Program-made: the position numbers and the translations under genes
The notes under the pieces: generated by a model
Databases searched by the model: none
The model's input: the letters and a program-made list of their open reading frames with translations, nothing else
What the model was told of the DNA's origin: nothing
Shown: positions 1-30,055 of the stretch, one piece after another
Layout of the letters: each line of letters starts with the position of its first letter
How positions within the stretch are numbered: position 1 is the stretch's first letter
Virus record (IMG/VR): IMGVR_UViG_3300025759_000448
Span: 1-30,055 of that record
Source: a virus
Length of the DNA: 30,055 nt
Strand: one strand, 5' to 3'

Positions 1-5
1 TTCAT
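1..5 (-). CDS. Start of a gene running off the left edge (partial)
   Basis: An ATG on the minus strand at 5..3 lies 21 nt after repeat copy R1, the same spacing seen between other copies of that repeat and the next start codon. The upstream sequence has only a weak purine stretch (GATGAGAACG) as a ribosome site. Only the first bases are in the window, so nothing can be said about the product. Confidence 0.3.
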
Positions 6-26
6 GATAATTTCGTTCTCATCAAT

Positions 27-46
27 AGGACACTTTAAGGGGCCCA
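27..46 (-). repeat. Junction repeat copy R1
   Basis: The plus strand reads AGGACACTTTAAGGGGCCCA. It differs from the consensus only in the two or three central bases. It overlaps the 3' end of the ligase-like gene, whose TAA stop (37..35) lies inside the repeat, so the repeat encodes that protein's last residues (WAP). It is the first of seven copies in the same orientation. Confidence 0.85.
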
Positions 47-934
47 TACTTTATCGTTAATAAAATTTTGGCGACTAAAGACCTCGCGATCTACCAGTTT
101 GTATGTACCAAACTGATTTGTGCAAACATAACCTTCATGATCAACTTCTTCATCATTGATTTCACATTGCATATCAGAATCATTCTGACACATGTAAAGC
201 ATATCCTGTTTGATAGACCTTACCAACTTCCAAAGCCGAATCAGGTTGACATCACATTGTGCAATATATGCAATTTCATCCTCATCAATCTCTGCACCAA
301 TCTTGAAGTAGGTATTGAGAACTTTCTTGATGAGTGGAAGTTGCTTTGGTGTCGCAAATTCAACCAGAGTTGACATCTGACGTGCAAATCGTGCAGACTT
401 GTGCAAATCAATGTCATCAAGAATCCACGCATCAGGATGCACAATCTTACAATACATTGTGTCAGTGATAGTGAACTTCAATGGTTGTGCAATAGCATCT
501 CGAAGATCATGCTCTGCCGTATAAAAAGTGTGTGGAGCAATGATAATGTTTTGAGTTATCGTCTCCGGAAACTTGTAAGTAATCGTATTGGGCTGAAAAG
601 TATCACTACCACCGAACCCAATAAAATCACCTTGAATAATCCCGTTGATACGAGGAAGGTAATCAAAACAATGGTGTAATATGTTAGCAACATTGCCAGA
701 ATGATTCTGATCAATGTCATCATGCGTTTCATTGATTTTAATTAGTTTCTTGTTGAAAACTGATTTGGTTCCTACAAAGAATTGATTGGTGGCAGGATTG
801 ATACCCCAAACAATAGCGGGAGCACCATCAATCTTGAGAGAAACATAACTGTCATCCTCACAAAACCAATCCAAAACAGATAAGTCACCAGTGAGAATAA
901 AATCTTCGGGGTGTTCGATGTGTTTGTTCTGCAT
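35..934 (-). CDS. Ligase-like nucleotidyltransferase
   Basis: The 299-aa product carries the ordered motifs of the covalent nucleotidyltransferase (DNA/RNA ligase and capping enzyme) superfamily. These are a motif-I-like KIDGAP with candidate nucleotidyl lysine K34, a motif-III-like GDFIGFGG near residue 102, a motif-IV-like EGYV near 267 and a motif-V-like YKLVDR near 278. Family knowledge predicts lysine adenylylation or guanylylation and nucleic-acid end joining, but the substrate cannot be read from sequence. The length suits a single-domain RNA-ligase-like enzyme without a large accessory domain. I start at ATG 934 (MQNKHIEH). The longer TTG-started frame runs back through repeat R2 and gains a spurious GPSKC N-terminus. 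The gene follows the 80-aa gene and R2, and its own stop lies in R1. It may be one of the divergent phage ligase-like families rather than a proven Rnl. Confidence 0.7.
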   Translation of the reverse strand: MQNKHIEHPEDFILTGDLSVLDWFCEDDSYVSLKIDGAPAIVWGINPATNQFFVGTKSVFNKKLIKINETHDDIDQNHSGNVANILHHCFDYLPRINGIIQGDFIGFGGSDTFQPNTITYKFPETITQNIIIAPHTFYTAEHDLRDAIAQPLKFTITDTMYCKIVHPDAWILDDIDLHKSARFARQMSTLVEFATPKQLPLIKKVLNTYFKIGAEIDEDEIAYIAQCDVNLIRLWKLVRSIKQDMLYMCQNDSDMQCEINDEEVDHEGYVCTNQFGTYKLVDREVFSRQNFINDKVWAP

Positions 935-940
935 ACTATA

Positions 941-960
941 AGGACACTTTGAAGGGCCCA
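941..960 (-). repeat. Junction repeat copy R2
   Basis: The plus strand reads AGGACACTTTGAAGGGCCCA, an exact consensus copy. It starts 3 nt after the stop of the 80-aa gene (966..964) and ends 6 nt before the ATG of the ligase-like gene. It therefore fills almost the whole intergenic space. Confidence 0.9.
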
Positions 961-963
961 CTA

Positions 964-1206
964 TCAATCAATGGGCAGTTTTGCTACACTTTTACCTTTT
1001 CTATGTTTTTCAATAAAGTTGATTGCTGATTGGCGATTGCGACATGTTTTAATTTGTCTCCCGCGATGTATAACAACTAATTGTGTTTTACTACCAGACA
1101 ATGGCACTGCTGCATAAACATTAGGGTCATTCCAGTTACCAACAATAAAACCTAGTGGGGATTGTTGTGGTTCAAGAATATAAGAATTTGTTGGTTGATA
1201 ACTCAT
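964..1206 (-). CDS. Small protein of unknown function (80 aa)
   Basis: The product begins MSYQPTNSYILEPQQSP and has a basic C-terminal half with R/K-rich patches (RGRQIKTCRNRQ, KHRKGKS), which suggests but does not prove nucleic-acid contact. No catalytic motif is visible. Its ATG overlaps the stop of the upstream SF2 helicase by 4 nt (ATGA type), so the two are translationally coupled and presumably co-expressed. Repeat R2 follows 3 nt after its stop. I do not recognise a named family. Confidence 0.8.
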   Translation of the reverse strand: MSYQPTNSYILEPQQSPLGFIVGNWNDPNVYAAVPLSGSKTQLVVIHRGRQIKTCRNRQSAINFIEKHRKGKSVAKLPID

Positions 1207-2393
1207 CTGCGGATCTCCGAAACTGCTGGCAAACCTTGCTCAAATACGGTGTCAACGACTGCCTGAACCTTGCGGGAGGTAGAGATACCCACAGAGTCAT
1301 AAACGGGCACACAGACCAATCCAAAGGTCTTGTGGCTGCCTCCTAGACGTATAACTCGTCCAATAGACTGGCTAATACCTATAAAGTCCATGTTGCGGAG
1401 GAAAATTACCGACTCTAAACCATTTACGTTGATACCTTCAGATAGAATAGAGTGATGAAGAACCACAAACTTCTTGTTGGAATCTTTACCCCAAGCATTG
1501 AGAGTGTCAAAAAATACCTCACGGTTCACTTTCTGACCGTCAATGATAGCACCAGTCTTGCTGGTGATTGTCATCCAAGACATGCCACGTTTGGCACATT
1601 CAAGTGCAAAATCACTCTCACCGATAAGACCAACAATCTGTTTGGTAGTGCGAGCACAGACCAGAACTTTATCAGTTTGCTGGTCATCAATGGTCTGCAT
1701 CAGAAAGTCACAATCACGAGACCAAATCTTGAACTTATCCTGAACCATATCAAGTTGCTTTACAACAACTTTGGGAGGGAGAATGTATCCACCATCAACA
1801 AGCTCTGGAGCAGGAACATTGACCAGGACTTGACCATAAACTTCTGGGTCATTCATCCCTGGTTTGCTCACCGTAAGAGAATGTTTCGGAGTCGCAGTAA
1901 AGAAATAGCAACGATCAGCATCATGAGAGAAAAACTCTGTAGAAGGAAAGAAGTTTCGTTGAACAGAATTGTGTGCTTCATCAAAGTAAATGTTATTAAC
2001 TTCAATATCTGCTTGACGAACTCTGTCCAGAGAATGATAGGTGGTGAAGATGATTACATTCTCACCAGCTGTGCGAGCAGTGTTAGCAAACAATGCAATC
2101 TTCTCTGGATTAGTGGTAGAGAAGTGATGTGTCTCACCACTATGAACGTGCATAATGTGATTGTAATTTGTATCAATAATCTCCAGAAACTCGCTGCAAA
2201 GTTGTTCTGCAAGAAGAATACGAGGAGCAACCACAACCGTGGTCATTCCGTTATCAATGTGCTTACAATTCTCTGCAACATCTTGAATCATACAGATAGT
2301 TTTGCCACCACCAGTAGGCACAATAATTTGACCCTTATCATAGGCAAGCATACGATCAAGAATACGTTGCTGATGAGGACGAAGTGTGACCAT
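1203..2393 (-). CDS. SF2 DEAD/DEAH-box helicase, UvsW-like
   Basis: The 396-aa product has superfamily 2 helicase motifs in order. These are a Q-like LRPHQQRIL at the N-terminus, Walker A PTGGGKT (26-32), DEAH in IYFDEAHN (138-141), TATP (166-169) and motif VI QSIGRVIR (342-349). It should be an ATP-dependent DNA or RNA/DNA unwinding enzyme. In T4-like phages UvsW plays such a role in recombination and replication-fork control, but this protein is about 100 residues shorter than T4 UvsW and lacks an N-terminal extension, so the orthology is uncertain. I choose ATG 2393 (MVTLRPHQ). The longer TTG-started frame to 2444 would begin inside the promoter. A consensus early promoter lies at 2417-2444 and repeat R3 lies upstream of that. 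It is coupled to the downstream 80-aa gene. Confidence 0.85.
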   Translation of the reverse strand: MVTLRPHQQRILDRMLAYDKGQIIVPTGGGKTICMIQDVAENCKHIDNGMTTVVVAPRILLAEQLCSEFLEIIDTNYNHIMHVHSGETHHFSTTNPEKIALFANTARTAGENVIIFTTYHSLDRVRQADIEVNNIYFDEAHNSVQRNFFPSTEFFSHDADRCYFFTATPKHSLTVSKPGMNDPEVYGQVLVNVPAPELVDGGYILPPKVVVKQLDMVQDKFKIWSRDCDFLMQTIDDQQTDKVLVCARTTKQIVGLIGESDFALECAKRGMSWMTITSKTGAIIDGQKVNREVFFDTLNAWGKDSNKKFVVLHHSILSEGINVNGLESVIFLRNMDFIGISQSIGRVIRLGGSHKTFGLVCVPVYDSVGISTSRKVQAVVDTVFEQGLPAVSEIRR

Positions 2394-2416
2394 CAAAATA
2401 GAATTACGATAAAGAT

Positions 2417-2444
2417 AGTATAACACCCTCAACGTCAGTGTCAA
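2417..2444 (-). promoter_or_regulatory. Early sigma70 promoter inside a stem-loop
   Basis: On the minus strand TTGACA (2444..2439), a 16-nt spacer and TATACT (2422..2417) form a near-perfect host sigma70 promoter for the helicase operon, with an expected start near 2410. The -35 is part of an inverted repeat at 2420-2433/2440-2453, 14 bp in RNA with two G-U pairs and a 6-nt loop. Read-through RNA would fold over the promoter region. The layout recalls the promoter-early-stem-loop cassettes described for T4-type phages. Confidence 0.85.
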
Positions 2445-2475
2445 GGGTGTTATGGACGATTATGGACTCACTACA

Positions 2476-2495
2476 AGGACACTTTGAAGGGCCCA
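2476..2495 (-). repeat. Junction repeat copy R3
   Basis: The plus strand reads AGGACACTTTGAAGGGCCCA, identical to R2. It lies 6 nt after the stop of the basic MKTF-type protein gene and upstream of the early promoter of the helicase operon. Confidence 0.9.
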
Positions 2496-2501
2496 GTGAG
2501 A

Positions 2502-3071
2502 TTATGGTTGGTAATGTGAAGCAGGTCTATCAACTCCTTTTTGCAAATCTTTTTGCAATCTCTTGCCAGCTCTTACCATTCTTTTCTTTTCATCTCTGGT
2601 GTATTGGCGTGAAGTTGTTCTTTCAATTTTCTCACCAGTTTTCTTTTGAGTAGTCCCTTTTTTTGAGAGTAATTTAGTGCCTTCCTTTTCAGCATCTTTT
2701 GATTTTGGTTTTTGTGCTGTTGGTGCAGGTTTGCCTGCTTTTCTTGCAGCAATTCTTGCCTGTGCTGCTTTCTTTCTTTCTTCCTTTGCTGCTGCAGCTG
2801 CTCTTGCTTTTACATCAGCAGCACCTCTTTCTTTCTCTGGTTGCTGCAATCTTGTAGATGCTTGTCTTTGCGTACCAATATCTTTTCTTGGTTTGTAAGA
2901 TTTAGCAGGAACTCTTGTTCCTCCTGGTCCTAACTTGGTGCGACGCTTTTCAGCTTCTGTCTTTCTACGATCAGCTCCAACTCTTCCACCTTCGCCTTGT
3001 TTGCGAATTTGTGAAGAACCCATGACATCACGATCATAAACTTCTGCTAAAAAAGAAGAAAAGGTTTTCAT
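2502..3071 (-). CDS. Basic MKTF-type protein (189 aa), possibly virion-associated
   Basis: The product starts MKTFSSFLAEV, an N-terminal motif I remember as recurring on T4-like cyanophage proteins, followed by a conserved-looking MGSSQIRKQGEGG stretch. The rest is strongly Lys/Arg/Ala/Glu-rich (for example VKARAAAAAKEERKKAAQ), low in complexity and probably disordered or helical. No enzyme motif is visible. A high positive charge and a late-type TAAATA element upstream suggest a virion or DNA-associated role; that is inference. A TTGACT/TAAGAT pair also lies upstream. Repeat R3 follows the stop by 6 nt. Confidence 0.8.
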   Translation of the reverse strand: MKTFSSFLAEVYDRDVMGSSQIRKQGEGGRVGADRRKTEAEKRRTKLGPGGTRVPAKSYKPRKDIGTQRQASTRLQQPEKERGAADVKARAAAAAKEERKKAAQARIAARKAGKPAPTAQKPKSKDAEKEGTKLLSKKGTTQKKTGEKIERTTSRQYTRDEKKRMVRAGKRLQKDLQKGVDRPASHYQP

Positions 3072-3091
3072 TGGTGTTCTTGACTACTCAT

Positions 3092-3120
3092 ATCTTATAT
3101 TTATTGCCGCTAGAAGTCAA
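3092..3120 (-). promoter_or_regulatory. Candidate early promoter overlapping a late-type element
   Basis: TTGACT (3120..3115), a 17-nt spacer and TAAGAT (3097..3092) resemble a sigma70 promoter. A T4-late-like CAATAAATA (3106..3098) lies in the spacer. Either could drive the basic MKTF-type gene starting at 3071. The -10 is weaker than in the other early promoters here. Confidence 0.5.
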
Positions 3121-3138
3121 GGGGTCAGGGACACCTCT

Positions 3139-3447
3139 TCAACTGCCACAAACTCTCCCTTTACTGTCTCTTTTTCTGTTTGTATTTTTTGGGATACCTT
3201 TTTGCCTGCCAGGTTGACATTTAAATTTATTTTTATGCTCTTCACTCATTGCCCTGCCCCTTTTCCATCCAGGAGGACATTTTTCTTGCAATGTTTCATC
3301 AACTCCATTATTCCACCAATACCTTTTAGTCTTCCATTCGCAGCGTGGAAGTTTTGTGAAGTCGGTATCATGAATGGAGATAATATCTTCGGGTGGGATA
3401 TAGTCGTCCCACTCCATTTCTTGCAGGGACGCGAATACATCTTTCAT
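3139..3447 (-). CDS. Lone NUMOD-like DNA-binding protein (102 aa)
   Basis: The C-terminal half has RYWWNNGVDE, then CPPGWKRGRAMSEEHKNKFK, then a basic tail. WWNNG...CP.GW..GR and SEEHK-type segments resemble the small NUMOD-type DNA-binding modules at the ends of phage homing endonucleases. No HNH or GIY-YIG catalytic domain is visible in this or a neighbouring frame. It is therefore either a relic or recruited piece of a homing endonuclease or a free-standing DNA-binding protein. The acidic N-terminal 30 residues (EMEWDDYIPPED) are unlike an endonuclease. A promoter with both early and late features lies 23 nt upstream. Confidence 0.65.
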   Translation of the reverse strand: MKDVFASLQEMEWDDYIPPEDIISIHDTDFTKLPRCEWKTKRYWWNNGVDETLQEKCPPGWKRGRAMSEEHKNKFKCQPGRQKGIPKNTNRKRDSKGRVCGS

Positions 3448-3469
3448 AATTCTTTTGCAGGGGTATCAT

Positions 3470-3500
3470 TATTTATAACATAAAGTGGGACTTACGTCAA
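3470..3500 (-). promoter_or_regulatory. Overlapping early and late promoter
   Basis: TTGACG (3500..3495), a 17-nt spacer and TATAAA (3477..3472) make a good sigma70 promoter. The same -10 extends to a perfect T4 late box TATAAATA (3477..3470). One site could be read by host sigma70 early and by the phage gp55-type factor late. It lies upstream of the NUMOD-like gene. Confidence 0.75.
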
Positions 3501-3541
3501 CATTACACCCCTGCAGCGTTGACTGCCCACATATATTCAGA

Positions 3542-3721
3542 TTATTTAGTTACTCCAGGTTTGAAGACCATATCATTTTCATACAATTCTTTGACACGAG
3601 CATGACGAAGTTTCGTAAGTTCTTCATAACGTTTCTTTTGCTCTTGAGAAAAGTAGAAAGATTGATTCCTCCAGAGTTTCTTGAGTTCTTGGAGTTCGTA
3701 AAGAGTGCTAGAAGAGTTCAT
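3542..3721 (-). CDS. Small charged helical protein (59 aa)
   Basis: Reading from ATG 3721 gives MNSSSTLYELQELKKLWRNQ and so on to a TAA at 3544..3542. The middle is rich in Lys, Glu and Arg with heptad-like Leu/Tyr spacing, so a short coiled coil is likely. No motif identifies its role. It lies between the NUMOD-like gene and the acidic 46-aa gene on the same strand. The clean start and stop and the ordinary amino-acid mix support a real gene. Confidence 0.6.
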   Translation of the reverse strand: MNSSSTLYELQELKKLWRNQSFYFSQEQKKRYEELTKLRHARVKELYENDMVFKPGVTK

Positions 3722-3760
3722 TTTGAGTACAGTTGAGGTGAAAAGTTATAAATGTTTAGA

Positions 3761-3901
3761 TCAAAAATCCCAGTTAGACTTTAGAAATGCTTGAAAAGCT
3801 TTCTCATCATTGTTTTCTTCAAAGAGTTCCTCTTCGAGAGGATCTTCTTGATAATCAAAGTTAGAAAGTTCTTCAATTTGAATGTCGTCGAACCAATCCA
3901 T
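3761..3901 (-). CDS. Very acidic small protein (46 aa)
   Basis: ATG 3901 begins MDWFDDIQIEELSNFDYQED and the frame ends with TGA at 3763..3761. About a third of the residues are Asp or Glu and the C-terminus is SNWDF. Acidic miniproteins in phage accessory regions are often inhibitors of, or adaptors to, host enzymes, but nothing here proves that. The start is 27 nt after repeat R4, with no clear Shine-Dalgarno sequence. Confidence 0.6.
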   Translation of the reverse strand: MDWFDDIQIEELSNFDYQEDPLEEELFEENNDEKAFQAFLKSNWDF

Positions 3902-3928
3902 TTTGTGTGAATCGTTGATTACAATAGT

Positions 3929-3948
3929 GGAACACTTTAGAGGGCCCA
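3929..3948 (-). repeat. Junction repeat copy R4
   Basis: The plus strand reads GGAACACTTTAGAGGGCCCA. ACACTTT and AGGGCCCA are conserved, while the two bases between them and the outer bases vary. It lies 3 nt after the stop of the 47-aa gene and 27 nt before the start of the acidic 46-aa gene. Confidence 0.85.
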
Positions 3949-3951
3949 GTT

Positions 3952-4095
3952 TTACTTAACCAGAATTTGAAAATCCTTACATCCCTCTGTCTTTTTGAGT
4001 TTCTCCCAAAAAATAGCATCTTCAATTTTGATGAAAGATGCTGAATGATTTGCAAAACCTTTCTTTTTAGGTTTAAGATAATTCACTTGATACAT
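3952..4095 (-). CDS. Small basic protein (47 aa)
   Basis: From ATG 4095 the product reads MYQVNYLKPKKKGFANHSAS and continues to a TAA at 3954..3952. It is Lys-rich with a hydrophobic FWEKLKK segment. It follows the 90-aa gene by 3 nt, so it is the last gene of the operon started by the promoter at 4912-4940. Repeat R4 begins 3 nt after the stop. The function is unknown. Confidence 0.65.
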   Translation of the reverse strand: MYQVNYLKPKKKGFANHSASFIKIEDAIFWEKLKKTEGCKDFQILVK

Positions 4096-4098
4096 GAT

Positions 4099-4371
4099 TT
4101 AAGGGTCAATGGGTCTATGTTCTTGAGATTTATACTCACTTACACCAATATCCCCACGACTGTGGAGATACTCTAACTCGTGCCAATACCAGTTTTGACA
4201 TACAACAAGAATGTGAGTCTTCTTGTGAATATCAACTAATGTATCTGGTTTATCCTTTGTTCCAACTTCAATTGTGATGTAATCACTACATCGAAAATAA
4301 ACCCATCCTTCATCAATAAATTCGCCATGATGCCATTTTACATAATCATTAACCTTTGGCGTATATGTCAT
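4099..4371 (-). CDS. Protein of unknown function (90 aa)
   Basis: The product begins MTYTPKVNDYVKWHHGEFID and has alternating hydrophobic and aromatic residues (WVYFRCSDYITIEVG). That suggests a small beta-barrel fold, and the opening resembles SH3-like NDYV(K/R)W starts. It overlaps the stop of the preceding 95-aa gene by 4 nt, so translation is probably coupled. I recall similar small proteins in cyanomyoviruses but cannot assign a role. Confidence 0.75.
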   Translation of the reverse strand: MTYTPKVNDYVKWHHGEFIDEGWVYFRCSDYITIEVGTKDKPDTLVDIHKKTHILVVCQNWYWHELEYLHSRGDIGVSEYKSQEHRPIDP

Positions 4372-4655
4372 AAAAAAGCTCTCTCTAGAGGATTTAGATT
4401 GAGTTGCATCGCAGTATAATTTCTTGTATCTGCAAAATCTACAACTTTACCTACAGTTTTACAATCTTTAGGAGCAAGATATTGTTTTTTCTTGGTATCA
4501 TAAAATCCCCAGATTGTTTTTATGGGTTCAGATTTGTATGTGTATACATTTGGATGACATAACCAAATAGAAATAACATTACGTTTGAAATCTCTTACCT
4601 CATACCGAAATCCTTTTGGTGGTTTATGACCAAATTCAATATCTTTGAGATTCAT
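4368..4655 (-). CDS. Protein of unknown function (95 aa)
   Basis: The product starts MNLKDIEFGHKPPKGFRYEV and contains IKTIWGFYDTKKKQYLAP, a mixed basic and aromatic composition without a catalytic signature. Start and stop overlap both neighbouring genes by 4 nt, making a tightly coupled three-gene set (78, 95 and 90 aa) under the early promoter at 4912-4940. An early accessory or host-takeover role is plausible but not shown. Confidence 0.75.
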   Translation of the reverse strand: MNLKDIEFGHKPPKGFRYEVRDFKRNVISIWLCHPNVYTYKSEPIKTIWGFYDTKKKQYLAPKDCKTVGKVVDFADTRNYTAMQLNLNPLERAFL

Positions 4656-4888
4656 GTCGTAAATTGCTCCACAATACCAGAATCATACTCTTCAGCAAGA
4701 GCATATGTTGGTGCCTTCATGATGTTTTCACGAAGACGACCATAATAGTCATCGTTCGCTCCTTCATCTTCAGCAGTGATCAGATCAAAACATTCTTCAT
4801 CATTTTCGGCAACAACAACCCACACTCCACCATATTCAGAACGGGGAAAGGGAATGAAGTGGTCAACAGTGTAGAAATACTTTGTCAT
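4652..4888 (-). CDS. Protein of unknown function (78 aa), first gene of an early operon
   Basis: The product begins MTKYFYTVDHFIPFPRSEYG, continues GVWVVVAENDEECFDLI, and is acidic in its second half. No enzyme motif is visible. It is the first gene after a consensus early promoter whose -10 ends 24 nt upstream, so the transcript leader is short. It overlaps the next gene by 4 nt. Confidence 0.8.
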   Translation of the reverse strand: MTKYFYTVDHFIPFPRSEYGGVWVVVAENDEECFDLITAEDEGANDDYYGRLRENIMKAPTYALAEEYDSGIVEQFTT

Positions 4889-4911
4889 TGATTTGGTTAG
4901 ATTACCTCAAA

Positions 4912-4940
4912 AGTATAATAAAAAATGAAGTCCTTGTCAA
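4912..4940 (-). promoter_or_regulatory. Early sigma70 promoter
   Basis: TTGACA (4940..4935), a 17-nt spacer and TATACT (4917..4912) match the sigma70 consensus in 11 of 12 bases. The TGA of the -35 is also the stop codon of the upstream 48-aa gene. A weak stem (4925-4930 with 4942-4948, one bulge) followed by a T-run in the spacer could end the upstream transcript. It drives the 78-95-90-47-aa operon. Confidence 0.9.
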
Positions 4941-5083
4941 TCTTTCATGAAGTATTGATTATCAATAACAAATTCATCCAAATAATAATCAACGGTTACT
5001 TCATACTTTGAAGCTTCCTTTTCAATTTGATTCCAAAATTTTTCTTCTTGACGATTTGATTTGTTTGTTTTTTTATTGTTCAT
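4937..5083 (-). CDS. Small charged protein (48 aa)
   Basis: From ATG 5083 the product begins MNNKKTNKSNRQEEKFWNQI. The basic N-terminus is followed by a helical charged stretch and an aromatic/acidic tail (VDYYLDEFVIDNQ). Its ATG overlaps the TGA of the upstream 60-aa gene by 4 nt, and its own TGA lies in the -35 of the next promoter. That precise nesting supports it as a real gene. The function is unknown. Confidence 0.65.
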   Translation of the reverse strand: MNNKKTNKSNRQEEKFWNQIEKEASKYEVTVDYYLDEFVIDNQYFMKD

Positions 5084-5262
5084 TGTGGTTTATTCGTGAA
5101 ACGATCGAACTTTTTTATCTGATAACCCTCTCTTAACGCATGTAAAATGATGTTATCATATGAATGCGAAAAGAGAGGAATGTTACGATGTAAAAGATAG
5201 TCCTCACAATCTTCTGCAAGGGCTTCCTTTTCTTCGTGCGAAAGTTTATCTAAATCTATCAT
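5080..5262 (-). CDS. Small protein of unknown function (60 aa)
   Basis: The product starts MIDLDKLSHEEKEALAEDCE and has an acidic first third and a more basic C-terminus (GYQIKKFDRFTNKPQ). It is probably mostly helical. The start is 28 nt after repeat R5 without an obvious Shine-Dalgarno sequence. It is coupled by a 4-nt overlap to the 48-aa gene. Confidence 0.7.
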   Translation of the reverse strand: MIDLDKLSHEEKEALAEDCEDYLLHRNIPLFSHSYDNIILHALREGYQIKKFDRFTNKPQ

Positions 5263-5290
5263 GCTACATTGGAATGGTGCTTACATTAAC

Positions 5291-5310
5291 AGAACACTTT
5301 GAAGGGCCCA
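5291..5310 (-). repeat. Junction repeat copy R5
   Basis: The plus strand reads AGAACACTTTGAAGGGCCCA, one base from the consensus. It lies 3 nt after the stop of the 53-aa gene and 28 nt before the start of the 60-aa gene. Confidence 0.9.
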
Positions 5311-5313
5311 GTT

Positions 5314-5475
5314 TCAACAATCCATTCCCCTCATGCTACGAATCAAATACTCTGTAAATGCCTCCATCTTATCAGGATGAACTGAATGTGGTCTTTCTTT
5401 GATAGCATTTCGGATTGCTTTCATATCGTTCCACTCTTCTTGAGTGAGTTCGGTGGATTTTGATGGTCGGGTCAT
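5314..5475 (-). CDS. Small protein of unknown function (53 aa)
   Basis: From ATG 5475 the product begins MTRPSKSTELTQEEWNDMKA and ends in SMRGMDC with TGA at 5316..5314. The composition and the TQEEWNDMKAIRNAIKE segment suggest a helical bundle. It is preceded by 77 nt of A/T-rich spacer after the membrane-protein gene, in which I see no convincing promoter. Repeat R5 follows after 3 nt. Confidence 0.65.
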   Translation of the reverse strand: MTRPSKSTELTQEEWNDMKAIRNAIKERPHSVHPDKMEAFTEYLIRSMRGMDC

Positions 5476-5552
5476 TGATTATGTGTGATTCAAAATATTT
5501 TACTATGAATTTTTGACCTGATCCGTTTTTTTAAGATTCTCTTTTTATTTGC

Positions 5553-5750
5553 TTAACACTTTGTAACAATATCAACGTTGATGTGATGATGATAATATGC
5601 GTTTACAACCATACCAAGCATTACTAACCAGTATAGTGCAATTGACATCGTTCCTATAGTAACCATTTTACCAGGATATTTGCAAAACGTATTGTCTTGC
5701 CCCAGATTCATGGTTACATAAGTGACTATGTTTTTTTGTTTAGCCGCCAT
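5553..5750 (-). CDS. Small single-pass membrane protein (65 aa)
   Basis: Starting at ATG 5750 gives MAAKQKNIVTYVTMNLGQDN, then a hydrophobic segment of about 25 residues (TIGTMSIALYWLVMLGMVV) and a His-rich end (YYHHHINVD). One transmembrane helix is clear. The ATG overlaps the end of the secreted glycine-zipper gene by 11 nt (ATGGCGGCTAA). The frame extends to a TTG at 5765, but the ATG is the better start. Co-expression with a signal-peptide protein suggests a joint envelope role, which is inference. Confidence 0.65.
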   Translation of the reverse strand: MAAKQKNIVTYVTMNLGQDNTFCKYPGKMVTIGTMSIALYWLVMLGMVVNAYYHHHINVDIVTKC

Positions 5751-6165
5751 CAATTTGACATCCAACTAATGCACCAGCTACAATGCCTGTAGGAATCGCC
5801 CAAAAGCGTCCATCTCCTCTAGACAAAGCTGCACCGGCACCACCACCAGCAATACCACCTAATATACTTCCTTCAATACATGAATTATCGTCTTTCTTTC
5901 CATTAGATTTGCTTTGATTATTGTTGTTATTGGAATGATAGTGATGATGTTCAGATCTATAACTTCTATGTCTGTGGCATGGAACTCTAGATCTAGTTGT
6001 CTTTACATAACCACCAACATATCTTCCCCAACGATTACGATACCCTGGCACATATTCTTCTATATTCTCATAGCAATATGATTCATGATACATATAAACC
6101 TCTGCACTTGCAGGAGCAGCAGAACAAAAAACAGTTAATGCCAGAAGAAGAGGTTGCAGTTTCAT
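5740..6165 (-). CDS. Secreted glycine-zipper protein
   Basis: From ATG 6165 the product (141 aa) has a classical signal peptide, MKLQPLLLALTVFCSAAPAS, with a predicted signal-peptidase I site after ASA. Next come a Tyr/Arg/His-rich region (YRSEHHHYHSNNNNNQ) and a C-terminal glycine-zipper segment (GSILGGIAGGGAGAALSRGD ... GIVAGALVGC). Such Gly-zipper domains associate with or insert in membranes, as in the 17-kDa/2TM surface-antigen families. An exported phage product may act in the host periplasm or outer membrane, for example in superinfection exclusion or envelope remodelling; the role is not proven. An ATG 12 nt upstream (6177) lies almost at the predicted transcript start and is less likely. 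A strong early promoter precedes it. Confidence 0.75.
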   Translation of the reverse strand: MKLQPLLLALTVFCSAAPASAEVYMYHESYCYENIEEYVPGYRNRWGRYVGGYVKTTRSRVPCHRHRSYRSEHHHYHSNNNNNQSKSNGKKDDNSCIEGSILGGIAGGGAGAALSRGDGRFWAIPTGIVAGALVGCQIDGG

Positions 6166-6185
6166 GAGATTTACCATCCAGTTTT

Positions 6186-6214
6186 AGTATAAAACCCCTG
6201 ACGGGTTACGTCAA
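6186..6214 (-). promoter_or_regulatory. Early sigma70 promoter fused to a terminator-like hairpin
   Basis: TTGACG (6214..6209), a 17-nt spacer and TATACT (6191..6186) make a strong sigma70 promoter for the glycine-zipper gene. The -35 lies in one arm of a stem (6195-6203/6209-6217, 9 bp in RNA with one U-G, loop of 5) that is followed directly by TTTT leading into the -10. The same bases thus look like a Rho-independent terminator for the upstream 58-aa gene. Confidence 0.85.
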
Positions 6215-6217
6215 GGG
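6195..6217 (-). terminator. Rho-independent-like terminator overlapping a promoter
   Basis: RNA read from the 58-aa gene would form CCCUUGACG/CGUCAGGGG with a 5-nt loop, then UUUU. It sits 13 nt after that gene's stop. Terminator and following promoter share the same bases. Confidence 0.6.
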
Positions 6218-6230
6218 CTATGTATTATTA

Positions 6231-6407
6231 TTATTCTTGATTGAGCACCTCCTTACAAATTTTTTTGCAGATATGCTGTTTGTCATCACATTCTATTAAA
6301 CATTGGTAGTAATCATTGATGACATCGCTTTGCTCATTGAAATGATTCAGTGTCGTTTCAAATTGCTTCCAACCCGCAAGTTGATTGTAAGAAATAAGAT
6401 TGTGCAT
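6231..6407 (-). CDS. Small twin CX3C protein (58 aa)
   Basis: From ATG 6407 the product begins MHNLISYNQLAGWKQFETTL and contains CLIEC-X6-CKKIC, that is CX3C-X6-CX3C, in a predicted helix. Paired CX3C motifs can form disulfide-linked helical hairpins or bind metal. I chose ATG 6407 because GGAGG lies 7 nt upstream; an in-frame ATG at 6425 lacks such a site. A late-type box lies at 6479-6487. I recall similar twin-CX3C small proteins in cyanophages but no function. Confidence 0.7.
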   Translation of the reverse strand: MHNLISYNQLAGWKQFETTLNHFNEQSDVINDYYQCLIECDDKQHICKKICKEVLNQE

Positions 6408-6431
6408 AATATCCTCCAAGCACATTGAACA

Positions 6432-6455
6432 TCATAATGTAGAATACGGATTCAT
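6432..6455 (-). CDS. Possible 7-residue leader peptide
   Basis: ATG 6455, with GAGG seven bases upstream, opens a 7-codon frame (MNPYSTL) ending in TGA at 6434..6432. This is 24 nt before the start of the twin-CX3C gene. It could be a translated leader or chance. Confidence 0.25.
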   Translation of the reverse strand: MNPYSTL

Positions 6456-6478
6456 GGGTGTACCTCATAATTCTATCA

Positions 6479-6487
6479 CTATTTATC
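6479..6487 (-). promoter_or_regulatory. Candidate late promoter
   Basis: The minus strand reads GATAAATAG, close to the T4 late box TATAAATA. It lies about 70 nt before the start of the twin-CX3C gene, in the 130-nt gap after the 63-aa gene. Confidence 0.5.
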
Positions 6488-6537
6488 AAAAATGTGTGAA
6501 AATCAGGACATTTGGCAACAAAAATTTATGCCTAGTG

Positions 6538-6729
6538 CTAAATAACGTCCCAGTTATCATCAGAGGATTCACTCATCCAAAAAGAGTATTTTCCACTGAT
6601 AGAAGATAGAAACACCTTTCCTCCTGTGCGTTGTTCAACAACACAAGAATGAAGTTTATCCATCTCATTAGCAAAACGATTCTTTGCTTTATTGGATTTT
6701 GGTTGAACGCAGATAAATTCTCGTTTCAT
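6538..6729 (-). CDS. Small protein of unknown function (63 aa)
   Basis: From ATG 6729 the product begins MKREFICVQPKSNKAKNRFA and ends SFWMSESSDDNWDVI. A basic N-terminal half with a helix (RFANEMDKLHSC) is followed by a beta-like SGKYSFW segment and an acidic tail. The longer frame to 6771 reads through repeat R6 and gains the artefactual MGPSKC, so I reject it. The start is 21 nt after R6. Confidence 0.65.
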   Translation of the reverse strand: MKREFICVQPKSNKAKNRFANEMDKLHSCVVEQRTGGKVFLSSISGKYSFWMSESSDDNWDVI

Positions 6730-6750
6730 AGAATAGATGGTTACAGAACT

Positions 6751-6770
6751 AAAACACTTTGAAGGGCCCA
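6751..6770 (-). repeat. Junction repeat copy R6
   Basis: The plus strand reads AAAACACTTTGAAGGGCCCA. Unlike the other copies it lies 48 nt, not 0-6 nt, after the upstream stop (the DUF262 gene). It is 21 nt before the start of the 63-aa gene. Confidence 0.85.
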
Positions 6771-6818
6771 ATGATTACTCAAAGAACCCTTGAAACTCCT
6801 TCCTAACTAACGCAAGGT

Positions 6819-8057
6819 TCAGACACTTTCAAAAACTTCATTGAGAGTAGAGAAATCATTGCGCTCACCGACCACTTCGGTAAGAATTTCGGTAAGAATT
6901 GTGTATCGAACCTCCAAGTTTTCAGCATTCATGCCTTCACAACATTGACGGAAGGTTTTGTCCTCTTCACCAAACTTACGTTGCTTGTCAAGATAAGCAA
7001 TTTCTTGCTTTTCAACAGCTGCAACTGCTTGATCATAGGTCTCAATTCCATCAACAGTTGTCATCATCCAATAAAGATTTTGGATTTTAGATTTTTGCTT
7101 GAGAGATTTTTCTTCAAGAATTTCATCATGGAGCATTTGAGAAATGAAATCCATCAATTCAATGAATTTATTAGTATAGAAGTTTTGCTCCTCTTGAGTA
7201 AAGAAAGTGCTCTTATACAGTTTGTTTTTAGATGTTTGTGTAACTCCAGTAAATTGAAGTTCTCCAGTAACTTCATTGATTGCAATTCCATCAATTGCCA
7301 TGGCAATACAATCAACCAACCATTCTTGACCCTTAAGACGGAAAATGGGGTCTTTGTGAGTGTAACCAAGAAGAGGTGCAACCTCCTTTGAAAGATCGCG
7401 AAAAAACTCAGCCCAAGGAGAAGAATATGCGTTGCGAAGTTCTTGTGCGTTAAGAGGAACACCAGAGTTCACATTTTGGAACACTTCAGACATACCTTCC
7501 AAGGTAATTTGAGTATAGACACTCAACACAGACTTTCGAGATTGAATAACACGTTGAACTCGTGTAGGCAGGTCAGAGAACTTTTGCTTTCCCTTGCGAA
7601 CAGTAAATGATGAAATGTTTCCGTTGACTTCATCACTGATAAATTCGTAAGTCCCTTCGGGAATAAGATAATTATCTTCTAGAAGAGAAGTGATAAAGCA
7701 CAGACGGTTGTTACCATCTAGAACAAAATACTTGAACCCTTCATTAAAGTATTTTTTGAAAAATTTATAAGTATCGCTACTTGTATCTCCGCCATATTCC
7801 ATACGTTCGATACATTGTTGAATATCAACCAAGACAAGAGTGCCTTCTGCACGATTCATCAACACTGATTGAAAAAATGATTTACGATCCTTTACTTGCC
7901 ATGCTTCAGGGCGTTGGAATTGCTCTGGAGCACAAAACTTACGGGTCTTAAGCAGAAGGTAAGCATATTCAAGAAGACTAATAGGCTCCTTGAGCGGGAT
8001 CATAAAATTTTGATTGGTCTGCATAATTGAAGTTTGAAAAAGTGTGGGTTTTTGCAT
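6819..8057 (-). CDS. DUF262 / ParB-like protein
   Basis: The 412-aa product has the DUF262 (GmrSD N-domain, ParB/Srx-like) signature. An N-terminal FQRPEAW (47-53) is followed by LVDIQ, then YFVLDGNNRLCFI (110-122; families usually show DGQQR), then FQNVNSGVPLNAQELRNA (193-210). In bacteria DUF262 occurs in GmrSD/BrxU restriction enzymes and as stand-alone nucleases or NTP-binding proteins. The C-terminal HNH domain (DUF1524) common in restriction forms is not visible here. The product may be a phage nuclease or a counter-defence protein; neither is proven. ATG 8057 follows a GAAGAAG sequence held in a stem. A near-consensus early promoter starts the transcript about 55 nt upstream, after repeat R7. 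Confidence 0.75.
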   Translation of the reverse strand: MQKPTLFQTSIMQTNQNFMIPLKEPISLLEYAYLLLKTRKFCAPEQFQRPEAWQVKDRKSFFQSVLMNRAEGTLVLVDIQQCIERMEYGGDTSSDTYKFFKKYFNEGFKYFVLDGNNRLCFITSLLEDNYLIPEGTYEFISDEVNGNISSFTVRKGKQKFSDLPTRVQRVIQSRKSVLSVYTQITLEGMSEVFQNVNSGVPLNAQELRNAYSSPWAEFFRDLSKEVAPLLGYTHKDPIFRLKGQEWLVDCIAMAIDGIAINEVTGELQFTGVTQTSKNKLYKSTFFTQEEQNFYTNKFIELMDFISQMLHDEILEEKSLKQKSKIQNLYWMMTTVDGIETYDQAVAAVEKQEIAYLDKQRKFGEEDKTFRQCCEGMNAENLEVRYTILTEILTEVVGERNDFSTLNEVFESV

Positions 8058-8058
8058 A

Positions 8059-8111
8059 CTTCTTCAATATGTTAGAAGAAGGATACGAGATCAAACAGTG
8101 TTTCGTTTGAT
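8059..8111 (-). promoter_or_regulatory. Two-hairpin leader of the DUF262 gene
   Basis: The predicted transcript begins near 8111. It immediately forms a perfect 7-bp stem (8111-8105/8096-8090, 8-nt loop), then a second perfect 7-bp stem (8081-8075/8065-8059, CTTCTTC with GAAGAAG). The second stem buries the only ribosome-site-like sequence, 1 nt from the start codon. This could keep translation low or make it conditional. Confidence 0.55.
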
Positions 8112-8117
8112 GAGGTC

Positions 8118-8146
8118 AGTATAACAAATCGGAGAACCGTTGTCAA
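8118..8146 (-). promoter_or_regulatory. Early sigma70 promoter
   Basis: TTGACA (8146..8141), a 17-nt spacer and TATACT (8123..8118) give an almost ideal host promoter in the 127-nt space between repeat R7 and the DUF262 gene. Confidence 0.9.
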
Positions 8147-8184
8147 CTGGTGTTGTGAAGTTGATTGCTCTCCCTCACATCACT

Positions 8185-8204
8185 AGGACACTTTACAGGG
8201 CCCA
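8185..8204 (-). repeat. Junction repeat copy R7
   Basis: The plus strand reads AGGACACTTTACAGGGCCCA. It lies 2 nt after the stop of the YunG-like gene. It is the last copy seen; I noticed no GGGCCC in the rest of the window. Confidence 0.9.
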
Positions 8205-8206
8205 GT

Positions 8207-8686
8207 TTAATATGTCAACACTTCATCTGAAATAAGTCTATTACTTAAAACCTTTACCATCAAATCTAATGTTCTTTGATGTGGTCTCTGTTTCCATCCA
8301 TACCAAGCTTTCTTTTTACCTTGTGCATATGGTGGAACTTGATTGACTGAATAGTATTGATCTGCAGTAATATCATACACTTCATGCGTATACTTATCTC
8401 TTAACCACCAATGTGCTTCATCATGATAATCAATTGCACTCATTTGTTCCAATACATCTGTATTCATAAGATAATATAATGCTTGAGAAGAATGATAGCA
8501 ATGTCCAAACATTGGATTATCTTTATTCTCTTCTCTATATTTTTTTGATACCATCTTTGGTGTGAGATTCTCTGCAATCATTAACATCACCAAATCAATA
8601 TCTTTATATTCAAATGGTCTAAACTTTAGAGTGCGTGTCTCAAATATCTCCTTGTCTTTGTATCTGTGTCTTTCAATCGTTTTCAT
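8207..8686 (-). CDS. Putative YunG-like (papain-fold) protein (159 aa)
   Basis: The product contains NPMFGHCYHSSQALYYLM near residues 75-92 and HWWLRDKYTHEVYDITADQY, then PPYAQGKKKAWYGW. An invariant-looking Cys in a helix start (GHCY.AS.ALY) followed by H(W)W.....G.IYDLTA is the layout of YunG-like and related papain-fold families, in which Cys and His could be catalytic. Whether this protein is an active hydrolase is unknown. The gene follows an early promoter (8740-8768) and a late-type box (8701-8710), so expression in both phases is possible. R7 follows its stop by 2 nt. Confidence 0.65.
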   Translation of the reverse strand: MKTIERHRYKDKEIFETRTLKFRPFEYKDIDLVMLMIAENLTPKMVSKKYREENKDNPMFGHCYHSSQALYYLMNTDVLEQMSAIDYHDEAHWWLRDKYTHEVYDITADQYYSVNQVPPYAQGKKKAWYGWKQRPHQRTLDLMVKVLSNRLISDEVLTY

Positions 8687-8700
8687 AAGTATCTAAAAGA

Positions 8701-8710
8701 AATATTTAGC
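8701..8710 (-). promoter_or_regulatory. Candidate late promoter
   Basis: The minus strand reads GCTAAATATT, like the CTAAATA variant before two other genes in this window. It lies 14 nt before the start codon of the YunG-like gene, which makes a very short leader. Confidence 0.4.
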
Positions 8711-8739
8711 TTTTATTTTTATCAACCTCCACAAAGGTA

Positions 8740-8768
8740 ATTGTACACATATTTTAAGTGTTTGTCAA
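8740..8768 (-). promoter_or_regulatory. Early sigma70 promoter
   Basis: TTGACA (8768..8763), a 17-nt spacer and TACAAT (8745..8740) form a strong promoter for the YunG-like gene. It starts 5 nt after a Rho-independent terminator. Confidence 0.88.
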
Positions 8769-8773
8769 GCATT

Positions 8774-8805
8774 AAAAAACCTCCTGAAACAAAAGTTCAA
8801 GAGGT
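8774..8805 (-). terminator. Rho-independent terminator
   Basis: On the minus strand a 10-bp stem (8805-8796/8788-8779, one U-G pair, 7-nt loop) is followed by a T-run. It lies 21 nt after the stop of the 77-aa gene and ends the sulfotransferase-glycosyltransferase transcript. Confidence 0.85.
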
Positions 8806-8826
8806 AAGTGTTGTTACGAATGATAA

Positions 8827-9060
8827 TCAGAGAACTGCTTCACCAGCTGTGATCGCATCATTGAATGGTGTTAGATCTTCTGTAGTCCAAAAATCTTTTC
8901 CTACTTGAATCTTAAGATGTTCTACATTACGACTAACAGTATCTTCATCATCTTCTGAAAGAATTTCTTGCTCTACAATTCTATTGATGAGATTTACACT
9001 GTCCATCGCAGCATTGTATGTTCCTGCGATTTCTTCTGGGGTCATTTCTTCTGAAGGCAT
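8827..9060 (-). CDS. Acidic small protein of unknown function (77 aa)
   Basis: The product starts MPSEEMTPEEIAGTYNAAMD and has a very acidic centre (SEDDEDT) and predicted helices. It is the last gene before the terminator at 8774-8805, 12 nt after the glycosyltransferase, so it belongs to the same transcription unit. The upstream sequence has AAGGAG about 6 nt before the ATG (AAGTAAAGGAGTAAAGTT), a good ribosome site. No function is recognisable. Confidence 0.75.
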   Translation of the reverse strand: MPSEEMTPEEIAGTYNAAMDSVNLINRIVEQEILSEDDEDTVSRNVEHLKIQVGKDFWTTEDLTPFNDAITAGEAVL

Positions 9061-9072
9061 AACTTTACTCCT

Positions 9073-9987
9073 TTACTTCTCTTCTATGTATTGAAAAATT
9101 TTGTCAGTATCAAATAACTTCTCATCCTCATCAAATGGATATTCATGCTCTGGACCATTGAAATCAAAATCAAACAAATAACTTCCGGGAAGTTTGAAGT
9201 TTTGTGGTTTGATAGTTTCAAGGTTTGTGTGCATATCATATCCAAATACCTTTGGACTTGTTCCATTCCAAAGAACCAATGATGGAAGTTTCAGTGCAGC
9301 TGCAGCATGTTGTAGTGAACTATCAATCAGAATCCTCTTGTCACTATGTAAAATAATACTCAAAAACTCAAGGATTCCTAACTGCATACTACCTTGTTCA
9401 AATCCGAATTCAATGATTTCGGCATTGATACATTTTTCTGAATTGACCTTTGTGCACTGATAAATCGTATAATCTTTATGGTATTTGTCAACAATTTCTT
9501 GTGCAATATCTATGGGCATATCTCGTGCCCATAGATATGGTCTTGCATTTGGTTCAATCAATCCACCATTAGTGTGAATAACCATCATTGGTTTATCACC
9601 TTTTTTCCATACATCTTTGGAAATTTTCTTTTGTAGTGGATTGAATTTAATTTGTGGCATCTCTCCACGATAATTCAAACCATACATCTTGCACCAAGTT
9701 TGAATTAGTGGAAGACGTTTATGAACATGATCTGTTGTAAAATAAGGCTCATTATGAAAAATCAAAGAGTCCTTATTTTCAATATAGTTTTGGTAAAAAT
9801 AATTCGTATTTCCTAATTGATATACCCTATCAATGAAGGGAAGATTAAGATATACGTCAGTATAAACGGCAACTACGATGAGTTTTCGTTCTGGATAATT
9901 ATTTTTAATACACTTTGCAACTGCTGTAGATGCAATGTGCTTTCCAAGTCCACCTTGAACATGAAAAATACAATACTTTTCTTTCAT
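9073..9987 (-). CDS. GT9-like glycosyltransferase
   Basis: The 304-aa product looks like a GT-B glycosyltransferase of the heptosyltransferase (GT9) type. It has an N-terminal FHVQGGLGKHIASTAVAKCI loop (the GGLGD-like start), IHTNGG in the middle, and a C-terminal sugar-nucleotide-site-like stretch DSSLQHAAAALKLPSLVLWN followed by GTSPKVFG. Expected chemistry is transfer of a sugar from an activated donor; donor and acceptor are unknown. It lies 1 nt after the sulfotransferase gene. Both follow the 1040-aa fibre gene, suggesting that the pair decorates virion protein or host envelope glycan. Confidence 0.75.
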   Translation of the reverse strand: MKEKYCIFHVQGGLGKHIASTAVAKCIKNNYPERKLIVVAVYTDVYLNLPFIDRVYQLGNTNYFYQNYIENKDSLIFHNEPYFTTDHVHKRLPLIQTWCKMYGLNYRGEMPQIKFNPLQKKISKDVWKKGDKPMMVIHTNGGLIEPNARPYLWARDMPIDIAQEIVDKYHKDYTIYQCTKVNSEKCINAEIIEFGFEQGSMQLGILEFLSIILHSDKRILIDSSLQHAAAALKLPSLVLWNGTSPKVFGYDMHTNLETIKPQNFKLPGSYLFDFDFNGPEHEYPFDEDEKLFDTDKIFQYIEEK

Positions 9988-9988
9988 T

Positions 9989-10897
9989 TTATATCTTAAT
10001 TACATTAGGTACAACTTGTTCATTCTGATTATAATTGATTTGACGCCAAATGTCCATGCCTTCACATCTTTTTCTAACATCTAGAGAAAGAATCTCTTCT
10101 GGATTTGATGCTGTTGATTTAAGTTCTGCACGAACATGGTGCATATCTGCAAGCCCATAAGTATTCAAATCATTCTCTTGATTTTCATTCTTAAGATTAT
10201 CAAATGTGTGCTCAAATGGTTCTTCTTCAAGAAATTCATACACTTGATTAAGTGTTTCTTGAGGTTTATTTACGAGGTCTTTATACTCTACAAAATGCAA
10301 TCTATCTGCAAATCCTTGATTTACACCTTCCATCATTGCATTGAGTGATTGTCCCAAAATACCTTCAGGACCTGCAATATACTCGCAACGATTATCATCA
10401 CTGATTGGAATATTGAGTTTAACCAATTGTTCATCAATAAAGTTAATTCTTGATTGTCCCTCTTTGTAAGGATTACGACGAATCATCGTAATCATTGATG
10501 TCAGAATCTCATCAATGTCTCTTACAGGACAAATAATCTTTGCTTTATGTCCAATATACCCTTCAATATATGATACTCTTGCAGGCCATGCACGATTTTT
10601 ATCTATAATCACTGGGTCAGATACATCACTATAGAAGTGATGAATGACACTAGAAATCAATTCAAATGCCTGTTGTTCTTTTGGATAACCATGATATAAT
10701 TCATCATTTGCCAGATGATTTTCAATTGAATACATTGTTGAAAGAACAGGACTTGAAGGTCCAGAATAAAATCTTGGATTTTGATTCAATAGTGCAGATA
10801 ATAAACTACTTCCAGAACGTGGAAGACCTGCCATAAAGTAAAACTTTCTTTCTGAACCTGACTTATTCTTGTTGCTCAATTGTGAAAGAAATGCCAT
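9989..10897 (-). CDS. Sulfotransferase
   Basis: From ATG 10897 (MAFLSQLSNKNKSGSERKFY) the 302-aa product has the 5'-phosphosulfate-binding loop FMAGLPRSGSSLLSALL near the N-terminus. It also has a 3'-phosphate-site-like region (KIICPVRDIDEILTSMI) and FVEYKDLVNKPQETL further on, all typical of PAPS-dependent sulfotransferases. It should move sulfate from PAPS to a hydroxyl on a glycan, lipid or protein. The frame extends to a TTG at 10918, but ATG 10897 is preferred. A CTAAATA late-type box lies upstream, so expression with the virion genes is likely. Confidence 0.85.
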   Translation of the reverse strand: MAFLSQLSNKNKSGSERKFYFMAGLPRSGSSLLSALLNQNPRFYSGPSSPVLSTMYSIENHLANDELYHGYPKEQQAFELISSVIHHFYSDVSDPVIIDKNRAWPARVSYIEGYIGHKAKIICPVRDIDEILTSMITMIRRNPYKEGQSRINFIDEQLVKLNIPISDDNRCEYIAGPEGILGQSLNAMMEGVNQGFADRLHFVEYKDLVNKPQETLNQVYEFLEEEPFEHTFDNLKNENQENDLNTYGLADMHHVRAELKSTASNPEEILSLDVRKRCEGMDIWRQINYNQNEQVVPNVIKI

Positions 10898-10925
10898 AGA
10901 ATAATACAACTCAATCAATCATACT

Positions 10926-10934
10926 GTATTTAGT
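10926..10934 (-). promoter_or_regulatory. Candidate late promoter
   Basis: The minus strand reads ACTAAATAC, matching the ACTAAATAA box before the 1040-aa fibre gene. The 87-nt gap between fibre and sulfotransferase also has a small TCTCT/AGAGA stem without a T-run. Confidence 0.45.
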
Positions 10935-10983
10935 TCTTAATCAATAACCTCAATTACACTATAACATTCTCTATAAAAAGAGA

Positions 10984-13900
10984 TCAACCAACAATTTCTT
11001 GAAGAGTGATGTATGAAATAAATCTTTCATGTTGATTGCCGTCAGTATCAGCGACCGTTCTATTACCATACCAAGTGTCGGTGATTCTTGGATAAATTGT
11101 TGGGTAATATGTCACAATACCAGTTGTATTTGGACTATCCAGGAAATTGATAATTGATAGTTTTTCTGCAGTGCTGGCAGCGTCTTGAGAATAATTCACA
11201 ACTGGTGTTGTTATTCCACGATTTCTGCTTCCAGCAGAATTATGATATCCGGCAGCGGTCTCTCCTGGTGCCACATCTATGAATCCACCTGCATAATTGC
11301 CACTATGTCTTTGAATAGAAATGCCAGTATCATAATTACTAGCGGTATTAGCAAATTCTCCAGTAAGATCAAAAGTAACAAGAACTTTATTTGAAGCACT
11401 GTTAAGAGTAATCTCAATAGCCATATCATCAATAGTGTTAAATTGGGCTGCAGTTATTGGTTGTGTAAAAGTAGCATCAGTGCTATAACCAACAATCTGA
11501 CGTGTGGATCCTCTTACATTTGCAGTTACAATGAAATCACTATCACCACTAATCCAACGATCAGTTCCATCACCGATTGCAAGTTGTTTGTCACCAGTTG
11601 CAGATGGAAGCTCTACATCCCTACCAATGGCAATATTACAAGAACCAGTGGTATTTGTGTTACCTGCACATTGACCTAGGAAAATATTGCTAGAACCAGA
11701 GAGATTATAACGACCAGCATAACTTCCAAAGAAGTTATTATGGCACCCTGTCGCACAATTACTGTAAAATAATACATTTTTCTGACCTTCACCTGCACGA
11801 AAACCAATAAAGTTATTATAACTTGCGGAAGTAATCGAGATCCCTGCATATTGTCCAAAGAAGTTGTTATGGCATCCATTTATTGTTTCTCCAATTGCAA
11901 AGGTGCCATGTCCTGCACAATGGCCAAGGATGTTATTATGACATCCAGTAGTGATATACCTTCCTGCAAAATTACCAAAGAAATTATTATAACCTCCGGT
12001 GTTGACTCTGCATCCTGCACATGAACCAATGAAGTTATTATGACATGCAGTGGTGTTGGCTCTTCCTGCCATAGATCCAAAGAAGTTATTACAATCTCCA
12101 GAGGTGTTGTTCAGGCCTGCCTGATATCCAATGAAGTTATTGGAATTTCCAGAGAGGTTATTACATCCTGCCATATGACCAATAAAATTATTATGGAATC
12201 CAGTGGTGTTACCGTATCCTGCCCTTCTGCCAAAGAAGTTATTATAACATCCAGTGGTGTTGGACCGTCCTGCAGCACATCCAATGAAGTTATTACAACC
12301 TCCACAGGTGTTGCACTTTCCTGCACCTTGTCCAAGAAAGTTATTATTGGATCCAGTGGTGTTGCTACATCCTGCACAATAACCAATGAAGTTATTAACA
12401 CTTCCAGTGGTGTTGAAGCATCCTGCCCATCGTCCAAGGAAGTTATTATAGCATCCAGTGGTGTTGCACAATCCTGCTTGTTGTCCAAAGAAGTTATTAT
12501 GCCATCCAGTAGTGTTACTACATCCTGCCTGATATCCCTGGAAGTTATTATAACATCCATCACGAGATAAATAACCAGCAAAATATCCAATTGCTATATT
12601 ATGCTCGGATTTGGACAAGGCATTCCATAAATTATTTTCAGCATAACCAAGAGCACTACGTCCAATAGCAACGTTATTGGTGACACAACCTGAAGCTTTT
12701 TCCCCTGCATATCTTCCAAGGAAAACGTTATCATACATGTCGCCATTAGCATTATAACCAGCACATTCTCCAATGAATATGTTGGAAATTGGGCAATAAT
12801 CTATTCCACCTTGTTGAGGGAAAGCTACTCCTATAGAACCAGCTGCACAATATCCGATTGCAACGTTTCTACGCGAAAATCCATATGGAGATGCTGTAGA
12901 GAATCCAGCTCTATATCCTATAAAGGTGTTATATTGCTCACTTGCATCAACACTATCCCATGCAGTATGTCCCTGTGAATTATATCCTGCACATTCCCCA
13001 ATATAAACATTTCCACACTCAACAGTATTACGGAATCCTGCAAGAACTCCGAAGAAATTATTTGAACCTCCAGTAGTATTACATTTGCCTGCAGAGGGAC
13101 CAAGGAAGTTATTATATGATCCGGTAGTGTTTTTGAATCCTGCACACTCACCAAGGAAGTTATTATGACATCCTTCAGTGTTACAAACTCCTGCACGAAG
13201 ACCAAGGAAGTTATTATCACATCCAGTGGTGTTTTTTAATCCTGCACACTCACCAAGGAAGTTGTTATTACATCCAGTGGTGTTACAAACTCCTGCACAC
13301 TGACCAAGGAAGTTGTTATCACATCCAGTGGTGTTTTTGAATCCTGCACAAATACCAAGGAAGTTGTTATACCATCCTTCGGTATTATTACATCCTGCAC
13401 TGAGGCCTAGGAAATTGTTATACTTTCCACTGGTGTTAGAACATCCTGCATAGTGTCCAAAGAAGTTATTATGACATCCACTAGTGTTAGAATATCCTGC
13501 ACATGCCCCAAAGAAATTATTATATCCTCCGGTAGTGTTGCTACATCCTGAAAATTTTCCAAGGAATATATTATAACTTCCGGTAGTGGTATAGTGTCCT
13601 GCACAAAGACCAATAAAGACATTATGGTTTGAAAAGGTTAATGATGAACCAGCTCCAACACCTGATATAAAATTATTAGAACCTGAAATGAGATTACCTG
13701 AAAAACGAGTAGCAGTAGTAAATCCAGCATTTCGGCCAATAAAAACATTGTCATCACCATTATTATGATATCCTGCTGATGCACCAATTGCTACAGAACC
13801 ATTAGAATAAGTATTACAGAATCCTGATTGTTGACCAAAGAAGATATTATTAGTTCCAGAGGTGTTGCTACGTCCTGCACCAACACCAATAAAAGTATTA

Positions 13901-14106
13901 TTTTTTCCGCTTGTTAATGATTGACCTGTTGTGCTATCTCCAATTCTAACATTATGAGTTGCAAATCCAATGTATGCACTACCACCACCCTCATTGTAAA
14001 TTGTAACGCCAGAACCAACGGTTATAGTTCCAACACCCGTGGTTCCAGCATTTAGAATATCTCTATTATCATCGATAATAGTAGAATTGGAAATTTTAAT
14101 AGCCAT
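10984..14106 (-). CDS. Giant repetitive fibre/adhesin-like virion protein (1040 aa)
   Basis: After a short N-terminal segment, residues about 50-830 are dozens of copies of a 17-residue unit NNF(F/L/I)GxxAGxxNTTGxx. These are rich in Gly, Asn and unusually Cys, and are occasionally replaced by longer spacers. The pattern is that of the YadA-head-like NTTG repeats of tail-fibre-domain proteins, expected to form a trimeric beta-solenoid stalk. The last 200 residues (from about QLAIGDGTDRWISGD) are a non-repetitive beta-rich domain, a likely tip. Unlike the two related proteins here it has no visible peptidase-S74 chaperone. A GAGGAC ribosome site precedes ATG 14106. It probably recognises the cyanobacterial surface; this is inference. 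Confidence 0.8.
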   Translation of the reverse strand: MAIKISNSTIIDDNRDILNAGTTGVGTITVGSGVTIYNEGGGSAYIGFATHNVRIGDSTTGQSLTSGKNNTFIGVGAGRSNTSGTNNIFFGQQSGFCNTYSNGSVAIGASAGYHNNGDDNVFIGRNAGFTTATRFSGNLISGSNNFISGVGAGSSLTFSNHNVFIGLCAGHYTTTGSYNIFLGKFSGCSNTTGGYNNFFGACAGYSNTSGCHNNFFGHYAGCSNTSGKYNNFLGLSAGCNNTEGWYNNFLGICAGFKNTTGCDNNFLGQCAGVCNTTGCNNNFLGECAGLKNTTGCDNNFLGLRAGVCNTEGCHNNFLGECAGFKNTTGSYNNFLGPSAGKCNTTGGSNNFFGVLAGFRNTVECGNVYIGECAGYNSQGHTAWDSVDASEQYNTFIGYRAGFSTASPYGFSRRNVAIGYCAAGSIGVAFPQQGGIDYCPISNIFIGECAGYNANGDMYDNVFLGRYAGEKASGCVTNNVAIGRSALGYAENNLWNALSKSEHNIAIGYFAGYLSRDGCYNNFQGYQAGCSNTTGWHNNFFGQQAGLCNTTGCYNNFLGRWAGCFNTTGSVNNFIGYCAGCSNTTGSNNNFLGQGAGKCNTCGGCNNFIGCAAGRSNTTGCYNNFFGRRAGYGNTTGFHNNFIGHMAGCNNLSGNSNNFIGYQAGLNNTSGDCNNFFGSMAGRANTTACHNNFIGSCAGCRVNTGGYNNFFGNFAGRYITTGCHNNILGHCAGHGTFAIGETINGCHNNFFGQYAGISITSASYNNFIGFRAGEGQKNVLFYSNCATGCHNNFFGSYAGRYNLSGSSNIFLGQCAGNTNTTGSCNIAIGRDVELPSATGDKQLAIGDGTDRWISGDSDFIVTANVRGSTRQIVGYSTDATFTQPITAAQFNTIDDMAIEITLNSASNKVLVTFDLTGEFANTASNYDTGISIQRHSGNYAGGFIDVAPGETAAGYHNSAGSRNRGITTPVVNYSQDAASTAEKLSIINFLDSPNTTGIVTYYPTIYPRITDTWYGNRTVADTDGNQHERFISYITLQEIVG
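13635..13830 (-). repeat. Non-unit block duplicated in the neighbouring fibre gene (copy A)
   Basis: This segment encodes SVAIGASAGYHNNGDDNVFI and the following GRNAGFTT...FISGVGAGSSLT. It is clearly homologous at DNA and protein level to about 16095-16288 in the 2034-aa gene, where the protein reads SVAIGQSAGYHNDASDNVFL. The boundaries are approximate. Confidence 0.8.
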
Positions 14107-14140
14107 CTACCGTCCTCGTATATACTGGGTAGTTTTTTAT

Positions 14141-14149
14141 TATTTAGTA
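14141..14149 (-). promoter_or_regulatory. Candidate late promoter
   Basis: The minus strand reads TACTAAATA. It fills most of the 44-nt gap between the two giant fibre genes, together with a GAGGAC ribosome site. Confidence 0.55.
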
Positions 14150-14150
14150 A

Positions 14151-17100
14151 TCACTCAAGTCTTGATAGTCTTTCGTTCAAATCATTAATTTGTGTTTGTT
14201 GTTCTTTTACAACCTCAATCAGAAGACCTATCAATCCGTTGTAATTAACCGTCTTCGGATCGGTATTACTTACCAGTTCAGGCAGAACTTTTTCAACCTG
14301 GTCAGCAATAACACCCATAGAAGGTTTATTATTTTCAATCCAATTGAATGATACACCATCAATTTGTTGTACCTTATCAACTGCATTTTCAACTCTCTGT
14401 ATGTTTGTCTTCAGTTTTTGATCAGAAGTTGAATTGAAGTCAGATGCAGTTACAACACCGACAACCGAAATACCTCCACTACCATTGACACTAACATCCC
14501 CACTAACAGTTAATGATGTAAGATTTCCAACAGATGTTAGTGAAGAATTAACAACTCCAGATCCAAGCGTTGTTGCAGACAGAACATCAGTTCCATTAAT
14601 CTTATATGTTTTATCAGCAGAAGAAAGATTCAGATTTACATTAGATTTAAGTGCAGTATTTGTATCATCATAAAGGAAAGTAACATCACTGCCAATTCCA
14701 ATTCCTGCACCATCCAATTCAGTGCGATTTGGAACTGTGGATGCGATACCAACTACAAAATCACCAAGAGTAATTGTTTCCGAATTGACAACAAAGTTAT
14801 CACCATCAACATAAAGGTCTCCTTTAATTCTTACCGAACCAGTATTATCACCAACTGCCGCTGGATCAATGACGAAGTTAGTTGGACCATGAAGTTCTCC
14901 AGAAACCTTTATGTTTCCACCAACATCAACTCTTTGTGTTGGATTAGTAATTCCAAATCCAACAAAGTATGACTCATTACCATCAATCCAATTTGTATTA
15001 CCAATACCAATTGCTAATTGGGTGCTTTCTGTAGGTGCAGCAACTCTTGCATTATATCCAATTGCAACCTGTTCTCCTTTAGTGCTTGTGGCACCAGCAC
15101 ACCAACCAAGGAAGACATTATGACAACCTGTTTCATTTGAGAAACCTGCCTTATAACCAGCAACAATGTTGCAATCTCCATCAGTGTTGCAATGTCCTGC
15201 ACAATGTCCAAAGAAGATATTGAATTCTCCTGTTGTATTACATGCACCACTTCTTAAACCTGCAAAAAGGTTACATGCTCCACTAGTATTTGAACGACCT
15301 GAACAATGTCCAAAGAATATGTTATACGAACCAGATGCACTAGCAAAACCTGAACCTGCAAGGACACCAATAAAGGTATTATTATTACCAGTACTAAAGT
15401 AACCTGCAGAATTACCTATAGAAACATTACTATGACCAGTGGTTCTGCAATGTGCTGCACATCGGCCAATTGCTACGTTATCATAACCAGTGGTGTTGCA
15501 TCTTCCTGCAAAAGGACCAAAGAAGTTATTATAACATCCAGTGCTGTTGCTGTATCCTGCACAACAACCAAAGAAGTTATTATGGCATCCACAAGAGTTG
15601 ACCCATCCTGCAGACTGACCAAAGAAGTTATTATAACTTCCAGTGGTATTATTTCCTCCTGCATTACCAAAGAAGTTATTATTACTTCCAGAGGTGTTAC
15701 TTACACCTGCAGCTGCACCAAAGAAGTTATTACAAACTCCAGTGGTTTTGCATCCTGCTCGACAACCAAAGAAGTTGTTGTGACATCCATCGACGCTGCA
15801 GAATCCTGCACGCTCACCAATGAAGTTATTATTACTTCCAGAATTGTTGCAATATCCTGCACTATCACCAAGGAAGTTATTATGACTTCCAGTGGTGTTT
15901 TTGTATCCGGCAGAACTACCAAGGAAGTTATTATTATTTGCAGTGGTATTGTAGTATCCTGCCTGATTACCAAAGAAGTTATTACAACCTCCAGTGGTGT
16001 TATTTCCTCCTGCAAAATTGCCAAGAAAGTTATTGTAATCTCCAGTGGTGTTGTATCTTCCTACTCTATTACCAATGAAGGTATTATTGCATCCAGTGGT
16101 TAATGAGGAACCAGCTCCAACACCCGATATGAAGTTATGAGAACCCGTAATAAGGTCACTTGAAGAACGAGTAACAGTAGTAAATCCAGCATTTCTTCCC
16201 AAGAAGACATTATCAGAAGCATCATTATGATATCCTGCTGATTGTCCAATTGCTACTGAGCCATTAGTATCGGTGTTGCAGAATCCTGCACACTCGCCTA
16301 TGAAGTTATTACAACTTCCAGTGGTGTTTTTGCATCCTGCATCATGTCCAAAGAAGTTATTATAAGATCCGGAGGTATTACTACATCCTGCACATCTACC
16401 AAGGAAGTTATTATTGGTTCCAGAGGTGTTGCAATATCCTGCACTATCACCAAGGAAGTTATTGTAAAATCCACTACAACTGAAATGTCCTGCACACTGA
16501 CCAACGAAGAAATTACCAGCTCCAGTGCTGTTGCACCTTCCTGCAAGATATCCAATGAAGGTATTGTTTGAAGCATTGCAATTGTCATATCCTGCACAAT
16601 ATCCAATGAAGGTATTATAATCGCCAGTATTGTTGTTGTATCCTGCAGAACGACCAATGAAAGTATTATAATTTCCAGATGTGTTATCACGTCCCGAATG
16701 CTGACCAATGAAGGTATTATAATCGCCACCGCTATTGTTACATCCTGCACATGCACCAAGGAATACATTATGATATGCAGTATCAGTATTACATCCTGCA
16801 CAAGCACCAAGGAATATATTATTGTGTCCGGATGTAAGGTTTAAACCACTAGAAGATCCTATTGCAATATTGTTGTCTGCACTAGTAATATTATGTCCTG
16901 CAGATCTACCTGCAAAGAAGTTATCAGCACCATCAGTTCTATTTGGTAATGATGTAATATTTTGTGCAAAAATATTTGTGGTGTTATCATAGTTGAAAGC
17001 ACCAGCATTTGTAAGACCCGCACCATCACCATGGAATGATGTTGCAGTCATTGAACCTCCAATGCTCACAGAGGTTGAAAGGCCAATTGTTGTTATTCCT

Positions 17101-20100
17101 GCATTGAAATCTACAGTAACGTTATCAGTATTATATACAAAAGTAATACCAATACCCGAATAAACAGCACCATATCCATAAGAACCACCATATCCATCAA
17201 ATATTTGAACACCAGTACCAGTTGCAACAATTCCTGTCAGTTGACTTCCATCAATCGGAGGAAGAGAACCGGTCAGAATACCTGCACGAATTGAAGTAAT
17301 TCCATCACCATTACCTTCAATATTAGTAGCTGTTAATACTCCACTAATATTTGCATTAGTTGATATAAGATTAACTATTGTACCAATACCACTCACATTC
17401 AAGTTCTGGAAATTAACACTTCCTGATGCACCACCAAGAACATATGCACTTACGTTGCTTGCAGTAATTTTACGATTAGTTCCACCTGCACCATCATCAA
17501 CAATGAATAAATCTTCATTAGCCAGAGATGATAGTTCTGTACCACCATCAATATCAAGAGATGCAATTGGTACAGTTCCATCACTTAAACCAGAACCAGA
17601 ACCACTGAAGGAACTTGCAGTAGCAACACCAGAGACAGATAATGTATCTGCTGTTGCATTTCCTAATGTAGAAATGCCTGTGTTCTTGAGACCAACAGTT
17701 GTGGTTTGACCTAATGTAGTAATACCGGTAACAACTAAAGTATCTGACGTAGCATTACCTAAAGTGGAAATGCCAGTGTTCTTAAGACCTGCAGTTGTGG
17801 TTTGACCTAATGTAGTAATACCAGCAACATTTAATCCTGATGCTGTAGTTTGACCTAAAGTAGTAATACCAGTAACGTTTAATCTGGCAGCCTTAATTCC
17901 AGCATCAGCATTTACTCCACCAGTGAGTGTAGAGACACCAGAAACAACTAAAGTGTCTGCTGTTGCATTCCCTAATGTAGAAATTCCAGTGTTCTTAAAG
18001 CCAGTAGTTGTAGTTTGACCTAATGTAGTAATACCGGTAACACTTAATCTTGCGGCCTTAATACCTGCATCAGCATTAACACCTCCAGTAAGTGTAGAGA
18101 CACCAGAAATGTTAAGTAAAGTTGCAGATGAACCACCAAAAGTACTAAATCCAGAGACAACTAAAGTGTCTGCTGTTGCATTACCTAATGTTGAAATTCC
18201 AGTATTCTTAAGACCTGCAGTTGTGGTTTGACCTAATGTGGAAATGCCAGTGACTTCTAATGTTGATATTTGTGTGGCAGAAAGTGTACTAACACCTGCA
18301 GTACTAACAAATTCTGAACTTACACTGAAAGAACTTAATGCTAATTGTTCACCAAGAGCAAGTGATGTTATACTGGTAACGCCCGTGAAGTTTGCATTTA
18401 TTGCACTAATAGATCCAAAAGTACTAAATCCAGATACATTTAATAATGTTGCAGATGAACCACCAAGAGTACTAAATCCAGAAACAACTAAAGTGTCTGC
18501 TGTTGCATTCCCTAATGTAGAAATTCCAGTGTTCTTAAGACCAGTTGTGGTAGTTTGATCTAATGTAGAAATTCCAGTAACTTTTAATCCTGTTGCTGTA
18601 GTTTGACCTAATGTAGTAATACCGGTAACACTTAATCTTGCGGCCTTAATACCTTCATCGGCGTTTACTCCACCAGTGAGTGTAGAGACACCAGAAACAC
18701 TCAATAATGTTGCAGATGAACCACCAAGAGTACTAAATCCAGATACAACAAGGTTAGTTGATGTTGCATCACTTAATGTTGAAATTCCAGTAACACTTAA
18801 TCTTGCGGCCTTAATACCTTCATCAGCATTTACTCCACCAGTAAGTGTAGAAACACCAGAAACACTTAATAATGATGCAGAAGTAGCACCAAGAGTACTA
18901 AATCCAGAAACAACTAATGTGTCTGCTGTTGCATTACCTAATGTAGAAATTCCAGTGTTCTTGAGACCTGCAGTTGTGGTTTGTCCTAATGTAGAAATTC
19001 CAGCAACACTTAATCTTGCGGCCTTAATACCTGCATCAGCATTAACACCTCCAGTAAGTGTAGAGACACCAGAAACACTTAATAATGATGCAGAAGTAGC
19101 ACCAAGAGTACTAAATCCAGAAACATTTAAGGTTATTGACTCGACAAAACCAAGAGTATTGATACCGCTATAGTTTGCAGATTGACCTGTTAGATAAGTT
19201 AATGTAGAAATACCTGGAGCATAGAGGCCAGTATTAACACCAGCAAGAATTGTATTTGATAACTTGGCACTACCTAATGTAGAGAATCCAGAAACAACCA
19301 AAGTTGTTCCACTTACATGACTAATAGTAGAAATACCAGTATAATTTAATGATACTCCATCAAGAGAAGTTAATGTAGAAATTCCACTATAGTTTGCAGA
19401 TTGACCTGTTAGATAAGTTAATGTAGAAATACCTGGAGCATACAATCCAGTATTAACACCAGCAAGAATTGTATTTGATAACTTGGCACTACCTAACGTA
19501 GAGAATCCACTTACTGTTAGTTCTGTAGATTCAATGCTTGTTAATGTATTAATTCCACTATAATTTAAAGACTGACCTACTAATTTACCAATCGTTCCAA
19601 TAGCAACATTTGCAGTCTCTGATTGCAAACTAATAAAGGAACCAATACCAGTGCCAACAACATCACCTCTTGCATAAATTGCAGTGGTTCCTGTAGATAC
19701 TGATGTCCAAACAGTAAGTTTAACATCTGGATTAGTGGTTCCTACACCAACTGTTCCGACTCCTGTTACGACAAAAGCAGTTGTGTTGATACCTGCAGGA
19801 ATACTCTCAACTCTTAATGCATCCCCCTCACCTTTCTGAACAATATGAACCATCCCTTCAGAAGATGATCCTGAAAATATACCTGCACTTTTATCTGATG
19901 GTGGAACAACATCTAATCTGGCATTTGGTAAGGTGATACCAATACCAGTATTTCCCTCAATATGTACACCATCATAAACAGCTAATATCTGATTTGGTGT
20001 TCCTGTTATGACAGGATCTCCAGCACCAAGAACCAATTGTGGGAGAGTTGTAACTCCAAGGACATTCAATGTTCGAATGGTTGCAACCCCAGTAACATCG

Positions 20101-20255
20101 ATGGATGTTGCACCAATACCACCGACAACATGTAAATTTTGAAGAGGTTGAGTGGTTCCAATACCAACTCGACCTAATTCAGTATTACCTACAATTAAAT
20201 TAGTGTTGACCTCAATGCCATTCTTAATAACAAAATTCTTATTAATTCCTGCCAT
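14151..20255 (-). CDS. Giant tail-fibre-like protein with peptidase S74 C-terminus (2034 aa)
   Basis: The N-terminal part carries VGIGTTQPLQNLHVVGG-type motifs common in S74 fibres. Residues about 230-870 are a 16-residue repeat built on (V/T/N)(S/T)G(I/F/V)(S/T)TLG. Residues about 1110-1735 are the 17-residue NNFFGxxAGxxNTTGxx repeat. After QLAIGIGNTNWIDGNES comes a non-repetitive region. The last 91 residues are a peptidase-S74 intramolecular chaperone with the catalytic-type Ser1944 and Lys1949 in SDQKLKTNI, plus a coiled-coil end. By analogy with endosialidases and other S74 fibres it should trimerise, fold and cut itself just before Ser1944. GGGGGAGAG precedes ATG 20255. A host-range role is inferred. 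Confidence 0.88.
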   Translation of the reverse strand: MAGINKNFVIKNGIEVNTNLIVGNTELGRVGIGTTQPLQNLHVVGGIGATSIDVTGVATIRTLNVLGVTTLPQLVLGAGDPVITGTPNQILAVYDGVHIEGNTGIGITLPNARLDVVPPSDKSAGIFSGSSSEGMVHIVQKGEGDALRVESIPAGINTTAFVVTGVGTVGVGTTNPDVKLTVWTSVSTGTTAIYARGDVVGTGIGSFISLQSETANVAIGTIGKLVGQSLNYSGINTLTSIESTELTVSGFSTLGSAKLSNTILAGVNTGLYAPGISTLTYLTGQSANYSGISTLTSLDGVSLNYTGISTISHVSGTTLVVSGFSTLGSAKLSNTILAGVNTGLYAPGISTLTYLTGQSANYSGINTLGFVESITLNVSGFSTLGATSASLLSVSGVSTLTGGVNADAGIKAARLSVAGISTLGQTTTAGLKNTGISTLGNATADTLVVSGFSTLGATSASLLSVSGVSTLTGGVNADEGIKAARLSVTGISTLSDATSTNLVVSGFSTLGGSSATLLSVSGVSTLTGGVNADEGIKAARLSVTGITTLGQTTATGLKVTGISTLDQTTTTGLKNTGISTLGNATADTLVVSGFSTLGGSSATLLNVSGFSTFGSISAINANFTGVTSITSLALGEQLALSSFSVSSEFVSTAGVSTLSATQISTLEVTGISTLGQTTTAGLKNTGISTLGNATADTLVVSGFSTFGGSSATLLNISGVSTLTGGVNADAGIKAARLSVTGITTLGQTTTTGFKNTGISTLGNATADTLVVSGVSTLTGGVNADAGIKAARLNVTGITTLGQTTASGLNVAGITTLGQTTTAGLKNTGISTLGNATSDTLVVTGITTLGQTTTVGLKNTGISTLGNATADTLSVSGVATASSFSGSGSGLSDGTVPIASLDIDGGTELSSLANEDLFIVDDGAGGTNRKITASNVSAYVLGGASGSVNFQNLNVSGIGTIVNLISTNANISGVLTATNIEGNGDGITSIRAGILTGSLPPIDGSQLTGIVATGTGVQIFDGYGGSYGYGAVYSGIGITFVYNTDNVTVDFNAGITTIGLSTSVSIGGSMTATSFHGDGAGLTNAGAFNYDNTTNIFAQNITSLPNRTDGADNFFAGRSAGHNITSADNNIAIGSSSGLNLTSGHNNIFLGACAGCNTDTAYHNVFLGACAGCNNSGGDYNTFIGQHSGRDNTSGNYNTFIGRSAGYNNNTGDYNTFIGYCAGYDNCNASNNTFIGYLAGRCNSTGAGNFFVGQCAGHFSCSGFYNNFLGDSAGYCNTSGTNNNFLGRCAGCSNTSGSYNNFFGHDAGCKNTTGSCNNFIGECAGFCNTDTNGSVAIGQSAGYHNDASDNVFLGRNAGFTTVTRSSSDLITGSHNFISGVGAGSSLTTGCNNTFIGNRVGRYNTTGDYNNFLGNFAGGNNTTGGCNNFFGNQAGYYNTTANNNNFLGSSAGYKNTTGSHNNFLGDSAGYCNNSGSNNNFIGERAGFCSVDGCHNNFFGCRAGCKTTGVCNNFFGAAAGVSNTSGSNNNFFGNAGGNNTTGSYNNFFGQSAGWVNSCGCHNNFFGCCAGYSNSTGCYNNFFGPFAGRCNTTGYDNVAIGRCAAHCRTTGHSNVSIGNSAGYFSTGNNNTFIGVLAGSGFASASGSYNIFFGHCSGRSNTSGACNLFAGLRSGACNTTGEFNIFFGHCAGHCNTDGDCNIVAGYKAGFSNETGCHNVFLGWCAGATSTKGEQVAIGYNARVAAPTESTQLAIGIGNTNWIDGNESYFVGFGITNPTQRVDVGGNIKVSGELHGPTNFVIDPAAVGDNTGSVRIKGDLYVDGDNFVVNSETITLGDFVVGIASTVPNRTELDGAGIGIGSDVTFLYDDTNTALKSNVNLNLSSADKTYKINGTDVLSATTLGSGVVNSSLTSVGNLTSLTVSGDVSVNGSGGISVVGVVTASDFNSTSDQKLKTNIQRVENAVDKVQQIDGVSFNWIENNKPSMGVIADQVEKVLPELVSNTDPKTVNYNGLIGLLIEVVKEQQTQINDLNERLSRLE
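15080..16930 (-). repeat. Array of 51-bp (17-residue) units in the 2034-aa gene
   Basis: Each unit encodes NNF(F/L/I)GxxAGxxNTTGxx. Units differ mainly at the two xx pairs and at the end, where Cys, Tyr, Ser and His alternate. Because the period is a multiple of 3, the other frames also stay open for long runs. Confidence 0.9.
16095..16288 (-). repeat. Non-unit block duplicated between fibre genes (copy B)
   Basis: This is the partner of 13635-13830. It interrupts the 17-residue array at the same point relative to FISGVGAGSSLT. Confidence 0.8.
19171..19290 (-). repeat. 120-bp direct repeat, copy 1
   Basis: It is nearly identical to 19390-19509, with an offset of 219 bp (73 codons, in frame). 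Only a few bases differ. It lies inside the 16-residue array. Confidence 0.85.
19390..19509 (-). repeat. 120-bp direct repeat, copy 2
   Basis: Second copy of the repeat at 19171-19290. Recombination between the two would delete or add exactly 73 codons without a frameshift. Confidence 0.85.
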
Positions 20256-20290
20256 TTGGGTTCACTCTCCCCCAGAATACTACTTTTTTT

Positions 20291-20300
20291 ATTATTTATC
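20291..20300 (-). promoter_or_regulatory. Late promoter
   Basis: The minus strand reads GATAAATAAT, one base from the T4 late box. It lies 35 nt before the start of the 2034-aa fibre gene and overlaps the last two bases (stop codon) of the 1941-aa gene. Confidence 0.65.
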
Positions 20301-23300
20301 AGTATTGATATCCCATGTTTTGTCCATCAACAAAACCAAATACGTCAATCGCTCCAGACCTTGAGAAAGTTCTAAATCTATAGAAATCATACTTATCTGT
20401 AGATATTGAAACATTGGGAACAGATGATGGCCAATATACTCTCAAATTAGTTCCAGATTGATTCTTGAATGTATTGATACCAACAGAATTAGAACCATTT
20501 GATTTAATTCTAATAACAAACTCCGAAGAAGCTGCAGAATCTGGAGTTCCAAGAAGGGTAAATTGGGTAACATCAGTGCCAGAAGTTGAAAGATCTAAAT
20601 CAAATATTGTTGCTTTGTTCAAATCAATATTAACGTTTCCAGCAGAAACAGATACGACTTCAATATTTTCGGAATGAGATTTAGTTCTCAATCTTCCTTC
20701 AACATCCAATTTAGTTCTTGCTGCAAGTGTTCCAATACCAATATTCTGGGAAGAGTTTGTTGTAATAACAGTTCCAGCAGTACCAACAACTAATGTGGAT
20801 GTAGTTACAATCCCTGATCTAATTCTAGATAACGTACTATCAAGACGATAATTTGTTGACGTAAGAATACCACCTACACTAATATTTTGTGCAACTACTG
20901 AACTATCAAATTTTGCAATGTTACGTACTCTTAAATCTGTTCCACCAACACCAGATGTGGGACTACCAACATCAAGAACAACTTGTGGAGCAGCAGTATT
21001 AATACCAACTCTGTTTAGTTGAGTATTGTAAATACCAGTTCCAAGTCCAGCTTCAACTTGTGCCCATCCAGTTGCCGATACGTTCAGATTTGTTAGACCA
21101 GAGCCATCACCAATAAAGCTACTCGCAGTAATAGCATCACCTGCAGAAACACTACCGGAGAAATGTGATGTACCTTCTACTCTGAACTTAAATATATGCC
21201 CTGTTGATCCAACACCAACACTTCCATTTGGTCCAATGGTAACAATACTTGAACCAGAACCAATTTGCACAATATGATCTTTTAGAGATAACGTTGTAGT
21301 TCCAATACCTACACTACTGAATAGGTAAGAATCGGTGTCAGCTGACAATGCTATTGGTCCTGTTCTCTTCCAACTCTTATCATTTGCATATATCCAGGCA
21401 GAATTTTGACCCTCAATTGGAAGATCCGAATAAACAATGTCGCCAGGATTTCCTGTATATGATGGTGCTTCTTTTTCTACAGTATGTTTTTTGGCAAGGT
21501 CTACATTTCCTTTTAATAGTATATTTTTTGCCTCAACACCTTCATCTGAAGTTGAAGTTAATTTTCCTTCAAATGTAGTTGATTTTGTATTGATTACAGT
21601 TTCACTATTAAGATTTGGTCCATCAAATACTTCCTCTTCTCCAGAAATATTATTAATTTTCTTATTTCCAAAGTAACTAGATCCTTCATTATCAATTCCA
21701 TCAAAGAAATTAAGACCACCATCCTTCTTATATGACTGTGATAATATTTCTTCTTCAGGTGTTTTTCCACGAGTTTGATTACTAGGAAGACCTGTAGAAT
21801 AATTTCCTGGTCCAAAACCAACATGTTCCCAAACATGACTTTGAGCTACATTTTTAGATGGTGTTCTAAATTCAATTGGAAGTGGTTGTATTTTACGAAC
21901 AATTGATCCAGAATCATGAGATGTTGCTTTTGATCCAAGAACCCCTCTAAAGACTAAAAGTGGATTGCTTAACGGATTTGATGGATTTGTTTTGATTCTT
22001 ACTATTTCATTATCAATGGATAGATAATCACCTGCGGCAAGATTTAAATCACCAACGTTTGTTAATGATACTTCATCGGTTGTGGCATTGGCAATACCAG
22101 ATGAAAGTGTTGTTGTAATTCCAGCATAATTTGAAACCATTCTAGCATTAACACTACTATCCTTTTCACCAAGTGTCCCTGCATTTGATGTCCATCCTGT
22201 TGGAAGTACAAACATAGATGAACCCATAGCAACAGGTTGGTCTGTGACACCAATACCCAAATTAAATGAGAATGATGTAAGACTTTCATCTTTTTTGATG
22301 ATAAATTCACCATCAAATTCTGGCATTGTTGCAATACCAGTAACAATTCTAACTTTATTGTTTACGCCAAATCCATGATTAGAATTTGTTGTGACTGTTG
22401 CAATACCAGTGCTTGAAAAATAATTGATACTTGAAATGCCAACAGATTTTCCAACATTATATAAAACTGCATTTGATAGAACAGTTGCACCAATTCCGGT
22501 GGTTGTAACCCCACTAATTTCAGAAATAGACTCGGCTCTAAAATCTTTTTCGGAACCAATACCAACAGAAGTAATTCTGTATAATGTATTATATGGTTCA
22601 TAAGTATCGGAAGAAACTCCTACAATCTTAACAACATCTCCAACATTATCATTGACTTTTTCAATTACTACTTCTGCCGCACTATGTCCTGTTGTAGTTG
22701 CTACACTAACAATTTTGCATTGATTTCCTGGGAAATATCCACTTCCACCATCAGTTATTAATACTTCAGTAATTCCGCCATCATTTGCATCTACAGTAAC
22801 TCTAGCAGATGCATGTTTTCCTGTTGGTCCAGTTGATGATGCAGATGCAACTAGTTTTGCGCCATAATAAATGACTTCAGAAGCAGAACCCGTACCATAA
22901 TTTGCACCACTGGAAGCAATGCTAACTTTTATTGCACCATTAAGTCCATGGTCAATTTTTGTACGTAATTCATGAATAGTTCCACCAGTACCGACAACAT
23001 TTGTTAAAATATCAGTTAATCCCACACCAATATTGATATCGGATATAAATTTATCAGATGTTTCTCTTGTAATGCTATTTTTCGAATCATCAACAGTAAC
23101 TTTTCCAATTGGAGATGGTGAAGCTACAGAAATTGTAGCATTTATGTCAGACAATAAATTATCTCTATCAATTTCTGGATAAAGATTCTGTATTGGTTGA
23201 GAGAAACTTTCTCCAGTGAATGGTGATATTGATGGAGAATTAGTAGAATTCAAAACTGTTAGATAATAAACTCCAGGTTGAACTCCACTAATATATTCTT

Positions 23301-26124
23301 GAACTTCTTCAACATTTTGCACATAATAAGTATTTCTATATCTTTTTCTTGAGAAGTTTGGAAGATTTGTATCTCTTACTGTAATATCACTCGTAAAAGA
23401 TCCTGGATCTGTTGATAATCCTACACTAAATTGTTTAGCACTTCCTACCCCAACAACAGAATAAGTTCTATTAAATCCTGAATTTCCTACTCCAGCAACA
23501 TTCAAGGTGCTCTTTACATTATTAATTTGAACTTGTGATCCCACATTCAACTTGTGTGGAACTTCTGTTGTGAAATATGCTAATTCAGTATCCCATGAAA
23601 CATCAGATATAATTTTAAAATTTCTTAATTGATTTGAATTAGTCAGTGTGCCGGAACCAAAATATTTTCCTACTTCTATTGCTGTGCTACCAATTGAAGT
23701 ACTTGATTCTTGAATAACTGCTCCAATAGATGGTGGTTTTGCCACTGTTGAATCAACTTCAGGTATAACATAACGAAGACGATAAATTGAATCCTTTAAT
23801 TGCCTATTATCAGGTGTTCTCTTCACATATGTTTTAGGTGATGCGTCATTATTAAATGCAGTTGTTCCTAAACCAACAATTACATTTGAATAAATTAAGT
23901 TCTCTGTATTAGCAGTTGCTACCTTAATATACCATTGACTAGAACCAGTATCATATTGGATTGGGTGGCCAACATCACCAGATTTTTTATCAGATACCCT
24001 ACTGACAATCTTTAAAGAACCTCCAAAATTATTAAATGAAATCGCACTTAAAGTTCTTGCATTAGCTTCACTACTCGCAAGTTTAATCTCGTCAGGATCT
24101 ACTCCAGAGGTAATTGCATAATATACGGTGTTTGATTCTATTCCATCTGGAAGAGAACCATCTTCACTGATAACTCTCACCGATTCTGCATTCTGGAAAG
24201 TATGATTTTCTGTTAATGTAATGGTATTAGAAACAATACTATTGATACCAACATTTGTTTTGAGAACATTAAATACTTTTTCAGAACTAGACTGAGAATT
24301 AGACATTACAATTCTTGAAAAATGCTCTACCTTTTGCTCACCATTTGAGGTTAAAATATAAAGTTTATCAGATGCTTTTGCACCAATTTTATATCCATTG
24401 AACTCACTTGATGGTATAGAGTCTACATTTTTTTGATCATACAAATATAATCTTTCATTAGTTGTACCAATTCCAATAGTGGTTTTAATATCAATTGGAG
24501 CAAAAGATACACTAATTTCATCTTCATCCACTTCTCTTGGTGGAAGAATATGAGAAATGTATCCTAAATCTTCAGTACTTGTTGCAGTATTTTTGAAACC
24601 AGATGAAGATAATGATTTAGCTCCAAAATTTGAATTACAATTACTTAACGATAAATTTGCTCCATCAATAGAAACAAATTGCTCTGAAAAACCGATAGCA
24701 AAACAAGATACTGCTTGAATATAAGTATCTCCAGTTCCTTTAATATGGAAATTTGAATATGCTGGTTTATAAACTGCATCTATATCAGAACTTAAGTTCT
24801 CATTACCAGGAATTGTAGTATCTTCGTATACACCACTGGTCTTATTAAATTTTACAAAGGCATTTTCATCTTTCTGAAGAGAGATACCTGAAAATTCCGA
24901 AATAACAATTGATTTAAATCCTGAAGATTTTGATCCATCTGCAAGAACACCACACATTCCATAAACAGATTTCAATGTGATTGTATTGATATACGGAGAT
25001 GCTGATGTTATATTATCAACGACAATAGATGCTGTTGCAGTTGCAGTTGATGATGGATTTGGGTCTACAGGAGGATTATTTGTAATATATTTAAATTGTG
25101 TTGAATTAATTTTTTCAGTAACAGTATATCTTCCATTATATTCTGTATCTGCTAATCCATCAATAACTATAACATTATCTACATCTAAACCATCAATTGC
25201 AGTTGCCGTTGTAACTGTGATAGTTGTTGTGGCAACAACACCATTACCTGCTTGTATGGCAGAAATTTCTACAGATTGGCCAGTAGGACCAACAAGACGA
25301 TACTCATCAACTTTAGGTTCAATGTCTAAACCAGTGGACGGATAATCTGGTTGAATTTCTCTTCCGCTTGCAGTACCATAGACCAATCCGACCTTTTCAT
25401 AATACATATCAAGGTCTGTTCTGGTTGATTCATATGTTAAGAAAGTATCACTTATTTTTACATTATTTGTACCATCAACATATTCAAAACAGGTTAATTT
25501 ATGGTGAGAAAAATTAGGAATAAAGTCACTGTTCAAATAATCTCTATATGATGTGCTATTTGGATCACCATCTAAAATAGTAAAATTTTGTACATAAGAA
25601 CCACCGGTTAATCTGAACACGGCAGAACTTGGAATATTACTATCAGTTGGATTTGGAATATATTTTGGTCTTATTTTCGTTTTTCTTAAATCAATACCAA
25701 TAATTGATACACCACGAGGAACAATAACACCACCATGAACACTATTTAATTTGTATAGTGCATTGTTCTCGGTATTTAAATCATATACAGTGTTTCCATC
25801 CCATGCTGTAAAATCTTCAGCGTTAAATCCACTTCTAGTTTTAAATGTACCCAAACCATCAGGAATATATCCAGGCCTATTATCAATAGTATGCTCACCA
25901 GGATATACTAAAATAGTTGTTTGATTGAATCTATCATTATTCAATCCTTTTTGATATGAAAATCTAGATGCTTCAACCAGTGCTCTTTGTATTGTTTTGA
26001 ATGGTCGAGTGAGTGAATTTCCACTATTTTCAATACTATCAGTAGAGTCCAAATCATTGGGACTCACATACAAAATATTGCCACGAACATTCTTGATAAA
26101 ATTCTCTAATCTTGAGAGACCCAT
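20299..26124 (-). CDS. Very large virion structural protein (1941 aa)
   Basis: The product begins MGLSRLENFIKNVRGNILYV and then SPNDLDSTDSIENSGNSLTR PFKTIQRALVEA, a pattern typical of pectate-lyase-like beta-helix virion proteins (a long list of events starting with PFKTIQ.A). A region rich in Val, Thr, Ser and Gly follows. The C-terminal 300 residues carry GDGSGLTNLNV and NRVGINTAAPQVVLDVG, the same linker motifs as the S74 fibre next door, and end in a compact domain (YDFYRFRTFSRSGAIDVFGF). No S74 module is seen. I recall large proteins with this N-terminus in cyanomyovirus structural modules. It is probably a baseplate or fibre-associated component; the exact position is unknown. Confidence 0.75.
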   Translation of the reverse strand: MGLSRLENFIKNVRGNILYVSPNDLDSTDSIENSGNSLTRPFKTIQRALVEASRFSYQKGLNNDRFNQTTILVYPGEHTIDNRPGYIPDGLGTFKTRSGFNAEDFTAWDGNTVYDLNTENNALYKLNSVHGGVIVPRGVSIIGIDLRKTKIRPKYIPNPTDSNIPSSAVFRLTGGSYVQNFTILDGDPNSTSYRDYLNSDFIPNFSHHKLTCFEYVDGTNNVKISDTFLTYESTRTDLDMYYEKVGLVYGTASGREIQPDYPSTGLDIEPKVDEYRLVGPTGQSVEISAIQAGNGVVATTTITVTTATAIDGLDVDNVIVIDGLADTEYNGRYTVTEKINSTQFKYITNNPPVDPNPSSTATATASIVVDNITSASPYINTITLKSVYGMCGVLADGSKSSGFKSIVISEFSGISLQKDENAFVKFNKTSGVYEDTTIPGNENLSSDIDAVYKPAYSNFHIKGTGDTYIQAVSCFAIGFSEQFVSIDGANLSLSNCNSNFGAKSLSSSGFKNTATSTEDLGYISHILPPREVDEDEISVSFAPIDIKTTIGIGTTNERLYLYDQKNVDSIPSSEFNGYKIGAKASDKLYILTSNGEQKVEHFSRIVMSNSQSSSEKVFNVLKTNVGINSIVSNTITLTENHTFQNAESVRVISEDGSLPDGIESNTVYYAITSGVDPDEIKLASSEANARTLSAISFNNFGGSLKIVSRVSDKKSGDVGHPIQYDTGSSQWYIKVATANTENLIYSNVIVGLGTTAFNNDASPKTYVKRTPDNRQLKDSIYRLRYVIPEVDSTVAKPPSIGAVIQESSTSIGSTAIEVGKYFGSGTLTNSNQLRNFKIISDVSWDTELAYFTTEVPHKLNVGSQVQINNVKSTLNVAGVGNSGFNRTYSVVGVGSAKQFSVGLSTDPGSFTSDITVRDTNLPNFSRKRYRNTYYVQNVEEVQEYISGVQPGVYYLTVLNSTNSPSISPFTGESFSQPIQNLYPEIDRDNLLSDINATISVASPSPIGKVTVDDSKNSITRETSDKFISDINIGVGLTDILTNVVGTGGTIHELRTKIDHGLNGAIKVSIASSGANYGTGSASEVIYYGAKLVASASSTGPTGKHASARVTVDANDGGITEVLITDGGSGYFPGNQCKIVSVATTTGHSAAEVVIEKVNDNVGDVVKIVGVSSDTYEPYNTLYRITSVGIGSEKDFRAESISEISGVTTTGIGATVLSNAVLYNVGKSVGISSINYFSSTGIATVTTNSNHGFGVNNKVRIVTGIATMPEFDGEFIIKKDESLTSFSFNLGIGVTDQPVAMGSSMFVLPTGWTSNAGTLGEKDSSVNARMVSNYAGITTTLSSGIANATTDEVSLTNVGDLNLAAGDYLSIDNEIVRIKTNPSNPLSNPLLVFRGVLGSKATSHDSGSIVRKIQPLPIEFRTPSKNVAQSHVWEHVGFGPGNYSTGLPSNQTRGKTPEEEILSQSYKKDGGLNFFDGIDNEGSSYFGNKKINNISGEEEVFDGPNLNSETVINTKSTTFEGKLTSTSDEGVEAKNILLKGNVDLAKKHTVEKEAPSYTGNPGDIVYSDLPIEGQNSAWIYANDKSWKRTGPIALSADTDSYLFSSVGIGTTTLSLKDHIVQIGSGSSIVTIGPNGSVGVGSTGHIFKFRVEGTSHFSGSVSAGDAITASSFIGDGSGLTNLNVSATGWAQVEAGLGTGIYNTQLNRVGINTAAPQVVLDVGSPTSGVGGTDLRVRNIAKFDSSVVAQNISVGGILTSTNYRLDSTLSRIRSGIVTTSTLVVGTAGTVITTNSSQNIGIGTLAARTKLDVEGRLRTKSHSENIEVVSVSAGNVNIDLNKATIFDLDLSTSGTDVTQFTLLGTPDSAASSEFVIRIKSNGSNSVGINTFKNQSGTNLRVYWPSSVPNVSISTDKYDFYRFRTFSRSGAIDVFGFVDGQNMGYQY

Positions 26125-26153
26125 TTTATTTTCTGCAAGTAATTCCTTATATT

Positions 26154-26162
26154 TTATTTATC
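26154..26162 (-). promoter_or_regulatory. Late promoter
   Basis: The minus strand reads GATAAATAA. It lies 30 nt before the 1941-aa gene and overlaps the stop region of the 103-aa gene. Confidence 0.65.
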
Positions 26163-26469
26163 GCATAAAATCTTGCTCATCACAAAGTTCTATTTCTTGG
26201 TCTGGCATATCTTCCGGATTTTCCAAATCAACAGGAAAAAGCATCGGATGCATTTCTTCATCAATCAGATAAAATGAATATCGATACATTTCATCTGGTT
26301 CATAAGATATTGATTTATTTGCTTCTTTAATTAATTCTTTATCGCGTAAATGTCCATCTGGAAGTTCATCAAAAGTAAATGGAAGGCCATTTATGAAATA
26401 CATTTTCACAATCATACTGCCATTATTATACCAACAATATGAACTGGTGATTTTGTATTGATAAGACAT
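26158..26469 (-). CDS. Acidic protein of unknown function (103 aa)
   Basis: The product begins MSYQYKITSSYCWYNNGSMI and later has FYLIDEEMHPMLFPVDLENP and a highly acidic end (DQEIELCDEQDFMR). It is beta-rich at the N-terminus and lacks known motifs. It is the first gene after the tRNA cluster and has its own late-type box. Because it precedes the 1941-aa virion gene it may be an assembly factor or minor virion protein. Confidence 0.75.
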   Translation of the reverse strand: MSYQYKITSSYCWYNNGSMIVKMYFINGLPFTFDELPDGHLRDKELIKEANKSISYEPDEMYRYSFYLIDEEMHPMLFPVDLENPEDMPDQEIELCDEQDFMR

Positions 26470-26486
26470 ATACTTACCGTTTTGTC

Positions 26487-26495
26487 TTATTTATT
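26487..26495 (-). promoter_or_regulatory. Candidate late promoter
   Basis: The minus strand reads AATAAATAA. It lies between the 3' end of the tRNA-Leu gene and the 103-aa gene, so that gene can be made late, independent of the tRNAs. Confidence 0.55.
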
Positions 26496-26499
26496 TTAA

Positions 26500-26782
26500 T
26501 GCGAGTAGGGAGACTTGAACTCCCACGACCGCAATGGTCAACAGATTTTCTTACCACTACAAGTTTCCTTGCCCTTACGGTTTGTGGTCTGGACTATCCC
26601 TTCACCATACCTTTCGGTTTAGGTGCTCCCCGTCTAGTCTCTACACCTTCATCTTGCGATGCTTGGCTCGGGATTGCCATTTTACAGGTTTCCCCGAATT
26701 TGAGGAGTTACACTCATAAGATTTCTCAAATGAGGCTCAATTTTCATAAGTCTGGTGTGTCTACCGATTCCACCATACTCGC
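26500..26782 (-). tRNA. trnL-UAA: tRNA-Leu(UAA) interrupted by a group I intron
   Basis: The two exons (26782-26748 and 26549-26500) join into an 85-nt class II tRNA. The acceptor stem GCGAGTA/TACTCGC is perfect, the anticodon arm is CAGA-CTTAAAA-TCTG with anticodon UAA, and there is a long variable arm (GACC/GGTC) and a T-arm with GTTCAAGTC. The genomic sequence has no CCA after the discriminator A. The interruption lies between U34 and A35 of the anticodon, exactly where cyanobacterial and plastid tRNA-Leu(UAA) genes carry their group I intron. It is the last gene of a four-tRNA cluster. Function depends on splicing. Confidence 0.95.
26550..26747 (-). ncRNA. Group I self-splicing intron in tRNA-Leu (198 nt)
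   Basis: The intron begins ATGAAAATTGAGCC. The GAG can pair with exon CUU to give P1 with the U-G pair at the 5' splice site. The P4/P5-type GGGGAAACC and GGCAATCCCGAGCCAAGC, the P7 guanosine-site strand GTAGAGACTAGACGGGGAGC and its partner GGATAGTCC are all present, in the same order as in the well-known cyanobacterial (Anabaena) tRNA-Leu intron. The last intron base is G (omega-G). No endonuclease ORF is inside. It should splice by two guanosine-initiated transesterifications. Confidence 0.93.
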
Positions 26783-26786
26783 AAGG

Positions 26787-26858
26787 TGGGTGATACTGGA
26801 TTCGAACCAGTGACCAATAGAATGTAAATCTACTGCGCTACCTCTGCGCCAATCACCC
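26787..26858 (-). tRNA. trnV-UAC: tRNA-Val(UAC)
   Basis: The acceptor stem GGGTGAT/ATCACCC is perfect. The anticodon stem GTAGA/TCTAT encloses loop TTTACAT with anticodon UAC, and the T-arm has GGTTCGAATCC. No CCA is encoded. It lies 4 nt from the tRNA-Leu gene. Confidence 0.93.
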
Positions 26859-26861
26859 GAG

Positions 26862-26934
26862 TGCTCCTTGTCAGGATCGAACTGACCTTTCTTCTGTTAT
26901 GAGCAGAGAGCTTTCACCAGAGAGCTAAAGGAGC
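26862..26934 (-). tRNA. tRNA with CAU anticodon (Met or lysidine-type Ile)
   Basis: The acceptor stem GCTCCTT/AAGGAGC is perfect. The anticodon loop is CTCATAA (anticodon CAU) on a stem with one C-A mismatch at its outer end, and the T-arm has AGTTCGATCC. The identity could be elongator Met or Ile2. The neighbouring tRNA-Ile(UAU) already reads AUA, which slightly favours Met. Confidence 0.9.
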
Positions 26935-26937
26935 AAG

Positions 26938-27009
26938 TGGGAATGCCGAGAATTGAACTCGGTTCACACGCTTATAAGGCATGGGCATTAACCAATATGC
27001 GACACTCCC
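26938..27009 (-). tRNA. trnI-UAU: tRNA-Ile(UAU)
   Basis: The acceptor stem GGGAGTG/CATTCCC has one G-U pair. The anticodon stem CATGC/GCGTG encloses CTTATAA with anticodon UAU, which reads AUA directly. It is the first tRNA of the cluster in transcription order, 10 nt after the stop of the 51-aa gene. Confidence 0.9.
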
Positions 27010-27019
27010 AAGAAAAACC

Positions 27020-27175
27020 TTATTCAGGTTTATATGTTGGTGGATGAAAAGTACAATACTCGTTAAATGTAATTTTCATCTCCTTGTTGGTCAGTCCTGC
27101 GTTTTTCGCTGCTTTTGGTAAATTCCATTTTGCTGCAAATAACATTTCCATAGACTGTCGGGTTTCTGGTCTCAT
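27020..27175 (-). CDS. Small conserved-looking protein (51 aa)
   Basis: From ATG 27175 the product begins MRPETRQSMEMLFAAKWNLP, continues KAAKNAGLTNKEMKITFNEY, and ends PTYKPE with TAA at 27022..27020. I recall close relatives in cyanophage genomes. The LPKAAKNAGLTNKEMKI part resembles a helix-turn-helix, so DNA binding is possible. Another frame here (27284-27063) is longer but gives less protein-like sequence. The gene lies 10 nt before the first tRNA and could share its transcript. Confidence 0.75.
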   Translation of the reverse strand: MRPETRQSMEMLFAAKWNLPKAAKNAGLTNKEMKITFNEYCTFHPPTYKPE

Positions 27176-27176
27176 A

Positions 27177-27205
27177 ATTATAGCATTCTAGGATATCTTT
27201 GTAAA
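27177..27205 (-). promoter_or_regulatory. Sigma70-like promoter at the start of the 51-aa gene
   Basis: TTTACA (27205..27200), a 17-nt spacer and a perfect TATAAT (27182..27177) end one base before the ATG at 27175. A transcript would start at or inside the first codons. This promoter is therefore better placed to feed the tRNA cluster 170 nt downstream than the 51-aa gene. Confidence 0.55.
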
Positions 27206-27231
27206 GCTCTGGAGAATATGCATTCATCTTA

Positions 27232-27414
27232 TCAAAGAGGATTGGAATATGCAAGAACATCTTCACTACAAGTAGCACGAACAAATTGAAGAACGCTCAT
27301 GAATTGTTCCATTGTTTCACAATCAATCACTTTCTCGTCACCTTCGTTTGAAAACAAATAGAACTTCCTTTTAGTAGGATCAACAACACAACGGGTGAGA
27401 AACTCGTCTTGCAT
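27232..27414 (-). CDS. Small protein of unknown function (60 aa)
   Basis: The product starts MQDEFLTRCVVDPTKRKFYL, continues FSNEGDEKVIDCETMEQFMS, and ends VLAYSNPL. The alternation suggests a compact alpha/beta fold. It is the first gene after a strong early promoter at 27442-27470. The function is unknown, but the early promoter points to an early accessory gene sitting inside an otherwise late region. Confidence 0.75.
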   Translation of the reverse strand: MQDEFLTRCVVDPTKRKFYLFSNEGDEKVIDCETMEQFMSVLQFVRATCSEDVLAYSNPL

Positions 27415-27441
27415 TCGGTGGGTTTCCTTGATTACTCATAT

Positions 27442-27470
27442 AGTATAACAGAGAGCGATGGGGTCGTCAA
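27442..27470 (-). promoter_or_regulatory. Early sigma70 promoter
   Basis: TTGACG (27470..27465), a 17-nt spacer and TATACT (27447..27442). The TGA in the -35 is the stop codon of the 545-aa fibre gene (27469..27467). It drives the 60-aa gene and perhaps the 51-aa gene and tRNAs. Confidence 0.88.
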
Positions 27471-29104
27471 GGGCTTTCTTTCTCTAGGGCCTCCAAGCGA
27501 GCAAGAATTGCTTTGTTTTCTGCATCAAGTTCTTTAATAGCATTTACCAAGATAGGAATCAAATACTCATGGGTGACACCATAATTATCTGCATTATCTA
27601 CATTAGTAATAACTGGATTTTCTGGAAGTTCAAGAGATAAAATTTCTTGAGCACAGAAACCATATCTCATTTTTTCATCAATAAGTTCATCTGTATCTCT
27701 ACTCTTAAATGAATACTTAATTGGATTTACGTTTCTCAAGAAATCTCTTCCATGTGAAACATTACCCCAAATACACTTGTTACGAACATCAGAGTTTGTT
27801 GTCCATGCAATTTGAATACAAGCCTTTGTATGACTAGTATTACCCATATAGATTGTATCACTACCAGTATGGTCTCCCATTCCATTCACACCAATACCAG
27901 TTCCACAACCAATCATAATATTATTGGAACCGGTTACTAAACATCCTGCACTTTGGCCTATTGAAACATTATTGTTTCCAGTGCTGTTGTTGTATCCTGA
28001 ATTACAACCAATGGCAGTATTATGGTTTCCACTGGTATTACATCTTCCTGCACATGTACCAAGGAAGTTATTATAATCCCCAAAGGTATTATTACATCCC
28101 GCATGAGCACCAATAAAGTTGTTTTCAAATCCAGTGGTGTTGTTGTATCCTGCCTGATATCCAAAGAAGTTATTACAACATCCAGTGCTGTTCCTGCATC
28201 CTGCAAGATATCCAAAGAAGTTATTAAATTTTCCACAACTGTTTAATCTTCCTGCCCAATAACCAAGGTAGTTATTACCACATCCAGTGGTGCTGTTGTA
28301 TCCTGCACAATATCCAAAGAAGTTATTAAATACTCCACTACAGTTTCTATATCCTGCCTGATAACCAAAGAAGTTATTTGAACTTCCAACGGTAGTGCAT
28401 CTTCCTGCACAACAACCAAAGAAGTTATTATGACTTCCAGAGGTGTTGAGACATCCTGCATAACGACCAAAGAAGTTATTGTTGCATCCAGTGGTGTTGC
28501 AGTGTCCTGCACAACAACCAAAGAAGTTATTATGACATCCACAGGTGTTATTGTATCCTGCCTGATTACCAAAGAAGTTATTGTTGCATCCAGTGGTGTT
28601 GCATCTTCCTGCACAATTACCAAAGAAGTTATTACAACTTCCAGTAGTAAGTTGATTTCCGGCAGAGGTTCCTATTCCTATATTATGAGAACCCGTTGTA
28701 ATACGATTTCCCGCATTTGCCCCTACAAAGAAATTATTAGAACCAGTATCTCTATCTGGTAATGATGTTAGATTTGTTGTAAAGACATTTGTGGTGTTAT
28801 CATACGAAAATGCTCCTCCTCCACCACCACTATAACCTGTGATGTTAAGTGTTGAAATACCTGTTACATTAGAACCATCACCAACAAAAGATGTTGCAGT
28901 GATGACTCCTGTTACATGTATTCCAGAGTCATTAATAGTAACACCAGTTCCAATTGTAATATCATCACCAACAAAAGTTGTTGCAGTGATAATTCCAACA
29001 ACAGCTATTCCAGATGAGTCAATATCAACACCAGGAGCACCATCTTCTATCACTGGTAATGGTGATACATCTAGTTTAATAAACTCTAAATTAGGATCTG
29101 CCAT
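27467..29104 (-). CDS. Repetitive fibre-like protein with peptidase S74 C-terminus (545 aa)
   Basis: The N-terminal 100 residues have VSPLPVIEDGAPGVDIDSSG and (I/V)TATSFVGDGSNVTGIST-type linkers. Residues about 115-380 are the 17-residue NNFFGxxAGxxNTTGxx repeat, Cys-rich as in the 1040- and 2034-aa proteins. Its entry segment (YDNTTNVFTTNLTSLPDRD) matches the 2034-aa protein (YDNTTNIFAQNITSLPNRT). The last 108 residues form an S74-like domain with Ser438 and Lys443 (SDVRNK) and a coiled-coil end (ELDAENKAILARLEALE). Self-cleavage before Ser438 is predicted. ATG 29104 directly follows the TAA of the upstream gene and has GGAGAACA ahead of it. Confidence 0.85.
   Translation of the reverse strand: MADPNLEFIKLDVSPLPVIEDGAPGVDIDSSGIAVVGIITATTFVGDDITIGTGVTINDSGIHVTGVITATSFVGDGSNVTGISTLNITGYSGGGGGAFSYDNTTNVFTTNLTSLPDRDTGSNNFFVGANAGNRITTGSHNIGIGTSAGNQLTTGSCNNFFGNCAGRCNTTGCNNNFFGNQAGYNNTCGCHNNFFGCCAGHCNTTGCNNNFFGRYAGCLNTSGSHNNFFGCCAGRCTTVGSSNNFFGYQAGYRNCSGVFNNFFGYCAGYNSTTGCGNNYLGYWAGRLNSCGKFNNFFGYLAGCRNSTGCCNNFFGYQAGYNNTTGFENNFIGAHAGCNNTFGDYNNFLGTCAGRCNTSGNHNTAIGCNSGYNNSTGNNNVSIGQSAGCLVTGSNNIMIGCGTGIGVNGMGDHTGSDTIYMGNTSHTKACIQIAWTTNSDVRNKCIWGNVSHGRDFLRNVNPIKYSFKSRDTDELIDEKMRYGFCAQEILSLELPENPVITNVDNADNYGVTHEYLIPILVNAIKELDAENKAILARLEALEKESP
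27960..28760 (-). repeat. Array of 51-bp units in the 545-aa fibre gene
   Basis: About fifteen units encode the same 17-residue motif as the arrays in the two giant fibre genes. Short stretches of DNA (for example AAAGAAGTTATTA) are identical between the three genes. Confidence 0.9.
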
Positions 29105-29923
29105 TTATTGTTCTCCAGATGGAATGTCGTAAGTGTAACTAGCAATAGAATATCCACTATTATCACCTGGATAATCTGCAGGTGAAGTTCCTTCATATTC
29201 GGGAATTAATCTCTCGCCATCAATACGAGTTGCATAAACATGAAAGAAGCAATTGATTGGCATCCCACCATTTGCTTGTAGATAAATTTTATTATCAGCA
29301 ATTCTTTTTACAATTACATTCTGATGAGCTCCAATTGGTGTTAAATTGACCGTTATTGTTGTTGGATCAACAAGTTCTTCCCAATATAATGGAAGTTGAA
29401 TTTCTTTTTTATTTGTAACTCTTCCTCTAAAATATACATCACTAGATGGACCTTCCGGACAAACATGCCTCAATCTCCATCCTTCTTTTGATGGATGAGG
29501 AATATCAAAACTTTTTTTGGACTTTGCAATTGCATATGTCTCTGTTAAAGATACTGTTCCACACTTAGCCAATACATCAGACTGTGCCTGAACATTACCT
29601 TGAGCACTTATATTACCATTCGCATCTACCGGACCCATAAGTGCAGAGGGTCCTGAAACTGCTAGTGAATATGGATTATTAACTCCATAACATAATGCAC
29701 CTGGAATAACAGGTTGAGGACCAGAATGTGCTGGTGGTCCAATCATCATCGTTGCATACACATTAGGAAATCTATCTGGACTTCCTACCATTGCTGGACC
29801 CTGAATGTAAGAAGAACCAATAATTTTACTTGGTCCTACACCAAGAGCAATTGGTATTTTATTTGGTTCTGAACAAAGAAGTTGTCCACCATAAGCCCAA
29901 AATTCATCTGCTTGAAATGCCAT
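29105..29923 (-). CDS. Putative virion structural protein (272 aa)
   Basis: The product begins MAFQADEFWAYGGQLLCSEP, is rich in Gly, Pro and Ile-Gly steps (IGSSYIQGPAMVGSPDRFPN), and ends in a beta-rich domain (YATRIDGERLIPEYEGTSPA). No enzyme motif is visible. Its position between an upstream gene and the S74 fibre, with a strong GAGGAG ribosome site and stop-start abutment (TAAATG), suggests a structural or fibre-attachment protein made with the fibre. It resembles structural-module proteins I recall from cyanomyoviruses, without a specific name. Confidence 0.7.
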   Translation of the reverse strand: MAFQADEFWAYGGQLLCSEPNKIPIALGVGPSKIIGSSYIQGPAMVGSPDRFPNVYATMMIGPPAHSGPQPVIPGALCYGVNNPYSLAVSGPSALMGPVDANGNISAQGNVQAQSDVLAKCGTVSLTETYAIAKSKKSFDIPHPSKEGWRLRHVCPEGPSSDVYFRGRVTNKKEIQLPLYWEELVDPTTITVNLTPIGAHQNVIVKRIADNKIYLQANGGMPINCFFHVYATRIDGERLIPEYEGTSPADYPGDNSGYSIASYTYDIPSGEQ

Positions 29924-29935
29924 TTTATTTTCTCC

Positions 29936-30055
29936 TCAAATTTCTCCTGGTTTTTTCTCTGGGTCTGTAGCACATGTTATTGCATGAACTATTGGTGATA
30001 AAATTTGTGTAGCTAATTTACCATCAATTGTTAATGCACCTGTTGTCAAAAGTTT
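29936..30055 (-). CDS. 3' end of a gene entering from the right edge (partial)
   Basis: The last 39 or so codons read in frame to TGA at 29938..29936. They include TTGALTIDGKLATQ and a final ATDPEKKPGEI. The segment is too short to identify, though a baseplate or spike-like small beta protein would suit the position. The stop lies 12 nt before the next ATG, so the two genes are co-transcribed. Confidence 0.6.
   Translation of the reverse strand, partial: KLLTTGALTIDGKLATQILSPIVHAITCATDPEKKPGEI

Follow-up and report, generated by a model that had tools for sequence, protein, structure and literature searches.

The window, i.e., the whole stretch of 30,055 nucleotides that was analysed (IMG/VR record IMGVR_UViG_3300025759_000448), is a T4-like cyanophage fragment; the record itself is a viral fragment of 30 kb. 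A 12-kb megablast of the window matched Synechococcus T4-like phages only, with S-SCSM2R as the best match (77.5% over a helicase gene). The long genes are carried on the minus strand and therefore the junctions between them read from right to left. All promoter-like sites were rated with one uniform score, where at least 24 defines a strong composite and at least 28 a stricter tier. In class A composites the -35 hexamer forms the loop and thus the centre of the hairpin; in class B the hexamer lies in the 5' arm and the centre falls on the border of -35 and spacer. The features are as follows:

1203-2393, minus strand: gene downstream of the 2417-2453 composite, SF2 helicase of the T4-GC 36 type
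2417-2453, minus strand: second composite, 14-bp stem (2453-2440 with 2433-2420), score 26
5740-6177, minus strand: gene downstream of the 6186 element, 145 aa, PHROG 767 (label cAMP phosphodiesterase)
6186-6219, minus strand: composite element of class B, in which a hairpin and T-run overlap a sigma-70-like promoter; score 29
6186-6191, minus strand: -10 TATACT, its first T being the final T of the T-run
6193-6219, minus strand: hairpin, arms 6219-6209 and 6203-6193, loop UAACC at 6208-6204
6209-6214, minus strand: -35 TTGACG, within the 5' arm of the hairpin
6231-6425, minus strand: gene upstream of the 6186 element, 64 aa, PHROG 665
8740-8805, minus strand: tandem terminator and then promoter, no bases shared; hairpin 8805-8779, T-run 8778-8774

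The minus strand of 6186-6219 reads AGCCCTTGACG-TAACC-CGTCAGGGGTT-T-TATACT and contains the promoter TTGACG-N17-TATACT. An earlier note on this DNA had described a 9-bp stem plus UUUU at 6186-6217, with a stem arm that is at the same time the -35 and a T-run that leads into the -10 of the next promoter. Both descriptions were borne out. The 9-bp core (CCCUUGACG/CGUCAGGGG) is lengthened to 11 bp in the fold, which reaches -16.8 kcal/mol with a z of -4.42 and was equalled by 0 of 200 shuffles. As the UUUU lies at 6194-6191, its final U doubles as the first base of the -10. Both a U-tract and a stable sense-strand hairpin are present, as in an intrinsic terminator. For the 145-aa gene the second in-frame ATG at 6165, 21 nt past the -10, is the likelier start.

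At 2417-2453 the -35 had been placed inside a 14-bp stem, which also holds. The promoter is TTGACA (2444-2439)-N16-TATACT (2422-2417), and the stem (-19.4 kcal/mol, z -4.70) takes in five bases of TTGACA and extends into the -10. A clear U-tract was sought 3' of the stem, where ACTATC was found instead, and the strength of this terminator is therefore doubtful. The terminator seen 5 nt ahead of a -35 at 8740-8805 was found again, with AATGC between TTTTT and the -35 of TTGACA (8768-8763)-N17-TACAAT (8745-8740) and a hairpin of -13 kcal/mol (z -3.89). Two other strong promoters of the window, 4940-4912 and 8146-8118, were tried as further composites and rejected, their hairpins not being significant in the fold. 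The helicase at 1203-2393 shows 74% to SSM2_068 of S-SM2 and 19% to the gene annotated uvsW in the same phage; the annotation of S-SCSM2R names the homologous helicase UvsW, a label that is probably wrong for the T4-GC 36 type.

When relatives of the 145-aa protein were fetched, the -35 itself turned out to be the loop of the terminator upstream of many of them. The junctions read GGGAGTC-TTGACA-GACTCCC-TTTTTTTATA-TAAATT in L128, ATACCCC-TTGACA-GGGGTAT-TTTTTTGCTA-TAAATT in L162 and AGGAGGGG-TTGACG-CCCCTCC-TTTTTAATGC-TATAAT in L193. In the related loci, a sample that includes related phages and whose composite frequencies are biased because it was fetched around few genes, 33 of 759 promoter-like sites scored at least 24 and 20 at least 28. 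In the re-pairing null, for which the 25 nt upstream of each promoter were swapped with those of another promoter, these numbers were 0-6 and 0-1, respectively, and in reversed sequence (522 sites) they were 1 and 0. Strong composites made up 31 of 408 promoter-like sites in the helicase-gene loci. They were present also in loci fetched solely for an unrelated motif, so that the result is independent of the two bait genes.

All 65 elements come after the end of an ORF. Their hexamers are 16-18 nt apart and suitably placed before the start codon (-10 to ATG typically 20-25 nt), as in a sigma-70-type promoter. The 65 elements were counted in 2.11 Mb of phage DNA, as opposed to a single one in 1.44 Mb of host cyanobacterial DNA, and a host origin of the composite was rejected on this count, the Synechococcus/Cyanobium part of the host DNA having only 3 promoter-like sites. 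The complete genome of the cultured phage S-SM2 holds three clear composites (sites 46772, 51979 and 167151), located before SSM2_056 (the homolog of the 145-aa gene of the window), SSM2_068 (helicase) and hli03, the last reading AGAGGAACCCT-TGAC-AGGGTTCCTTT-TTTACTA-TATAAT with a promoter of 12/12. In 50 kb of S-SCSM2R none lies above the automatic threshold, which demands a stricter -35; its helicase junction does carry a composite, with the -35 TTGCCT. Composite density therefore differs between phages.

The hairpins keep a fixed position relative to the promoter. In 347 strong cyanophage promoters their centres accumulate at +2 from the start of the -35 (27 sites, null 0.4) and, as a second register, at +8 (11 sites, null 0.2). 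The U-tract is strong in class A, where it runs into the -10, and short or absent in class B elements, which may be weak terminators. An overlap imposed by chance in compact intergenic regions would be in line with the tandem, non-overlapping arrangement at 8740-8805 and with the two strong promoters of the window that have no hairpin. However, it would let the centres spread, and they cluster at two registers instead; in addition, 35 of 45 phages retain the layout at one and the same junction, and T4 and RB49 yielded 0 composites with the same scan. Chance overlap is thus barely credible.

That junction, in front of the helicase gene, has a strong stem at or shortly before the -10 in those 35 of 45 non-redundant sequences (shuffles 0-3), among them the cultured phages S-SCSM2R, S-8S56, ACG-2014f, S-H38 and S-SRM01. 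The composite is present in S-SCSM1 too. No strong stem was found in the helicase junctions of P-TIM68 (L287), S-RIM2 (L289), L219, L226, L229 and L254. A real terminator in which -35 and -10 are merely coincidental might be proposed, as some junctions hold a stem without a -35. Against this, 27 of the 35 helicase junctions examined contain a -35 that matches in 4/6 positions or more, 24 with a spacing of precisely 17 nt, and the distance from -10 to ATG is regular. When 61 non-redundant junctions were aligned on the -10, the TTGAC and TATAAT-like columns were by far the most conserved, in part owing to the way the set was selected, and arm positions mostly stayed below 0.4 bit. We therefore regard a terminator with a coincidental promoter as very improbable, and the nesting of a promoter in the terminator as the better account of these columns.

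The pairing is kept as well. In fifteen non-redundant elements of class A that share one centre, the six inner pairs are formed in 15/15 cases and the seventh in 14/15, with several pair types at each position and 5-8 double changes; as these elements were picked for their hairpins, the re-pairing test is the control for this pairing. Homologous cyanophage junctions, when aligned, have the same predicted architecture with unrelated stem sequences. As separate observations, the hairpin and -10 are kept without a recognisable -35 in L221, L255, L256, L235, L269, L274 and L285, some having TGn before the -10, and a piece conserved in sequence lies 30-52 nt upstream of the -10, reading TAA-CTGTCCAC or GTGGCACA (L285, L289, L286, L236, L250, L216). 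This piece is often a dyad GACAGT-N5-8-ACTGTC that overlaps the upstream gene's stop codon, and it may serve as an activator site or form a second hairpin.

A palindrome over the -35 is a common position for an operator. The inverted repeat could accordingly be a DNA site bound by a dimeric regulator, with the RNA fold being incidental, and the extra conserved dyad just upstream of many stems would suit such a site. An operator would, however, keep its letters, whereas here the arm letters vary and the pairing is kept. Moreover, 42 elements score at least 24 when G-U pairs in the sense of the gene are allowed, but only 15 when the mirror A-C pairs are allowed, although the re-paired nulls are alike (G-U 0-3, A-C 2-3). 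The T-runs are one-sided: in class A, T fills 5.0 of 7 positions after the 3' arm, and the corresponding value for A before the 5' arm is 1.6. The operator was ruled out on the mirror score, and we hold it to be highly unlikely. The preference for G-U over A-C and the polar T-runs therefore argue for selection on the RNA hairpin of the upstream gene, as expected of a terminator rather than of a symmetric operator.

Geometry, selected pairing, strand polarity, intergenic position and restriction to phages are thereby established at the level of sequence comparison. Most probably the composite is a gene-junction element of T4-like cyanophages: the intrinsic terminator that closes the upstream gene would enclose the host-type (sigma-70-like) promoter from which the downstream gene is read. 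Comparison among cyanophages gives strong support to the proposal of the earlier note that one set of bases makes up both a terminator and an early promoter, with both functions being predicted. In the proposed mechanism the RNA of the upstream gene would fold into a hairpin that has the -35 hexamer as its loop in class A and as its 5' arm in class B. Because the U-tract continues into the -10, polymerase would be expected to halt at the -10 or immediately ahead of it. RNA from the nested promoter would begin downstream of the -10 and lack the hairpin, so that the same DNA would end the old transcript and spare the new one. We infer that polymerase both terminates and initiates at the composite. 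The benefit would presumably be compact insulation: early genes would be insulated in minimal space because the upstream RNA ends at the U-tract and the new RNA begins past the hairpin.

More speculatively, a polymerase stopped at the composite would already occupy the following promoter and may start again from there. In vitro, E. coli polymerase restarts after 37% of terminations and after 55% with added sigma (PMC6978380). In this single-molecule recycling, observed with separate transcription units (PMC6978380), a polymerase retained on the DNA after RNA release can restart at nearby promoters; the composite would place it directly on one. A relay, in which polymerase halted at the U-tract rebinds sigma and re-initiates, so that a row of early genes is served by host polymerase handed on from gene to gene with each gene insulated, is a rather doubtful extension.

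It had also been suggested that related junctions be compared for movement of the element as a unit. Such movement found little support, as 61 different stems were counted among the 65 elements. In its favour, near-identical elements precede unrelated genes in four pairs, two of which share one partner. The closest pair is L239 3828 and 4949 (95% of 42 nt). These pairs would also suit an element that is chiefly a mobile or recombination cassette spread between genes, with its expression signals being secondary. However, the stems are almost all distinct and the helicase junction retains its layout despite changed sequence, which suggests maintenance in place. A cassette is therefore very unlikely as the main explanation; movement of composites is possible in places without being the main story, and their mobility as a unit is largely unsupported. 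The nested promoter and terminator remain our reading of the junctions.

Arbiol in 2010 (GBE 2:140) and Comeau in 2014 (GBE 6:1611), both cited in PMC4503421, are said to have described PeSLs (promoter early stem-loops) as composite promoter-terminator motifs of T4-type phages. The likeness pointed out in the earlier note is right in kind, since in both a sigma-70-type early promoter is combined with a stem-loop in the junctions that separate small early genes of T4-like phages. The note had seen a difference in the order, stem-loop and then promoter, with shared bases; this distinction fails because RB49 shows both. We took the stem-loops of RB49 as its PeSLs, an assignment made here from the RB49 sequence. 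Terminators lie upstream of its early promoters at 34481, 45322 and 47732 (centre about -27 relative to the -35), spacer hairpins at 33335 and 43031 (+13.5 to +14) and hairpins on the -10 at 36985, 38220, 39130, 42355 and others (+22.5 to +25.5), and base sharing is frequent there as well. A register scan of strong promoters gave about +24 and +14 for RB49 and no register for T4. In RB49 the hairpins are thus on the spacer, on the -10 or upstream, whereas those of cyanophages are on the -35 (about +2.5) or on the border of -35 and spacer (+7.5 to +8.5). Furthermore, the spacer and -10 hairpins of RB49 mostly have no U-tract, in contrast to class A of the cyanophages. The tandem at 8740-8805 fits the upstream-type register of RB49. 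The composite would work like a PeSL, but we do not file it as a member; the novelty appears to lie in the combination of a U-tract with the -35 register.

With intrinsic terminators the composite has the GC-rich stem, the short loop and the T-run on the sense side in common. It differs in that its loop or 5' arm is a -35 and its T-run is part of the spacer and the -10 of the next promoter. Among the open-licence papers on overlapping terminator/promoter elements we found none that describes a loop formed by the -35.

In the composites a predicted end signal and a predicted start signal are written in the same about 40 bases, and selection keeps this layout across many cyanophages while leaving the letters free. 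They provide a natural system with predicted termination and re-initiation superimposed, and being small and close to the E. coli sigma-70 consensus they are easily tested in vitro. PeSL density in S-PM2 is reported to be much lower than in other T4-like phages (PMC4503421). The composites qualify the view, derived from S-PM2, of cyanophages as poor in PeSL-like elements (PMC4503421), since the register of the cyanophage layout would let it escape a search designed for the RB49 type.

A second motif of the gene junctions was found in seven copies on the minus strand of the window (28-46, 942-960, 2477-2495, 3930-3948, 5292-5310, 6752-6770 and 8186-8204). This box reads TGGGCCCTNNAAAGTGTCC, followed in relatives by TAGTAGTATGAG. 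IMG/VR contigs contain 255 non-redundant copies, 246 of which follow a stop codon within 60 nt, the distances peaking at 4 and 8 nt, and the next ATG lies 25 or 40-48 nt beyond the box. At the sensitivity used, 50,697 records of cultured phages gave no match. With its 16-bp box and the -10-like TAGTAT it looks like an undescribed class of phage promoter. The cultured phage S-SM2 (GU071095) has a related box, AAGGGGGGTCGCCTAAAGCGTCCCTATAGTATGAGCAC, in twelve copies on the sense strand; they are confined to the small-ORF region at 42695-58530, and one of them precedes the helicase-gene composite closely.

The hairpin of the helicase junction might then be the 5' leader of an RNA made from this promoter-like box, protecting or regulating that RNA without being a terminator. 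Both in the window (2477-2495) and in S-SM2 (box 51940, composite 51979) the box immediately precedes the composite on its 5' side, and the 2417 stem of the window has no U-tract. However, the U-tracts of class A are strong, no box occurs within 500 bases upstream of the 6186 site and the box is itself only a putative promoter. Compared with a terminator that holds the next promoter, a leader is rather improbable.

Elsewhere in the window, a match to a group I intron was observed at 26568-26757 on the minus strand, beside three tRNA genes (region 26568-27009).
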